A DNA stretch of 64,000 bases from Caldilineaceae bacterium (GTDB taxonomy: Bacteria > Chloroflexota > Anaerolineae > Caldilineales > Caldilineaceae). The notes under the pieces were generated by a model. The model made no database searches. It saw only the letters and a program-made list of their open reading frames with translations, and was not told where the DNA came from. Where the stretch lies: the NCBI GenBank assembly GCA_020433455.1, contig JAGRCP010000064.1, positions 7,141-71,140 of the forward strand, given 5' to 3'. A program made the translations under genes and the position numbers. Positions 1-64,000 of the stretch are shown here, one piece after another (position 1 is the first letter of the stretch; each line of letters begins with the position of its first letter).

Positions 1-24
1 CTCTGCCAATTGAGCTAGCGGGCC
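1..24 (-). tRNA. tRNA, 5' end only (truncated by window edge)
   Basis: Read on the minus strand, the first 24 bases give GGCCCGC, TA, GCTC, AATTGGCA, GAG. This is a 7-nt acceptor strand, the invariant T8, the D-stem and the D-loop with its GG. The gene runs off the left edge before the anticodon, so the amino acid cannot be read. A consensus promoter lies immediately upstream (38-66), which supports a real tRNA gene. Confidence 0.85.
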
Positions 25-37
25 AAACAACTCAGCG

Positions 38-66
38 ATTATACCGGGATGCGCCCCGCGTGTCAA
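38..66 (-). promoter_or_regulatory. Consensus sigma-70-type promoter of the tRNA gene
   Basis: On the minus strand there is a perfect TTGACA (61-66), a 17-nt spacer and a perfect TATAAT (38-43). The -10 box ends 13 nt before the mature tRNA 5' end at 24, leaving a short leader for RNase P to remove. A 12/12 consensus match fits a strong stable-RNA promoter. Confidence 0.85.
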
Positions 67-161
67 AAAAACGGGGCGAGGTTTACAAAGCAAAGAAAAC
101 GCGCGGCGACAAGCTATCAAGTCCGGATTCCGCCTGAGTCTATCCTTTACCCAACTTGTAT

Positions 162-167
162 TATAAT
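162..167 (+). promoter_or_regulatory. Candidate -10 box upstream of the aminopeptidase gene
   Basis: A perfect TATAAT lies 52 nt before the start codon at 219. No good -35 hexamer sits 16-18 nt upstream, so this is a weak call based on one box. Confidence 0.35.
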
Positions 168-218
168 GACCGTAGCAAACTATACAACCCTAACAGCATA
201 CCATAAGGTGAGGACCCG

Positions 219-1487
219 ATGGATTTCCTATCCGACCAAGTTGACCAGTACGCTGATCTGCTCATCAGTACCGGCGTGAATTTACAGCCGGGCCAGCCGC
301 TTCAGATTTCCGCCGAGCTGGAGCATGCGCCGTTTGTCCGCAAAATAGCGGCCAAAGCTTACGATGCCGGCGCATCCTACGTCCAGGTCGTCTGGATGGA
401 TGCACTATTGCAGCGTGCGCGCCTAAAGCACAGCCGGGCGGATTATCTGGACATTTACCCCGATTTTGAAATTCAGAAGTACCGTCAGTTCGTGGACGAA
501 CGCTGGGCGCGGCTGAGCCTGACGGGTCCGGAAGATCCCCACGCCATGGATGATGTGGATGCCGGGGCCATGCGCCGGGCGGCCAAGTCCCGCCGTGAGG
601 GCATCCGCTTCTACATGGACGCAATCATGAGCAACCGTTTCCAATGGTGCGTTGCGGCCGTTCCCACCCAAGCCTGGGCCGCGCAAATTTACCCGGACCT
701 GGCCCCGGATGATGCCGTCGCGCGTCTGTGGTCGGTCATTCTGGACGTCTGCCGCGTCAAGACCGCCGATCCCCAGGCAGCCTGGCGCACCCACGATAAA
801 GCGCTCAGCCGGGTTGTGGACTTCCTCCACGCGCGGCAAATTCGCACGCTCCTTTACGAAGATCCCACGCCCGGTCCCGACGGCAAACCCTGCACCAAAC
901 TCTCCATCGGCATGACCGGGCAGCCGGTCTGGATCGCGGCATCGTCCACCACAACCCACGGCATCGTCTTCTTCGCCAATATGCCCACGGAGGAGATCTT
1001 CACGACGCCCCATCGCCTGAAGGCGGATGGCTGGGCCCGGACGACAAAGCCCTTCTTCCCCTTCGAGCGCAGGGTGGAAGACGCATACTTCCGCTTTGAG
1101 GAGGGCAAAGTCGTCGAATTTACGGCCGCGGTAGGTCAGGATGTACTGACTTCCTTCTTCGAGATGGACGGCGCCCGGCATCTGGGCGAGGTTGCCCTGG
1201 TGGACCAGCGCTCGCCCGTCAATCAGGCCGGTGTGATCTTTTACGAAACGCTGTTTGATGAAAATGCCGCCTGCCATATCGCTTTCGGCGACGCTTATCT
1301 GGAAGGCTATGCCGGCGGTGACGATCTCGATCCCGCCGAATACGCAGGAGTCGGCATCAACAAAGCCGATGTTCATCTGGACGTCATGCTCGGTTCGCCC
1401 ACCCTCAACATCACCGGCGTCACCGCAGACGGCGAGCAAGTTCCCATTATGCGCGACGGACAATTCGTAGAGGCGGCGCTCAGCTAA
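219..1487 (+). CDS. Aminopeptidase, M29 (AmpS/PepS-like) family
   Basis: This 422-residue cytoplasmic protein resembles the thermophilic M29 metallo-aminopeptidases, which remove N-terminal residues from peptides using two metal ions. The C-terminal half carries the ordered blocks of the family: NMPTEE (about residue 254), HLGEVAL (about 320), CHIAFGDAY (about 352) and VHLDVMLGS (about 384). These hold the Glu, His and Asp residues expected to bind metal. Length matches the usual 410-420 residues. The ATG at 219 follows AAGGTGAGG with good spacing. The gene stands alone before the two-component system. Peptide turnover is the likely role, perhaps of peptides brought in by the transporter at 27801-33969, but that link is inference. 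Confidence 0.88.
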   Translation: MDFLSDQVDQYADLLISTGVNLQPGQPLQISAELEHAPFVRKIAAKAYDAGASYVQVVWMDALLQRARLKHSRADYLDIYPDFEIQKYRQFVDERWARLSLTGPEDPHAMDDVDAGAMRRAAKSRREGIRFYMDAIMSNRFQWCVAAVPTQAWAAQIYPDLAPDDAVARLWSVILDVCRVKTADPQAAWRTHDKALSRVVDFLHARQIRTLLYEDPTPGPDGKPCTKLSIGMTGQPVWIAASSTTTHGIVFFANMPTEEIFTTPHRLKADGWARTTKPFFPFERRVEDAYFRFEEGKVVEFTAAVGQDVLTSFFEMDGARHLGEVALVDQRSPVNQAGVIFYETLFDENAACHIAFGDAYLEGYAGGDDLDPAEYAGVGINKADVHLDVMLGSPTLNITGVTADGEQVPIMRDGQFVEAALS

Positions 1488-1542
1488 GGAAGCGGGGCGA
1501 CACGGAGACCGGTCACTACGGATTACGTTTGGGAGGTTCTGA

Positions 1543-3156
1543 ATGCCCTATACGCTATTTCTGGTTGAAGACGAAGTGGTCACGCGCGACGGAATCCGCA
1601 ACAGCGTAGACTGGAACAGCGCCGGCTTTCGCTGGGGCGGCGAAGCGCCTGACGGAGAACTGGCCCTCTCCCTGATTGAAGACGCGCCGCCCGACATTCT
1701 CATCACCGATATCAGAATGCCCTTCATGGACGGCCTGGAATTAAGCCGGATCGTGCGCGAACGATTTCCCGAAACGCGCATCATCATCCTCAGCGGACAT
1801 GACGAATTCCGCTATGCCCAGGAAGCCATGCAGTTGGGCGCGACGGAGTATCTGCTCAAGCCCGTGGGGGCCCAGGAGCTGCTGGCAACCCTCGCCCGGG
1901 TCAGCGCGCAAATCGACCAGAAGCGGGAGGAGCAGGAAGAGCTTTCCCTCCTCCGCAGCCGCCTGGACAAAAACCTCAACGTCATGCGCCAGCGGCTGCT
2001 GATTGACCTGGTGACGGGTCGGCTTTCCACCTCCGCCGCGGTGGATGAAGCGCAGAAGGTCGGGGCAGACCTGATGGCACGCTGCTACCAGGCACTGATC
2101 GTGCGCTGCCGGGTGACCGATGAGATGGGCCATCTGGCTCGATTGGAAGCGTACCACAGCGTGCGCCAGCGGGTCGCCGATTTTCTCGGCGGACGCGGGG
2201 ACGTGCTCTTCTTCGTCAAAGACGTAGAAGAATGCGGGCTGATCGTCAAAGGCGAAAGCGCCGATGCGCTCCAGGCAGCCGCCGCACGCCTGGCCCAACA
2301 GCTCACAACGCGCCTGCAGGGCAGCGAAGGTCTGGTAATTGGCGTGGGGATGGGACGCATGGCCCAACGCCTCTCCGAACTACCCCAATCCTTTCTGGAC
2401 GCAGTCGATGCCGCCAAAACCCAGACCGGACGGCAGGCCGATGAATGGCCGCGCATATCCCTGTCGCCCCACCGCTTGCCGACGCTGGACCCCACGGCGG
2501 TGATTGACTTTCTGCGCCGGGGCGAACCCGCAGGGCTGGACCGCTTTCTCGACGCCTATCTGGGGCCCGTCAGCCCTGAAGATGAGGACGCCGCCGCCAT
2601 GCTCGAATATCTGGTCACGGACCTACTGGTCGCGGTCGCCCGCTTCGCCCGGGAGTTGGGCGGCACGCTGGAGGATATCCTGCCGGAGCGCGCGGAACTC
2701 CAGGCGCTGGTACGCACGGGAAACGCCTCGCCGCAACTCCGCGAAGTGATGCGCCGCCTGCTTACCCAGGCCCTGGCCTATCGGGACCTGCGCACGGACC
2801 GCACCCGCCAAATCATTGACCGGGCCAAGAGCTACATCGATCATCATCTGACGGATGAAGAAATTTCCCTCCACACCGTGGCGGCCGAAGTAGGTTGGAG
2901 CCCAAGCCACCTCAGCGCGGTTTTCAGCAACGCGACGGATGAAACCTTCATCGAATATCTGACCAGGCAACGCATCCAGCGGGCGGGCGAGCTGCTGCGG
3001 ATGACCGCGCTGCCCACGGCGGAGGTGGGGCGCCGGGTGGGATACGCAAACCCGCGCTACTTTTATGCCGTCTTCCGCAAGGCCACCGGCCAGACGCCTA
3101 CAGAATTTCGCCGGAACGGATCGACCGTGGTCGGCACGGCGGAAATTGACCGATAA
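1543..3156 (+). CDS. YesN-type response regulator, AraC family
   Basis: A 537-residue response regulator. Residues 1-125 form a receiver domain with the acidic pair ED near residue 10, the phosphoacceptor Asp56 in the motif TDIRMP, and the switch Lys in LLKPVG. The middle 300 residues are a variable linker. Residues of about 428-525 form an AraC-type double helix-turn-helix (DEEISLHTVAAEVGWS and the GYANPRYFYAVFRKATGQTP block). The ATG follows GGGAGG. The partner histidine kinase starts 12 nt downstream, so the two are co-transcribed. This type usually controls carbohydrate uptake genes, and a sugar ABC operon follows directly. Tandem 10-bp repeats at 4777-4805 may be its binding site. Confidence 0.93.
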   Translation: MPYTLFLVEDEVVTRDGIRNSVDWNSAGFRWGGEAPDGELALSLIEDAPPDILITDIRMPFMDGLELSRIVRERFPETRIIILSGHDEFRYAQEAMQLGATEYLLKPVGAQELLATLARVSAQIDQKREEQEELSLLRSRLDKNLNVMRQRLLIDLVTGRLSTSAAVDEAQKVGADLMARCYQALIVRCRVTDEMGHLARLEAYHSVRQRVADFLGGRGDVLFFVKDVEECGLIVKGESADALQAAAARLAQQLTTRLQGSEGLVIGVGMGRMAQRLSELPQSFLDAVDAAKTQTGRQADEWPRISLSPHRLPTLDPTAVIDFLRRGEPAGLDRFLDAYLGPVSPEDEDAAAMLEYLVTDLLVAVARFARELGGTLEDILPERAELQALVRTGNASPQLREVMRRLLTQALAYRDLRTDRTRQIIDRAKSYIDHHLTDEEISLHTVAAEVGWSPSHLSAVFSNATDETFIEYLTRQRIQRAGELLRMTALPTAEVGRRVGYANPRYFYAVFRKATGQTPTEFRRNGSTVVGTAEIDR

Positions 3157-3168
3157 GGAGACATTCCC

Positions 3169-4773
3169 ATGTGGACCAAGCTCCGTTCCAGTAAGCGGTT
3201 GGGCGCGCCGGACAGGCCCATGCGCGATCCGATGACGCGCGACGCCCTTGATCGCCTCCCCAACACGGTCGGGACCACGGCAAGCTTCCTACCCGGCCTG
3301 AATCTATCGCTGCAACCCAAAATGCTGCTGGCCTTTTTCGTCCTGATTCTGATCATGGGCGCGCCCTACATCTTTCTGGCCGTGCCCATGCTTCGTTACC
3401 AGAATCAATATGACCGCATCATTGACAATATCACCACGGCCAATGGCATCAACGGCTACATCAAGTCGGCCATCGATGCCGAAATGTGGGACGTGGTAGC
3501 GGGCAAAGAGGACTTCTACACCGCGGATCAATTTACGATTCTGGATGAGGTGGACGCCAAGCTGGCCGCCATGCGCGGGATCAGCACGTCCCAGCGCGGC
3601 AAGCTCAAACTGCGGGTGATCCAGAACACCATGGAGACGCTGCGCCACGACATCGAGCAAATGGGCGTACAAATTGCCGAGGGACGAACATTTGACGAAA
3701 ACATGGTGCTCATGGAGCGCATCCGCTGGGTTTCCGGCCTGGTAGAAGAGGATGTACAGGACTACATGCTCTTTGAAGTGAATCGGACCGAGCAGCAGTA
3801 CCGCACGCTGCAAGCAGCTCTGCAACGCTGGATTTACGTCAGCATTTTCGGCATGCTGGCCGCGGTGGGGTTTGCCATTGTGGCCGCGTGGCGCATCTCC
3901 CGCAGCATCTACCTCCCCATTAAGAAGCTGCACAACATCACGACTTCCATTGCCCGGGAAGACCTGGAACCGCTGGTCACGGCGGACAACGTGGATGAGA
4001 TCGCCGAGCTGGGTCTGAGTTTCAACATCCTGGTTGGCAAGGTGCGCGAACTGCTGGAGGCCAAAATTCGAGAGCAGGAAAACCTGCAAAAGGCGGAGCT
4101 GCGCGCGCTCCAGGCCCAGATCAATCCCCATTTTCTATACAATACGCTGGATGCCATCGTGTGGATGGCCGAATCCAATCGCGCCGAAGACGTGGTGACG
4201 CTGGTACGCGCCCTCTCACGGTTCTTCCGCATCACGCTGAGCAAGGGCAAAGACTGGATCACCGTAGGCGAGGAGATCGACCACGTGAGCAGCTACCTCA
4301 CCATCCAAAAGATTCGCTACCAGGACATCCTGGATTTTGAAATCGACGTGGACCCGGACGTGCGCGACGCCGCCATGCTCAAATTTACGCTTCAGCCTCT
4401 GGTGGAGAACGCCCTCTACCACGGCATCAAGAATAAGCGGGGCGGCGGCGTCATCCGCGTACGCGGCCATAGTCTGACGACCGGCCGACTGCGCTTTGAA
4501 GTGAGCGACAACGGCATGGGCATGTCGCCCGAGCGGCAGGATCAGGTCCGGGCCGCCATCGGCGGCGCGCCCTTCGCCCATAACGGCGGCGCAAACGGAA
4601 ATGGGGTTAACGGCGGCAGTCTGAATAATAGTGGGCTGGATAATGACGGCGGCTTCGGCCTCTGCAACGTCAATCAGCGCATCAAACTCTACTACGGCCA
4701 ACAATACGGCCTGGCAATTCAGAGCGAGTATGGAACCGGCACCCGGGTAAGCATAGAAATGCCGGAGCGATAA
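3169..4773 (+). CDS. YesM-type sensor histidine kinase
   Basis: A 534-residue membrane sensor kinase paired with the regulator just upstream. An N-terminal stretch is followed by a transmembrane helix (about residues 45-65), an extracytoplasmic sensor region of roughly 150 residues and a second helix (about 220-245). A HAMP domain then leads to the His_kinase domain with QINPHFLYNTLDAI, where His321 is the predicted phosphorylation site. The ATP-binding part shows the N-box (LQPLVENALYHGIKNK) and DNGMGM. A Gly/Asn-rich insert (about residues 465-488) lies between DNGMGM and the GFGLCNVNQR block. AAGGAGA precedes the ATG. The ligand is unknown; the neighbouring transporter suggests a sugar, perhaps through its binding protein. 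Confidence 0.93.
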   Translation: MWTKLRSSKRLGAPDRPMRDPMTRDALDRLPNTVGTTASFLPGLNLSLQPKMLLAFFVLILIMGAPYIFLAVPMLRYQNQYDRIIDNITTANGINGYIKSAIDAEMWDVVAGKEDFYTADQFTILDEVDAKLAAMRGISTSQRGKLKLRVIQNTMETLRHDIEQMGVQIAEGRTFDENMVLMERIRWVSGLVEEDVQDYMLFEVNRTEQQYRTLQAALQRWIYVSIFGMLAAVGFAIVAAWRISRSIYLPIKKLHNITTSIAREDLEPLVTADNVDEIAELGLSFNILVGKVRELLEAKIREQENLQKAELRALQAQINPHFLYNTLDAIVWMAESNRAEDVVTLVRALSRFFRITLSKGKDWITVGEEIDHVSSYLTIQKIRYQDILDFEIDVDPDVRDAAMLKFTLQPLVENALYHGIKNKRGGGVIRVRGHSLTTGRLRFEVSDNGMGMSPERQDQVRAAIGGAPFAHNGGANGNGVNGGSLNNSGLDNDGGFGLCNVNQRIKLYYGQQYGLAIQSEYGTGTRVSIEMPER

Positions 4774-4776
4774 TCC

Positions 4777-4805
4777 CATAATATCTGACCTCAATCATAA
4801 TATCT
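4777..4805 (+). promoter_or_regulatory. Tandem direct repeat, candidate YesN operator
   Basis: The 10-mer CATAATATCT occurs at 4777-4786 and again at 4796-4805, 19 bp apart start to start, about two helical turns. It sits just after the kinase stop codon and 67 bp upstream of the -35 box of the sugar-binding protein gene. AraC-family regulators commonly bind tandem direct repeats at such spacing. The assignment to the adjacent response regulator is inference. Confidence 0.45.
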
Positions 4806-4871
4806 CCGCGCCCGCGGGCCGACCCGGCACAAACTCCCCAAAAAAGCGGACCCATAGCGCAACATAGGTCA

Positions 4872-4900
4872 TTGTCATGCGCGATCGGATTCGCTAGAAT
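4872..4900 (+). promoter_or_regulatory. Promoter of the sugar ABC transporter operon
   Basis: TTGTCA (4872-4877), a 17-nt spacer and TAGAAT (4895-4900) match the sigma-70 consensus at 10 of 12 positions. Transcription would start near 4907 and leave a leader of about 144 nt before the start codon at 5051. Confidence 0.7.
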
Positions 4901-5050
4901 TGTTCCTGTCCAGTACCAAATCCAAAATTCCATTGGGATGAAACCAACTGCTTTTTGCCGATTACCGGCAGCAAAAGCGTTGATTTCGAGTTACGCAGTT
5001 TCTGTCCGTTCCTCATTTTCCTACACTTTTCCTACAGGAGAGACAACCCT

Positions 5051-6088
5051 ATGCGTATGCAAAAATTACTCCTTCCCCTCTTGCTGCTTATCCTGATCAC
5101 GGCGCTGGCAGCCTGTGCCGCGCCCGCAGCGGACACGTCGCAGTCGGCGTCGGACGCGGCACAGCCCGCAGATTCTTCCGCAGCTTCATCGGCCGGCGAA
5201 GCGACCATGAAAAGCTATGAAGATATGGTAGTGGGCTATGCTCAGATCGGTGCGGAGAGCGAATGGCGCACGGCCAACACCGCATCCATCAAGGAAGAAG
5301 CCGGAAACCTGGGCGTCGAACTCAAATTCTCCGATGCACAGCAGAAGCAGGAGAACCAAATCAAGGCCATCCGCTCCTTCATCGCCCAGCAGGTAGACGT
5401 CATCGGCGTCTCGCCCGTGGTGGAGACCGGCTGGGAAACCGTTTTCCAGGAAGCCAAGGACGCAGGAATTCCGCTGATTTTGGTTGACCGCCGCGCCGAC
5501 GTCCCCGAAGACCTCTATGCCACCTACCTGGGCTCGGACTTCGTGGAAGAAGGTCGCAAGGCCGGCAACGCCATGATTGAAATTCTGGGCGGCGAGGGCA
5601 AGATCGTCGAGCTGGTCGGCACTGTAGGCTCTGCGCCCGCCAATGACCGCGCCACCGGTTTCCGCGAGGCCATCGCCGACACGCCGGGCATGGAGATCAT
5701 CGCCTCCCAATCCGGCGACTTCACCCGAGCCAAGGGCAAAGAGGTCATGGAAGCCTTCCTCAAAACCTACGGCGATGAGATCAACGCGCTCTACGCCCAC
5801 AATGACGATATGGCCATCGGCGCGATCCAGGCCATCGAAGAATACGGCCTGAAACCGGGCGAAGACATCAAGATCGTCTCCGTGGATGCGGTACGCGGCG
5901 CGTTCGAGGCCATGATCGAAGGCAAGCTCAACTGCACCGTCGAGTGCAACCCGCTTCTGGGCCCCCAATTCTTTGACCTGGCCCTCAAGGTAGTCAACGG
6001 CGAGGAAGTGCCCAAATGGGTGCCGTCGGAAGAGAGCATCTTCTTCCCCGACGAAGCGGAAGCATTGCTGCCGACCCGCAAGTACTAA
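5051..6088 (+). CDS. ytfQ: Sugar ABC transporter substrate-binding lipoprotein (YtfQ-like)
   Basis: A 345-residue extracytoplasmic binding protein of the Peripla_BP_4 class. It starts with a lipoprotein signal peptide (LITALAAC, the Cys being the lipidation site) and a short Ala/Ser linker. The mature part closely follows E. coli YtfQ, the galactofuranose-binding protein: VGYAQIGAESEWRTANT, KQENQIKAIRSFIAQQVD, and SPVVETGWETVFQEAKDAGI. I chose the ATG at 5051 because it gives the signal peptide and follows AGGAGA; the frame is open further upstream but has no ribosome site. Genes for the ATPase and two permeases follow. Galactofuranose or a related furanose is the likely ligand, by similarity only. 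Confidence 0.9.
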   Translation: MRMQKLLLPLLLLILITALAACAAPAADTSQSASDAAQPADSSAASSAGEATMKSYEDMVVGYAQIGAESEWRTANTASIKEEAGNLGVELKFSDAQQKQENQIKAIRSFIAQQVDVIGVSPVVETGWETVFQEAKDAGIPLILVDRRADVPEDLYATYLGSDFVEEGRKAGNAMIEILGGEGKIVELVGTVGSAPANDRATGFREAIADTPGMEIIASQSGDFTRAKGKEVMEAFLKTYGDEINALYAHNDDMAIGAIQAIEEYGLKPGEDIKIVSVDAVRGAFEAMIEGKLNCTVECNPLLGPQFFDLALKVVNGEEVPKWVPSEESIFFPDEAEALLPTRKY

Positions 6089-6117
6089 TCGTGCGCAGCA
6101 ACAGGACAGTGCAGTAA

Positions 6118-6155
6118 GGGACATAAGGTGCGGCGGCCGCCGCACCTTATGTCCC
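6118..6155 (+). repeat. 38-nt perfect palindrome between ytfQ and ytfR
   Basis: Positions 6118-6136 and 6137-6155 are exact reverse complements with no spacer, a GC-rich hairpin of 17 or so base pairs in RNA. It begins 29 nt after the binding-protein stop codon and has no T-run after it. The position suggests mRNA stabilisation or partial termination that keeps binding-protein levels above those of the membrane subunits. A comparable hairpin lies in the peptide transporter operon at 31948-31978. Confidence 0.85.
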
Positions 6156-6209
6156 GACGATGTATCCGAACGATCTGTCCAAAACGCCACCCCTAAGGAA
6201 TAGCGAGCG

Positions 6210-7742
6210 ATGGCCCAAGATTCCACGACCATCCTGACCATGACCGGCATCAGCAAGGCCTTTCCCGGCGTGCAGGCCCTGAGCGACGTGGACTTTGCCC
6301 TGCGCCAGGGTGAAATCCACGCGCTCATGGGCGAGAACGGCGCGGGAAAATCCACGCTGATCAAGGTTCTTACCGGTGTAGAACGCCCTGATACGGGCGT
6401 CATCATGCTGGACGGCAGGGAAATTCAGGCCAAATCGCCGCTCCAGGCCCAGGCTCAGGGCATCAGCACCGTCTATCAGGAAATCAACCTCTGTCCCAAT
6501 CTTTCCGTGGCCGAAAATATCCTGCTGGGACGCGAACCCCGCCGCCTGGGCGGTATCGACTGGCACGCGCTCAACAAGCGTGCAGCTGAAATCCTGCGCC
6601 GGCTGGAAGTAGAGATTGACGTCAGCCAGAGCGTAGGCATGTATCCCGTCGCGATCCAGCAGATGGTGGCTATCTCCCGCGCGCTGGACGTCTCGGCCAA
6701 GGCGCTCATTCTGGACGAGCCCACCTCCAGCCTTTCGGCCCACGAGACGGACAAGCTGTTTGCGGTAATGGAGAAGCTCAAGAGCGAGGGATTGGGCATC
6801 ATCTTCGTGACCCACTTCCTGGATCAGGTCTACCGCGTAACGGACCGGATCACCGTCCTGCGCAACGGCAAGCTGGTCGGAACCTATCCTACAGCCGAGT
6901 TATCGCGCGTCGAACTGGTCGCCCACATGATCGGCCGGGAACTGAGCGATCTGGAGGCGGTAGGTCGTTACAAGACCCGAGTCGTCGAACATGACCATGC
7001 GGCCAGGGTGGTTGAGGCGCGGGATTTCGGCCGGATCGGCGGCATGAAGCCGTTCGATCTGGATTTGTACGCCGGTGAGGTGGTGGGCATGGCCGGCCTG
7101 CTGGGCTCAGGACGAACGGAGACGGCCAATCTTCTCTTTGGCGTGGATCAGCCCGATTCGGGCAACCTAACCGTGGAGGGAAAGAAAGTAACGCATCACG
7201 CGCCGCTGCAATCCATCCACATGGGCATGGGGTATTGCCCCGAGGACCGCAAGGCCGACGGCATTGTGGGAGACTTGACGGTACGCGAGAATATCATCCT
7301 CGCGCTTCAGGCCAGCCAGGGTTGGTTTCAGTACATAAATCCGGCCAAGCAATACGCCATTGCCGACAAATACATCGAGCTGCTGGATATCAGCACGCCC
7401 ACGGCAGACCAATTGATAAAAAATCTGAGCGGCGGCAATCAGCAGAAGGTGATCCTCGCGCGCTGGCTGGCTACCGAACCGGAGATCCTCATCCTGGATG
7501 AGCCCACGCGCGGCATCGACGTAGGCGTCAAGGCCGAGATTCAGAAGCTGGTGCTCACCTTGGCTCAGGAGGGAAAGACATGCGTCTTTATCTCATCGGA
7601 GCTGGACGAGGTGTTGCGAACCAGCCATCGCGTACTGGTGCTGCGCGATCAGGAGATCGTCGCCGAACTGGGCATGGACGATCTCAACGAACAAACCATT
7701 ATGCAGATTATCGCCGGAGATACCCATGACGAGCCTCTCTAG
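6210..7742 (+). CDS. ytfR: Sugar ABC transporter ATP-binding protein (YtfR-like)
   Basis: A 510-residue protein with two fused nucleotide-binding domains, as in RbsA, MglA and YtfR. The first domain has Walker A GENGAGKST at residues 41-49 and the DEPTSSLS Walker B region. The second has a degenerate Walker A (GLLGSGRTE) but an intact signature LSGGNQQKV and DEPTRGIDVG, as is normal for this family. AAGGAATAGCGAG precedes the ATG. The stop codon lies inside the next gene, so translation is probably coupled. It powers import through the two permeases encoded downstream. Confidence 0.93.
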   Translation: MAQDSTTILTMTGISKAFPGVQALSDVDFALRQGEIHALMGENGAGKSTLIKVLTGVERPDTGVIMLDGREIQAKSPLQAQAQGISTVYQEINLCPNLSVAENILLGREPRRLGGIDWHALNKRAAEILRRLEVEIDVSQSVGMYPVAIQQMVAISRALDVSAKALILDEPTSSLSAHETDKLFAVMEKLKSEGLGIIFVTHFLDQVYRVTDRITVLRNGKLVGTYPTAELSRVELVAHMIGRELSDLEAVGRYKTRVVEHDHAARVVEARDFGRIGGMKPFDLDLYAGEVVGMAGLLGSGRTETANLLFGVDQPDSGNLTVEGKKVTHHAPLQSIHMGMGYCPEDRKADGIVGDLTVRENIILALQASQGWFQYINPAKQYAIADKYIELLDISTPTADQLIKNLSGGNQQKVILARWLATEPEILILDEPTRGIDVGVKAEIQKLVLTLAQEGKTCVFISSELDEVLRTSHRVLVLRDQEIVAELGMDDLNEQTIMQIIAGDTHDEPL

Positions 7743-8757
7743 GGGATGGGAGCGCATCCGCAACGCCGGCCTCTTTTGGCCGCTGGCGGCCCTGGCGCTG
7801 GTTATGCTCTTCAACCTGATCTTCACGCCCAACTTTTTCCGCCTGGAGATTAAGAACGGCCATCTCTTCGGCAGCCTGATCGACATTCTGAACCGGGGCG
7901 CGCCGCTCATGCTCATGGCCATCGGCATGACGCTGGTCATCGCGACGGCAGGCGTAGACCTGTCGGTGGGCGCGGTGGCGGCCATCTGTGCAGCAACGGC
8001 AACCGTACTGGTGGGCAACGTCACCGGCGCCACGAATATGCCCCTCTGGGAGGTGATCCCCATTACGCTGGGCGTCGCGCTCCTCTGCGGGCTCTGGAAC
8101 GGGCTGCTGGTCTCCCGGGCCCGGATTGAGCCCATGGTGGCCACGCTGGTGCTCATGGTGGCCGGGCGGGGCATCGCCCAGCTCATTACCGGCGGACAGA
8201 TTATCACGGTCTACTATGAGCGTTTTTTCTACTTCGGCGCAGGCTATTTGCTGGGGTTGCCCTTTACGCTCTTTATTGTCGCGGGGGTGATGCTCTTCGC
8301 CTGGCTGATGACCCGGCGCACGGCCATCGGACTTTTCATTGAATCGGTCGGCACCAATGCCAGCGCCAGTTTCTATTCGGGCATCAACGAGAAGAACGTA
8401 AAGCTGCTGGCCTACGTCTTCTGCGCCTTCTGCGCCGGCATTGCCGGCATTATCATCAGCTCCAACGTCAAGAGCGCTGACGCCAACAACGTAGGCCTTT
8501 ACATGGAGCTGGACGCGATTCTGTCCGTCGTCATCGGCGGCACGCTCATGAGCGGCGGGCGCTTCTCCCTGGCCGGCAGCGTCGTGGGCGCACTGCTTAT
8601 CCAAAGCGTCACGACAACCATTTACGCCTTTGGCGTCCCGCCTGAAGTCGTGCTGGTGGTCAAGGCCGTTGTGGTGCTCTTCGTCGTGCTGCTCTATTCA
8701 CAGCCGGTGAAGGTCGCACTGGACAAACTCTCACGCCGGAGAGGAGTACGGGCATGA
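7726..8757 (+). CDS. ytfT: Sugar ABC transporter permease (YtfT-like)
   Basis: A 343-residue inner-membrane permease of the ribose/galactose branch with about 8-10 hydrophobic segments. The stretch from GHLFGSLIDILNRGAP through IATAGVDLSVGAV follows E. coli YtfT closely, and LMVAGRGIAQLITGGQI and SADANNVGLYMELDAI are also shared. Its start overlaps the ATPase gene by 17 nt, with GGAGA before the ATG, and its stop overlaps the next permease by 4 nt. It would form a heterodimeric channel with the YjfF-like protein. Confidence 0.92.
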   Translation: MTSLSRGWERIRNAGLFWPLAALALVMLFNLIFTPNFFRLEIKNGHLFGSLIDILNRGAPLMLMAIGMTLVIATAGVDLSVGAVAAICAATATVLVGNVTGATNMPLWEVIPITLGVALLCGLWNGLLVSRARIEPMVATLVLMVAGRGIAQLITGGQIITVYYERFFYFGAGYLLGLPFTLFIVAGVMLFAWLMTRRTAIGLFIESVGTNASASFYSGINEKNVKLLAYVFCAFCAGIAGIIISSNVKSADANNVGLYMELDAILSVVIGGTLMSGGRFSLAGSVVGALLIQSVTTTIYAFGVPPEVVLVVKAVVVLFVVLLYSQPVKVALDKLSRRRGVRA

Positions 8758-9785
8758 AACGCACACCGCATATTGACCGCAAATACCTGCCGTTGATGGT
8801 GACCATCGCCCTCTTCATAGGACTTTACCTGTACGGCATGGTGCAATATCGGGGCTTTTCTTCGCCCCAGGTTTTCTACAATCTGCTGATCGATAACGCA
8901 TTTCTCATCATTACCTCCATCGGCATGACCTTCGTGATCCTGGCCGGCGGCATTGACCTGTCCGTGGGCGCGATGATTGCGTTTACTACCGTCCTTTCCG
9001 CTTATATGCTGGAGAACCTGGGCTTGAGCCCCATATTGGTCATTCCCGGCGTGCTGCTCTTCGGCGTGCTTTTCGGCGCAACCATGGGCGCAATTATCCA
9101 CTTCTTCAAGGTACAACCCTTCATCGTGACGCTGGCGGGGATGTTTTTCGCACGCGGCATGTGCTTCGTCATCAGTACCGACGCCATCACGATTTCAGAT
9201 CCTTTCTACCGCGCGGTCGCGCTCTATCGCATCCCGGTATTTGGCACAGGCTTCATCTCCATCAATGTCGTCATTGTGCTGATCGTGCTGCTCGCGGCGC
9301 TCTACCTGGCCCACCTCACCCGCTTTGGGCGCACCGTCTACGCGATCGGCGGCAACGAACAGTCGGCCCTGCTCATGGGCTTGCCCGTGGCGCGCACGAA
9401 AATCCTGGTCTACATGCTCAACGGCTTCTGTTCCGCGCTGGCGGGCGTAGTCTTCAGCATCTATATGCTCTCGGGCTACGGCCTCTACACCAACGGATTG
9501 GAGCTGGAGGCCATTGCGTCGGTCGTCATCGGCGGCACCATGCTGACCGGCGGCGTGGGGTACGTCATCGGGACGGTCTTCGGCGTGCTGATTCAGGGGC
9601 TGATCCAGACCATCATCATGTTCCAGGGCACGCTCAACTCGTGGTGGACCAAGATCGTCGTGGGCTTGTTGACCCTGGTCTTCATCGGCTTGCAGAGCGC
9701 ATTCAATTCCCCCCGCTTCATCCGGCGGGCCGAAGCAAGGGCGATAAGGGCGGAGGCGGATCCCGCGCTCGAAGCCGCGAAATAG
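8754..9785 (+). CDS. yjfF: Sugar ABC transporter permease (YjfF-like)
   Basis: A 343-residue permease, second subunit of the channel. Family blocks include IGMTFVILAGGIDLSVGA, FGRTVYAIGGNEQSA and LEAIASVVIGGTMLTGGVG, and GTLNSWWTKIVVG matches the C-terminal part of YjfF. GGAGAGGAG precedes the ATG, which overlaps the previous stop codon as ATGA. A thioredoxin-like lipoprotein gene begins 5 nt after the stop, so the operon appears to continue. Confidence 0.92.
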   Translation: MKRTPHIDRKYLPLMVTIALFIGLYLYGMVQYRGFSSPQVFYNLLIDNAFLIITSIGMTFVILAGGIDLSVGAMIAFTTVLSAYMLENLGLSPILVIPGVLLFGVLFGATMGAIIHFFKVQPFIVTLAGMFFARGMCFVISTDAITISDPFYRAVALYRIPVFGTGFISINVVIVLIVLLAALYLAHLTRFGRTVYAIGGNEQSALLMGLPVARTKILVYMLNGFCSALAGVVFSIYMLSGYGLYTNGLELEAIASVVIGGTMLTGGVGYVIGTVFGVLIQGLIQTIIMFQGTLNSWWTKIVVGLLTLVFIGLQSAFNSPRFIRRAEARAIRAEADPALEAAK

Positions 9786-9790
9786 CAGCC

Positions 9791-10351
9791 ATGGCCCCCG
9801 CGCTAACCCGAAAGACCGCACGCCTGTTGCTGCTGCTGGCGCTCATATTGCCGGCCGGGTGTACCCGCGCAGGGGAGGCGCAAGACGCGACGGTCGCCGC
9901 GACGACAACAACGACCGCGCCAATCGCTACCCCCGAGCCGGCGCGGGATTTCACCCTGGATTCGCTGACGGGAGAAACAGTCACGCTGACCGACTATCGA
10001 GGCAAGTGGGTGCTGCTCAACTTTTGGGCTACATGGTGCCCGCCCTGCGTCAGAGAAATGCCCTATCTCAATCGGTTGGCAACCACGCGGAAGATTCAGG
10101 TGCTGGGCGTCAATCTCAACGAAACTGACGCCGCCGCCCGCCGCTTCGTAGATGAGTTCAGCATTACCTTCCCCATCCTCATGCAGCCGGACGACATCAC
10201 GCTCCTGGTCTATGGCGTACGCGGACTGCCCCGCACTTTTATCATCGCGCCGGACGGCTCGATCGCCCGGCAGATCATCGGCGAAATCAACCCCGACCAA
10301 CTGAACGCCTGGCTTGATGAGCAAGGCGTGGCGCAAACTTCCGCACCATAA
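9791..10351 (+). CDS. TlpA/ResA-like thiol-disulfide lipoprotein
   Basis: A 186-residue predicted lipoprotein. The signal peptide ends in LILPAGC, followed by a Thr/Ala-rich linker, then a TlpA-type thioredoxin fold with FWATWCPPCVREMPYL. The WCPPC motif is the redox site, and GLPRTFIIAPDG carries the cis-proline. Such proteins reduce or oxidise extracytoplasmic cysteines, often for cytochrome c maturation. I chose the ATG at 9791 because it gives the signal peptide; the same frame runs open far upstream through the permease gene, which is out-of-frame overlap. It starts 5 nt after yjfF, so it is probably the last gene of that operon although unrelated in function. Confidence 0.88.
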   Translation: MAPALTRKTARLLLLLALILPAGCTRAGEAQDATVAATTTTTAPIATPEPARDFTLDSLTGETVTLTDYRGKWVLLNFWATWCPPCVREMPYLNRLATTRKIQVLGVNLNETDAAARRFVDEFSITFPILMQPDDITLLVYGVRGLPRTFIIAPDGSIARQIIGEINPDQLNAWLDEQGVAQTSAP

Positions 10352-10500
10352 AGGTCGGTCCATCGCCTTCCCTTACACGACCGACAGGCGCCCTACATGA
10401 GTTGCCCCTTCTCCGCAACTGACGCATAATAATTCCGCACATTCGCTTCCCCTTGCTATAACCGCTATGAACCCTTCCTACGCCCGGAAGAGGCGAAATC

Positions 10501-12777
10501 ATGACCAATGAACAGATTAAGGCTGAGACGTCGCAAGCGCAGGTACGCGAGCAAACCCGTAAAAACGGCGTGATTGACGAAGTTCTCACCGGGGAAACCG
10601 TCGTCCCCGTAGCCCCGAAGCCGCCCGTTACCGTACCCCGCGCGGTAAATCCCAGCGTCGTGCCGGCGGATGCAGACCTGGCCCTGAGCGACCCGGCCCT
10701 CTACTTCAACAAGGAGTTGAGCTGGATCGACTTCAACTGGCGCGTCCTGGCTCTGGCCATGGATGAGCGGACGCCCTTGCTGGAACGGGTTAACTTCGTG
10801 GCCATTACCGCCAACAATCTGGATGAATTCGTCCAGAAGCGCGTCGGCGGCCTCAAGCGGCAAGAGGCCGCGGGCGTGCGCGAGCTGTCGCTGGACGGAC
10901 GGACGCCTGCCGAACAGTTGGCGCTGTTGCGGGGCGCCATCGCGCCCATGCACCAGCGCATGACCGCGGTGTGGGAAGAGACTCTCAAGCCGCTGGTAGC
11001 GGAGAAAGCCCATATCCATATCGTCGCATATCGGGAACTGGACGCATCCGAGCGGGAGATGATGGCCGCCTATTTCCGCCGCCAGATTTACCCGATTCTC
11101 ACGCCCCTGGCCGTGGATCCCGGCCATCCCTTTCCCTTTATCTCAAACCTGAGCCTTTCCCTGGCCATCTTTATGCGCCACAAGCGCTTCGGCACCACCC
11201 ATTTCGCCCGGCTCAAGCTGCCCAAGGATCGCTGGGTCAACCTGACCGCGTTCAGCAGCCAGGGACATGTCCCCAGCGCGGATGAGCCCCTGCGCCTGCT
11301 GCCCATGGAAGAGCTGATCATGGCCCACATAGGCGAACTCTTTCCGGGCATGGAGGTGACCAGCGCCCACCCCTTCCGCATCACGCGCAACGCCGACGTC
11401 TGGCGCGACGAGGAAGAAGCCGAAGACCTGCTGGAAATGATCTCCGACGAATTGCGGGAGCGACGCTTTGCCAAGGTCGTACGCCTCGAAGTGGACTGCT
11501 CCATGCCCGAGGAAAACGTGCGCCTGCTCAAGCGTGAGCTGAAGCTGCAGCCCGACGATGTCTACTCGGTGGACGGTCTCCTTGACCTGACGGGGCTCTT
11601 TGGCATAGCGGGCATTCAGCGGCCCGCATTTCACTATCCGCGCTGGGAGCCGGTGGCTCCCAGTCGCCTCTCCCATGAAGGGGAGAGTGAAGATAATCAA
11701 AATATCTTCGCCATCCTGCGCCGGGGCGATCTCATGGTCCACCACCCGTACGACGCCTTCTCCGCCAGCACCGAACGTCTGCTGGCCGAAGCAGCCGCGG
11801 ACCCGGACGTCCTGGCCATCAAGCAGACCCTTTATCGCACCTCAGCGCGCTCGCCCATCATCCAATCCCTCATGCAGGCGGCGGAGCGGGGCAAGCAGGT
11901 GGCTGTCCTGGTAGAGGTTATGGCCCGTTTTGACGAGGCCAACAACATCGAATGGGGCCAGCTGCTGGAAAATGCCGGCGTCCACGTGACCTACGGCATC
12001 GTCGGCCTCAAAACCCACACCAAGGCCACCCTCATCATCCGCCGGGAGCGGGGCGATATTCGCACCTACTGCCACATCGGCACGGGCAACTACAATTCCA
12101 AAACGGCCCGCCTCTACACCGACCTCGGACTCCTTACCTGCCGGCCCGAGTTGGGCGATGACCTGGTCAACCTTTTTCACTTTCTCACCGGCTACGCGCC
12201 GGAACAGCAGTATGAGAAAGTGCTGGTTGCACCCAAACATATGCGCGACCGCTTCGAACGCCTCATTGAGCAGGAAATCGCCCACCAGGACGCTTACGGC
12301 ACGGGCCGAATCATCGCCAAAATGAACGCGCTGGACGACAGCAAGATGATCGAACTGCTCTATCGCGCGTCCCAGGCCGGCGTGCAGATCGACCTGATCC
12401 TCCGGGGGCATACAACCCTGCGGCCCGGCCTGCCCGGCTACAGCGACAACATTCGCATCATCAGCATCCTGGGGCGCTTTTTGGAGCATGACCGCATCTT
12501 CTACTTCCACAACAACGGCGATCCCCGGACCTTTATCGGCAGTGCGGACTGGCGTGGCCGCAACCTGAACAGCCGGGTAGAGCTGATCACGCCCGTGGAA
12601 GATCCCGCGCTCCAGGCGGAACTGATTGAAATTCTGGAACTGGCGTTGAGCGATAATCGGCTGGCCTGGGATGTAGACAGTCAGGGCCAGTATACGCTGC
12701 GCATGCCTGCGCCGGGCGAGCCTACCCGCAATTTCCACGAGATACTCATGCAGCGTGCGCTGGCGTCGGCCGGATAA
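10501..12777 (+). CDS. ppk: Polyphosphate kinase 1
   Basis: A 758-residue PPK1, which reversibly transfers the terminal phosphate of ATP to polyphosphate. After a variable N-terminal extension of about 60 residues comes the N domain (YFNKELSWIDFNWRVL). Later blocks are HHPYDAFSAS, KQTLYRTS, and the catalytic region LVEVMARFDEANNIEWGQ followed by GLKTHTK, whose His is the phosphorylated residue in this family. CHIGTGNYNSKTARLYTD and GSADWRGRNLNSRVEL complete the two phospholipase D-like halves. Length is near the usual 690-740. GGAAGAGG precedes the ATG. An alpha/beta hydrolase gene follows after 33 nt. Confidence 0.95.
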   Translation: MTNEQIKAETSQAQVREQTRKNGVIDEVLTGETVVPVAPKPPVTVPRAVNPSVVPADADLALSDPALYFNKELSWIDFNWRVLALAMDERTPLLERVNFVAITANNLDEFVQKRVGGLKRQEAAGVRELSLDGRTPAEQLALLRGAIAPMHQRMTAVWEETLKPLVAEKAHIHIVAYRELDASEREMMAAYFRRQIYPILTPLAVDPGHPFPFISNLSLSLAIFMRHKRFGTTHFARLKLPKDRWVNLTAFSSQGHVPSADEPLRLLPMEELIMAHIGELFPGMEVTSAHPFRITRNADVWRDEEEAEDLLEMISDELRERRFAKVVRLEVDCSMPEENVRLLKRELKLQPDDVYSVDGLLDLTGLFGIAGIQRPAFHYPRWEPVAPSRLSHEGESEDNQNIFAILRRGDLMVHHPYDAFSASTERLLAEAAADPDVLAIKQTLYRTSARSPIIQSLMQAAERGKQVAVLVEVMARFDEANNIEWGQLLENAGVHVTYGIVGLKTHTKATLIIRRERGDIRTYCHIGTGNYNSKTARLYTDLGLLTCRPELGDDLVNLFHFLTGYAPEQQYEKVLVAPKHMRDRFERLIEQEIAHQDAYGTGRIIAKMNALDDSKMIELLYRASQAGVQIDLILRGHTTLRPGLPGYSDNIRIISILGRFLEHDRIFYFHNNGDPRTFIGSADWRGRNLNSRVELITPVEDPALQAELIEILELALSDNRLAWDVDSQGQYTLRMPAPGEPTRNFHEILMQRALASAG

Positions 12778-12810
12778 ACGCGTCAGTCGAATAAACGAGG
12801 AAAATAGCCC

Positions 12811-13641
12811 ATGAGCCCCATGCAAGCTGAAACCGGTTTTGCGTCCATCAACGGCGCGCAGATTTACTACGAGACCGCGGGCCGCGGTTCGCCCCTCGTG
12901 ATGATCCATGCCGGCGTAGCCGACTCGCGCCAGTGGGAGAGCGAATTTACCCGCTTCGCGACAGGAAATCGGGTCGTCCGCTTTGACCTGCGCAACTTCG
13001 GCCGCAGCCTGCCCGCCGCCGGCGAATTTCGCCATCTGGATGACCTCACCGCGCTTCTCGACCTGCTTGTCCCCGACGAACCGGTCATACTCATGGGCTG
13101 CTCCATAGGCGGCGGGCTGGCCATGGACTACGCGCTGGCTCATCCGGATCGGGTGCGCGGGCTGATCATGGTCGCCTCCAGCCCGTCGGGACTGGAGTTA
13201 GATGTGCCCGAGCCGGAGAATGAGCTTGAGCAGGAAGCGATAGACGCGTTCAACGCGGGCGATCTGGAGCGCGCGGCGGAGGCGGAAGCCCGCATCTGGA
13301 TAGACGGCATGGGCCGCACGCCCCAGGAGGTAGACCCGGTCGTGCGCGCCCGGGCCATAGAGATGAATCGCCTCGCGCTGGCGCATGAAGCCGGCAATCC
13401 CGGCACGCGGTTGTCCGGCCCGAACGATGCGGCCGGGCGTCTCCCGGAGTTGACCCTGCCCGTCCTCGTCATCGTGGGCGAGCACGACATCCCCTACATG
13501 CATGCCGCGGCCGAATACATGCAGGAGCGTTTGCCCGATGCCCGTCTGGAGCGCATGGCCGGCGTCGCCCATCTGCTCAACATGGAAAAGCCGGCGGAAT
13601 TTCAACAAATTGTCGCCCAATTTCTGGAGGAGATAGCATGA
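12811..13641 (+). CDS. Alpha/beta hydrolase
   Basis: A 276-residue alpha/beta-fold hydrolase. The oxyanion region is MIHAGVADSRQW, the nucleophile elbow is MGCSIGGGLA (Ser about residue 98), a candidate acid lies in VIVGEHDIPY, and the catalytic His is in GVAHLLNMEKP. These proteins include esterases and haloperoxidase-like enzymes, and the substrate cannot be read from sequence. GAGGAAA precedes the ATG. The stop codon overlaps the start of the SWIM gene (ATGA), so the two are translationally coupled. Confidence 0.88.
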   Translation: MSPMQAETGFASINGAQIYYETAGRGSPLVMIHAGVADSRQWESEFTRFATGNRVVRFDLRNFGRSLPAAGEFRHLDDLTALLDLLVPDEPVILMGCSIGGGLAMDYALAHPDRVRGLIMVASSPSGLELDVPEPENELEQEAIDAFNAGDLERAAEAEARIWIDGMGRTPQEVDPVVRARAIEMNRLALAHEAGNPGTRLSGPNDAAGRLPELTLPVLVIVGEHDIPYMHAAAEYMQERLPDARLERMAGVAHLLNMEKPAEFQQIVAQFLEEIA

Positions 13642-15452
13642 GCGCATTCCCCGCGCCTACCGATGCCCAAATTCGCAGCCGCACCAATGAGAAAAGCTGG
13701 GCCCGCGGGCAAGATTATGTGGAGTACGTGTCCGACCTGGTCTGGCGCGACGGGGAACTCTCAGCCCAGGTAGAAGGCAGCGATTGGGAGCCTTATCACG
13801 TGACCGTCAACTTTGACGGCGATGAGATCGTCAATGCCGCCTGCACCTGCCCCTACGACTGGGGCGGCGACTGCAAGCACATCGTGGCCACGCTTCTGGC
13901 CCTGCGCGAAGAGGCCGATGAGGTGGCCCAACGACCGCCCCTGGACGAATTGCTCAACAGCCTCTCGGGCGAACAGCTCAAGACCGTTTTGAACGCGCTG
14001 GCGACTACGCATCCCGCCTTGCGCGATGAGATCGACGCGCTGGCCGATATTGCGCGCAAAGATCACCCGACGACCGGGCAAGACGAGCAGCCGGCCGACG
14101 CGCCGGCTTTATCTCCTGTCTCCGACATGGAGTTGGCCCTGCTCAGGCGCCAGATCGTGGCCGACATGCGCGGCTCCATCCGCACGGGATACGACAGTTG
14201 GGGCGAAGAAGCCTGGTATGACAGCGATCCTGGGGAGGCGTTGGGACCGGCGCTGGAGCGGATCGACGCGCTGCTGGATGCCGGGGAGGTTGCCGATGCC
14301 TTGGTGCTGCTGCGGGCCGCGACCGACGCCTGGAACGAAGGCGGCACGCGTCTGGATGAATATTTTTACGAATATTTTGACGAGAGCGGAATCGAGCCGG
14401 CCGATGGGCTGGCCGCGTATTGGGCCGAGGCGCTCTTACGCACGGAATTGGATGCCGGGACCCGGGCCGAATGGATTGAATATCTGGACGACCAGATCGA
14501 GACCGCGCTGGGCGGGTCGGATTTTGAGATTGCGCGCACGGCTGTGGAGCAGGGTTGGGACTATCCGCCCCTGGTCGCGGCCATGCGCGGGAACATCACC
14601 GAGCAAGGGGCATGGGCGGGAGATGCGCCCTTCTACGCCGATGAGCTGGCCCGGATTCGGCTGCGCATTCTGGACCAGCGCGGCCAGCATGACGCCTACC
14701 TGAATCTGGCTCAGGCCGAAGGTGAATTCATGGCCTACCTGCATATGCTCACCCGCCTGGAGCGCAGTCAGGAAGCCATTGCCGAAGCCCGGAAATACCT
14801 GACCCAGCCGCGCGACATCCACGCGCTGGCCCAAACCCTGCGGGAGAATGACGAACTACCCGAAGCCATTTCCCTGGCCCGGCACGGCCTGGGGTTGGAT
14901 GAGCAACGGGGCAAAGACGCGCTGGCGGCATGGCTGCGCGATGTAGCCGAGGAACACAATCAGCCCGATCTGGCTCTGGAGATGGCCGAGTACGCCTTCG
15001 GTCTGGACATGACGTTGATCAACTATCAGGCTCTGGAACGCATTGCGGGCGACGCCTGGCCCGGCCTCAAGCCCGCCGCGCTCCACGCGCTCGCGGTTCG
15101 AGGTAAGACAACCAATCAGGTCAACATCTTTCTTCACGAAGGCATGCACGACGAAGCCATCGCGGCCGTGGATCAATCGCGTTACTTCTACGATGACGAT
15201 CGCGTCATCGAAAGCGTACGCGCTACCCATCCCGTCTGGGCCTTTGGCCGCTGCTGTCGCCGGGCCGAGTCCATCATGGATGCAGGCCAGGCCAAAGACT
15301 ACGACGTGGCCGCGTCCTGGCTGCGCCGGGGGCGGGACATCCTCCTGGCCGCGGGCGAAGACGCGCGCTGGCGGGAATACCTGGCCCACATCATGGACGT
15401 GCATCATCGCAAGTACAAGCTCATGCCTATGTTGCGGGAATTGGAAATATAA
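13638..15452 (+). CDS. SWIM zinc-finger protein
   Basis: A 604-residue protein with an N-terminal SWIM zinc finger (about residues 50-85): the pattern CTCPYDWGGDCKHIVA supplies the CxC and CxH ligands. The rest is alpha-helical with a repeat-like, TPR-type character (LAQAEGEFMAYLHML, EAIAEARKYL, LPEAISLARHGL). SWIM domains occur in MULE transposases and SWI2/SNF2-associated proteins and may bind nucleic acid or protein. No helicase or transposase domain is present here. GGAGGAG precedes the ATG. The coupling to a hydrolase is unexplained. Confidence 0.85.
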   Translation: MSAFPAPTDAQIRSRTNEKSWARGQDYVEYVSDLVWRDGELSAQVEGSDWEPYHVTVNFDGDEIVNAACTCPYDWGGDCKHIVATLLALREEADEVAQRPPLDELLNSLSGEQLKTVLNALATTHPALRDEIDALADIARKDHPTTGQDEQPADAPALSPVSDMELALLRRQIVADMRGSIRTGYDSWGEEAWYDSDPGEALGPALERIDALLDAGEVADALVLLRAATDAWNEGGTRLDEYFYEYFDESGIEPADGLAAYWAEALLRTELDAGTRAEWIEYLDDQIETALGGSDFEIARTAVEQGWDYPPLVAAMRGNITEQGAWAGDAPFYADELARIRLRILDQRGQHDAYLNLAQAEGEFMAYLHMLTRLERSQEAIAEARKYLTQPRDIHALAQTLRENDELPEAISLARHGLGLDEQRGKDALAAWLRDVAEEHNQPDLALEMAEYAFGLDMTLINYQALERIAGDAWPGLKPAALHALAVRGKTTNQVNIFLHEGMHDEAIAAVDQSRYFYDDDRVIESVRATHPVWAFGRCCRRAESIMDAGQAKDYDVAASWLRRGRDILLAAGEDARWREYLAHIMDVHHRKYKLMPMLRELEI

Positions 15453-15476
15453 AACCTTGAGGTCCAATAACCCGCT

Positions 15477-16619
15477 ATGCACATCCTCTTCACCGCGGCC
15501 GGCGGTTGGGGCCACGTTGAGCCGCTTATGCCCCTGGCCCAGGCCGCGGCCGCGCTGGGACACAGCGTGACCTTTGCCGTGCGGCCGCGCATGCAGGCAA
15601 GCGTGGCCCGCCTGGGGTATGCCACAGTTGTGGCGGGCACGGACCGGGGCTTGACGCCCGTGCGCCGGGAACTGCAAGCGCTGGACATGGAGGGGGAGTT
15701 GCGGGCCGTGGGTACGGGCTTCGCCGGGCGCATCGCACGGGAGCGAGGGGCCGATCTCCTGACAATTATCCGGACCCGCCGGCCCGACCTCGTCATCTAC
15801 GAAGAGACCGATTTCGGCGCGCAGGTCGCGGCCGAGAAGATGAACATTCCCTGCGTGCGGGTGATCGTCATCGGCGCGGGCGGCTTCATCCGGCCGGAAT
15901 ATGTCGCCGGACCGCTGGACGCGGTGCGCGCCGAGCAGGGCCTGCTGTCCGATCCCCAACTGACGGCCCGGACGCGCGGGGGCACGCTGTCGCCCTTTCC
16001 GCCCGGCTACCGCGCGCCGGAAGATCCCCTGCCCGCTGACACGCGCTACGTGAATAATTTTGGGGAACCCATTCCGTCAGCGCCGCCGACCTGGCCGGGT
16101 CAATTCGACGCTGCGCCGCTCATCTACTTTACGCTGGGGACTATCTTCGGCGTGGAAGCGGGCAATCTCTACGGCCGGGTCCTCGCGGGACTGCACGACC
16201 TGCCCGTCAACGTCCTTGCCACCGTGGGGCGGGATGTGGATCCGGCCGAATTGGGCCCCCAGCCGTCCCATATCCGGGTGGAGCAGTTCCTGCCCCAGTC
16301 CGAAGTGCTGCCCCACTGCGATTTGGTCATCTGCCACGGCGGATCGGGGAGCGTGCTGGGCGCGTTGGCCCACGGCCGGCCCATGGTGATCCTGCCCCTG
16401 GGCGCGGATCAACCCCTCAACGCCGCGCGCTGCGCCGAGCTGAACCTAGCCCGCACGCTGGACGCGTTCAGCGCTACGCCGGCCGAAATCAGCACGGCCG
16501 TCGCCGCGGTTTGGCGAGAGCCACGCTATGGAGAACGCGCACGCGAAACGGCAGCGACCATTGCCGCGCAGCCTGACGCCCGCCGCGTCATGGAGGACCT
16601 CGTCATGCGTGACGGATGA
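15477..16619 (+). CDS. Glycosyltransferase, GT-B fold (MGT/GT1-like)
   Basis: A 380-residue GT-B glycosyltransferase related to macrolide and antibiotic glycosyltransferases. The N-terminal acceptor domain begins MHILFTAAGGWGHVEPL. The C-terminal nucleotide-sugar domain has VEQFLPQSEVLPHCDLVICHGGSGSVLGALAHGRPMV and a terminal LGADQPLNAARC block. The acceptor is unknown. A 21-bp perfect inverted repeat covers the last 11 codons and stop, so the final residues are encoded by the hairpin. Confidence 0.87.
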   Translation: MHILFTAAGGWGHVEPLMPLAQAAAALGHSVTFAVRPRMQASVARLGYATVVAGTDRGLTPVRRELQALDMEGELRAVGTGFAGRIARERGADLLTIIRTRRPDLVIYEETDFGAQVAAEKMNIPCVRVIVIGAGGFIRPEYVAGPLDAVRAEQGLLSDPQLTARTRGGTLSPFPPGYRAPEDPLPADTRYVNNFGEPIPSAPPTWPGQFDAAPLIYFTLGTIFGVEAGNLYGRVLAGLHDLPVNVLATVGRDVDPAELGPQPSHIRVEQFLPQSEVLPHCDLVICHGGSGSVLGALAHGRPMVILPLGADQPLNAARCAELNLARTLDAFSATPAEISTAVAAVWREPRYGERARETAATIAAQPDARRVMEDLVMRDG

Positions 16620-16637
16620 CGAGGTCCTCCATGACGC
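16585..16637 (+). repeat. 21-bp perfect inverted repeat at a convergent gene end
   Basis: Positions 16585-16605 and 16617-16637 are exact reverse complements around an 11-nt loop. The left arm is the 3' end of the glycosyltransferase gene and the right arm begins with its stop codon. The convergent gene ends 10 nt away at 16647. No T-run follows on either strand. It may act as a bidirectional terminator or a 3' mRNA stabiliser. Confidence 0.85.
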
Positions 16638-16646
16638 ATCAAATCT

Positions 16647-17240
16647 TCACAGCTTGCGCAGCGTCCAGCGCATGGAATAATACTCGTTTCCCAGCTCGGT
16701 GTTAATACCGTTTATGTCAACTGAGGCTGGATCAAAATCGTCGCCCACCCATTCCAGCATATCCGCATGATCCGGGTGATTCTTATCGCCGATCGCGGCC
16801 AGGAACTCCTCATAGCCCCAGATGCCGCCCACATCTTCCGGCGGACAGGCGCGCTTAGCCTGAGTGCAGACGGGATAAATCTGCTCCTTGTCGTAGGGCA
16901 GCACTTTCTCTACCTCAATCAGATGTTCCCACCAGTCGCCAAAGTCGTAGATATAGAGGAAACGAGCGCCCTCCGGAAAGACAAAGTTGCCCAAACGCAC
17001 GCTTCCCTCATCAATCATGTCGCCCATTTCATCCCACTCGGGATCACCGAGCGACTGATTGGCCACCTTGAATTCATGCAGATGGCTTTCAAACCATCCC
17101 ATGGCGATCTGGATGACGTCATGCAGCTCGCTGAAGCTCATGGTGGCGGGCGCAAGCACGCGCCGCCAGATGGGCGGTTTGGCGCCCTGCAACGATATCT
17201 TGAGTTGATAGACATCAGGCAGTGAGTTCTGCGGCGACAT
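16647..17240 (-). CDS. pRiA4b ORF-3 family protein
   Basis: A 197-residue protein of the PRiA4_ORF3 family, recognised from the N-terminal block YQLKISLQGAKPPIWRRV, followed by SELHDVIQIAMGWFESHLHEF and the later YIYDFGDWWEHLIEVE. Family members are often annotated as plasmid or transposon passenger proteins, but their function is unknown and no mobile-element ends are visible here. AAAGGAG lies 6 nt before the ATG at 17240. Confidence 0.88.
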   Translation of the reverse strand: MSPQNSLPDVYQLKISLQGAKPPIWRRVLAPATMSFSELHDVIQIAMGWFESHLHEFKVANQSLGDPEWDEMGDMIDEGSVRLGNFVFPEGARFLYIYDFGDWWEHLIEVEKVLPYDKEQIYPVCTQAKRACPPEDVGGIWGYEEFLAAIGDKNHPDHADMLEWVGDDFDPASVDINGINTELGNEYYSMRWTLRKL

Positions 17241-17320
17241 TAGCGGCTCCTTTGTTTTGGCAAAAGCGCGGTTGTGGATAAGAATTTACGCAACGACAGT
17301 ATATCACGGTACACAAATCA

Positions 17321-18262
17321 ATGCGTACGTTTCTTTTCAGCATAGGCTTGCTCGCATCTATTCTAACGCTGGGCAGCCTGCTGGGGCGCTTTAACTGGAC
17401 GCTGGATGCGCTGGCTCAATTTCATCTGCAATATACGTTTCTCCTGGCTGTGGTCATTGGGGGCCTGATTTGGCTGGGCGCGCCCCGCCGCGTGCTGCTG
17501 CTTCTGCCCGCTCTGCTGGTCAATCTTGTCCTCTTCATGCCCTTTCTTCTTGCCCCATCACCCCCGCGGCCAAGCGCAGCCGGGCCATCCCTGCGGGTGA
17601 TGAGCATCAATATCTCCCTGTCCGATGCCGCGCACCCGCACATAATTGACCTGATCCGCAGGGAGGAGCCGGATATCGTCTATCTCTCCGAGGTGCGGGA
17701 AGATATGGTCACGCGGCTCCGGTCCGAACTGGGCGAAAGCTACCCGGTGCAGCTAGCGCAGCCTTCCCGCTTCACCCAGGGGGTCGCCATTCTGGCCCGG
17801 GATCCGAATGCGGCCGTGGAGATCGGTCAATTCAGCGACGACGTGCGGAAATACGCCCGGGCCGATTTCACGTGGCAGGGCAGACCCGTCACCCTTTTGG
17901 GGATTCACCCTTTGCCGCCTACGCGCAGAAGATGGTCGGCCAGCCGGGACAAGGAGCTTGAAATGATGGCCCAGCTGGCCCGGGAAATCGACCGGCCCTT
18001 TATCCTCATGGGCGACCTCAACGCCTCGCCCTGGTCCAGCGCCATGCAGACTATGACGCGGCAGGGCGATCTGCGCTATGCCGACCCGCGTCGGGCCATC
18101 CTGCCCACCTTTTTCACGGGGGGCCGCGCTGTCGGTCTGTTCACGGGCGTGCCGCTGGATCACATTCTCGTCACGCCGGAATGGAGCGTCAGTACGTACC
18201 GCCGCCTTTCGGACGTCGGCTCCGACCACATCCCCGTTCGGGCCGATCTCGTGCTACAATAG
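17321..18262 (+). CDS. Membrane-anchored endonuclease/exonuclease/phosphatase family protein
   Basis: A 313-residue protein. Three hydrophobic helices fill roughly residues 1-85 (FLFSIGLLASILTLGSLLG, TFLLAVVIGGLIWLGA, VLLLLPALLVNLVLFMPF). The EEP-fold domain follows, with VMSINISLSD, DIVYLSEVRE (metal-binding Glu), GIHPLPP, MGDLNASPWSS and the terminal SDHIPV His. The fold hydrolyses phosphodiester or phosphomonoester bonds in nucleic acids, lipids or inositides; the target cannot be told here. The catalytic domain should face outward or sit at the membrane. No clear ribosome site precedes the ATG. Confidence 0.87.
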   Translation: MRTFLFSIGLLASILTLGSLLGRFNWTLDALAQFHLQYTFLLAVVIGGLIWLGAPRRVLLLLPALLVNLVLFMPFLLAPSPPRPSAAGPSLRVMSINISLSDAAHPHIIDLIRREEPDIVYLSEVREDMVTRLRSELGESYPVQLAQPSRFTQGVAILARDPNAAVEIGQFSDDVRKYARADFTWQGRPVTLLGIHPLPPTRRRWSASRDKELEMMAQLAREIDRPFILMGDLNASPWSSAMQTMTRQGDLRYADPRRAILPTFFTGGRAVGLFTGVPLDHILVTPEWSVSTYRRLSDVGSDHIPVRADLVLQ

Positions 18263-18271
18263 CGATTCATT

Positions 18272-19546
18272 ATGTTCCGCTCAAACGTCCGCCGCACCAT
18301 TGACCCCAGCAAGGATACCCAGTTCAGCGACGCCTGGATTGTCCTGGCCGTGATTCTGACGGCCGTAGGCGTAGCGACCGATAGCCGCTACCTGACCATC
18401 GCCGCCATGCTGCTGCTGGCCACCATCGGACTGACGTGGCTTTGGTCCCGGCTGAGCCTGCGGGGCGTGAGCTACGAGCGCGGCTTCAGCGAAATTCGGG
18501 CCTTCCGCGGCGAGACCATCGAGCTGGCCCTCACCGTACGCAACCGCAAGCCCTTGCCCCTGACCTGGCTCACGGCACGCGACGTTTTCCCCCAGGAGCT
18601 GCCGGTAGCCGAAAAGCAGCTTCAGGCGAATCCCACCACCAACATGGCCGACTTCTCCACCTTCTGGATGCCCGGTCCCTACCAAAATGTAACCCGGCGC
18701 TACCTGGTCGATTGCGTAGAGCGGGGCTTCCACGACTACGGACCGGTCAGACTGGAGACAGGCGATCCCTTCGGCTTTTTCAGCCGGCATAAACTCATGC
18801 CCCAAACCCAGCGGCTCATCGTCTATCCCCAACTTTACACGGTAGCCGACCTGCGTTTGCCCGCCAAGAACCCCTTCGGCGAAGCCCAGAGCACAGGCCG
18901 CCTCTTCGAAGATCCCCTGCGCACCGTGGGCATCCGCGAGTGGCAGGAGACGGACAGCCCCCGACGCATCCACTGGAAGGCGACAGCGCGTCGGCAGACT
19001 ATGCTCAGCCGCGTCTACGAGCCCAGCGAAGAGCAGCAGGTCATGCTCTTCCTCAATGTCGCCACCCTGGAACGCCACTGGCACGGCTATCTGCCGGAAT
19101 TGCAGGAACGCACCATCAGCGTAGCCGGGAGTCTGGCCGCGCTGGCTGCCGATCTGCGCCTGCCCGCGGGCCTTACCGCCAACGGCGCGCTGCCGGGCAG
19201 CGACCAGCCCATCCGCCTGCTGCCCGGACGAGGCCCCAATCACCTGGTGCGCATCCTGGAGTTGCTGGCGGCCGTCACGCCCTTTGCCACCGCCCCCATC
19301 GAGCAGATGCTCCTGCAGGAGGCTCCGCGCATGCCGTGGGGCGCAACCCTGGTCGTCGTCACCGCCATCGCGCATGACGATCTGCTGGCGACCATTGTCG
19401 ATCTGGCCGCGGCCCGACGCAAAATGGTCCTCTTTACCCTGGCCAAAGAGCCGCCTGTCCGCCTGCTGAACGGCGTTACGGTCTACCATCTGCCCCATCT
19501 GATCGATGACCTCATCGCGCCGGCCCTGGTGCAGGAAGGGACATAG
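18272..19546 (+). CDS. DUF58 domain-containing membrane protein
   Basis: A 424-residue protein with two adjacent transmembrane helices (about residues 20-62, WIVLAVILTAVGVATD and LTIAAMLLLATIGLTWLW) followed by a large soluble region carrying the DUF58 hallmark DSPRRIHWKATARR (about residues 228-241) with SRVYEP just after it. DUF58 proteins usually travel with MoxR ATPases and transglutaminase/DUF4129 membrane proteins. No moxR gene is present in this window. The next gene starts 2 nt after the stop. Confidence 0.88.
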   Translation: MFRSNVRRTIDPSKDTQFSDAWIVLAVILTAVGVATDSRYLTIAAMLLLATIGLTWLWSRLSLRGVSYERGFSEIRAFRGETIELALTVRNRKPLPLTWLTARDVFPQELPVAEKQLQANPTTNMADFSTFWMPGPYQNVTRRYLVDCVERGFHDYGPVRLETGDPFGFFSRHKLMPQTQRLIVYPQLYTVADLRLPAKNPFGEAQSTGRLFEDPLRTVGIREWQETDSPRRIHWKATARRQTMLSRVYEPSEEQQVMLFLNVATLERHWHGYLPELQERTISVAGSLAALAADLRLPAGLTANGALPGSDQPIRLLPGRGPNHLVRILELLAAVTPFATAPIEQMLLQEAPRMPWGATLVVVTAIAHDDLLATIVDLAAARRKMVLFTLAKEPPVRLLNGVTVYHLPHLIDDLIAPALVQEGT

Positions 19547-19548
19547 CT

Positions 19549-21090
19549 GTGCTGCTGACCAATCGCCGCCATCGCCTGCTCTTTGCCGCGTCCGCGGGCA
19601 TGGAACTGGCGTGGATGCTGCCCTACCTGCTGCTCTTCATCCGCGCATGGGTCATGCGCGCCGACCCGGAAACCGTGGCCGCGCTCGGGACTGGACCGAC
19701 CAATGCCGCCCTGCTTGGCCTGGTAACCGCGCCCGCGGTTGCAGTGTTTACGATCTTCTGGCTGGTGATGCTCCTCTACATGCTGGTCATGGATCTGCTC
19801 AACCGCAGCCTGGTAGAGACGCCTCTGCGCGAGCTGATCCTGGTTGCCGCCATTATGGCGACAGCGTTGCTCTGCGTGCGCTTTTTACTCTACCCGTCGG
19901 CCCCGCCGGCCGACATGCGCCGGCTGAGCAATTTCTTCAGCGCGCTCTTCAATTTCCCCCAAGGCCGCCGACCCGAGTTGGCCGTACTGCTCGTCAATTT
20001 CCTGCTCTGGTTCCGGGTCGCCTCCCTCACCGGTCGGGAACTTTCCTTCTTTAACGTGGGGCTGCGCTTTCGGCTGGGACTTTTGCTGAGCATCCTGGGC
20101 GGCGGTTTGCTCAACCGGTTTGCTCCCGCCTCACGTCCCAACGGGCTTGTCTATCTGCTCATCTTCTTTGCCTTTGGGCTGGTGGCCGCGGCCCTGGCGC
20201 GCATGGACGAAAAGGCATTGCGCAGCCCGGAAAGTCGCGGCGCAACCCTGCCCTGGCCGCGTTTCTGGGAGATGCTGGGCGCGGCCGGGTTGACCCTGGG
20301 CGGAGCCTGGGCCCTGGCCCGATTCTACACGCCTGCCGCCATCCGCACGGTGTTGGGCTGGTTCTCGCCGCTCTGGAACCTATTGGGCGCGGCCGCGGGG
20401 TACCTGCTGCTGGGCGTGGCCTGGCTGCTGACCCCCATCATGGAGGCGGTCATCGCCTATCTGCGCCGACTTCTGGAGCAGGCCGGCCTTTTTGATGAGC
20501 TGAATCAACAGCAGGCCCCGCTGGAACTGCCCTCTGCCGGCGAACTATCCCAGGTTGACGTGGCTCAATTTCTCAATCAGTGGCCTGCCGTCCGCTATGG
20601 GCTGGTCGTTCTCGGGCTGGCGTTGGCCCTGGGCATTATCCGACTTTTTATGCACAGGCGCACGGCGCAACGTATGGCGAACGAGGTCGAAGAGTATGGT
20701 GCGGAACAGCCGCACGGCGGAGATAATCTCCTGCGCAAGGCGTTGGATACGCTGCGCAATTGGGGCGATCTCATCCGCCGCTATGGGGTAGGAACCCAGC
20801 TGCTGGCAGCCGTCTCGGTCCAGAACATCTACGCCAATGTCGGACGCCTGGCCCGGGGCCGCGGCCATCCCCGGCCCCCGTCGCAGCCGCCCGATGAGTA
20901 TCTGCCCGCGCTTATGCAGGCCTTTCCGGATCGGGCGGAACAGCTCCGCCGCATCACCGACGCGTATATGCGCGTTGAGTACGGCGAACATCCGGTTACG
21001 GCAGGAGAGCTGGAGCAATTGCGCGCTGATTTCCGGGCCGTTCAGCAGGCGCCCGAAGTCGAATCAGAAGGCAAAGAGGAAATTGGGTGA
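19549..21090 (+). CDS. Multi-pass membrane protein with DUF4129-like C-terminus
   Basis: A 513-residue membrane protein with roughly 8-9 hydrophobic helices through residue 365. The soluble tail, from about 430, reads YLPALMQAFPDRAEQLRRI and AYMRVEYGEHPVTAGELEQL, resembling the DUF4129 domain found at the C-terminus of bacterial transglutaminase-like membrane proteins. No transglutaminase Cys-His-Asp core is seen. The GTG start lies 2 nt after the DUF58 stop codon, so the pair is translationally coupled and probably forms one complex. Function unknown. Confidence 0.75.
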   Translation: MLLTNRRHRLLFAASAGMELAWMLPYLLLFIRAWVMRADPETVAALGTGPTNAALLGLVTAPAVAVFTIFWLVMLLYMLVMDLLNRSLVETPLRELILVAAIMATALLCVRFLLYPSAPPADMRRLSNFFSALFNFPQGRRPELAVLLVNFLLWFRVASLTGRELSFFNVGLRFRLGLLLSILGGGLLNRFAPASRPNGLVYLLIFFAFGLVAAALARMDEKALRSPESRGATLPWPRFWEMLGAAGLTLGGAWALARFYTPAAIRTVLGWFSPLWNLLGAAAGYLLLGVAWLLTPIMEAVIAYLRRLLEQAGLFDELNQQQAPLELPSAGELSQVDVAQFLNQWPAVRYGLVVLGLALALGIIRLFMHRRTAQRMANEVEEYGAEQPHGGDNLLRKALDTLRNWGDLIRRYGVGTQLLAAVSVQNIYANVGRLARGRGHPRPPSQPPDEYLPALMQAFPDRAEQLRRITDAYMRVEYGEHPVTAGELEQLRADFRAVQQAPEVESEGKEEIG

Positions 21091-21119
21091 AGGAACCGCG
21101 GAAAAATGACGATGTAACC

Positions 21120-21149
21120 TTTACAAAACCGCGCTTTATGCGTTACTAT
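21120..21149 (+). promoter_or_regulatory. Candidate promoter of glutamate dehydrogenase
   Basis: TTTACA (21120-21125), an 18-nt spacer and TACTAT (21144-21149) lie about 110 nt before the start codon at 21260. Nine of 12 bases match consensus. Confidence 0.5.
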
Positions 21150-21259
21150 TGTTTCAGAATCGTGCAGTGTAAGCGACAATTTATCGTGATTGAATATGTA
21201 GCATAGCGCGGCTGATTCCACCCCGTTTCCCAACATTTTTTAACCGGAGGAGTTTTTCA

Positions 21260-22705
21260 ATGGCGAAAAACAGCACGAAGTCGGTAACGGTTGACGCGCC
21301 GAGGGCCAATGGCCAAAACAGCGCGCACGATTTGCTCCCCCGCAATTCATCCCCATCCGAAGCAACTGAGGCCGATACGCTCGACACGGAACTCGACACC
21401 GAGCAGCTCGGCGACAATGAGTTGCCCACAGGCAAGATTGCTGACGATCCCCCCATCCGTCGGGCCAGCGCCTACGCTGTAGCCCAGAGTCAGTTCGACC
21501 ACGTGGCCGATTTCATGGACCTGGAAGATGACATGCGTCGCTACCTGCGCACGCCCCAGCGCGAGCTGATCGTACACTTCCCCGTCAAGATGGATGATGG
21601 AACCATGAAGATGTACACCGGGTTCCGCGTCCACCACAACACCACCAAAGGGCCGACCAAGGGCGGCATCCGCTATCATCCCGACGTGACGCTGGATGAG
21701 TGTCGCGCGCTGGCCATGTGGATGACGTGGAAATGCGCGCTCATGAATCTGCCCTACGGCGGAGCCAAGGGCGGCGTCATCGTCGATCCCGGCGCGCTGA
21801 GCAAGCGCGAGCTGGAGCGCATGACGCGCCGCTTTGCCACGGAGATTATCCCCTTCGTCGGTCCGGAACGAGATATTCCCGCGCCGGATGTGGGCACCAA
21901 CGCACAGATTATGGCCTGGTTCATGGATACCTACTCCATGCACAAGGGCTACTCCATCCCCGCGGTGACCACGGGCAAGCCCGTAAGCATCGGCGGCACG
22001 GTGGGAAGAGAGTACGCCACGGGCCTGGGCATCACCTACGTGACTCGAGCCGTGCTCAAGCAGCGCCTGGGCCGGGGGCTGGAGGATACGACCGTTGCCG
22101 TACAGGGCTTCGGTAATGTGGGCAGTTGGACGGCCAAAACCATGCATGAGCGGGGCGCGCGTATTGTCGCGGTCAGCGACAAGTTCGGCGGCATCTATAA
22201 CGAGCACGGGCTGGACTTGCGCCTGCTCCAGCGTCATCTCGACAAGACAGGCACCGTAACCGGCTTCAACGGCTCGGATGCCCTGACCAATGAAGAATTG
22301 TTGGAATTGAAAGTGGACGTTCTCGTGCCCGCCGCACTGGAAGGAACCCTCACCCACAAAAACGCCGGCCGCATTAACGCCCAGGTGATCGTTGAGGGTG
22401 CCAACGGCCCCACCACGCCGGAAGCGGAAGAGATTCTGCTGGACCGGGGTGCGCTCGTCATTCCCGACGTGCTGGCCAATGCCGGCGGCGTGGTTGTCAG
22501 CTATTTTGAATGGGTCCAGGGTCTCCAGTCCTTCTTCTGGGACGAGGGCGAAGTGCGTCGCAACATGGAGCGCAAGCTGTTGGACAATCTGGAACAAGTT
22601 ATCGGCGTGACTATGCGCAGTCACTGCGACATGCGTACCGCCGCCTACACCATTGCCATTGACCGCATTGTGGATGCCGTGAAGTTGCGGGGCTTCTACC
22701 CGTAA
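21260..22705 (+). CDS. gdhA: Glutamate dehydrogenase (Glu/Leu/Phe/Val dehydrogenase family)
   Basis: A 481-residue NAD(P)-dependent dehydrogenase that interconverts glutamate with 2-oxoglutarate and ammonia. The substrate domain has [21 protein letters not shown] and the catalytic-lysine block [10 protein letters not shown]. The nucleotide domain has [15 protein letters not shown], and [20 protein letters not shown] is a further family block. Length exceeds the usual 415-430 because of an N-terminal extension of about 65 polar residues with no recognised domain. GGAGGAG precedes the ATG. It stands alone between its own promoter and a strong terminator. Leucine dehydrogenase is less likely given the close match of all blocks. 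Confidence 0.92.
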
Positions 22706-22773
22706 CGTTCCGTCTTCCCGCGGATAAACGTTAGCAAGAGAGTACTGCACTAAGTCGCTAAATCTATACGGGG

Positions 22774-22813
22774 AAGAGCGGCTTGTCGCACGTGCGGCGG
22801 GCCGCTCTTTTTA
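22774..22813 (+). terminator. Rho-independent terminator after gdhA
   Basis: AAGAGCGGC (22774-22782) pairs with GCCGCTCTT (22801-22809) and is followed by a continuous T-run. The hairpin lies 69 nt after the gdhA stop and ends only 6-7 nt before the next start codon. Confidence 0.85.
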
Positions 22814-22819
22814 TCTCCT

Positions 22820-23485
22820 ATGCTTTTCCGCACCCAAATACAACCTGTGGTCCGGCTATGGACCCGCGATGATATCCCCGGGATCGTCGCCTGCCATCGA
22901 GCCGTCTATCCGGAATATCGCACAGACGACGCCTACTACGACGCCGACAACTACATCAAACAGCAGCAAGCCTTCCCCGCCGGCCAGTTACTGGTGGAAG
23001 TAGCGGGCGTGGTGGCGGCCTATGCTACGTCCTTTATTGTGCAATGGCCGACAACCGGCGCGCCGCCCCGCTATCAGGATTTGACCGACGAAGGAACCTT
23101 TTCCAATCACCAGCCGACGGGCGACACGCTCTACGGCGCAGACATCGGCGTTCGCCCCGCTTACCGGGGGCAGGGGCTTTCCCACTTGCTCTATCGGGAG
23201 CGGCGACGGCTGCTGAGGAGCTGCAATCTTCAGCGGGTCGTGGCATACGGCCGCATTCCCGGCTACAGTAAGCATGCAGACCGGCTCAGCGCCCAGGCAT
23301 ACGTCGATCAGGTGATGGCGGGCGAGCTGAATGACCCCTCCCTGAGCGTACATCTGCGCATGGGGTACAGCGTGCTGGGCGTCTATGCCGGCATCCTGGA
23401 AGATGAGCCCAGTATGAATCACTGCACGCTGCTGGAGATGACGAACCCTCATTTTGTGCATGGGCAGGCGCAAAACAGCGGCTGA
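22820..23485 (+). CDS. GNAT-family N-acetyltransferase
   Basis: A 221-residue acetyltransferase-like protein. The acetyl-CoA motif A is seen as GADIGVRPAYRGQGLSHLLY (about residues 109-128). The early block WTRDDIPGIVACHRAVYPEY and the C-terminal LRMGYSVLGVY are typical of GNAT proteins. The substrate is unknown. The ATG lies immediately after the T-run of the gdhA terminator and has no ribosome site, so either readthrough supplies the message or translation begins on a very short leader. Confidence 0.82.
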   Translation: MLFRTQIQPVVRLWTRDDIPGIVACHRAVYPEYRTDDAYYDADNYIKQQQAFPAGQLLVEVAGVVAAYATSFIVQWPTTGAPPRYQDLTDEGTFSNHQPTGDTLYGADIGVRPAYRGQGLSHLLYRERRRLLRSCNLQRVVAYGRIPGYSKHADRLSAQAYVDQVMAGELNDPSLSVHLRMGYSVLGVYAGILEDEPSMNHCTLLEMTNPHFVHGQAQNSG

Positions 23486-23614
23486 TCGCGCCCGCGGTTT
23501 TGCGTCAACGCCCCCGTTTCAATTTGACATGTCGTGCGCAATCCCGACAATGTAGCGGATAGTTTTTATCCGGGCGCTTACGCCAATGTCATGGAATTTG
23601 AACGGGGCAACAAA

Positions 23615-25345
23615 ATGCCGACACAATCACTCTTGTCCGCCAAAGAAGATTTTCGCCGAGCCCGCCAACAGGCATCTATGCAGCAACTTGCGGCGCGCAT
23701 TAGCGGTCGCTCTATGGACCTCATGGACTACGAGGAGATTCGTCGTCGGCTGCGCGCCTACAACCAGACGGACAGAGGCCTGCAAGAGATTCCCGTTGAC
23801 GCCATCGTGGGCAGCGTAGGGCGCAGCAAAGACTTTACCCGCACCTTCCTTCCCACAGGAAATACGTCCATCGAACGCTGGTCACGGGTCAAAAATTATG
23901 TAGACGAAATCGGCATGGATCCCATCAGCGTCTACAAAATCGGCGAAGTCTATTTTGTGCTGGACGGCAATCACCGGGTCAGCATTGCCCGGCAGAACAA
24001 AGTCGATACGATTCCCGCCTATGTAACCGAGGTGCAAACTTCCGTGCCCCTGAGCAAGGACGACGATATCGAAGACGCGGTCTGCAAGGCTCGCTATACG
24101 AATTTTATGCAGGAGTCAGGCATTTCCGCGCTGCTGCCGGAAGCCGATCTCTCCATGAGCCAGTGCGGCTACTATTCCCTGCTGCGGGAGCATATCGCGG
24201 TGCATCGCTATTTTATGGGGCTGGATCAGAAACGGGAGGTTCCCTATGACGAAGCCGTCCGGGATTGGTATTTCCAGGTCTATCTGCCCATTGTCGATCT
24301 TGCCCGCGCTTATGGCCTGCCCGAATCTTTTCCCGGCTATACGGATACGGATCTCTACGTCATGGCCGCGCTCAATCGGAGCGAGATCGAAGAGGATCTG
24401 GGCTGGCAGATCGATTCGGTAGACGCGGTCAATACCCTGCCCAGCCGCAAGGGGCGCGCCGCCGAAAATCCTATCCAACGCGTATCGGAGCAAATTTTCC
24501 GCTCGATCATCCCCGACAGCCTGCAAGCGGGACCCGATTCCGGCGTATGGCGGCGGGAACGGCTGAACAAGCGCAACCGTGACGGGCTCTTTGCCGACAT
24601 CCTGGTGGCAGGACGAGGAGAAGCCGCCGACTACGTCACCTTCGAGCACGCGCTCATCATTGCCGAGCGCGAGGGCAGCCGCCTCATCGGGTTACGCGTC
24701 CTGGACGGACACGAAGAACAAAGCGACGAAGATGTACAGGCCCTGCAACAGGCATTTGAAGCGCGCTGCCTGGCGGAAGGCGTCCCCTTCGCCACCATGA
24801 GCGACACCGGCTCCATCCCCCTGCGCATTGTCGAACGCGGCTCTTTCACGGACCTGATTGCCTTGAGCCTCTTCCGCACGGGCGATCTCTCCACGCGTCT
24901 GGGCGTCGGATCCGACTTCACCTACATTCTGGACAAGAGCCGCCGTCCCGTACTCGTCGTGCCCGAAGGCGCGGATTCACCTATGGATCACCTCTTGTTG
25001 GCCTACGACGGCAGCCCCAAGGCGGACGAAGCCCTCTATCTCGCCGCGTATGCGGCCTCCGCCTGGCAGACGCCCCTCTCCGCCATCGTCGTCGGCGACA
25101 CGCGGGAGGCGCGTCAGGCCGTCGCCCAGGCGGAGGCGTATCTGAAAACGCAAAACGTTCCCGTCGCCATGCTCACGGCCCAGGGCCGGCCGTCACAGGC
25201 AATCCTCAACGCCATGGACGAAACGGGCGCCAACCTCCTCCTCATGGGCGGCTACAGCACGCGCCCCATCTTCCAGATGATGATCGGCAGCACCCTCAAT
25301 GCTGTTCTCACCCAAATCCGACAACCGCTGATCGTCTGCCGCTAA
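23615..25345 (+). CDS. ParB-like / universal stress protein fusion
   Basis: About 576 residues. The first 150 include IPVDAIVGSVGRSKDF, then VYKIGEVYFVLDGNHRVSIAR, which resembles the ParB/sulfiredoxin nuclease-like fold. A central region of about 200 residues is unrecognised. The last 250 residues hold two UspA-like units; the second is clear, with LLLAYDGSPKADEALYLA and the ATP-binding-type block LLLMGGYSTRPIFQMMIGST. The start is uncertain: the frame is open from a GTG at 23534, with ATGs at 23591 and 23615. I prefer 23615 because ACGGGG precedes it, but this is a weak reason. Confidence 0.78.
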   Translation: MPTQSLLSAKEDFRRARQQASMQQLAARISGRSMDLMDYEEIRRRLRAYNQTDRGLQEIPVDAIVGSVGRSKDFTRTFLPTGNTSIERWSRVKNYVDEIGMDPISVYKIGEVYFVLDGNHRVSIARQNKVDTIPAYVTEVQTSVPLSKDDDIEDAVCKARYTNFMQESGISALLPEADLSMSQCGYYSLLREHIAVHRYFMGLDQKREVPYDEAVRDWYFQVYLPIVDLARAYGLPESFPGYTDTDLYVMAALNRSEIEEDLGWQIDSVDAVNTLPSRKGRAAENPIQRVSEQIFRSIIPDSLQAGPDSGVWRRERLNKRNRDGLFADILVAGRGEAADYVTFEHALIIAEREGSRLIGLRVLDGHEEQSDEDVQALQQAFEARCLAEGVPFATMSDTGSIPLRIVERGSFTDLIALSLFRTGDLSTRLGVGSDFTYILDKSRRPVLVVPEGADSPMDHLLLAYDGSPKADEALYLAAYAASAWQTPLSAIVVGDTREARQAVAQAEAYLKTQNVPVAMLTAQGRPSQAILNAMDETGANLLLMGGYSTRPIFQMMIGSTLNAVLTQIRQPLIVCR

Positions 25346-25387
25346 GTAATTGCCCCTCCCATAAGATAACGATTGGGGACCGTCGTT

Positions 25388-25442
25388 CGGGAGCGCAAGC
25401 GCCAACCTGGCATTATCGCCGGACTGGAGTCCGGCGCTCCCG
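25388..25442. repeat. Nested palindromic intergenic repeat
   Basis: An inner perfect hairpin, GCCGGACT/AGTCCGGC around GG (25418-25435), lies inside an outer pair, CGGGAGCGC (25388-25396) with GCGCTCCCG (25434-25442). The spacer between the outer left arm and the inner stem is unpaired. It fills the gap between the stress-protein fusion and the next gene and looks like a REP-like element, though only one copy is in the window. Confidence 0.75.
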
Positions 25443-25488
25443 GACGCGGCTGCAATATCGCCTCTCTTGCATTCAATCTTCGCCCAAC

Positions 25489-25518
25489 TTCTCAATTCGT
25501 TACCCTCGAACGTATAAT
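25489..25518 (+). promoter_or_regulatory. Candidate promoter of the flippase-like gene
   Basis: A perfect TATAAT (25513-25518) is preceded at 18 nt by TTCTCA (25489-25494). The start codon at 25528 is only 10 nt from the -10 box, so the mRNA would have a leader of a few bases at most. Confidence 0.55.
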
Positions 25519-25527
25519 AGCTCGGTT

Positions 25528-26529
25528 ATGAGCAAAGATCTTCAAAGCAAGCTAATCTACTCCCTGGCTTTTGCCCTCATCCTCTACATTGCCCTTGCGC
25601 TGTGGAGTGACTGGCAGGACTTGACCGCCGCGGTCAGCATTTTTCCCTGGCGCTTGATGCCCATCGTCATCGGCCTGACGCTGGTGAATTACGGCGGACG
25701 GCTGGCCCGCTGGCACTGGTATCTGCGCAGCGTGGTTCGTGCGCCCATCTCCCTGCGGGACAGCGCGCGCATCTTCGGCGTGGGGATGATGATGGTCATG
25801 ACGCCGGGCAAGGCGGGCGAGTTCTTCAAAAGCTACATGGTCAAGAACGTAAGCGGCACGCCCATGAGCAAGACCGCGCCCATCATCCTGGCGGAGCGCG
25901 TTCTGGACGGCCTGGCCATGATTATCCTGGCGGGGCTGGGACTCTTCGCCTACCCGAATCCTGCAGCCCGGGCCGTGGCCGCAGCCGTTTTCGCTGTCTT
26001 TGCCGGCTTTATAGTCGTCATCCAGATTCGCCCTCTGGCCATTTGGTTCCTGGAGCGGGCCGAGCGCATGCCCCTCATCTCCCGCTTCGCCGCCCAACTG
26101 GAGCAGCTCTACGAAAGCAGTTATGTCATCTTCAGCCCCCGCAACATGACCATTTCGCTCCTCACCGGGCTGCTCTGCTGGAGCGCGACGGGGCTGGCCT
26201 ACTACGTGGTGCTCACCGGCTTCGGCGTGACCCCCGGCTTGATGACGGCCGGCCTGGCCATCTTCATTTTCAACATCAGCACCGTTATCGGCGCGGTCAT
26301 CGCCCTGCCCGGCGGGCTGGGCGGCGTAGAGGGCAGCATGGTGGCGTGGAGCAGTCGGCTCTTTCAGCTGAGCAGCGGCGCGGCGACCGCGGCCGCGCTC
26401 CTCACGCGCTTCTGCACCTTATGGATGGGCGTAGCCATCGGCCTCGTCTGCTTTCTCCTCTGGCCCGAGCTGCTGGCCGGGTCGGAAAGCGCGGAACGCA
26501 ACAAAAGTTCGGTCATCCCCACAAGCTAA
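25528..26529 (+). CDS. Flippase-like membrane protein (LPG_synthase_TM / UPF0104)
   Basis: A 333-residue integral membrane protein with about 8 hydrophobic helices. The blocks TPGKAGEFFKSYMV and ALPGGLGGVEGSMVAW are typical of the LPG_synthase_TM family, related to the membrane part of MprF and to UPF0104 proteins. Members are thought to move or modify lipids, but the substrate of this stand-alone form is unknown. There is no aminoacyl-transfer domain. The start is nearly leaderless relative to the predicted promoter. Confidence 0.83.
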   Translation: MSKDLQSKLIYSLAFALILYIALALWSDWQDLTAAVSIFPWRLMPIVIGLTLVNYGGRLARWHWYLRSVVRAPISLRDSARIFGVGMMMVMTPGKAGEFFKSYMVKNVSGTPMSKTAPIILAERVLDGLAMIILAGLGLFAYPNPAARAVAAAVFAVFAGFIVVIQIRPLAIWFLERAERMPLISRFAAQLEQLYESSYVIFSPRNMTISLLTGLLCWSATGLAYYVVLTGFGVTPGLMTAGLAIFIFNISTVIGAVIALPGGLGGVEGSMVAWSSRLFQLSSGAATAAALLTRFCTLWMGVAIGLVCFLLWPELLAGSESAERNKSSVIPTS

Positions 26530-26589
26530 AAACAGGTTACCGGTTGTCCGGCCCATTTTTCAGCCGCATAAAATCGGAGAGGCAATTCC

Positions 26590-27369
26590 GTGATTGGAAG
26601 AGTGCATTTGCTGGCCTGCATCGCTATCTTCGGCGCGCTGATCGGCTCTGTGGCAACCAGCCGCCCCGGCTATTCCCAGTCGCGGGCAGGGGAGCCGGGG
26701 GCCTGCCTCACGGCCGAAGAGGCGGACCTGGCCCGGCGCATCAATGACTTCCGCGCCGAGCTTGATTTGCCCCCCATCCCTCTTTCAAAGTCGCTCACCA
26801 CGGTAGCCCGTCGGCACGTTATCGACCTCAACGAACAGCAGCCCTACTTGGCGACGGATGCCAGGGGGCAACCCTGCAACGGCCACAGTTGGTCCGACCA
26901 GGGCGAGTGGACGGCGGTCTGCTACACGCCCGATCATGCCAATGCCCCGGGCATGTGGAGCAAGCCTCGGGAGATCACCGGCGGGCTCTACCCCGGCAAC
27001 GGCTATGAGAACGTCTACTCCAGCAGCGCAGGGGCCACCGCGGCCGGCGCGATCGACAGTTGGCGCGCCAGCCCGCCCCATGCGGCCGCTATTCTGGAAG
27101 AAGACATCTGGGCGCGGGTTGACTGGCAGGCCATGGGCGTAGGCATAGGGGGAACCTATGCCGTGCTTTGGCTGGGTGAAGAAGCGGATCCCCAGGGAGC
27201 CGTCCCGGTCTGTCCCCAGCCTGATACGACCGGCACGACCACAAACATTATCGTCGGCGAGGAGGACGCATTTTGGCTTCATTCGACCATTTGTGCTATA
27301 CTGGATTCGTTCAATCAAGGGGATGACAGGCTTCGACGGGGCAGGTCGTTCTTTGACTGCAAGCCGTAG
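26590..27369 (+). CDS. Secreted CAP-superfamily-like protein overlapping ssrA
   Basis: A 259-residue protein with an N-terminal signal peptide (LLACIAIFGALIGSVATS). The core reads like a CAP (SCP/PR-1) domain: RRINDFRAELDLPPIPLS, TTVARRHVIDL, NGHSWSDQGEW, and GVGIGGTYAVLWLGEE. Function of bacterial CAP proteins is poorly known. The GTG start follows GGAGAGG. The last 17 codons lie inside the tmRNA gene on the same strand, and the tmRNA promoter lies in its last 100 nt. The C-terminal ~30 residues therefore may be poorly constrained. Confidence 0.8.
   Translation: MIGRVHLLACIAIFGALIGSVATSRPGYSQSRAGEPGACLTAEEADLARRINDFRAELDLPPIPLSKSLTTVARRHVIDLNEQQPYLATDARGQPCNGHSWSDQGEWTAVCYTPDHANAPGMWSKPREITGGLYPGNGYENVYSSSAGATAAGAIDSWRASPPHAAAILEEDIWARVDWQAMGVGIGGTYAVLWLGEEADPQGAVPVCPQPDTTGTTTNIIVGEEDAFWLHSTICAILDSFNQGDDRLRRGRSFFDCKP
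27273..27302 (+). promoter_or_regulatory. Promoter of ssrA inside the CAP-like gene
   Basis: TTGGCT (27273-27278), an 18-nt spacer and TATACT (27297-27302), with an extended TG at 27293-27294 (TGC before TATACT). Transcription would begin about 27309, ten nt ahead of the mature tmRNA 5' end. Confidence 0.7.
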
Positions 27370-27715
27370 AGCGTCGGCTACGTTAAAAAGGCGCACACCC
27401 TATACATGCCAACACTGGCAAATCCTTCGCTATGCCCCAGCCCGCCCTCGCGCTGGCTGCGTAAGCAAACTGCGAAGCTGACCCCCAGGGGTCACGACCT
27501 ATCCCAATGGCGCCCGCAGGTTGGGGTAACGTCGTCATAAACTGAAGGGCTGCGGCGGTCTGACGCCGATATGACCGCCAAAGACTGATCGGCTAGCCGG
27601 ACATGCTGAATCCCGTCGTACGGAGTCCGCCCGGTGAAACACTAAATGTGCGACTACGCTTGTAGACGTCTCTGGACAAATGTTTCGGACGCGGGTTCGA
27701 TTCCCGCCATCTCCA
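27319..27715 (+). ncRNA. ssrA: Transfer-messenger RNA (tmRNA)
   Basis: A one-piece tmRNA, which rescues stalled ribosomes with SmpB and tags the truncated protein for proteolysis. The 5' end GGGGATG pairs with CATCTCC at 27708-27714, followed by discriminator A; the TpsiC arm GGGTTCGATTCCC is intact just before. CCA is not encoded directly. A tag frame from GCC at 27408 to TAA at 27462-27464 reads ANTGKSFAMPQPALALAA, 18 residues ending in the LAA-type degron. The resume codon assignment is inferred from the frame and the typical AN start. The 5' 51 nt overlap the CAP-like coding sequence. Confidence 0.95.
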
Positions 27716-27719
27716 CACC

Positions 27720-27755
27720 ATACAAAAAGCCCGGCTTCGGCCGGGCTTTTTGTAT
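27720..27755. terminator. Bidirectional terminator of ssrA and the peptide ABC operon
   Basis: A perfect 16-bp stem (27720-27735 with 27740-27755) closes a TTCG tetraloop. Because A-rich and T-rich ends pair, it ends in CTTTTTGTAT on both strands. It can stop ssrA transcription rightward and the minus-strand operon, whose last gene ends at 27801. Confidence 0.9.
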
Positions 27756-27800
27756 GGAACCAATTGACTCAAAATGCGTGGAGGATGGGCATCCGCCTGA

Positions 27801-28602
27801 TTAGACGGTGGACAGGTCCCACTCCTCATAGATCTTGGGCACGTCATTCAGCAGGCGCTTGGTATAGTCATGCTGGGGATGGATGATCACATCTTCGGCC
27901 GGTCCGCCCTCGACAAAACGGCCGTGCTCCATGATGTAGACGTTGTCCGACACGTAATAAGCCAGGCCGATATCGTGGGTGATGAAGATGACGGTCATAC
28001 CCTCTTCATCGCGCAGCTGCATGAGCATATCCAGAATCGTGGCCCGGGAGCAGGCGTCGATCATGGAGGTGGGTTCGTCCGCCACCAGAATTTTGGGCTT
28101 GAGCAGAAAAACCCGGGCAATCATAAGGCGCTGCTGCTGGCCGCCGGAAAGCTCGAAGGGATACTTGTTGGTCAACTCCTCGAACTTCAGGTTGACGAAG
28201 CTGCACGCCTCGGTCATCATGGCCACCTTCTCGGCCTTGGGCAAGCGGCGCCCGCCCCGCATGTTGATGCAGTCCAGCAGCACCGAATCAATCTTGTTGA
28301 AGATGTTGAAGGAAGAGAATGGGTCCTGGAAGATGGCCTGAATATTGCGCCAATATTCCCGCTTTTGCCCCTGAGTGCGAATCTTACGCTTTTCACCTTG
28401 AAAGTAAATCTCGCCTTCGGTCTCGTTGATGAGCCCCAGCAAAATCTTGGCCAGGGTGGTTTTGCCGCTCCCCGATTCACCCACGATGGAGATGACTTCA
28501 CCCTTGCGCAGATTCAGATTGACGTCATCCACCGCCACGGTGCGCGTGTTCCCCATGCCAAAGATTTTGGTTACATTCCGGGCGCTCAGATAGATCTCTT
28601 GC

Positions 28603-28622
<20 letters not shown>
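27801..28622 (-). CDS. Peptide-type ABC transporter ATP-binding protein (OppF/DppF-like)
   Basis: A 273-residue ATPase with Walker [10 protein letters not shown], signature [14 protein letters not shown], Walker [15 protein letters not shown] and the switch His in [11 protein letters not shown]. It is the second ATPase of a five-gene oligopeptide/dipeptide-type operon and the last gene before the shared terminator. Its start overlaps the OppD-like gene by 20 nt. Two ATGs lie two codons apart (28622 and 28616); AGGGAG serves either. Substrate may be peptides or, as in some Chloroflexota homologues, oligosaccharides. Confidence 0.92.
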
Positions 28623-29616
<994 letters not shown>

Positions 29617-29625
29617 GGGCGGCGC

Positions 29626-30879
29626 CTACTCTCGTAATGCAGGATTGAAAACCTGATCAAGACCGGTGTTCATCAGGTTCATGGAAAAAGTGATCAGGGC
29701 AATTGCCAGGATAACGGGGAAGTACGCCCACCATTTGTTGAGAATATGCGCCTGGTAGATCATGGCCCAGTTCATCATCAGGCCCAGCGTGGGCACTTCC
29801 GTCGTGCGCGGCCCCAGGCCGAGGATGGAAAGCCCGGCCTCAGCCAGAATGCCCGACGAAATCTGGAGGATAAAGGCCATCACCACATAGGATGCGATGT
29901 AGGGCAGAATATCCCGCAGAATGATGTGGAAGATGGAATGCCCTGAAAGCTTGGACAGATTCACGTGATCCCGGTTGCGCAGGGAGATCACCTGGGAGCG
30001 CACGGCCCTGGCCGTCCATACCCAGGACGTCAGGCCGATGACCGTGGCAATCAGGAAAGCGCCTCGGTTCTCCTGGCCAATGCTGAAGGAAATGAGGATG
30101 AGGAGCACAAAGCTGGGAATCACGGTGAAGAGATTGGTGATGAACATGATCACGTCATCCACCCAGCCGCCTACATAGCCGGAAACCAGGCCCAGAACCA
30201 ATCCGATCAGGGTGGCGACAAAGCCCGCGACGAAGCCGATCTGCAAGGAGATCCTGGTTGCGGCCACCAGTTCGGTAAGCACATCGCGACCGAAATTATC
30301 CGTTCCCAGAGGCAAGACGCGGACGTTGGGCACCTGATTCACATTGACATAAGCCGATGGCGGCAGGGTGTCTATCTCCTCCATCTCACCGCTCTCCGGA
30401 TTCTCCGCCGCGATAATGATATCGTCGGTGGAGAGCAGGTTTTGGATGGAGCCGTTCAGACGGATGAAATAATTGCGCTGGGCGTTGGTCATACCGGGCA
30501 AGCGCAAGGCCGGATCAAAGGTGGCAAACCAGGTATCCAGCAGCGCTTGCGTATCCTCAATGTTGATCTCGGCCTCCGGCGTGCCGGCCGCTACCAGCCA
30601 CTCCTGCATGGCCGCCCGATCATCCGCGGTGAGTTTGCCTTCGATGCGCTTGTCTTCGGCATCGCGGATGTTCAGCGTATAGCGGGGCGTGCCGCTGACG
30701 GCGTCGTAGCCGTTGACGTAGATGCCCGGCGGAAAAAAGGTGCCGCGTCCGATGATCGCCAGGGGTGGATCAGGGACAAGCAGCGGATAGATAACGACTG
30801 TCAGCAAGATCGCGGCAAAAATCCAGAAGCCGACGACAAACTTGCCGGAGCGAAAAATCTCACGTAATAGGTAAGTCAT
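29626..30879 (-). CDS. Peptide-type ABC transporter permease (OppC/DppC-like) with large insert
   Basis: A 417-residue permease, about 100 residues longer than most OppC proteins. The first helix ([20 protein letters not shown]) is followed by roughly 140 extracytoplasmic residues before the normal core begins at [19 protein letters not shown], the family landmark. Five more helices and the ATPase-contact loop ([21 protein letters not shown], in two parts) follow. AAGGAAA precedes the ATG. The insert may contact the binding protein. Confidence 0.92.
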
Positions 30880-30893
30880 AGCGGCATTTTTCC

Positions 30894-31898
30894 TTAATCA
30901 GCCTGGGCCGCTTTAATACGCGGATCGAGGAAACCATAGATGATCTCAATCAGGAAATTAGCCGTCAAGACCATAATGGTGATGATCAGAGTCGTGGCGG
31001 AAATGAGCGGATAATCCTGGCCCAAAACCGCGGTCAAAATCGTAGAGCCCAATCCGGGATAGCTGAAGATGATCTCGGCGACCAACGCGCCGCTGACCAT
31101 GGTGCCGATGGAGAGGGCCAACCCCGTAATCTGAGGCAGCATGGCGTTCCGGAAAACGTAGCCCACGATCTTGCTGTCCTTGATGCCCATAAAGCGACTG
31201 TACTTCACGTAATCGGCGTTCAGCTCGTAGATGGACATGGAGCGCATGCCAATGGCTTGACCGCCGATGGCAATGAGCACAATCGACCAGAAGGGCAGCT
31301 GATAATGGACAAAAACGGACCAGAAAAACGTCCAACTCATGCTGGGGATGAGATCGTAGCCGTAACCGCCTGAAGTGGGAAGCCAGCCCAGATTCACGGC
31401 GAAGATAACCAGCAAGATGACCGCCATGCCGAAAGCGGGCAGGTTGCTGACAAAGATGCTAACCGGCAGCAGCACCTTGTCAAAGGCGCCCTTGCGATAT
31501 GCAGCCATCGCACCCAGCGTGTTGCCGATGAGCCAGCCAACGATAATAGCAGGAAACTGGAGCATGACCGTCCACCAGATGGAGGAACGCAGCACGTCGG
31601 CTACCGTGCGGGGATACTGGCTGAAGGAAAAGCCGAAATCGCCCTGAAAGACGTTGCGCACATAGAGGAAGAATTGTTGGATCATCGATTGATCGGTGCC
31701 GAACAATTCCGTGTACTGCTCATAGATGGCCTGGACGCCGGATGCATTGCTCATGCCCTGAGCCATACGCGATACAATGGCAGCCACCGGGTCGCCGGGC
31801 ATGAGCCGGGGCAGAATAAAGTTGAGAATAAAAGCGGCGACCAGCGTGACCAGAAACCAAATGGTTTTACCAAGGAAGTACTTCAGATAACCTTTCAC
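30894..31898 (-). CDS. Peptide-type ABC transporter permease (OppB/DppB-like)
   Basis: A 334-residue permease with six predicted helices. The N-terminus [23 protein letters not shown] and the coupling-loop region [21 protein letters not shown] with [11 protein letters not shown] are typical of OppB. The GTG start follows AAGGAG at good spacing. It lies 97 nt after the binding-protein gene, beyond a perfect hairpin. Confidence 0.92.
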
Positions 31899-31947
31899 CG
31901 GGAGCTCCTTGGGGCGCGGCGCAAAATGCGCGGGGGTGGATATAGAG

Positions 31948-31978
31948 ATAGGGGCGACCGGTGGCCGGTCGCCCCTAT
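31948..31978 (-). repeat. Perfect hairpin between binding-protein and permease genes
   Basis: 14-nt arms 31948-31961 and 31965-31978 pair perfectly around a 3-nt loop. No T-run follows in the direction of transcription. It lies 18 nt after the binding-protein stop and resembles the palindrome at 6118-6155 in position, so it probably sets the relative amount of binding protein and permease. Confidence 0.85.
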
Positions 31979-31995
31979 TGGGGAATCAGAATTGA

Positions 31996-33969
31996 TTAGG
32001 GATTTACAAGCTCCAGGTTATAGAGGGCCGCAATACCCCAACCGTCCGTCATATCCAGCGGGGGAACCGGCGGCTCGGTCCCGTCGCCCTCGTAGGGGAA
32101 GTTAGTCCAAACGCTCTCATTCACCGTATGGAAGGACTGCGGCCGGTACATGAGGCTGAAGGAAGGCACCTCGGTCAGGTACAGCTCGACCAGCTTGGTG
32201 TACGTATCCTTCAGGACGGCCTCGTCCGTCTCGCTGGGGATGGACTTAATCAGCTCATCCGCTTCGGGATTGACGTACTGGCCCCAGTTGCCGTTCCAGT
32301 TGCTGGGCATGCCGACGAATTCGGAGCTGAGCAGCTTGCGAATACGGCCCCAGGGTTGAGCCGGGCCCGCGCCGTCGCTCCACATCATGAGGATTTCATA
32401 TCCTTCGGGCAGCGGTGCATCGGACTTGGTAACGACCGTCTGGTAGACGGACCATTCGGGGAAGTTAGTCGTGATGTCGATGCCGATTTCCTTGCCGGCC
32501 GCGGCCACAACCTCAATAGCGGCCTGCCAGTCGGACCAACCATTGGGGCAGACGGCAACGTAGCTCAGCTTCTCGCCTTCGTACTCGCGCCAGCCGTCGC
32601 CGTCGCTGTCCACGACGCCGCACTCATCCAGCAGCGCCTTGGCGCCTTCCACGTCGTTGCCCACCCATTGCAGGTCCGCAACCGCGTCGTGATCATAGAG
32701 AGCCTGCTCGGCGTCGGTGGGGTTCATGAGCGAGCGGGGCACCTGCTCAAACGTAGCAGACTGGTTGGTCATGGCATTGGCAATAATGGTCGGGTAATCC
32801 ACAGCAATGGCGATGGCCTTACGGATGCAGACCTGATCCAGGCCGGGTGCGTCCATATTGTAGAAAGCCGTAGGCAGCGTCGCGCCGATCTGATAGGGCG
32901 CATCAGGCAGATAAGTCGAGATGGGCAGTCCGTCCGATTCCCACAGGTCCTGAACGTTGGAGTTAAACTGCTGGCTCACGTCCACCTCGCCCGCCTTCAG
33001 GGCGGTGGTGCCGGCAGCATTGTCCTTGAAGATCGTATGGGCCAGATATTTGGGGACGGGCAGCTTGCCCCACATGGACTCATCCTGGCCCCAATAGTTA
33101 TCGTCGCGTACGTAGATGACCTTGCTGTCATCCCAGAAGTAGCCGTGGTAGGGGCCGGAGTAGACTACATCCTCGGCCGGATCGGCCAGGATCGCTGTGG
33201 CATCGCCGCCGGTCCGCTCTTCCAGGGTTTCGGTCCAGGCCTGTTGGATAACGTAATTGGTGCTCAGATAGGATTCCACCAACAGAGGATTGACCGCCGC
33301 GCCGTTATCATCCAGCTGGGCCTTAACCACAACGGTCTGGGGATCTTCGGCGACGATGTCTTCGATGTATTCGGTATTGGCCGCGCCCACAGGCGTGTTG
33401 TACTTGACGTGCGTTGCCCAGGTGTAGGCCACATCATCCGCGGTCAGCGGGGTCCCGTCACTCCACTGGGCGACCGGCTTGATCGTGAAGGTAATCTCTG
33501 TGCGATCATCGTTCCAGGTGTAATCGCCGTCAGCCAACAGCGGATAGACATTGCCGTCCATCATGTTGTAGAGATACGGCGTCTCAAACATAATCACCCG
33601 GGCATTATCCTGCTGGGTGACGGCCATGGCGTTGTTGTTGCTGTTGGAATAGGGGTTCCAACCCACAACAGAGCCCCACTGCTGGCCGTTGAAGTAGAGG
33701 GTTTCATTGCGGGGCAGAGTGCCGGAATCACCCGCGGCGGCCTCTGCGGCCGGCGCTTCTTCCGTCGTCGCCTCGCCCTCAGCCGGTGCAGCCTCCTCGG
33801 TCGTCGCCTCGGCCTCAGCGGCCGGCGCGGCTTCTTCAGCTTCGGCAGCGGGCTGCTCGGCAGTCGGCGCTTCCTCGGCCGTCGAATTGGAGCGACCGCC
33901 GCCACAGGCCGCCAATACGAGAGTAAGGGCTACCAGCAAAGCGGTAAGTAGAAAGACCTTCTTATTCAT
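31996..33969 (-). CDS. ABC transporter substrate-binding lipoprotein, family 5
   Basis: A 657-residue family 5 (peptide/nickel/oligosaccharide) binding protein. The signal peptide [20 protein letters not shown] ends at the lipobox Cys, followed by a 55-residue linker made almost wholly of Ala, Glu, Pro and Thr. The core shows [19 protein letters not shown], the family landmark. I chose the ATG at 33969 because AGGAG precedes it and it gives the signal peptide; the frame remains open to 34032. It is the first gene of the operon. Length is above the usual 500-560, partly from the linker. Confidence 0.92.
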
Positions 33970-34081
33970 CTGTTTCTCCTTTATACAGGATTGAGTGAAT
34001 TTGGGAAGCAAATGGGAAAGCGGAAAATTCAAGTAGAAAAGTCAGTGAATTTGAGCGCTTCCTTTCTGATTTAGGGTATGC

Positions 34082-34110
34082 AAGTTAGCTTAATGAACAA
34101 GCGCAGTCAA
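34082..34110 (-). promoter_or_regulatory. Weak candidate promoter of the peptide ABC operon
   Basis: On the minus strand TTGACT (34105-34110), a 17-nt spacer and TAACTT (34082-34087). The -35 is good, the -10 poor. It would give a leader of about 105 nt before the start at 33969. The 513-nt gap 33970-34482 otherwise holds the dispersed repeat and the promoter of the next gene; I see no coding sequence in it. Confidence 0.35.
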
Positions 34111-34157
34111 GCATACGCAAAAAGCGGCAAAAGTTGACGGCGATATCTTGCTCGTTT

Positions 34158-34236
34158 GTTACGGTACGGCCTCCGGGAGGTTTCTCTCTGGAACCGGGGA
34201 GGGGCGTAGACCCTCCCGAAGGAACCTGTACGATTA
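34158..34236 (-). repeat. Dispersed intergenic repeat, copy A
   Basis: On the minus strand this stretch shares GGGAGGGTCT near its start and TTCCAGAG followed by CCTCCCGGAGGC near its end with copy B (44974-45051), and a similar arrangement with copy C (51974-52061). The early GGGAGG and late CCTCCC parts can pair into a hairpin. It sits between two divergent genes. Confidence 0.75.
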
Positions 34237-34447
34237 CGCTCGGTTGCTCTCAATCAAAAATGATGCAGTAAGAAATATGAAGAAGTCAGCAACCAGTCCG
34301 TCCCTACACATAAGGGGAGTATGAAGACGAACATACGATTGATGATTAACCCGATTTTCACATATCTCGCCGATTCTCACAAATCAGCTTCAGAAGCTAC
34401 CTTCAGGGTTCAGTATGAATAAAATCCGCTCGCATGGGGTAAGCCGC

Positions 34448-34476
34448 TTGACAACCAGAACGCATGTTCGTATACT
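34448..34476 (+). promoter_or_regulatory. Strong promoter of the radical SAM gene, leaderless start
   Basis: Perfect TTGACA (34448-34453), a 17-nt spacer and TATACT (34471-34476). The ATG at 34483 lies seven bases from the -10 box, where transcription is expected to start, so the transcript is probably leaderless. Confidence 0.8.
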
Positions 34477-34482
34477 ATCGGC

Positions 34483-35655
34483 ATGACAGCCAACTTCCGC
34501 GTCGCACCCGACGCTATCCAAAAGCTGAGTTTGCTGGGCGACGAAATGCGTTTTGAGCCGGCAGGCAATCAACCCCATGCCGAGACGCAGGAGAATGCTG
34601 CGCCTGCCAGACAGCGAGTGCCCAAGCCCCTGCCCTGCATCTCCGAAGTGTCCACGCCCACGGGCAAGAAACCTCTGCTCAAGGCCATGATGACGACTGC
34701 CTGCGAGCGCAACTGCTTCTACTGTCCCTTCCGGGCCGGACGCAGCAAGACCCAACGCATCACCTTCACGCCGGATGAGATGGCCGGGACTTTTGACGAA
34801 CTCCAGCGCGCGCGGGTTGTGGACGGCCTCTTTCTCTCCTCAGGCATTATCAAGGGCGGCGTCAATGCCCAGGAAAAAATCCTGGACACAGCCGAAATAG
34901 TGCGGCGCAAGCAGGGCTATCGCGGGTACATTCATCTCAAAATCATGCCCGGCGCCGAATACGATCAGTTGCGCCGGGCCATGCAGTTGGCCGATCGCGT
35001 CTCAGTTAACCTGGAGGGTGCAACCGAGCAGCGGCTGGCCGCCCTCGCCCCCAAGAAAGAATATTGGGACGAACTTTTCCAGCGCCTGCAATGGGTGAGC
35101 AAGCTGCGGCGTGAAGAGGGGTTGCGCGCCGGCGCAGTCACCCAGTTTGTGGTGGGAGCCGTGGGCGATACGGATGTGGAGCTGCTCCAGGTGAGCGATC
35201 ATCTCTACAATCGTCTGGACCTCAAACGCACCTATTTTTCCGCCTTCCACCCCATCAGCCAGACGCCCTTTGAAGAGTTGGAGCCGGCTTCGGCCAGGCG
35301 CGAATATCGCCTCTACCAGGCAAGCTTCCTGCTGCGCGATTATCAATGGGATGTGGAAGATCTGCCCTTTCAGGCGGACGCCAACCTGCGCCTGGACATA
35401 GACCCAAAATTGGCCTGGGCGCAACAGCATCTCGGCCACGCGCCCGTGGAAATCAACCGCGCGCCCCGGCGGGAGCTGCTGCGCGTTCCCGGCATCGGCC
35501 CCAAGTTGGCTGACGCCATCCTCGCCGCACGCCGCAACGGTACGCTACGCGAACTCAGCCACCTGCGCAGCCTGGGCGTCCGCAACCTGGACAAACTCAC
35601 GCCCTATATTCTGCTGGACGGTCGCCCGCCGGCCCAACAACTTTCGCTGTTCTAA
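34483..35655 (+). CDS. Radical SAM protein with C-terminal helix-hairpin-helix
   Basis: A 390-residue protein. The radical SAM cluster motif is TACERNCFYCP (about residues 72-82). The last 70 residues form a helix-hairpin-helix DNA-binding unit (LLRVPGIGPKLADAILAAR, then LGVRNLDKLTPYI). The blocks LFLSSGIIKGG and HLKIMPGAEYDQLRRAMQLAD match the family annotated as putative DNA modification/repair radical SAM proteins. Its chemistry is unknown. In many genomes a uracil-DNA-glycosylase-like partner is adjacent; none is seen here. No ribosome site precedes the ATG, which agrees with the leaderless promoter. Confidence 0.88.
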   Translation: MTANFRVAPDAIQKLSLLGDEMRFEPAGNQPHAETQENAAPARQRVPKPLPCISEVSTPTGKKPLLKAMMTTACERNCFYCPFRAGRSKTQRITFTPDEMAGTFDELQRARVVDGLFLSSGIIKGGVNAQEKILDTAEIVRRKQGYRGYIHLKIMPGAEYDQLRRAMQLADRVSVNLEGATEQRLAALAPKKEYWDELFQRLQWVSKLRREEGLRAGAVTQFVVGAVGDTDVELLQVSDHLYNRLDLKRTYFSAFHPISQTPFEELEPASARREYRLYQASFLLRDYQWDVEDLPFQADANLRLDIDPKLAWAQQHLGHAPVEINRAPRRELLRVPGIGPKLADAILAARRNGTLRELSHLRSLGVRNLDKLTPYILLDGRPPAQQLSLF

Positions 35656-35671
35656 CCAACCTGCCCCCTCT

Positions 35672-36943
35672 TTACACCTCAAACATCTGCGCACGTTCGG
35701 GACCAACGGAAACGTAGGCAATGGGCACGCCGGCCAGGTCACGGATGCGCTCCATGTAGGCTTGCGCCGCGCGGGGCAGTTCCGCCCAGTGGCGACAACC
35801 GGCAGTCGATTGAAGCCAGCCCGGCCATGTTTCATACACGGGCTTCACCTGGTTGAGCACGGGCGTGTCGGGCATGGAGTCGACGATAATTGCGCCGTCG
35901 GGCAGTTCGTACCCCACGCAAATTTTCAATTCCTCCAACTGATCCAGTACGTCCAGCTTGGTGACCGCCAGGCCGGTCATGCCGTTGAGCCAGGCGGCAT
36001 AGCGAATGGCCACGCCGTCAAACCAGCCGCAGCGCCGGGGGCGTCCTGTGGTAGCGCCGTACTCCTGGCCGATGTCGCGCAGCCTGTCGCCGTCGGCATC
36101 ATGCAATTCGGCCGGGAAAGGACCGTCGCCCACCGCGGTGCTGTAGGCTTTCACCACGCCGATGACCCGATCAACCGTGCGCGCCGGCAGCCCCGCGCCC
36201 GAGGGAGCGAAGGCCGCGGTCGGGTTGCTGCTGGTCACATAAGGGTAGATGCCCCAGTCTAAATCGCGCATGACGCCCAACTGCCCCTCCAGCAGAACGG
36301 CCTTGTCCGCCTCGATTGCCGCGCGGGTCATGGGCACGGTGTCAATGATCCGGGCCTGAAACTGCGCTCGGTAATCCAGCAGCAGCGCGTAGAGTTCCTC
36401 GCCGTTCACAGCCTGACCGCCCAGGATTTCGATCTTACGGTTTACTGTACGCAGGGCGTTGTCCAGCCGGGCTTCCAGCCAGTCGGGCTGAAGCAGATCG
36501 CCGATGCGCAGACCCGAACGCGCGGCCTTATCGGCGTAGGCCGGGCCGATGCCCCGCTTGGTGGTGCCGATGGTGTCCTTGCCCCGGGCCTGCTCCTCCA
36601 GCGCATCCAGCGTGCGGTGATAGGGCATCACCATCTGGGCGCGGCTGCTGAGCCAGAGGTTATCCAGCGCAACGCCCGCTGCCTGGAGGGAAGCCATCTC
36701 CTCCAGCAGCGCCTGAGGGTTGACCACGCAACCGCTGCCGATAATATTTTGGGTCGCAGGGTTAAAAATGCCGCTGGGAATGAGATGCAGGGCATGCTTG
36801 CCGTACTCATTGATGACGGTGTGGCCTGCATTGTCGCCGCCTTGAAAGCGAATCACGAGATCGGCGCTCTGGGCCAGATAGTCAATGATGCGCCCTTTGC
36901 CTTCATCGCCCCACTGCGCGCCCACTACAGCTGTTACGGTCAT
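35672..36943 (-). CDS. purA: Adenylosuccinate synthetase
   Basis: A 423-residue enzyme that joins IMP and aspartate using GTP, the first step from IMP to AMP. The N-terminus [19 protein letters not shown] holds the GTP loop and catalytic Asp, followed by [11 protein letters not shown] with the catalytic His, and [19 protein letters not shown]. The C-terminal GTP-binding region [18 protein letters not shown] is intact. GGGAGA precedes the ATG. guaB lies upstream on the same strand with 111 nt between, so both exits from IMP are encoded together. Confidence 0.96.
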
Positions 36944-37054
36944 GGTCTTCTCCCGGTTTGGTGATTGGGAAAGTTATTTTTGTTCATCTGTTGATCGATG
37001 GGCGCATGCGCTTATGCGCCCGCAAGTTGCCAATCAACCATTCAACAATCGATA

Positions 37055-38617
37055 TTACCGACTCGGCCGGATTTGGTAATTCGGCGCTTCCTTGGTCACA
37101 GTCACGCTGTGGGGATGGCTTTCCTGATAGCCGGCTGCGCTGATGCGCACAAACTCAGCCTTCTGCCAGAGGTCGGGAATAGTGGCCGCGCCCACGTAGC
37201 CCATTCCGCTGCGCAAGCCACCCATGAGTTGGAAGACAAAATCCTTGAGGAATCCTTTGTAGGGCACCTGTCCTTCAATGCCTTCGGGGACCAACTTGCC
37301 GCCCACGTCGGGCGAAGCGCTGTTGGCGGACTGGCTGGCCTGGTAGCGATCCGCGGCCCGGCCTTTGAGCGCGCCCACGCTACCCATACCCCGATATTCC
37401 TTAAACGAGCGCCCCTCGCGGATGACGATATCCCCCGGCGATTCATGCAGGCCGGCCAGCAGGCTGCCCAGCATAACGGCCGATGCGCCTGCCGCCAAAG
37501 CCTTGGTGATATCGCCGCTGTAGCGAATCCCGCCATCGGCGATAATGGGAATGCCCGCCTGGCGTCCGGCCAGCGCGCATTCGGCAATGGCCGTCAGTTG
37601 CGGCATACCCGCGCCGCTGACGATGCGCGTCGTGCAGATGGAGCCCGCGCCTACGCCCACCTTCACCACGCTGGCTCCGGCCTGGGCCAGGTCAACGACG
37701 CCCTGGGGCGTCACTACGTTGCCGGCCAGAATAGGCAGGTCCGGATAGGCGGCACGGATGGCGGCCACCGTCTCCAGTACGCCTTTGCTGTGACCGTGCG
37801 CGGTATCGATTGCCACCGCGTCCACGCCCGCCTCCACCAGCGCATGCGCCCGGGCCAGCCCCGCCTCGCCTACGCCCACCGCGCCCGCCACCAGCAGGCG
37901 TCCTCGGGCGTCCTTGGCTGCCGAAGGGTAATCCTGCCGCTTGAGGATGTCCTTATACGTAATCAGCCCCTTGAGATGGCCATCCGCATCGGTAAGCGGC
38001 AATTTTTCAATGCGATAGCGATGGAGGATTTCCTTGGCCTCTTCCAGAGTTGTGCCCAGTTGGGCGGTAATCAGGTCCTCCTCGGTCATGTAATCGGCGA
38101 TGGGGCGGGTGTAGTCAGTGGCGAAGCGCACGTCCCGGTTGGTCAAAATGCCCAGCAAATAGCCTCTTTCATCGGTGATGGGCACGCCGCTGATGTGATA
38201 GCGGCTCATAACGTCTTCGGCATCAGAGAGGGAAGCATCGGGCGGCAGCGTGACCGGATCCACGATCATGCCGCTCTCGCTGCGCTTGACCTTGTCAACC
38301 TCCTCAGCCTGATCCGCCACGCTCAGGTTGCGGTGAAGCACGCCCAGTCCGCCCTGGCGGGCCAGGGCGATGGCCAAATCGGCCTCGGAAACGGTATCCA
38401 TGGCCGCGCTCAACACAGGAATGTTGAGGGGCAGCCGGGGATGCATAGGCAGGCTGAGATCCACCTCTGCGGGCAAAATTTCCGCGTAGCCCGGCGTCAG
38501 CAAAACATCATCAAAAGTCAATGCTTCTTTGGCAAAACGGTCGGTCGCCTGCTTGACGAGCCGTCCGTTTGTCAATTCCATGCCCGAATGGGCGTCGTGG
38601 GTAGAAATCGACGACAT
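37055..38617 (-). CDS. guaB: IMP dehydrogenase
   Basis: A 520-residue enzyme that oxidises IMP to XMP with NAD+, the committed step to GMP. After 28 extra residues the usual start [19 protein letters not shown] appears. Two CBS domains lie at about residues 120-230 ([22 protein letters not shown] region), and the catalytic loop [15 protein letters not shown] carries the active Cys. AGGGAGAG precedes the ATG. The upstream gap shows a TAAAAT that could be a -10 box near 38671 on this strand, without a convincing -35. Confidence 0.96.
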
Positions 38618-38778
38618 CTATTGTACTCTCCCTGATCCGCAAGTGAATTTTACTCAATGCGGGCATTTTACCATGCCCCGAGAGCGGAAAGGGAACGCGC
38701 GTTACCACAAGATGAAGGAAGCGATCCGGCAAAGTCCAAAAGTGACAATCTGCCCCAAAACCGAAAGTGCGGGAAGGA

Positions 38779-38806
38779 TTGCGGGAGAAGAAACGATTTG
38801 TATACA
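38779..38806 (+). promoter_or_regulatory. Candidate promoter of the large surface protein
   Basis: TTGCGG (38779-38784), a 16-nt spacer and TATACA (38801-38806), about 93 nt before the start codon at 38899. Spacing is short and the -35 is partial. The rest of the 281-nt gap 38618-38898 shows no gene. Confidence 0.45.
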
Positions 38807-38898
38807 GGGGGCAGTAGTAGCTTGCCGTCCGTTCATCCTGCACGCATATAGCGGACGCCTGCCCCAGACGTCCGCGGATAACGACAAGAGGAACTTTT

Positions 38899-41800
38899 AT
38901 GTTATTTCGCTCAGACGCATTATTCACCGTCCGGCAGAATGTCGTACTCACCATTGCCCTGCTGCTGGCGCTGACGGCGAGCTTTTTACCGAATGGCTAT
39001 GCATTACGCGCCGCGGGCGATACGGTCATCAGCAATGATACCCCCGGGAATTGGACTATTAGTCAGGAGACAGCCGCGGGCCAAGGCAGCTTTATCGCCG
39101 GGCCCGCAACGCCGCCGGTCGGCGCGGGCAGCCTCCTGCTCAAAGCCGATGCGGCAGGCAGCATACTTGCCCGCACCGCGGAATATGCCGGCACGCGGCT
39201 GGACGCAATCAGCGCGCTCACCTATCGCACCTACACGGTAAGCGGCGCGGCGAATCGCACCGCCGCGCTGGTATTGGCCATTGATGACGACAGCACCGAC
39301 GCCGACCCGGCCATTAAGGCCGAGGCCGTCTTTCATCCTGGATTGGCCGGCAGCGTTACCCAAAATGCGTGGCAACCGGCATGGGATGCAGCAACGGCCC
39401 AGGCCTGGATTGTCGAGCCCGAGCTGGGGACGGGCTGCACATCGGCGACGCCTTGCACCCTTGCCGAATTGCTGACGGCCCTGCCCAATGCCGCGATTGC
39501 CGGAAGCAGCGGCTATCTCGGGCTACGCGCGGCCGGCGGTTCAGGCGCGGGGCTGGAAGTCAATGTGGACGAACTGGCGGTTACCGCCAATAGCGTCATC
39601 ACCACGTTCAATTTTGAACTCATCCAGTGCACCACCACATGTTATGTAAATACAGCCAGTGGCAACGACGCCTCTAGCGGCTCTGCAGCGGGCCTGGCCA
39701 AACGCACCATCGGCGCGGCGCTTGCCCAGGTGAGCGCGGGGGGAACCATCATCATCGCGCCGGGGACGTATGCGGAGGCGGGTCTTGTGGTGGATAAGGC
39801 GGTCGCCATACAGGGAGCCGATCCCCTGACGACGCTGGTAGACGGAAGCGGCGGGGCCATCTTTGCCGTGGAGAGCAGCGGCGTCAGCTTCGACAAGCTC
39901 ACGCTCCAGAACGGCAGCAGCGGCATCACGGTGCGTCAGAGCAACGGCGTCATCAACGGCCCGACGCTGACCAACCTGCGCATCCGCAATCAGAGCAACG
40001 CCGGGATCTATGTGACCGGCGACACCACCGCCGGCGGCATCCAACTGAGCGACAGCGAAGTGACCGGCAACGGCCTGGGCATTTTGCTCGACGCCCAGGC
40101 GAAGGTCAATAGTCTGGGCATTTTGCGCGTTAATATGAGCGGCGGCGCTTACGGCCTCCAGCAAATCAACAACGGCTCCAGCGGCAAGCTGAGCAGCCTG
40201 ACGGTGCGGGACTCATCCTTCAGCAACCATAGCCAGGCAGCCATTTCTCTCCAGGAAGCAGCGGGCGCGATCGTCGAGGGCAACACGTTTAGCGACAACG
40301 TGCGCGGCATCGTCGTGGACAAGCGCTTTACCAGTTCGGGCCAGACGGCCGGCGACATTACCATTCGTGATAACGATTTTACGAACCAGCGCCAGGCAAC
40401 CATCGACATCGGCGTCCGGCAGAGCGGCCTGAGCAGCAGCGTCATCATTCAAAGCAACCGCATCACCCAAACCGCGGATCTCCTGACGGCAGTCACCGGA
40501 CTGGTGACCGTCCGGCTGGGCGAGGGTGCGCTGCACGCGCCGGTTGCCATTACCGATAACCAAATGTCCCTCACCGGCGCGCGGCCGTCGGGCGTTCAGG
40601 CTGTGCACGGCTTGCAAATTGGCGGCAGCGTCGATCGGATGACGATTGCTAACAACGTCATTGACGGTGGCGGCGTGGGCAGCAGCAGCGATACGCCCGC
40701 GTCTTCTGCGCTCTATCTCCAGACCGATGACGCTCTTTTCGGCGCATTGGACGCATCTACAGCGCTGACGATCAGCGCCAACGATCTGACCGATTTTGAT
40801 AACGGCCTGACCCTTTATGACCCTGTCACCGGGCAGTATGGGCGGCTGGACGCGGCCGCAACGGTGACGGTCAGCCAGAATAACATCAGCGACAACAACG
40901 TCGGCGCGGCCAATGGCGCGGGCGCCGAGTTGGACGCGCGGAGAAACTGGTGGGGCGATGCATCAGGACCAGGCGGTGAAGGCCCGGGCAGCGCCAATGG
41001 CGTGACCGCCAACGTGCTCTTCTGCCCATGGCTGGACGCGCCCGCGCCCGGCGGCAGCATTACGTCCAGCAGCGGCGGCTTTGCCACCACCAGCACCGAC
41101 AATCACCAAACCCGCTATTGCTCAATTGAGGAAGCGCTTTTTGCTTCCCAGGGCGCGGCTCAAACGGTGCTGGTCTCACCGGGCAACTGGGGAGAGGAAA
41201 GCTTTACCCGGGACTACAGCGACTCGCCCAACGCGACCATTGCGGCCTCGGGCACGGTGAGCGAAACCGTGCTCAACGGCGTCACCATCACGGGCAGCAC
41301 GTTCGACGGCCTGGCCTTCGACGGTTTTACCTTTGCCGGCACAGCCGAGACCGCGGGCGATCCCTATGCCATCGTCGTGGAGGGCGAGGGAAGTTATAAC
41401 GGTCTGGAGATTCGCGACAGCGTTTTTGACGGCGGCGCAAGCCATAACCGGGGAGCCGTCCTCATTGCCAAGCAGGCGTACGCCACGGTTATCACGGGCA
41501 ATCGCTTCCTGAATTACGGCCTGGTGCAGGAGAATGTAGGCGCGGTCATTTCCGTGCGCACCCATGGCGGAGTCACGGGCAAAGAGCTGACCATCAGCAA
41601 CAATCAGTTCCCCGCTCTGCCCCATGCATGGGCCGTCGATGTAGAGCGCTGGGGCGACACGACCATCGCCGACAACCAAATTCAAGGCGGAGGCGTATTC
41701 GTCCATGCGCCATTGGGCACATCCATGTCCTCACTGGGCGTGACGCAGGTGATCAGCAACCAGATTTCCCTGGACGGCGACGCAGCCGGCATTGCATTCA

Positions 41801-43713
41801 GCACCCTCAATTCGATTGCCATAGCAGCGGGCAATCAGGTCTCGGGCCCGCAGACGTGCATCGACGCCCAGGGCGTGTTGGAATTCGAGATGGCGGGCAA
41901 CATGCTAACCGACTGTTCGGCCCAGGGGCTGCTCTTTGGCGCGACGGAAATCGCGCCCGAAAGCGCGACGATCACCACGAACACATTTGCCGACGGCCCT
42001 GTCGGCGCTGAAAACCGTTCCCAGCTCACCCTGAACGTCTGCAACAATATCTTCCAGGCGATTGACGCGGCCACCGTAGTCAATCCCGGCCAATTTGCGG
42101 CCTGTCCGGTCACCATCGAAAAATTCCATGATCTCAACGGCAATCGCGTGCGTGAAGAAGGCGAACCAGGCCTGGCCGACTGGTCCTTCAGCGTGTCTCA
42201 CGGCGGGGAGGGCTATGCCACAATCGTCACCGATGAGAACGGCCAATTCATTTTCACCGAGATGGCGGCGGGTGATTATGAAGTATGCGAAGAACTCCAG
42301 TCGGGCTGGACCAACACCACCGATCTCTGCCAAACATTGACGGCCGGTCCGGGCCAGGCAAACCTGCTGCAATTCGGCAATATTCGGGCCGGGCGCATCA
42401 TATTCAGCCAGGAGGCCGATCCTATCGACGGGACCGCCTTCCCCTTCATCACCGACGTTCCCCAGGCAGACGGGGGCTTTACGCTCTATGGCCTGTCGCC
42501 CGGCGATGAGGCGATTGGCGCAGACTTGCCCGTTGGGGCCAGCAACGTAATCACCTATGAAAATGTGGCGACGGGCATCTACACCGTGACGGAGAATATC
42601 CCGGCCGGGTGGATGCTGACCGACCTGACGTGCGACGATCCCACGGGCGATACGCTAATGGATCGAAGCAGCGCCCGCGCGCGCATCAATCTCAGCAACA
42701 GCGAGACGGTTCGTTGCACCTACTATAACCAGGAATTGGGCGGCATCGCCATCAAAAACGAAACGCAGCCGGCCGGCCTTGTGGGGCCCTTTATCTTCAA
42801 CGGCGCGCTTCAGGGCAGTCTCAATCACGGCGATAGTCTGGAAAAGAACAATCTGGCTGCGGGCGAGTATCAGGTACGCGAAACAAGCTTGCCCACAGGC
42901 TTTACCCTCAGCGACATTCGCTGTGATGATGAAAACAGCAGCGGGGATCCGGCAAACGGAACGGCGACATTCAATGTAGAGCCGGGGGAATTCGTCACCT
43001 GCACCTTTATCAATGCGCTGGTGGGGATCGATGTGTCGCCCATCATAGAGGTGTCGGAAGGGGGTAAGACCGATGCCTACAATATGGTGCTGGCCGTCGC
43101 GCCCACCGCGGTGATCACCATCGCCATACTGCCGGACGAACAGTTGACCGTTATGCCCCAGGCGCTCATCATTACGCCCGACAATTGGGATCAGCCGCAT
43201 CTAATCCAGGTTGCGGCAGTCGATGACGAAGAGGTGGAGTCCGCGCCGGGCACGTATCATACGGGCGTTATCCGCCACGCAGTAAGCGGCAATGATCCGT
43301 ATTATGCCGGCATTGCGATACGCGACGTGGTAGCAGCCATTACGGACAATGACTACCCCGGCGTCATTGTGGAACCGACCCTGCTCTCGCTGGTCGATGC
43401 CGCGGAACCCCTCACCTATACCGTACAGTTGGCATCGGCGCCGAATGAAGCGGTGGCAATCGGCATTGAGCCGGGCGAAGGACTGGACACCATTCCGGCC
43501 GCGCTGCTCTTCTCCCCCGGCAATTGGGATCAGCCCCAGACGGTGCTGGTGCTGGTTGAAAACAGAGATGCCTTCACCGTGGGCCAAATTGCCCATAACG
43601 TACTGAGTACGGACCCCATCTATGACGGAGTGGCTGCCGCGTCCGTGGTAGTGACGCAAGAAAAAATCCTACCGTCACTCTACCTGCCCCTGGTCAGACA
43701 TTCGCCTCAATAG
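38899..43713 (+). CDS. Large secreted beta-helix surface protein with SdrB-like domains
   Basis: A 1604-residue exported protein. Residues 1-36 are a signal peptide. Next comes a beta-sandwich-like region (to about 220), then right-handed parallel beta-helix repeats (about 245-690 and 760-1060; many short I-x-x-N and G-N-x-F/I units). An SdrB-like domain begins at about 1073 (KFHDLNGNRVREEGEPGLADW), followed by further prealbumin-like repeats ending in CTFIN or CTYYN. Two related repeats (about 1376-1595) share DNWDQP/GNWDQP and VVAAITDNDYPG-type ends. The C-terminus SLYLPLVRHSPQ resembles a tail I associate with Chloroflexota exported proteins. A structural, adhesive or glycan-binding role is likely but unproven. 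AGAGGAA precedes the ATG. Confidence 0.85.
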   Translation: MLFRSDALFTVRQNVVLTIALLLALTASFLPNGYALRAAGDTVISNDTPGNWTISQETAAGQGSFIAGPATPPVGAGSLLLKADAAGSILARTAEYAGTRLDAISALTYRTYTVSGAANRTAALVLAIDDDSTDADPAIKAEAVFHPGLAGSVTQNAWQPAWDAATAQAWIVEPELGTGCTSATPCTLAELLTALPNAAIAGSSGYLGLRAAGGSGAGLEVNVDELAVTANSVITTFNFELIQCTTTCYVNTASGNDASSGSAAGLAKRTIGAALAQVSAGGTIIIAPGTYAEAGLVVDKAVAIQGADPLTTLVDGSGGAIFAVESSGVSFDKLTLQNGSSGITVRQSNGVINGPTLTNLRIRNQSNAGIYVTGDTTAGGIQLSDSEVTGNGLGILLDAQAKVNSLGILRVNMSGGAYGLQQINNGSSGKLSSLTVRDSSFSNHSQAAISLQEAAGAIVEGNTFSDNVRGIVVDKRFTSSGQTAGDITIRDNDFTNQRQATIDIGVRQSGLSSSVIIQSNRITQTADLLTAVTGLVTVRLGEGALHAPVAITDNQMSLTGARPSGVQAVHGLQIGGSVDRMTIANNVIDGGGVGSSSDTPASSALYLQTDDALFGALDASTALTISANDLTDFDNGLTLYDPVTGQYGRLDAAATVTVSQNNISDNNVGAANGAGAELDARRNWWGDASGPGGEGPGSANGVTANVLFCPWLDAPAPGGSITSSSGGFATTSTDNHQTRYCSIEEALFASQGAAQTVLVSPGNWGEESFTRDYSDSPNATIAASGTVSETVLNGVTITGSTFDGLAFDGFTFAGTAETAGDPYAIVVEGEGSYNGLEIRDSVFDGGASHNRGAVLIAKQAYATVITGNRFLNYGLVQENVGAVISVRTHGGVTGKELTISNNQFPALPHAWAVDVERWGDTTIADNQIQGGGVFVHAPLGTSMSSLGVTQVISNQISLDGDAAGIAFSTLNSIAIAAGNQVSGPQTCIDAQGVLEFEMAGNMLTDCSAQGLLFGATEIAPESATITTNTFADGPVGAENRSQLTLNVCNNIFQAIDAATVVNPGQFAACPVTIEKFHDLNGNRVREEGEPGLADWSFSVSHGGEGYATIVTDENGQFIFTEMAAGDYEVCEELQSGWTNTTDLCQTLTAGPGQANLLQFGNIRAGRIIFSQEADPIDGTAFPFITDVPQADGGFTLYGLSPGDEAIGADLPVGASNVITYENVATGIYTVTENIPAGWMLTDLTCDDPTGDTLMDRSSARARINLSNSETVRCTYYNQELGGIAIKNETQPAGLVGPFIFNGALQGSLNHGDSLEKNNLAAGEYQVRETSLPTGFTLSDIRCDDENSSGDPANGTATFNVEPGEFVTCTFINALVGIDVSPIIEVSEGGKTDAYNMVLAVAPTAVITIAILPDEQLTVMPQALIITPDNWDQPHLIQVAAVDDEEVESAPGTYHTGVIRHAVSGNDPYYAGIAIRDVVAAITDNDYPGVIVEPTLLSLVDAAEPLTYTVQLASAPNEAVAIGIEPGEGLDTIPAALLFSPGNWDQPQTVLVLVENRDAFTVGQIAHNVLSTDPIYDGVAAASVVVTQEKILPSLYLPLVRHSPQ

Positions 43714-43755
43714 GAATCGGTTCCTACGAAATTCATGCAGGCCGCCGCCTGAAAG

Positions 43756-43789
43756 GTGATGCGTGACGGAGCGTACCGTCACGCATCAC
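43756..43789. repeat. Perfect 14-bp hairpin after the surface protein gene
   Basis: Arms 43756-43769 and 43776-43789 are exact reverse complements around AGCGTA. It lies 43 nt after the stop codon and 71 nt before the next start. No T-run follows, so it is either a Rho-independent-like stop of unusual form or a 3' stabiliser. Confidence 0.8.
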
Positions 43790-43823
43790 GAGGCAAATAT
43801 TCGCGTCCCCGCGTGCGTAATGG

Positions 43824-43852
43824 TTGCCTTGGCGACTACTCCGTGGGACAAT
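43824..43852 (+). promoter_or_regulatory. Candidate promoter of the helix-turn-helix gene
   Basis: TTGCCT (43824-43829), a 17-nt spacer and GACAAT (43847-43852). The ATG at 43860 is 7 nt beyond, again giving a leaderless arrangement like that at 34448-34483. Confidence 0.5.
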
Positions 43853-43859
43853 AGTCGGC

Positions 43860-44213
43860 ATGAGCAATTCTCTTAACGACGATTTGGTCCGGCGAATGCA
43901 GGACGCGCTGACTCGCTTACGTCTCCTGCCGGAAGCAACGATTACCAAAGTGGAAGATGATGAGGTCCTGGACGCACGCGAGTCGGTGCGTCAATTGGCG
44001 CGCAGCCGCGTCGCCGCCCTCTTGCGTCAATTGCGCGCCGTGCATGGCTTTAGCTACGAACAAGTGAGCGAAGCTACGGGCCTTGCCCAGCAAACGCTCT
44101 TCGATATTGAGTACAAAGAGCGCCGCCTCACGCTTGACGAACTAGGCCGTCTGGCCCGCTGCTACCAGGTCAGCCCGGGCGATATCCTGGGCGTTGATTT
44201 AGAGAACGAATAA
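43860..44213 (+). CDS. Small XRE-like helix-turn-helix protein
   Basis: A 117-residue protein. The C-terminal two thirds form an XRE-type helix-turn-helix: [42 protein letters not shown] in consecutive parts, then [17 protein letters not shown] chose the ATG at 43860; an in-frame TTG at 43824 coincides with the -35 box and is not used. The next gene, a PP2C-like phosphatase, starts 29 nt after the stop, so the pair may be one regulatory unit. Confidence 0.8.
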
Positions 44214-44242
44214 TTTCCTCCGCCGAACGGCAATCACCCGCC

Positions 44243-44959
44243 ATGACAGATCAGTTGGAAGTTCAGGCTGCGGTCGAGAAGATCCGCAAATATGCCAGCC
44301 GCGAGAGCGGCGATACCGTAGAAGTCGTTGAGCGCCCCCGGGGCGGCATCAGCATCGTGGTAGCCGACGGCCAACGGAGCGGCCGCAGCGCCAAGGTTAT
44401 CAGCAATATCGTGGTACGCAAGGCCATCAGCCTGCTGGCCGAAGGCGTACGCGATGGGGCAGTGGCCCGGGCTACCCACGACTATCTCCACTTACAGCGG
44501 GGCGGCAAGGTCAGCGCCGAGCTTTTTATCGTGAGCGTCGATCTGGTAACCCGCACGCTCGTGGTGAGCCGCAATGCCCGCTGTCCCGTGCTCCTGCGTC
44601 GGGGCGATGAATTTATCTGGCTGCAGGAAGAAGCCGACGCCATCGGTATCTATCGAAATACAAAGCCCGCCATTAGCGAGATGCCCCTGGATGCAGGCCT
44701 GACGTTGTTCATTTTTACCGACGGTATCTGGGGGGCGGGCGGCCCGGGCGAACAGCGGATTGACCTGGAAGCGCTGCTGAAGCAGACGGATCCGGAAAAC
44801 AGCGCAGAAGCCACTATCCTGGCCGGCGCAATCCTGCAGGAGGCCATGCGGTTGGACCACGGCCGGCCCAAAGATGATGCGACCGTCGTCGCGGTCAAAG
44901 TTACCGCCGCCGGAGAAAATGATGAAGTCCGCCGCATGAGCATTCGCCTTCCCATTTGA
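44243..44959 (+). CDS. PP2C/SpoIIE-like serine phosphatase
   Basis: A 238-residue protein with the layout of SpoIIE-type PP2C phosphatases. The metal-binding Asp lies in [16 protein letters not shown], a second in [12 protein letters not shown], and the terminal pair in [14 protein letters not shown]. The usual Gly pattern of SpoIIE proteins is present. There is no sensor domain, so it acts alone or with a partner, commonly in partner-switching control of anti-sigma factors. The helix-turn-helix gene just upstream is the obvious candidate neighbour. Confidence 0.82.
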
Positions 44960-44973
44960 TAGCGCCCGCGTAT

Positions 44974-45051
44974 CTACACAGGCTCCTCGGGGAGGGTCTG
45001 CGAAAAACAGACCAATTCCAGAGGAAAACCTCCCGGAGGCTATACAGTTAC
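44974..45051 (+). repeat. Dispersed intergenic repeat, copy B
   Basis: Plus-strand copy of the element described at 34158-34236. It fills most of the gap between the phosphatase and P-loop genes. It has GGGAGGGTCTGCG early, TTCCAGAGG in the middle and CCTCCCGGAGGCTATACAGT late. An internal GGTCTG/CAGACC pair adds a second small hairpin. Confidence 0.8.
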
Positions 45052-45078
45052 GCACCCGCAATCCCGGATATTTCATCC

Positions 45079-45504
45079 ATGCCGAAATCACCGCCTCTCC
45101 CAATCATCAAAATAGTCGGCATCAGCGCAGGCGGCAAGTCCACCCTGGTGAAGGCGTTACGCGCCCACGGCTACGATGCGCGTCCGGTGAGCCAGGAGCA
45201 CAGCAACGTGCCGGACCTGTGGCGGCAGTTTGACAAGCCCCAGTGGCTCTTCTATTTGGACGTGAGTCTGGAGGGACAGCGCGGGCGCAGGCCGGATGTG
45301 TCGTGGAGCGCAAAGTGGCGGCAAACGGAAGAAATACGCCTGCGCCACGCCCGGTCTCATGCAGATTTAATCATCAACACGACGGCAATGGAGCCGGATG
45401 CCGTAGCCAATCTCGCGCTCCTTTTTTTGCGCGACAAGCGAGTGGGCCATGCCCAGGAGGCGCTCCCGCTGCTTGCCGCGACCGGTTCAGCCAGAAAGGA
45501 ATAA
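45079..45504 (+). CDS. Small P-loop NTPase-like protein
   Basis: A 141-residue protein. A Walker A-type loop, GISAGGKSTLV, lies near the N-terminus (about residues 13-23). The middle reads QWLFYLDVSLEGQRGRRPD and the end shows RHARSHADLIINTTAMEPD, resembling small nucleotide or metabolite kinases. No family is assigned with confidence. I chose the ATG at 45079; the frame is open to 44956, but that stretch is the dispersed repeat. The FAD oxidoreductase starts 3 nt after the stop. Confidence 0.72.
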   Translation: MPKSPPLPIIKIVGISAGGKSTLVKALRAHGYDARPVSQEHSNVPDLWRQFDKPQWLFYLDVSLEGQRGRRPDVSWSAKWRQTEEIRLRHARSHADLIINTTAMEPDAVANLALLFLRDKRVGHAQEALPLLAATGSARKE

Positions 45505-45507
45505 CTT

Positions 45508-46617
45508 ATGGATTATGTAATCGTCGGCAGTGGCATATACGGCTCGCTTGTCGCGTGGGAACTCGCGCAGGCGGGAGCCGGCGTACAGGTACTGGAAGCG
45601 GATCAAACAGCCGCCGGTGCGTCAGGCGGAATAGGTAAACGCGGCGTACGCGCCAATGGCCGCGACGTACGCGAACTACCTCTGATGCGGATGGCCTACG
45701 AACGCTGGCCATCGCTACACGAAGAACTTGGAGGCGAAACAGGATTCGTCCGCTGCGGCCACCTGCAACTCATCGAACGTGACCGGGACTATCTGGAGGT
45801 CGAGGCGCGCCTTTGGCTCCAGCGCACCCACGGCATTGAGACCGAATTGCTCCAGGCTGATCAGGTTCACGCCCAGGAGCCGGCGCTCAACCCGGATATT
45901 CAGGCGGCGCTCTTCTGCCCGCTTGACGGCGTAGCCGATCACACGGCCACGACGCTCTCCGCAGCCGAAGCCGCCCGGCAGGCCGGCGCCGACATCCGCA
46001 CCGGATTCAGCGTAGCGGAGATTCAGCAGAGCAGCGGCCGCGCAACCGGCGTGATCACGACCGATGGGGAAGAATTCAGCGCGGATCGAGGCGTTATTCT
46101 CCTCAGCAACAGCAGCGTGCCGCACCTCCTCCAGGCAAGTCTGGGGCTCTATCTCCCCGTCTGGTCGCGCTATCCCCAGGTCATCATCACCGGGGCCATA
46201 CCCGGCGTTACCTTGAATCACCTCATTGGTCACGCCCACAGGCGGCTGGCCATGAAGAACGGGCCCGACGGGTCGATTATGATTTCCGGCGGTTGGCTGG
46301 GCAAAGCAGGACCGAACGGCCGCGGCCGCCCGGTTACGGACCAGGTGGCGGGCAACTGGCAGGAAGCCGTTGCCGTGCTGCCGGGGCTGGCGGACGCTAC
46401 GATTGCCGCGGTGCAGGCGGATCGCCTGGAAAGCCAGAGCGTGGACCATATCCCTATTATCGACCACGCGCCGGGGCTTGATAATCTGTATTACGCTACC
46501 GGCTGGTCCGGCCACGGCTGGGCCATTGCGCCGGCAGTCAGTCGCCTGTTGGCCGAGTGGATTCTCTCCGGCCGTAAGCCGGAAGCGCTGGAACCGTTCC
46601 GCTTTTCCCGCTTTTAG
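45508..46617 (+). CDS. FAD-dependent oxidoreductase (DAO family)
   Basis: A 369-residue DAO-family flavoenzyme, the group of D-amino acid, glycine and sarcosine oxidases. The N-terminal Rossmann motif is VIVGSGIYGSLVAWEL, followed by an acidic strand end (VLEAD) and AAGASGGIGKRG. Near the C-terminus, LDNLYYATGWSGHGWAIAPA is the typical FAD-contact block. The substrate is unknown; secondary amines or amino acids are most likely. AAAGGAATAA lies before the ATG. Confidence 0.87.
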   Translation: MDYVIVGSGIYGSLVAWELAQAGAGVQVLEADQTAAGASGGIGKRGVRANGRDVRELPLMRMAYERWPSLHEELGGETGFVRCGHLQLIERDRDYLEVEARLWLQRTHGIETELLQADQVHAQEPALNPDIQAALFCPLDGVADHTATTLSAAEAARQAGADIRTGFSVAEIQQSSGRATGVITTDGEEFSADRGVILLSNSSVPHLLQASLGLYLPVWSRYPQVIITGAIPGVTLNHLIGHAHRRLAMKNGPDGSIMISGGWLGKAGPNGRGRPVTDQVAGNWQEAVAVLPGLADATIAAVQADRLESQSVDHIPIIDHAPGLDNLYYATGWSGHGWAIAPAVSRLLAEWILSGRKPEALEPFRFSRF

Positions 46618-46645
46618 GGCAATTCGGGAAGATACAATCCGGCAT

Positions 46646-46685
46646 AAAAAAACAGATGAGCCACTCGGGGGAGCGGCTCATCTGT
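46646..46685 (-). terminator. Terminator of the peptide/DUF5317 operon
   Basis: ACAGATGAGCC (46652-46662) pairs with GGCTCATCTGT (46675-46685) around a 12-nt loop. The run of seven A at 46646-46652 becomes a T-run only on the minus strand, so this terminates minus-strand transcription. It is the first sign that the short minus-strand genes to its right form a real operon. It may also affect the flavoenzyme transcript. Confidence 0.8.
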
Positions 46686-46808
46686 ATGATACCGTTTTGG
46701 TTGGGAAAGCCGAACGGCTATCGCCGAGGAAATTACATCTCCGCAACAATATCACACACGTTCGACAGCTTTCGGGGGAAGCCCCAACCGCAACAGGAGG
46801 CGATTACG

Positions 46809-47171
46809 TTACTCGGACCTGACATGAGCCTGCGTCACGCGTACGGGAGTCGGATGCCGGACTTGGCAATCGGCAGAGGCCTGGGCCGCATGCTTGAGCC
46901 GCTGGATCAGCAGGCGGGCGAAGTCAGCCATACTGGAGGCGTGGATGGAAGCCAAAACGCTCAATTCAAAATCCGTCAAAACGAACTGATATCCATTATA
47001 GCCTGCGGCAACAGCATCAAGGGGCGCCAGCAGCAGCTTACGACAAAAATGCCGATTGACAACCGCAGCGCTAAGCAAACGATTCAGATCGTCGCTACAG
47101 TCCAGCAAGTCAAGCGACTGATCCGGCCTTTCGGTTTCTTGAAAATGTTGCCAAATGAGAGTCTGATACAT
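46809..47171 (-). CDS. Short NHLP-leader-like protein (putative RiPP precursor)
   Basis: A 120-residue protein. Residues of about 30-95 read LLSAAVVNRHFCRKLLLAPL, then DAVAAGYNGYQFVLTDFELS and a final VLASIHASSMADFARLLIQRL. This matches the pattern of short NHLP-type (nitrile hydratase leader-like) proteins: helix, F-x-x-L-L-x-x-P, A-x-A-x-x-Y, L-T-x-x-E, then I-x-A-x-x-L-x-x-F-A. Such domains serve as RiPP leaders. The last ~28 residues are His/Arg/Gln-rich with one Cys and could be the core, but no maturation enzyme is adjacent. AAGG lies upstream of the ATG. Family call is from pattern only. Confidence 0.6.
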   Translation of the reverse strand: MYQTLIWQHFQETERPDQSLDLLDCSDDLNRLLSAAVVNRHFCRKLLLAPLDAVAAGYNGYQFVLTDFELSVLASIHASSMADFARLLIQRLKHAAQASADCQVRHPTPVRVTQAHVRSE

Positions 47172-47246
47172 ACAACGTACCTTTTTCAGAGTAATGGACA
47201 GTGCAAACGGTTACGCTCAATGGCGGACGAAAAAAAATAAACGCTG

Positions 47247-47834
47247 TCATGTCGCCTGGCTATGTGCGGCCCTATCGCCGCCGCCCGCTCGCCAGAAAAA
47301 CCAAAAAGCGCCGGCTGCAATCAGAATATCGCCCAAGCTATAGGCCACGCCCATAGGAAACCAGTTGGGGAGAACAAAGCGATCTGAAAGAAAAGCCAAT
47401 CTGGTCGCGTCCTCGGGCAATAAGATATCCTTGGTGCCGCCAAGACGTTTGCCGTAATGCGCCTGATCAATTGTCACATCAGACGCAAGCCGCAGAACCG
47501 TCTCCGGGCTAATCGGCATCAGGCCGCCATTGGCCAAAATAACGATAAGATTGAGCAAGAGCCCGGCGCCCAAACAGAGCAAGGCCAAATCGGTACGGTT
47601 CAACCATACAAAGAGCAACAGCAGCAGCAGCGAAGCAACCAGCGTAACGGCTGCAATTTCGTAACCGACGGTTCGCCTGAAACGCGGGACAAAAAAGACC
47701 AGCAATTGGGGCAATACCGCTAATAAAACCAGCCACTCAGCGTGCAAATGACCCACCGTAAATCGGTTATGCCCAATGCGAGCGCGTAATACTCCTGCGA
47801 TCAGACCAAAAAAGACAGCGAGCGAAAGGATCAC
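47247..47834 (-). CDS. DUF5317 family membrane protein
   Basis: A 195-residue protein with four to five hydrophobic helices (LSLAVFFGLIAGVLRA, LVLLAVLPQLLVFFVP, VTLVASLLLLLLFVWL, LALLCLGAGLLLNLIVIL, and a last one near residue 170). The block ANGGLMPISPETVLRLA is the hallmark of DUF5317. Function unknown. The likely GTG start at 47834 lies 21 nt after the stop codon of a 46-residue peptide gene and has no ribosome site, so translation is probably coupled to that peptide. The co-occurrence suggests export, processing or sensing of the peptide. Confidence 0.78.
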   Translation of the reverse strand: MILSLAVFFGLIAGVLRARIGHNRFTVGHLHAEWLVLLAVLPQLLVFFVPRFRRTVGYEIAAVTLVASLLLLLLFVWLNRTDLALLCLGAGLLLNLIVILANGGLMPISPETVLRLASDVTIDQAHYGKRLGGTKDILLPEDATRLAFLSDRFVLPNWFPMGVAYSLGDILIAAGAFWFFWRAGGGDRAAHSQAT

Positions 47835-47855
47835 CAGAACGCAACAATAACAGCC

Positions 47856-47996
47856 TTAGAAGCCCGTATTTTCGCCGGGGGCGCCTGCGCCGATGGCCAA
47901 CAGGAAGAGCGTGCCGATGGCCAGCGCAATGCGTACGTGATTGCGATCAATGCGGCCGGCTTTTACGCTTGCAGAGAAGAGCTTAGCTTTCATCAT
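47856..47996 (-). CDS. 46-residue hydrophobic peptide, copy 1
   Basis: A short gene with a strong ribosome site (GGAGGA, with a double ATG). The peptide begins MMKAKLFSASVKAGRIDRNH, a basic, possibly amphipathic stretch, continues as VRIALAIGTLFLLAIGAG, one membrane helix, and ends APGENTGF. Protein sequence is identical to copy 2 (48076-48216). The four base differences are all synonymous, which shows selection at the protein level or gene conversion. No known family recognised. It could be a signalling peptide, a RiPP precursor or a small membrane protein. Confidence 0.85.
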   Translation of the reverse strand: MMKAKLFSASVKAGRIDRNHVRIALAIGTLFLLAIGAGAPGENTGF

Positions 47997-48008
47997 TTCC
48001 TCCAAAAG

Positions 48009-48038
48009 GGATAAAAGGCGTTCGTAGTCAGACGAACG
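48009..48038 (-). terminator. Weak terminator or attenuator between the twin peptide genes
   Basis: CGTTCGT (48019-48025) pairs with ACGAACG (48032-48038) around a 6-nt loop; on the minus strand it is followed by CCTTTTATCCCTTTT. It may lower transcription of copy 1 and the downstream genes relative to copy 2. Confidence 0.45.
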
Positions 48039-48075
48039 GGATGATGGACAAGAGCAGCGGACAGAAAATAAAATC

Positions 48076-48216
48076 TTAGAAACCCGTATTTTCGCCGGGG
48101 GCGCCTGCGCCGATGGCTAACAGGAAGAGCGTGCCGATGGCCAGTGCAATGCGCACGTGATTGCGATCAATGCGGCCGGCTTTTACGCTTGCAGAGAAGA
48201 GCTTAGCTTTCATCAT
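48076..48216 (-). CDS. 46-residue hydrophobic peptide, copy 2
   Basis: The first gene of the proposed operon. It encodes exactly the same 46 residues as copy 1. The ribosome site is GGGAGGA just before a double ATG. The frame is open upstream to 48300, but the ribosome site and the shared boundary with copy 1 mark the real start at 48216. The duplicated segment is 149 nt with four differences. Confidence 0.85.
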   Translation of the reverse strand: MMKAKLFSASVKAGRIDRNHVRIALAIGTLFLLAIGAGAPGENTGF

Positions 48217-48292
48217 TTCCTCCCGGAGATAATTATCACCATTGCCCTGTTCGGTACGATATCGGGCAACATTGCGTACAAAATTCAATGAT

Positions 48293-48330
48293 GTTATCAT
48301 CGCACGGCATTGGCATCAGAGGAGGCATCA
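48293..48330 (-). promoter_or_regulatory. Candidate BTAD-regulator operator and -10 box
   Basis: On the minus strand TGATGCC occurs at 48324-48330 and again at 48312-48318, a 12-bp period, followed 13 nt later by GATAAC (48293-48298), a possible -10 box. SARP-type BTAD regulators bind tandem heptamers just upstream of the -10. The start of copy 2 lies about 75 nt downstream. The period is near one helical turn but not the classical 11 or 22 bp, so this is tentative. Confidence 0.4.
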
Positions 48331-48401
48331 AAACAGGCTCATGGCGTATTTCTCTCTGGATGAGGGCGGCTTTGAAGGCCAAATCTAAATCCGTCCAATC
48401 C

Positions 48402-48431
48402 AAAAGGCCCGGTCGCTTGACCGGGCCTTTT
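48402..48431. terminator. Terminator after the BTAD regulator gene
   Basis: A perfect 13-bp stem (48402-48414 with 48419-48431) with a 4-nt loop; the stem ends in TTTT on either strand. It lies 72 nt after the regulator stop codon and separates its transcript from the peptide genes. The region 48217-48502 holds this and the operator candidate and no gene. Confidence 0.8.
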
Positions 48432-48502
48432 GCGTACAAATTATGACATAACGCCATAACGCCGTTACAATTTTTACAGAGTTGCAATTTCTTACGGGCG
48501 TC

Positions 48503-51500
48503 TCACATCATCAGCTGTTCGTACAGATCTTCCGTTTGCAATGAGGGAGGCGCGGCAACCTCTGCATACAAGGCGTTATGGCATGCGTCATACTGACGCA
48601 CGATTGCGGCCCGGTCGCCCATGGCATGGTATGCGCGCATGGAAAGTCGGTAGGCTTCCTCCCAGCAGGCGTCTACCCCGATCATGCGATCGCAGGTAGC
48701 CAGGACATCGGCATGCTGCTCCAAGGTTAAATAGAGCAGAGCCAATTCCATGAGGGCGTCCCGATAGCGCCGGTCCAGATGCCGACGCTCAACTTGCGCC
48801 CAATCATCGTCGATCTCCGGACAAAATTCGCCCTGATAATTCTCAATTGCGTGGCCAAGCGCACGACTCTTACGCAGGAGATCAGTCGTTGCCGCGGCGC
48901 GCGCCAGCGCGGTCTGAAAATCCTCCACGTCTGACGCATAATCCAAATCCTGATTAAAGCGATACAAATCGTCTTCGTAGATAACAATGTCGCCGCCGAT
49001 GGCTTTACGCAGGCGATAGATAGAATTTTTAAAGCGGCTTTTTACCTGATCAGGCGAGGCTTTGGGCCAAAAAATGAGGCCGATCTCCTCACGGGTCAAT
49101 CCTTCAGGGTGGGCAATGAGACAGTAGAGCAAGTCGCGGGAGACAAGGGTCTGCCAATCGCTGTTCGTCACGTAGCGACCGTGTAATATAACCTCGGTGC
49201 GGCCCAGAGCGCGGACTTCCAGCGCCGGCTTGACGGCCAGCAAATCCCCAAGTCCATCCGGAGCCTGATGGCGCAATGCGCGTCGCATGACCCGGGTCTG
49301 GCGCATAGCCTCGTCCGTCCGGACGATAAACTCGCCCCGCGGTTGACGATAGCGGTCAGCCACTTCAATTTCAGCGAGCCACTTAAGCATGGGCTGAGCC
49401 GCGGCATAGACGGAGTAGTTGTACTCCATGTGGGGCAACGCATCCAACACCGTCTGGAAATGCGTACAGGCGTTATCCGCATCGCCGGCAGCGGAGTAGG
49501 CAGCGGCGAGCAGGAGGCTGGTGGTAATGTCTTCCGACAGATGCTGCGTGGAGGAAAAATAATCGCGGGCCCGCAGCAGCACCTCAACCGCCATGGCCGG
49601 CTGATTGTGCAGCAGATGAATCCGCCCCACAGCCTGCTGATAGAGCGCTTTATCGTAAAGCGACGCGCCCTCCACAATCCGCTTGCTGACCTGATCCAAG
49701 TGGTAGAAAGTCTGCTCAGCTTCGCCGCCCAGCGCCCCAATCTGCGCCAACTGCAAGTTCGCATAAATCTCCAGCGAACCGTAGGTTGTCTCCCGGGCCA
49801 GCCTGACGCTGCGCAGACAGAGGGTTTGCGCCGCGGAGGGGAATCCCAGGTCCATCAATACGTCACCCAACGTCGCGCAGATGGTCGTTTCGGTGCGACG
49901 ATGCGCGCTGCGCTCGGCGCCGCTCAACGCCTCCATGAGCGTTTCTACGGCCAGAATCAGTTGGCCCCGCTTGTGATAGACCAAACCCAGATTATTCAAC
50001 ACCAGGCTCAGTTGCTGAACATGGCCCGAGCGGCGCAGGCTGTCAGCGGCAATCTCAAATGTCTCCAGGGCATTGGTCAAATCGCCCAGGGAGAGATGAA
50101 TCAACGCCATGTCGATTTGGGCTTTGGCGACATCCACCAGAGAGCCGGCGATTTTGAACAGCTCAAGGGCCTTGTCAATCACCTCGAGCGCCTGGGGCAA
50201 ATCGCCCAGGCGCTGATGACAAATGGCAATGGTCTTGTAACAATTGGCGCTGATCTCGGCCAGGTCTTGTTCCGGCCCGGCATAGTCAGGCGCAGACTCC
50301 AACGCAGCGGTCGCGGCGGCAAGCGCGGCATCATAATCGCCCAGATAGCGCAGCACGACGGCCCTCCAGGCGAGAGAGCGGAAATACCACAGATTCTCGC
50401 CCGGCTCCAGACGCGAGATCGCATCATCCAGGAGCCTGTGCCCCTCTACCACCTGGCCCAGAATCACAAACGCTGCGGCCCGAATCGAAATGATTTCAGG
50501 GTAGGTCGTCAAAAAAGAAGCGGGAAGAGAAGCAGTCCACTTGTCCACAAGCTGCGCGCGGCCCGCGGCAATCAGCGCCTGGCCGCACTGGGAAATAAGG
50601 CGGGCGACGGCTTCCTGATCCTGAAGGCGCTGATAGAGATGATAGGCTCTTTCGTACTCGCCACGTTCCTGCAGCCAATGGGCATGGGATTGCAGAATAA
50701 GGGCTTCTTCATCAGGCGACTCCAGGCTGAGGCGATAGAGGAGAAACTCCTGAAAGAGCCGATGAAAGCGCAGCCAGGTTCCGTCATCGCCCACGGCCGT
50801 CACGAAGAGCCCCTTTTGCAAAACCTCATCGACCAGCATTTGCCAGCTCAGTCCGTCCGGCAGCCATTCTTCAGGGAAAATATCGGCGCAAAGGGCCGCA
50901 TCGAACTCTTCCAGTGCGGCCGTACGCATGAGGAAGGCGCGCAAAACAGGAGATTGCCGCTCCAGCACCTGCTGCGCCAGATAGTCATAAAGGGCCACGC
51001 CCGTTGAGCGCGCCATGCGGTTCACGCGGTGTTGGGCGGCAGTCGAGTGGCCGGAGAGCAGAATCCCCGTGATCCAGCCTTCAGTCGCTTCCGCCAGCGC
51101 ATTCGCTTCCTGGTCGGACATCTCCTCGCTGAAGCGGATGCGGGCCAATTCCTGCACTTCCCGAGGGGTAAAGGCCAACATGGCGTCATCGATACCCACA
51201 ACCTGGGAATGGGCAACCAACAGGGCGAGGTTCGGCAACGTCAGAAGCTTGCGCGAGGCCAGCACAACCTGACAATTTGCCGCTACATGCTGGACAAACC
51301 GGCTTACGAAATAGCCGATTTCCGTCACCCCATCGACCAGATGATAGTCATCAATAATCAGCGAAAAGGGATCCTGCACGGTATCGTAAAGCTCGTTTAC
51401 GACGATGGCGACAAGCTGATCCAGGGTAATATTTTTTTCTGCAAACGATTGGAGCGCGGCCTCGGATTCCAAACCGAAGCGGGGAAAGCGATGCCGGATG

Positions 51501-51754
51501 GCGGCAATCCAGTGCGCGAGAAAACGCGGAGGATCCTCATCTAAAACGTCAACGGTATACCAACAGATGGCGCGCGTATCCTCGGCTTCCGTCCAATCCA
51601 GCAGCATAGAAGTTTTGCCGTAGCCGGCCGGAGCCACAACCAAAGCAAGGCGAGTATCCGCCATTGACGCCATATGCTTCGACAACCGCTTGCGCCTCAG
51701 AAGTGTTTCAGGGCGTCTGGGGGCTATAATTTTAGTTTTTGTAATCAATAGCAT
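48503..51754 (-). CDS. MalT-like STAND ATPase with TPRs and C-terminal BTAD domain
   Basis: A 1083-residue transcription regulator. Residues 1-300 form a MalT-like STAND ATPase with Walker A APAGYGKTS (41-49) and Walker B SLIIDDYHLVD (about 135-145). Residues of about 380-800 are TPR-like helical repeats. Residues of about 840-935 form an OmpR/SARP-type winged helix (LTREEIGLIFWPKASPDQVK, FKNSIYRLRKAIGG), followed by the BTAD domain to the C-terminus. STAND regulators switch on when an inducer binds the TPR part and ATP is bound. The twin peptides downstream are a candidate inducer or target. It has its own promoter and terminator. Confidence 0.92.
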   Translation of the reverse strand: MLLITKTKIIAPRRPETLLRRKRLSKHMASMADTRLALVVAPAGYGKTSMLLDWTEAEDTRAICWYTVDVLDEDPPRFLAHWIAAIRHRFPRFGLESEAALQSFAEKNITLDQLVAIVVNELYDTVQDPFSLIIDDYHLVDGVTEIGYFVSRFVQHVAANCQVVLASRKLLTLPNLALLVAHSQVVGIDDAMLAFTPREVQELARIRFSEEMSDQEANALAEATEGWITGILLSGHSTAAQHRVNRMARSTGVALYDYLAQQVLERQSPVLRAFLMRTAALEEFDAALCADIFPEEWLPDGLSWQMLVDEVLQKGLFVTAVGDDGTWLRFHRLFQEFLLYRLSLESPDEEALILQSHAHWLQERGEYERAYHLYQRLQDQEAVARLISQCGQALIAAGRAQLVDKWTASLPASFLTTYPEIISIRAAAFVILGQVVEGHRLLDDAISRLEPGENLWYFRSLAWRAVVLRYLGDYDAALAAATAALESAPDYAGPEQDLAEISANCYKTIAICHQRLGDLPQALEVIDKALELFKIAGSLVDVAKAQIDMALIHLSLGDLTNALETFEIAADSLRRSGHVQQLSLVLNNLGLVYHKRGQLILAVETLMEALSGAERSAHRRTETTICATLGDVLMDLGFPSAAQTLCLRSVRLARETTYGSLEIYANLQLAQIGALGGEAEQTFYHLDQVSKRIVEGASLYDKALYQQAVGRIHLLHNQPAMAVEVLLRARDYFSSTQHLSEDITTSLLLAAAYSAAGDADNACTHFQTVLDALPHMEYNYSVYAAAQPMLKWLAEIEVADRYRQPRGEFIVRTDEAMRQTRVMRRALRHQAPDGLGDLLAVKPALEVRALGRTEVILHGRYVTNSDWQTLVSRDLLYCLIAHPEGLTREEIGLIFWPKASPDQVKSRFKNSIYRLRKAIGGDIVIYEDDLYRFNQDLDYASDVEDFQTALARAAATTDLLRKSRALGHAIENYQGEFCPEIDDDWAQVERRHLDRRYRDALMELALLYLTLEQHADVLATCDRMIGVDACWEEAYRLSMRAYHAMGDRAAIVRQYDACHNALYAEVAAPPSLQTEDLYEQLMM

Positions 51755-51812
51755 TGTGCTGGTATTGCTTAGCCCGCGTCACGCGCGGTAATATAACGTG
51801 ACATATGGCTGC

Positions 51813-51841
51813 ATCATAGCATATCTTCAACAAGATGTCAC
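51813..51841 (-). promoter_or_regulatory. Promoter of the BTAD regulator gene
   Basis: On the minus strand GTGACA (51836-51841), a 17-nt spacer and TATGAT (51813-51818), with TGC giving an extended -10. Ten of 12 bases match consensus. A GTCACG/CGTGAC inverted pair lies at 51779-51801, downstream of the start site, and could bind a repressor. Confidence 0.65.
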
Positions 51842-51973
51842 GCATATCTAACAAAAATTCCCCCTGATTTTTCCGTCAAGCCGCCTCCGTATATTCCCTT
51901 CCGCTTCCATATTGCATTATTCCGCCTAAGCGACGAGCGCGTCCGCCCCGCCGAATAATTTGACGTATCTATC

Positions 51974-52061
51974 TTATAAGGCCCCTCCGGGAAGGTGTGC
52001 GGAAAATGCGCGAAAAAACGCGCCGGCTCCGGAGAGGGATCCCGGAGGCTGTACAGCAACG
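51974..52061 (+). repeat. Dispersed intergenic repeat, copy C
   Basis: The most divergent copy of the element at 34158 and 44974. It keeps CTCCGGGAAGGTGTGCGG early and CCCGGAGGCTGTACAGCAAC late, and has internal GCGCG/CGCGC pairing. It ends 2 nt before the -35 box of the valS promoter. The 729-nt gap 51755-52483 is otherwise filled by promoters and the T-box. Confidence 0.7.
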
Positions 52062-52063
52062 AT

Positions 52064-52093
52064 TTGACAAATTCATAGGCAGGAACCTATACT
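52064..52093 (+). promoter_or_regulatory. Promoter of the valS T-box transcript
   Basis: Perfect TTGACA (52064-52069), an 18-nt spacer and TATACT (52088-52093). Transcription would begin about 52100, just ahead of the T-box leader. Confidence 0.8.
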
Positions 52094-52099
52094 CGTCAC

Positions 52100-52389
52100 C
52101 GACGATTAGACGATAAACAACGATGCACCGGAAGAGTATCCCCACGCGGTCGCCAGAGAATCGAGGCCACAGGCTGTAAGCCTCGACCGACAGAGCGGCG
52201 GAGAAAGTCACCGGGAAGGTTGACGGATTGAACGGCATTGCCTGCGTAGGTCCGTCCGGGTCGGCCCGTTACAGCTTTGAGTGGGCTGATTGGGCCGCAT
52301 GCAAAACGCGACGGAGGAGTCGCCCCAATCAACCAAACAAGGTGGCACCGCGAAGACCGCTTCGTCCTTGTGACGAAGCGGTCTTTTTT
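52100..52389 (+). promoter_or_regulatory. T-box riboswitch leader of valS, probable specifier GUC
   Basis: A T-box leader senses uncharged tRNA and allows readthrough when the amino acid is scarce. The conserved T-box sequence AAGGTGGCACCGCG lies at 52339-52352. The terminator (52353-52366 with 52372-52385, then six T) follows directly. The Stem I base can be seen as CCGG at 52128-52131 followed by GAAGAGTA, closing with ACCGG at 52210-52214. The triplet just before, GTC at 52207-52209, is a valine codon and fits the downstream gene. The specifier call is from manual folding. Confidence 0.9.
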
Positions 52390-52483
52390 GCGCCCAATAC
52401 CCTTGAGAAAATCATGCCAATATGTTTTGCTCCGACCTGTTATTATTACAGTCTTTATTTTACAAAATGAGGGAAATGAAAAT

Positions 52484-55198
<2,715 letters not shown>

Positions 55199-55201
<3 letters not shown>

Positions 55202-55322
55202 GGCGGATAGGGCAGGCTAAGACCGCTCCATGGAATCGAATCCCTCCATGTAGAGGTGCGGGGCGGACAAGACGTAATCCGCCCGCACCGCCCGGCGTGT
55301 TTTCCGCCGTAATCCGCCCTAT
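55199..55322. repeat. Structured palindromic element after valS
   Basis: ATAGGGCGGAT at the valS stop codon (55199-55209) is complementary to ATCCGCCCTAT at 55312-55322. Inside lies a GC-rich hairpin, GGTGCGGGGCGGA with TCCGCCCGCACC (about 55255-55292). It may be a REP-like unit or a transcript end. The rest of the 369-nt gap 55202-55570 holds the next promoter and a leader with no gene. Confidence 0.55.
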
Positions 55323-55351
55323 GAATAGGGGTTCGTCTATTTGTGATAATT

Positions 55352-55380
55352 TTGACAAGGAAATAGGCGTATGCTATAGT
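55352..55380 (+). promoter_or_regulatory. Promoter of the Rieske/cytochrome b operon
   Basis: Perfect TTGACA (55352-55357), a 17-nt spacer and TATAGT (55375-55380), with TGC just before the -10. Transcription from about 55387 leaves a leader of about 184 nt before the ATG at 55571. Confidence 0.8.
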
Positions 55381-55570
55381 CCGAAATGACTATGGCTTGG
55401 GAAATGTCCCATTTGCGCACAGGGAAACTCAAGCTGCATTTCCATCTTCACAACTCAATTTTTACATACTTTTTATCACCTGAAGAGCAGCAGCCAGCGC
55501 GACCAGTTTGTACAACCGAGCATCGTGCAGACTGACTTAGCCGGACTGATTTCAAGGAGACCGGACACTT

Positions 55571-56518
55571 ATGGCGAATATCTCCGATCTAAGCGGTGAC
55601 GAACGTCAGCAGCGAATCGCAGAGCTAAAGAAGAAAATGCAGCAGGCGGCCCAAAAGGCTCAGGCCGAACATGCGGAAGACGAAGAAGCTGCGGAAAATC
55701 CACAGGATGCGCCGGTAGCTGAAAGCGCCGACGAAGTCCAGGCGGAAGCCCCTGTCGTAGCAGCTGCCGAAGTCACGGCAGCCGCAGAAACGGAAACGAC
55801 AGAGAGTGAAGCCCCGGTTGCCGTTGCGGAAGCGCAGACGGAAGTCGTGGAAGTTGACGAGGAAGTTAACGCAGCCGCGGATGAGGCGCAGGAGAGCGTG
55901 CCGGTCGTCGCTCCCGCCGCGCCGAAGACGAACGGCGCAGCAGGCAGCAACGGTTACCGCAGCAAGCAGGTTGCTTCGGCCACCACTGCGCCCGCCTTTA
56001 CGCCCGTTGAGGAGATGACGGAAGAGCAGCAGGAAAAGCGGCAAATGAATCGCCGCGAGTTTCTCACCTATGCCTGGGGCGGAACCATGGGGTTGCTGGC
56101 CCTTCAGGCGGGTTTAGTCACCTTCCAGTTCATGTATCCGCGCTTCAAGGCCGGCGAGTTCGGCGGTAAATTTTTCATGGGCGCCGCGTCCAGCCTGCCC
56201 ACGACCGAAGCGGCGCCGATTGCCGAAGCAACCGGCAAATTCTGGTGGGTGAATATCGAAGGCGAAGGGCCCAAAGCCATTTATATGGTCTGCACCCATC
56301 TGGGCTGTCTCTACAAATGGGTCGGCGAGAACAATCGCTTTGAATGTCCCTGCCACGGGTCCAAGTTCACGCGTGAGGGCGACTACATCGAAGGACCGGC
56401 GCCCCGCTCTCTGGATTATTTCCAACTGGCGCTGGAAAATGAAGAATATGTCGTCGATACGGGCGCAAAAATCAACGGCGCGCCGGCGGCCGATTCACCC
56501 GCAGCAGGTACAGGCTGA
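55571..56518 (+). CDS. Rieske iron-sulfur protein with long acidic N-terminal tail
   Basis: A 315-residue Rieske subunit of a cytochrome bc-type complex. The 2Fe-2S ligands are in [10 protein letters not shown] and CPCHGSKF (about residues 238-265). A single membrane helix lies at about residues 165-190 ([22 protein letters not shown], read as 21 residues in two parts), preceded by NRREFLTY. The first 155 residues are unusual: a charged, Ala/Glu/Val-rich, low-complexity cytoplasmic tail. AAGGAGA precedes the ATG. Cytochrome b and cytochrome c genes follow in the same operon. Confidence 0.93.
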
Positions 56519-56604
56519 TCGCCGCGGCGATTCGATTACCCACCCATCCCGTCCGGCATTGATTAAATAAAGAATAGCTGAAGACGAGAAGAAACGGAGT
56601 CCCA

Positions 56605-58302
56605 ATGGCTGTCCAACCCGATATGGAAAAAAAGGGCTTTCTTCAGACCGTGGGAGATGCGGCCGGTGATGTCTTTACCCGCATCACGGCCGGCATCAGC
56701 CCAGGCGAATTTCGGCGTATGCTGCGCGGTGAGGCGCCCGGACGCCCCAATCCGCGTCTGAAGCCCCACAGCGATACCTTTTTGCTTCATATTAAGCCCA
56801 CCTATTATCACGAGAGCGTTACCCGCTTTACCCACACATTCCGACTGGGTCTCCTCTCCACCTACATATTTCTCTTTGAAGTCATCACGGGCATATACCT
56901 GATGATCTGGTATGCGCCGTCGCCGGATCGGGCTTACGCGGACATGCTCTACCTGTTGAGCAATGTCCCCTTCGGCCAGTTCATGCGCGACATGCATCGC
57001 CTGGGCGCGGAGTTGATGGTAGCGCTGGTGACGCTGCATATGGTTCGCACTTATCTAACCGGAAGTTATAAGCCGCCGCGCCAATTCACATGGTTCACCG
57101 GCGTTATTCTGCTGGTGGTTACGCTCTTCCTGAGCTTCTCCGGCTATCTGCTGCCCTGGGACCAATTAGCCTTCTGGGCGGTGACCATCGGCACGTCCAT
57201 GGCCGAGGCCGTACCGCCGGCAGTCGTGGGTGAGACGGTCAATCTCCTGGCCAGAGGCGCGCCGGACATCGGCGCAAACGGGCTCTTACGTTTCTATCTG
57301 CTTCACGTACTCTTCTTGCCGTTGGTGCTCTTCCTCTTCTTTTTTGTGCACTACTACAAGGTCGTACACTACGGCATCAGCCTGCCCGCCAATGAAGAGG
57401 AAGTGGGACAGGATACGGCCAACAAGATACCGGCTGACCGGCGCGTTTATTTCCTGCCCGACGTGCTGATCGATGAAACAGTCTTCCTGCTCGCGTTCAC
57501 GGCCTTCACGGTAGTCGCCTCCACTTTCTTCTTCACGGCTCCGCTGGAATCCATCGCCAATCCCCAGGTGACGCCTCTGCACACGGTTGCGCCCTGGTAC
57601 TTTTACTGGCTCCAGGGCATGCTCAAGATCGCGGACAAGACCATTGCCGGCGTTGTTCTGCCGGGCGTACTGCTGGTCTTACTCATGGCAATTCCCTACT
57701 TGGATCCGAATCCCAGCCGCCGCGCCAAGGACCGCCGGGTCGCCATTATCAGCGGCATTGTCGCCGGCGTCATCATGATTATTCTGAGTTGGATGGGCAC
57801 GCCCCAGTACGCGGCTCAGGCCGCGCCCGCGGTGGAGGTCGTCCAGGAACTGATGCCGGAAGAGGGAGCCGGGCTTGTGCGCGAAATCGGTTATAGCGAA
57901 GTGCCGCTGGGCGTCTACGATTCCCGGGAGCACCCTTCCGAACTCTTTGAACCCGTCAACTGCCCCATTCCGGTGCAAATTTGGTCTCGCATCCCGGTGA
58001 TCAGCGTTATGCTGCCCCGGTGCGAAGAGAATATGCACGATGTGCTCCATGAATTTGAAACGAGCATTCAGGCCTGGCAGAAGTCCGATCCCGATTTCAA
58101 CAACGCCTACGGCATCCTGACGGTGACCCAGGAGCAGGCACAGCTCAAGCGCCTCAACTGGCAGGTTTTCTGGCAGGACTCAACCGGGCTCGACAGCAGC
58201 TTTGAACGTCATTTCTTCCTGCACGAAAACTCTCTCTACTGGGAAGAGTACGGCTTCAAGGATTTCAGCTTCCTCACCGAGTCAGAAGAAGCGGAGCAAT
58301 AG
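56605..58302 (+). CDS. Cytochrome b, full-length with C-terminal extension
   Basis: A 565-residue cytochrome b subunit that oxidises quinol in a bc-type complex. The N-terminal b6-like part has two pairs of haem His, in [20 protein letters not shown] and [40 protein letters not shown] lies between them. The subunit IV-like part includes [20 protein letters not shown], where the quinol-site motif is varied. About 165 hydrophilic residues follow the last helix (after about 400) and match no domain I know. It lies 86 nt after the Rieske stop; CGGAG precedes the ATG. Confidence 0.92.
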
Positions 58303-58308
58303 GCCATC

Positions 58309-59280
58309 ATGCAAAAACGCTGGTATGATTTTCTCTACGTAAAGTCGCCGATTGTCAAAATCGGCTTGGGTACCCTTGCCATTCTGCTGACGTTGGGCGT
58401 CATCGCATTGCAGTTGCTCATGGAAGAGCCGCGCATGGAGGCCCAAACCGCGAGCTGGGAAGGGCGCAGCATCGAAATCGGCGCGGATCTCTTCGCCAAC
58501 AACTGCGCTAGCTGCCATGGCATAGAAGGCAAAGGGCTTCAGGGTGTTGCACCGGCCTTGGATAGTCGCTACTTTTTCTCCCAACGGCTCAACGATGTGG
58601 GATTTACCGGAACCCAGGATCAATATATAGCCCTGACGTTGCACGCCGGTCGCCCTAGCAAGGTGGACACCCAATGGGCAAACGTCATGGCTACCTGGGG
58701 TAGCGAATTTGGCGGTCCCCTTCGTGCCGACCAAATCGACCACTTGGTCAGCTTTGTCATGAACTGGGAAGAGACGGCCCTGGCCCAAACGCCGGAGGAA
58801 GACCCCTGGCAATTCTTCCAGGACGCCCTTTCCAAGCAGTTGCCCTATGATCCCAGTGAGCCGGGCTATCAAACAAAGCTCGATCAGGCCGTTGCCGCGG
58901 CGGAAGCCGCAGGCGTGAGCAACTACTCCATCGGCGGCGTCGAAGTGCAGGCGCCTACGGCGGATGAAGCTGCCGACGCCGGACCACGCGATCCGGAAGA
59001 GCTGTTTACCACCATGGCGTGTATCGGTTGTCACAATCTGGACCAGGATCAAACGCCCGACAATCGAGGCATCACTGCGCCCAATCTGGGCAATTTGGCT
59101 GAGGTGGCTGGGGATATGGTTCCCGGGCAGGATGCAGCTACGTATGTTTATAACAGTATCGTGGCACCGAATGACTATATCGTCGAAGGCTACTTGCCCG
59201 GCGTGATGACCCAGAATTTCGCCGAGCAGATGAGCGAGGAAGAAATTCAGGCGATGGTTGAGTGGCTCCTGAGTCGCTAA
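58309..59280 (+). CDS. Membrane-anchored dihaem cytochrome c
   Basis: A 323-residue c-type cytochrome with one N-terminal helix ([20 protein letters not shown]). Two CxxCH haem sites are visible: [13 protein letters not shown] (about residues 65-77) and [12 protein letters not shown] (about 237-248). An axial Met could come from VMTQNF near the end or from the middle region. It starts 6 nt after cytochrome b and should be the third redox subunit, taking electrons from the Rieske centre in place of cytochrome c1 or f. A terminator follows. Confidence 0.92.
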
Positions 59281-59310
59281 GCGGCTGCGTAAGACGATAC
59301 CGCTGCCACC

Positions 59311-59344
59311 ACGGGGCGCTTGCCATGGCAAGCGCCCCGTTTTC
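59311..59344 (+). terminator. Terminator of the Rieske/cytochrome operon
   Basis: 59311-59340 is a perfect 30-nt palindrome, giving a strong GC-rich hairpin, followed by TTTC. It lies 30 nt after the cytochrome c stop codon. Confidence 0.82.
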
Positions 59345-59381
59345 TTGGGTGCATCGGGGAACGGAAAGGCGTATCATCCTC

Positions 59382-60101
59382 ATGTCAAACGGCTATTCTG
59401 TAGGCCAGGACGCCCTCTATCCGGCGGTTGTCGCCCTCTTCGCCGTCGTCACCACTGCGCTGCCCGCGGCATTTGGCCAACCGCTTCTCCTGCACGTCCT
59501 GCAGACGCTGGCGCTTACCCTTTTGCTGGGCATCGCCTTGCGCAGCGGTTCGTTCCAAGCGGGCGTGCGGACGCTGGCCGTCTGGATCGGGGTGCAGGCG
59601 CTGCTCATGGCGATGATTACCTTCTTTTTTGGCGATCAGGCTGCCCGCGCGATTCCCGGAGGCTTTGATCTGGGCGCGGCCATGATAGAGTGGCTCTACA
59701 CCGCCAACCCGCTGCCCAATGGAATAGCCGCAGCGCCGGTCGCCAGAACGATCGAATTTCTGGGCATTACCATAGGAAGCTTGCTCACCGGCGGGCTGAT
59801 TGGGGGCTGGTTCCTGACAGGCGCTGTTAATCAAGCGGCATTCATCAGCGGCACGCTCCTGGCGAGCCTGGATCAGGACGTCTCATTTCTGGTCGCGTTC
59901 CTGCCGTGGAGCATCCTGGTTATCGCCGGATACGCGGGCCTGCTGGTCTGCTGCGCCGCCCCCGTATGGCGCAGCGACTGGAGCGTCATACGTTTCCAGG
60001 GCAGATGCCGACCGATCCTCCTTGCCGCGCTTGCTTTACTCATCGCCGGGCTGCTGTCAGAGCTTCTGCTACCCGACGCCTGGCGTGCACTCTTTGTCTA
60101 A
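59382..60101 (+). CDS. Membrane protein of unknown function
   Basis: A 239-residue protein with about six or seven hydrophobic helices ([112 protein letters not shown]). I recognise no family. I chose the ATG at 59382; the frame opens at 59262, but that part overlaps the cytochrome gene and the terminator. It lies between the redox operon and smc, 22 nt before the smc start. Confidence 0.65.
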
Positions 60102-60122
60102 TTTTTGCTAATTAACGACCCC

Positions 60123-63100
60123 ATGCGCATCAAAAAAGTTGTTATCCAGGGCTTTAAAACCTTTGCCGCTAAAACCGAATTTGTCTTTGATCCGGGCATC
60201 ACCGCGGTGGTCGGCCCTAACGGCTCGGGCAAGAGTAACATCGTTGACGCGGTCCGTTGGTGCCTGGGCGAACAGAGCTTCAGCCTGCTGCGCTCCAAAA
60301 AGACGGCGGACGTCATCTTTTCGGGCAGTGATAAAAAGGCGCGCCTGAATATGGCCGAGGTGCGCCTGACTTTGGACAACAGCAGCGGCGAAATCCCCAT
60401 CGATTTTGATGAACTGGAGATCACCCGGCGCGCCTACCGGGACGGCAACAATGAGTACCTCATCAACGGCCAGCGCGTGCGGCTCATGGACATTACCGAG
60501 CTGCTGGCGCAGACGGGATTGGGGAAACGCACCTACGCGCTCATCGGCCAGGGGCTCATTGACAAGGTGCTGAGCCTGGCGCCCGAAGAACGGCGTGCGC
60601 TCTTCGAGGAAGCCGCCGGCATCACCGCCTATCAGCTCAAACGCACCACCACTATCCGCCGCCTGGACGCAACGCAGCAAAATCTGACCCGCGTCCAGGA
60701 CATTACCGCGGAGTTGAGCCCACGCCTCAAGTACCTCAAGCGCCAATCCGATCGGGCTCTGGAGCGCACGCAGATTGCCAATGACCTGCGGGGCCTGTTG
60801 CGGATATGGTACGGCTACCGCTGGCATGACGCCCTGGATAAACTAGAGCTTTTCAGCAACAAGGAAAAGGCCCATCAGCAGGACATGCAGATGCGGCAGC
60901 AAACGCTCAACAACATTGCCGGACGCATTGAGGTATTGCGCACCCGGCAAGTTGAGTTGCGCACCCGATTGGGCGGTCTTCATAACGAAAGCAGCGGCCT
61001 GCATCAGCAAGCGGAAAACACAGGTCGGGATTTGGCCGTCACCCGGGAACGCCAGCGGCAGCTTCAGGCCCGACGCGAGGAAATCCAACGCGAGCTGGCG
61101 CCCCTGCGCCTTCAGCAGGAGACCCTGGAAAATCGCCTCGTCGAAAGCGGCGAACAGGTTGCTCAGGCCGAGGAAGAAGCGGGGCGACGGCGGCTGGATG
61201 TGGAAGCTATGGAGAGGACCCTGGCCCAACGACAAGCCCAACGCACCCGGCTTCAGGATGCTCTGGACCAGGCCCGCCTCACCGCGGACGAGGTGGTGCG
61301 CCGACGAACCGAGAGCGAAGCCCGCTTGGCCCAGCTTGCCGAGCGGCGGGAACATCTGCTGCAGGAAGAGCAAGGTCAGCAGGCTGCCCGCCGAACAGCC
61401 AATGCCGAGTTAGCGGAGCAAGCGGCAGAGCTGGAAGCGGGCAATGGAAAAGCGGCCGCAGTGGAGGCCGATCTCCAGAAAACGCAAGCGCAAATCGAGC
61501 AAATCGCGCCGCGCATGGAAGCAGGCCGGCAAGCGCTTGCCGCGGCCGAACAGGCGCGCCAGGCCGCGGATCGAACCGCGGACCGACTGCAAACCCGATT
61601 GGACCTTCTCCAACGCCTGCATGATGAGGGAGCAGGCTATGCCAGCGGCGTGCGCGCCGTGCTCCAGGCCGCCCAGCAGGACGCGCCCGAGTTGCACGGA
61701 ATCCTGGGGACCGTGGCCTCGCTTGTCCAGGCGCCCGCCCGCCTGGACAAGGCTATCGAAACGGCATTGGGCGGCGCGCTGCAAAATGTCATCACCCAAA
61801 GCTGGGAGGAGACGCGTGACGCCATCGAGTACCTCAAGCGAACAGGACGGGGCCGGGCAACCTTTCTGCCGCTGGATCGGCTCCAGGCGTCTGCTCCCAT
61901 TGCCGCGCCGTCTGCTCAGGGGATATTGGGCAATGCAGCCGATCTGGTGAGCTATGATCGGGTCATCGCACCCGCGGTTGAGCAGCTGCTGGGCCGGACA
62001 TGGGTGGCCGAAGATCTGGAAACCGCACGCCGGGCGCTGGACGCACGGCGCGGCGGCTCTCGCCCTACAGTCGTTACCCTGGCCGGTGAGATCATCCGGC
62101 CGGGCGGATCCGTTACCGGCGGCAGCGACGGCAATCGCCGAGACGATTCCATCCTGGCCCGGGAGCGGGAGCGACGCGAGCTGCCCGCCCAGGTAGAGCA
62201 GGCGAATCAGGCCGGCGTCCAGGCCGCGGAACGCTGCGGCCTCTTGACCCAACAGCTGGAGACGCTGCAACTGGAGAGCAGCCGGGAAGAACAGCGGCTC
62301 AATGACCTGCGCCGTACGGAGCGCCAGGTCCGGGGCGAGCTGGAAGAGCTGCGCCGCCGCCACGATCGTTCGGCCCAGGCCGTCCAGTGGCAGAGCGAAC
62401 GGCTGGAGCAGACCGGCGCTGAATTAAGCCGGATTCAGGAACTGGAGACGGAGCATCAGCAGCGCCTCGTCCACTTCGCAGCGGAGCAACAGAGCAGTCA
62501 TGCGGCCCTGACCGCGGCCCGGACCGAGGTGGAAGAAGCGGGCATCGACGATCTGTTGCGGGAACTGGCCGATCTCCGCACCCATACCGCCGAGTCCCAG
62601 GGAGTCCTGCGCAGTCGCCAAACCCTGGCCGAAAATCAGCGGCGCAGCTTACAGAGCATCATCGATCAGATCGGGGCCAAAGAAAAGCGCATCGAGGAAC
62701 TGTACGCCGAAGCGGAAAGCCTGACTCAGCGCATTGAAACGCTGGATGAGGCCGAAGATTTGCTGGGCGCCAAGCTCCACGTTTTACGCAAGGAGATCGA
62801 CCCGGCCGAAACCGAGCTAACGGCGCTGGAGCGAAATCAGCGTGAGGAGGAGACCCAGGAGCGCACGGTCCAACAGCTGCTGCGCGCCGATGAGACAAAC
62901 TTCAATCAGGCCCAACTCCAGCGCCAGCGCGCGGAAGACGCCATCTCCCAACTCCAGCGGGAAATCGAGCACGATCTGGGCCTGGTGACGCTGGAGCAAA
63001 GCGATGAAATGGCTTACCAGCCGCCGCTGCCGTTAGCCGCATTTGTGGAGGAATTGGAGGTCGTGCAGGAGGCGCCCGAGGGTATGGAAGAGGAGGTGCG

Positions 63101-63797
63101 AGAGATGCGCGCCCGTCTCAGCCGGGTGAGCAACGTCAATCCCGATGCGCCGCGGGAATATGATGAGGCGGCCGCCCGCTACAATCTGCTCACCGAGCAG
63201 TCAGCCGATCTGGAAGCCGCGGCCGCGGACCTGCGCAAGGTCATCCGCGAGCTGGACAGCCTGATGGAGATCGAGCTGAAGAAAACGTTCACGGCCGTAG
63301 CCGAACAGTTCGAGCATTTCTTCAAGCTGCTCTTCAACGGCGGCACGGCCAAGCTGGTGCTGACTGAGCCCGAAGACATTACCAACACGGGCATTGAAAT
63401 CATTGCCCGACCGCCGGGAAAGCGCCCCCAGAGCCTGGCGCTCCTCTCCGGCGGCGAGCGCGCGCTCTCGGCCTGCTCCCTCATTTTTGCCATCCTGCGC
63501 GTCAGCCCCACGCCTTTCTGCGTGCTGGACGAAGTAGATGCCGCGCTGGATGAGGCGAATGTGGACCGCTTCCGTCAGACGGTGGAGGACGAATTGAGTC
63601 AGGATACCCAATTCATCATCGTCACCCACAACCGGCGCACCTTGGAAGGGGCCAACGCGATCTACGGCGTTACCATGGGCGGCGACGGCGTGAGCAAGGT
63701 CATGAGCCTCAAGCTGGAGGAGGACCGGATTGTGGAGAAGGACGGCAAGGAGGATGATGCCGCCCTGGCCGAGATCGATGAAATTGTAGGGATGTAG
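60123..63797 (+). CDS. smc: Chromosome segregation protein SMC
   Basis: A 1224-residue SMC ATPase, which folds into long coiled coils and organises the chromosome with ScpA and ScpB. The N-terminal head has [15 protein letters not shown] and Walker [10 protein letters not shown] (about residues 32-40). Coiled coils flank a hinge at about residues 500-670 ([29 protein letters not shown]). The C-terminal head has the signature [11 protein letters not shown] and Walker [18 protein letters not shown] chose the ATG at 60123 since it gives the conserved N-terminus; an in-frame TTG at 60105 is less likely. No clear ribosome site. Confidence 0.97.
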
Positions 63798-63813
63798 GGA
63801 ACCCGACGGCTTA

Positions 63814-64000
63814 TTAAGCCGTGCGCTCATCCACCCGCGCCATCACCTCATCGATTGAGACCACGGGGTAGGCTTTCTCCAAAAGCTCATCGGGCAGATA
63901 CTCGGGGGAGACCCGGCCGAGACGATCAAGCGCCATGGCCGCGGCCGCCTTGGCCGCCTCCTGCTTGCTGTGGCCCTGGCCTACGCCTACAGGCAGTTTG
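63814..64000 (-). CDS. rnc: Probable ribonuclease III, C-terminal part (truncated by window edge)
   Basis: The last 62 codons of a minus-strand gene ending at 63814. The reading begins LPVGVGQGHSKQEAAKAAAA and continues MALDRL, which is the second half of a double-stranded-RNA-binding domain as found at the end of ribonuclease III (G-x-G-x-S-K-x-E-A-x-x-x-A-A-x-x-A-L). About 37 further residues follow before TAA. rnc commonly neighbours smc in bacteria, which supports the call, though here the two are convergent. A small ACGGCTTA/TAAGCCGT hairpin (63806-63822) lies at the shared end. Confidence 0.65.
   Translation of the reverse strand, partial: KLPVGVGQGHSKQEAAKAAAAMALDRLGRVSPEYLPDELLEKAYPVVSIDEVMARVDERTA

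Follow-up and report, generated by a model that had tools for sequence, protein, structure and literature searches.

A conserved regulator-peptide-DUF5317 cassette of Chloroflexota as a candidate peptide-signalling system

The window, that is, the whole 64-kb stretch of Caldilineaceae DNA that was analysed, carries at positions 46646-51841 a gene for a large regulator (REG), followed by an operon encoding two copies of a small peptide, a DUF5317 membrane protein and a small Os1348/NHLP-like protein. All parts described for this region by a first-pass annotation were found where it had placed them, all on the minus strand. The features, in the direction of transcription, are:

51841-51813, minus strand: sigma-70-like promoter before the REG gene (consensus match only)
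51754-48503, minus strand: REG gene, 1083 aa (coordinates include the stop codon)
~48432-48402, minus strand: terminator-like hairpin after the REG gene, ending in 4 T, seen in the sequence
48332-48312, minus strand: putative operator, direct repeat TTTGATGCC-TCCT-CTGATGCC, period 12 bp
48301-48296, minus strand: putative -10 box GATGAT, 18 nt from the start of the last repeat
48216-48076, minus strand: peptide gene copy 1, 46 aa, MMKAKLFSASVKAGRIDRNHVRIALAIGTLFLLAIGAGAPGENTGF
48038-48019, minus strand: weak hairpin between the two peptide genes, possible attenuator
47996-47856, minus strand: peptide gene copy 2, same protein as copy 1
47834-47247, minus strand: DUF5317 membrane protein gene, 195 aa, GTG start, about 5 TM helices
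47171-46809, minus strand: Os1348/NHLP-like small protein gene, 120 aa
46685-46652, minus strand: intrinsic terminator at the operon end, 15-pair stem followed by a T-run

The tandem peptide genes encode identical 46-aa products, the DUF5317 gene lies 21 nt past the second peptide stop codon, and the T-run of the operon-end terminator (46685-46652) serves the minus strand only, all as had been annotated. The claim that REG has its own promoter and terminator holds for the gene and for a hairpin with 4 T, at whose position relatives possess a hairpin with a longer T-run; the promoter is a consensus match only. The number of hairpin-like sites in the region is not above that of shuffled sequences, and an Rfam search of the region gave no RNA element at the gathering threshold. 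The source genome has no copy of the 46-aa peptide beyond these two, and a single copy of DUF5317.

REG consists of a MalT-like STAND ATPase, TPRs and a C-terminal BTAD DNA-binding part. Pfam matches include BTAD (E 3.6e-13), TPR_12 (E 8.5e-21) and several other TPR models, and the NCBIfam MalT model matches residues 6-616 (E 2.6e-71, below the model cut-off). The BTAD part occupies residues 942-1081; the layout of an N-terminal winged helix with BTAD that is typical of SARP regulators was not found. Relatives of REG are of similar length (~1060-1100 aa).

The peptide belongs to a family of 31-54 residues with the consensus ...LxLFVLGAGAPxxxGG, for which neither Pfam nor NCBIfam has a model. 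The twin genes differ at 4 nucleotides, all of them synonymous third positions, and the median pN/pS of the family is 0.21 (31 pairs); the ORF is therefore coding and under purifying selection. An RBS-like sequence precedes the peptide gene in 72/76 cases, and loci carry tandem arrays of 1-4 copies, near-identical where there are 2-4. The charge pattern (N-flank +2.4, tail -0.5) points to an N-in/C-out topology, in which the basic N terminus would be cytosolic. The tail is alike within a family (GAPxDGGGxxR; an example from Bellilinea is GAPEAGGGIINSIINFPGW), and this limited variation amounts to less diversity than expected for strain-specific pheromones. The AxA-like site of the peptide is followed by proline, a residue that disfavours signal peptidase I at this position, and a protease other than signal peptidase I would therefore be needed. 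No conserved cysteine or tryptophan modification site was found in the peptide.

A direct repeat with a 12-bp period (unit TTTGAWGCC) is located between REG and the peptide gene. The copy at 48332-48312 is the sole one in the 64-kb window, and the repeat is conserved before the peptide gene in relatives. Period-12 repeats scoring at least 11/14 were identified in 54/80 upstream regions, as against 28/400 shuffled sequences at any period; among the 64 upstream regions reaching this score, the period was 12 in 54 and 11 in 4. A TAnnnT -10 box is found at +18 from the last repeat in 27/33 loci with a clear repeat, and in 6/6 of the additional operator sites located elsewhere. Such additional copies are rare and the motif is almost absent outside the peptide operon: its near-exact form occurs 5 times in 298 genomes of the class, each time at the peptide operon. 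More distant members (e.g. L064, L095, L201 and L205-L207) have no clear repeat, and in the window the 300 nt preceding the REG gene lack the 12-bp repeat. A putative operator and -10 switch in front of the peptide operon is thus well supported by sequence comparison, and REG would be the protein that binds the repeat. This direct-repeat promoter (48332-48296) had been missed by the first-pass annotation. Short upstream ORFs (MKPVLKPGGxY, MPPLMPxPCDDN), considered as a second peptide, were rejected, as translating the direct repeat itself yields them.

Comparisons with relatives show that the order and strand of the genes for regulator, peptide, DUF5317 and Os1348/NHLP-like protein are kept in ~24 loci of sampled genomes. 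A second set, overlapping in part with these, comprises 80 named loci; where at least 4 kb of upstream sequence was present, a REG orthologue was found upstream of the peptide in 58/61, and the peptide itself in 57/61 automatically and in 60/61 with inspection by eye. NHLP-like relatives are at the corresponding place in 65/80 named loci. DUF5317 relatives were recovered with an alignment query, a single-sequence scan of genome contigs having confirmed none. Among 199 genomes of the class, DUF5317 is present in 45/45 with a peptide match at E<=1e-5 as against 15/154 of the others, these 15 carrying DUF5317 without a strong peptide match (Fisher p 5e-32, uncorrected for kinship); the two co-occur even where their genes are unlinked. 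In several of the 45 genomes peptide and DUF5317 are on different contigs with REG still adjoining the peptide, and REG and peptide form the tightest pair of the cassette. In the Anaerolinea genomes that lack a linked REG (G216 and A. thermolimosa), an orthologue persists at an unlinked site, with 43-44% identity to the Bellilinea-type REG. The cassette is present in the cultured Bellilinea caldifistulae GOMI-1 and Anaerolinea thermolimosa IMO-1. Conservation of this kind is far beyond chance. The absence of a conserved neighbourhood in relatives had been named beforehand as the main ground for giving up the proposal; such a neighbourhood is present in both sets of loci, and the four genes being a conserved unit, that ground falls away. 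A mobile origin of the cassette was also considered and rejected, as no DUF5317 relative was found in a plasmid collection.

The first-pass annotation had described the last protein of the operon as NHLP-leader-like and the whole as RiPP-like. The short protein is present, and both of its family matches fall below the curated cut-offs: NCBIfam NF038399 (Os1348-type) at E 1.7e-5 and 24.8 bits (cut-off 40), and PF14407 (Frankia_peptide) at E 0.0016 and 19.1 bits (cut-off 48). A fold search with the model of this protein gave no PDB match. The weak family matches are what would favour a RiPP cluster, in which the cassette would produce a modified peptide from this protein as its leader-core precursor. 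Many members are coreless, with orthologues such as L084-L086, L089 and L091-L096 ending no more than ~10 residues from the domain, and no family of RiPP-modifying enzyme recurs in the neighbourhood of the 80 loci. The RiPP reading is therefore largely refuted, and we consider such a precursor highly improbable.

In relatives, a gene encoding an HD-GYP protein (HD_5, E down to 3e-41) is the last of the operon in at least 49/73 loci, and the motifs HDxGK and HHExxxGxGYP were intact in 7/7 proteins checked. This gene is absent from the 64-kb window, and in some relatives a histidine kinase takes its place. Additional operator sites lie before a histidine kinase and other signalling genes, among others, and before orthologous giant secreted DUF11/SpvB/RHS-repeat proteins of two genera (52.6% identity over ~1,570 aa). 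The latter would suit a bacteriocin or competition module, in which the peptide and/or the Os1348-like protein is antimicrobial, DUF5317 serves for export or confers immunity, and REG acts in SARP fashion to activate a regulon for antagonism that takes in the RHS proteins. Os1348 of Pseudomonas is antibiotic-related (PMC7726476) and SARP regulators often control antibiotics (PMC10972967). Neither modifying enzymes nor ABC exporters recur nearby, however, purifying selection acts on the peptide and the NHLP domain, which show conservation over many families instead of diversification, and a last gene for an HD-GYP protein or kinase better fits signalling; we regard such a module as improbable.

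The assignment to DUF5317 (PF17248) is clear (E 8e-33, 114 bits against a curated cut-off of 25), and relatives are also found in Thermotoga and Thermus. The AlphaFold2 model has a mean pLDDT of 92.2 and a pTM of 0.87, and N79, N95, G104, M106, P107, D151 and D169 are invariant. A large conserved loop is predicted to lie on the side of the peptide's conserved tail, an arrangement consistent with DUF5317 maturing the tail or helping to do so. Fold search (Foldseek) gave no clear PDB match and listed no LspA, no recognised protease or transporter homology emerged from fold search and hhalign, Pfam showed no similarity to AgrB or ComQ, and no paper naming DUF5317 was found in the literature searched. 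A relationship to signal peptidase II (Peptidase_A8), suggested by the invariant D151 and D169, is at most a weak lead: D169 aligns with the FNxAD aspartate, at an hhalign probability of 9%.

The gap between peptide and DUF5317 genes is often 1-20 nt across loci. This translational closeness, together with co-occurrence, could also indicate a membrane sensor complex without any cell-to-cell signal. The peptide would then be a single-pass subunit with DUF5317, the envelope sensor would signal to cytosolic partners, namely the HD-GYP protein or kinase and the NHLP-like protein as adaptor, and REG would do no more than switch the operon in response to a metabolite that its TPR/STAND part binds, in the manner of MalT. 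The cytosolic signalling genes downstream in relatives, the resemblance of REG to the metabolite sensor MalT and the near constancy of the tail within families agree with such a complex. Arrays of 2-4 near-identical peptide genes, on the other hand, imply an excess of peptide over DUF5317, and in split operons the peptide stays with REG and not with DUF5317. Overall, a sensor complex appears rather unlikely.

We place about even confidence in the reading that the whole is an undescribed peptide-signalling cassette, activated by REG, whose peptide tail is matured with DUF5317 and sensed by the TPRs of REG. REG would bind two or more repeats of 12-bp period before the peptide gene and recruit RNA polymerase to the -10 box 18 nt on, turning on the peptide (1-4 copies), DUF5317 and NHLP-like genes and, in relatives, the HD-GYP or histidine kinase gene. 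The basic N terminus of the inserted peptide would stay cytosolic and the short tail (GAPxxxGG...) would lie outside, where DUF5317 may cleave, export or otherwise handle it. The matured peptide could come back as a signal to the TPRs of REG, giving positive feedback; the cassette includes no oligopeptide importer. The HD-GYP protein may tie the switch to c-di-GMP, and operator-bearing genes elsewhere (RHS and signalling proteins) may be further outputs. Computation backs the conserved cassette, the coding peptide, the operator and -10 architecture, the extra targets and the co-occurrence; we infer the binding of the repeat by REG, the topology, secretion, processing by DUF5317, TPR sensing and c-di-GMP output.

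Sediments, the subsurface, hot springs and wastewater all harbour Anaerolineae and related bacteria in abundance, and no peptide signalling system was found described for them in the literature searched. The cassette gives DUF5317 a testable role and defines a peptide family and a precise operator whose regulon is small, and the two cultured carriers make direct testing possible. A broader proposal, that Chloroflexota here show their first peptide-based quorum-sensing family, one with no relation to RRNPP or Agr, is tentative and stays short of probable: in it DUF5317 would be a new kind of membrane protease or exporter that matures a membrane-anchored pro-pheromone, STAND/TPR-BTAD regulators would read the latter, and the system would be linked to c-di-GMP and to secreted RHS proteins.

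Several known systems share parts of this make-up. In AgrB/AgrD and ComX/ComQ the gene for a membrane protein lies beside that for a small peptide precursor, as here, whereas the cassette requires no dedicated receptor kinase. REG shares the STAND ATPase and TPR sensor with MalT, which has a LuxR HTH in place of BTAD, and scores far under the MalT cut-off. In the Streptomyces SARP and SARP-LAL regulators (PimR, AfsR) a BTAD part is likewise joined to an ATPase/TPR sensor with a direct-repeat operator, and AfsR is an activator of afsS, a small gene next to its own. The domain order is reversed in REG, with BTAD at the C terminus, and its target is a membrane-peptide operon, unlike SARP targets. 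SARP-LAL regulators bind heptamer repeats, two or three of which stand in direct orientation at a weak promoter and form the operator (PMC5930380), and the heptamer period of 11 bp differs from the 12 bp and TTTGAWGCC unit found here. Os1348 of Pseudomonas sp. Os17, to which the NHLP-like protein has a weak domain match, is accompanied by GNAT, HEXXH and SagB-type genes (PMC7726476), none of which recurs in cassette loci.

There is also a likeness to the RRNPP systems found in Firmicutes (Rap, Rgg-SHP, NprR, PlcR-PapR, PrgX), in which a propeptide starts with a basic N terminus, continues with a hydrophobic stretch and ends in a short signal, its gene lying beside that of a TPR receptor (PMC10075063). 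The cassette has the same propeptide layout and an adjoining cytosolic TPR regulator that appears to control the peptide gene; its propeptides of 31-54 aa lie within the RRNPP range of 10-100 aa, and the adjacency of propeptide and TPR receptor genes is likewise found. The layout and charges of the peptide would also suit secretion and maturation to a short form, as expected of an RRNPP propeptide. RRNPP receptors are 250-500 aa long, whereas REG has 1083 aa with a STAND ATPase and C-terminal BTAD; RRNPP also lacks the conserved DUF5317, NHLP-like and HD-GYP partners of the cassette, which was found here in Chloroflexota and shows no homology to it. The cassette resembles RRNPP quorum sensing and is not a member of it.

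The five components that the first-pass annotation had described here (a regulator, twin peptides, a DUF5317 protein, an NHLP-like protein and a terminator) were each found where it had placed them, on the minus strand:

51754-48503 (-), BTAD/STAND regulator (REG), 1083 aa; MalT-like STAND ATPase, then TPRs, then a C-terminal BTAD domain
After REG (-), twin genes for the 46-residue membrane peptide
21 nt after the peptide genes (-), DUF5317 protein (PF17248, E 8e-33)
After DUF5317 (-), NHLP-like protein (matches to Os1348 and Frankia_peptide, both below threshold)
After the NHLP-like gene (-), terminator closing the gene series

The twin proteins are identical, their genes differing at four synonymous third positions, and a genome search identified no further peptide copies. 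Among relatives, at least 49 of the 73 loci with enough sequence encode a PAS/GAF HD-GYP protein, its HDxGK and HHExxxGxGYP motifs intact, in the next same-strand gene, and a histidine kinase occupies this position in some Caldilineaceae. Neither is present in the window, where the next gene is an FAD oxidoreductase in the opposite orientation. At 52340-52352 (+), 5' of a valyl-tRNA synthetase gene, AGGTGGCACCGCG resembles a T-box antiterminator core; no Rfam family reached gathering score within 45000-54000.

The co-occurrence of the peptide with REG, DUF5317 and the NHLP-like protein, which the first-pass annotation had proposed to look for across Chloroflexota, was borne out by a conserved neighbourhood. 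Searching 400 Chloroflexota genomes showed weak peptide matches immediately 5' of DUF5317 matches in genomes of the same class, and in the larger regions examined the order and strand of all four genes are kept in approximately 24 loci. Among named genomes, 80 loci were identified, partially overlapping with this set, with NHLP-like relatives downstream in 65. Counts of REG and peptide were restricted to the 61 loci having at least 4 kb upstream: REG is present in 58, and the peptide in 57 by an automatic rule or 60 once the remainder were inspected (peptides of L144, L160 and L202 added by eye, the latter two with GAP variants). The three loci without a linked REG are all Anaerolinea; two Anaerolinea genomes searched (G216 and G685, A. 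thermolimosa) keep an unlinked REG orthologue with 43-44% identity to the Bellilinea-type REG.

The peptide is a real gene. Median pN/pS is 0.21 (31 pairs), and an RBS-like sequence lies within 16 nt of 72 of 76 peptide genes, compared with 24% of shuffles. Its consensus consists of a basic N terminus, a single hydrophobic stretch, GAP and a short glycine-rich tail. Tandem genes (two to four copies) occur in several genomes, with three- or four-gene arrays at L260 (G436:C33, whose contig ends within the array), L288/L289 (G536) and L290 (G592). At L128/L096 (G387:C158), two peptide genes each possess their own terminator-like hairpin and a direct-repeat promoter in front, so that copies can be controlled separately. 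A 275-aa ORF immediately 3' of REG in G498 (L273:4218-5042, -) begins with the peptide's N terminus (MKTLFAKLADPRYA...) and continues as a different protein, as if this part were serving as a membrane or export signal.

We searched the same 199 class genomes for DUF5317 and, using a profile built from 45 peptides (A5), for the peptide. DUF5317 is encoded by every one of the 45 genomes whose peptide match has E<=1e-5, but by only 15 of the remaining 154 (Fisher p 5e-32, without correction for kinship; 22 families). Several genomes (e.g. G445, G448, G449, G465, G491, G498, G534) carry DUF5317 on a different contig from the peptide, with REG still immediately 5' of the latter; REG and peptide are thus the tightest pair, and DUF5317 is retained even if unlinked. 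In another Chloroflexota family, DUF5317 and an MFS transporter share a single 771-aa open frame without the peptide (L081:4277-6589, -).

AlphaFold2 (46 sequences) predicted DUF5317 to be a confident helical bundle (pLDDT 92.2, pTM 0.87) with no clear match in the PDB. Its invariant residues are N79, N95, G104, M106, P107, D151 and D169. Comparison with signal peptidase II did not establish a relationship (9% hhalign probability). The mean net charge of the peptide is +2.4 ahead of the hydrophobic stretch and -0.5 beyond GAP; DUF5317 is positive in loops 1 and 3 and at its C terminus, and negative in the large loop (102-166). By the positive-inside rule, the tail of the peptide and the conserved loop of DUF5317 are both predicted to lie outside. 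The main rival to the signalling mechanism proposed below is that peptide and DUF5317 together form a membrane sensor, without intercellular signalling.

A direct repeat, TTTGAWGCC-nnn-TTTGAWGCC, sits between REG and the peptide genes. The best pair matches at least 11 of 14 positions at period 12 in 54 of 80 distinct upstream regions (28 of 400 shuffles scored this at any of 11 periods), and a -10-like TAnnnT starts exactly 18 nt past the last repeat's start in 27/33. Near-exact operators occur five times in 298 class genomes, always at the cassette operon. Some cassette-bearing genomes hold extra copies, with TAnnnT at +18 in all six examined. These stand 5' of a histidine kinase, a LuxR-type protein, a response regulator, a 223-aa protein without assigned function, and orthologous giant secreted DUF11/SpvB/RHS-repeat proteins from two genera (52.6% identity), the latter genes being:

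L121:3-5546 (-), RHS-protein gene behind a 12-bp-period operator, -10 at +18
L122:6277-12000 (+), RHS-protein gene behind a 12-bp-period operator, -10 at +18

From its position and domain type, we infer that REG binds this operator. SARP and SARP-LAL operators have a similar layout, in which each repeated unit is a heptamer followed by 4 nt (PMC5930380), but their period is 11 bp rather than 12.

The NHLP-like protein had been noted for its likeness to NHLP leaders, a domain type that acts as a RiPP leader. As the domain end is the protein end in many orthologues, a leader-core RiPP precursor is rejected; our guess is an adaptor. Its model is poor outside the core and had no match in the PDB.

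Activation of the operon by REG via the repeats is the best supported reading. DUF5317 may help to release the peptide tail, which would then be read by the REG TPRs. No paper naming DUF5317, nor any on Chloroflexota peptide signalling or BTAD regulators with this make-up, was found in the papers searched, which take in only a minority of subscription journals, so this does not prove absence. The layout of the propeptide, a regulator with TPRs, the adjacency of the two genes and the tandem copies are in keeping with RRNPP-like signalling (PMC10075063). However, the size and domain order of REG lie outside the definitions of both RRNPP and SARP, and the cassette is therefore assigned to neither.
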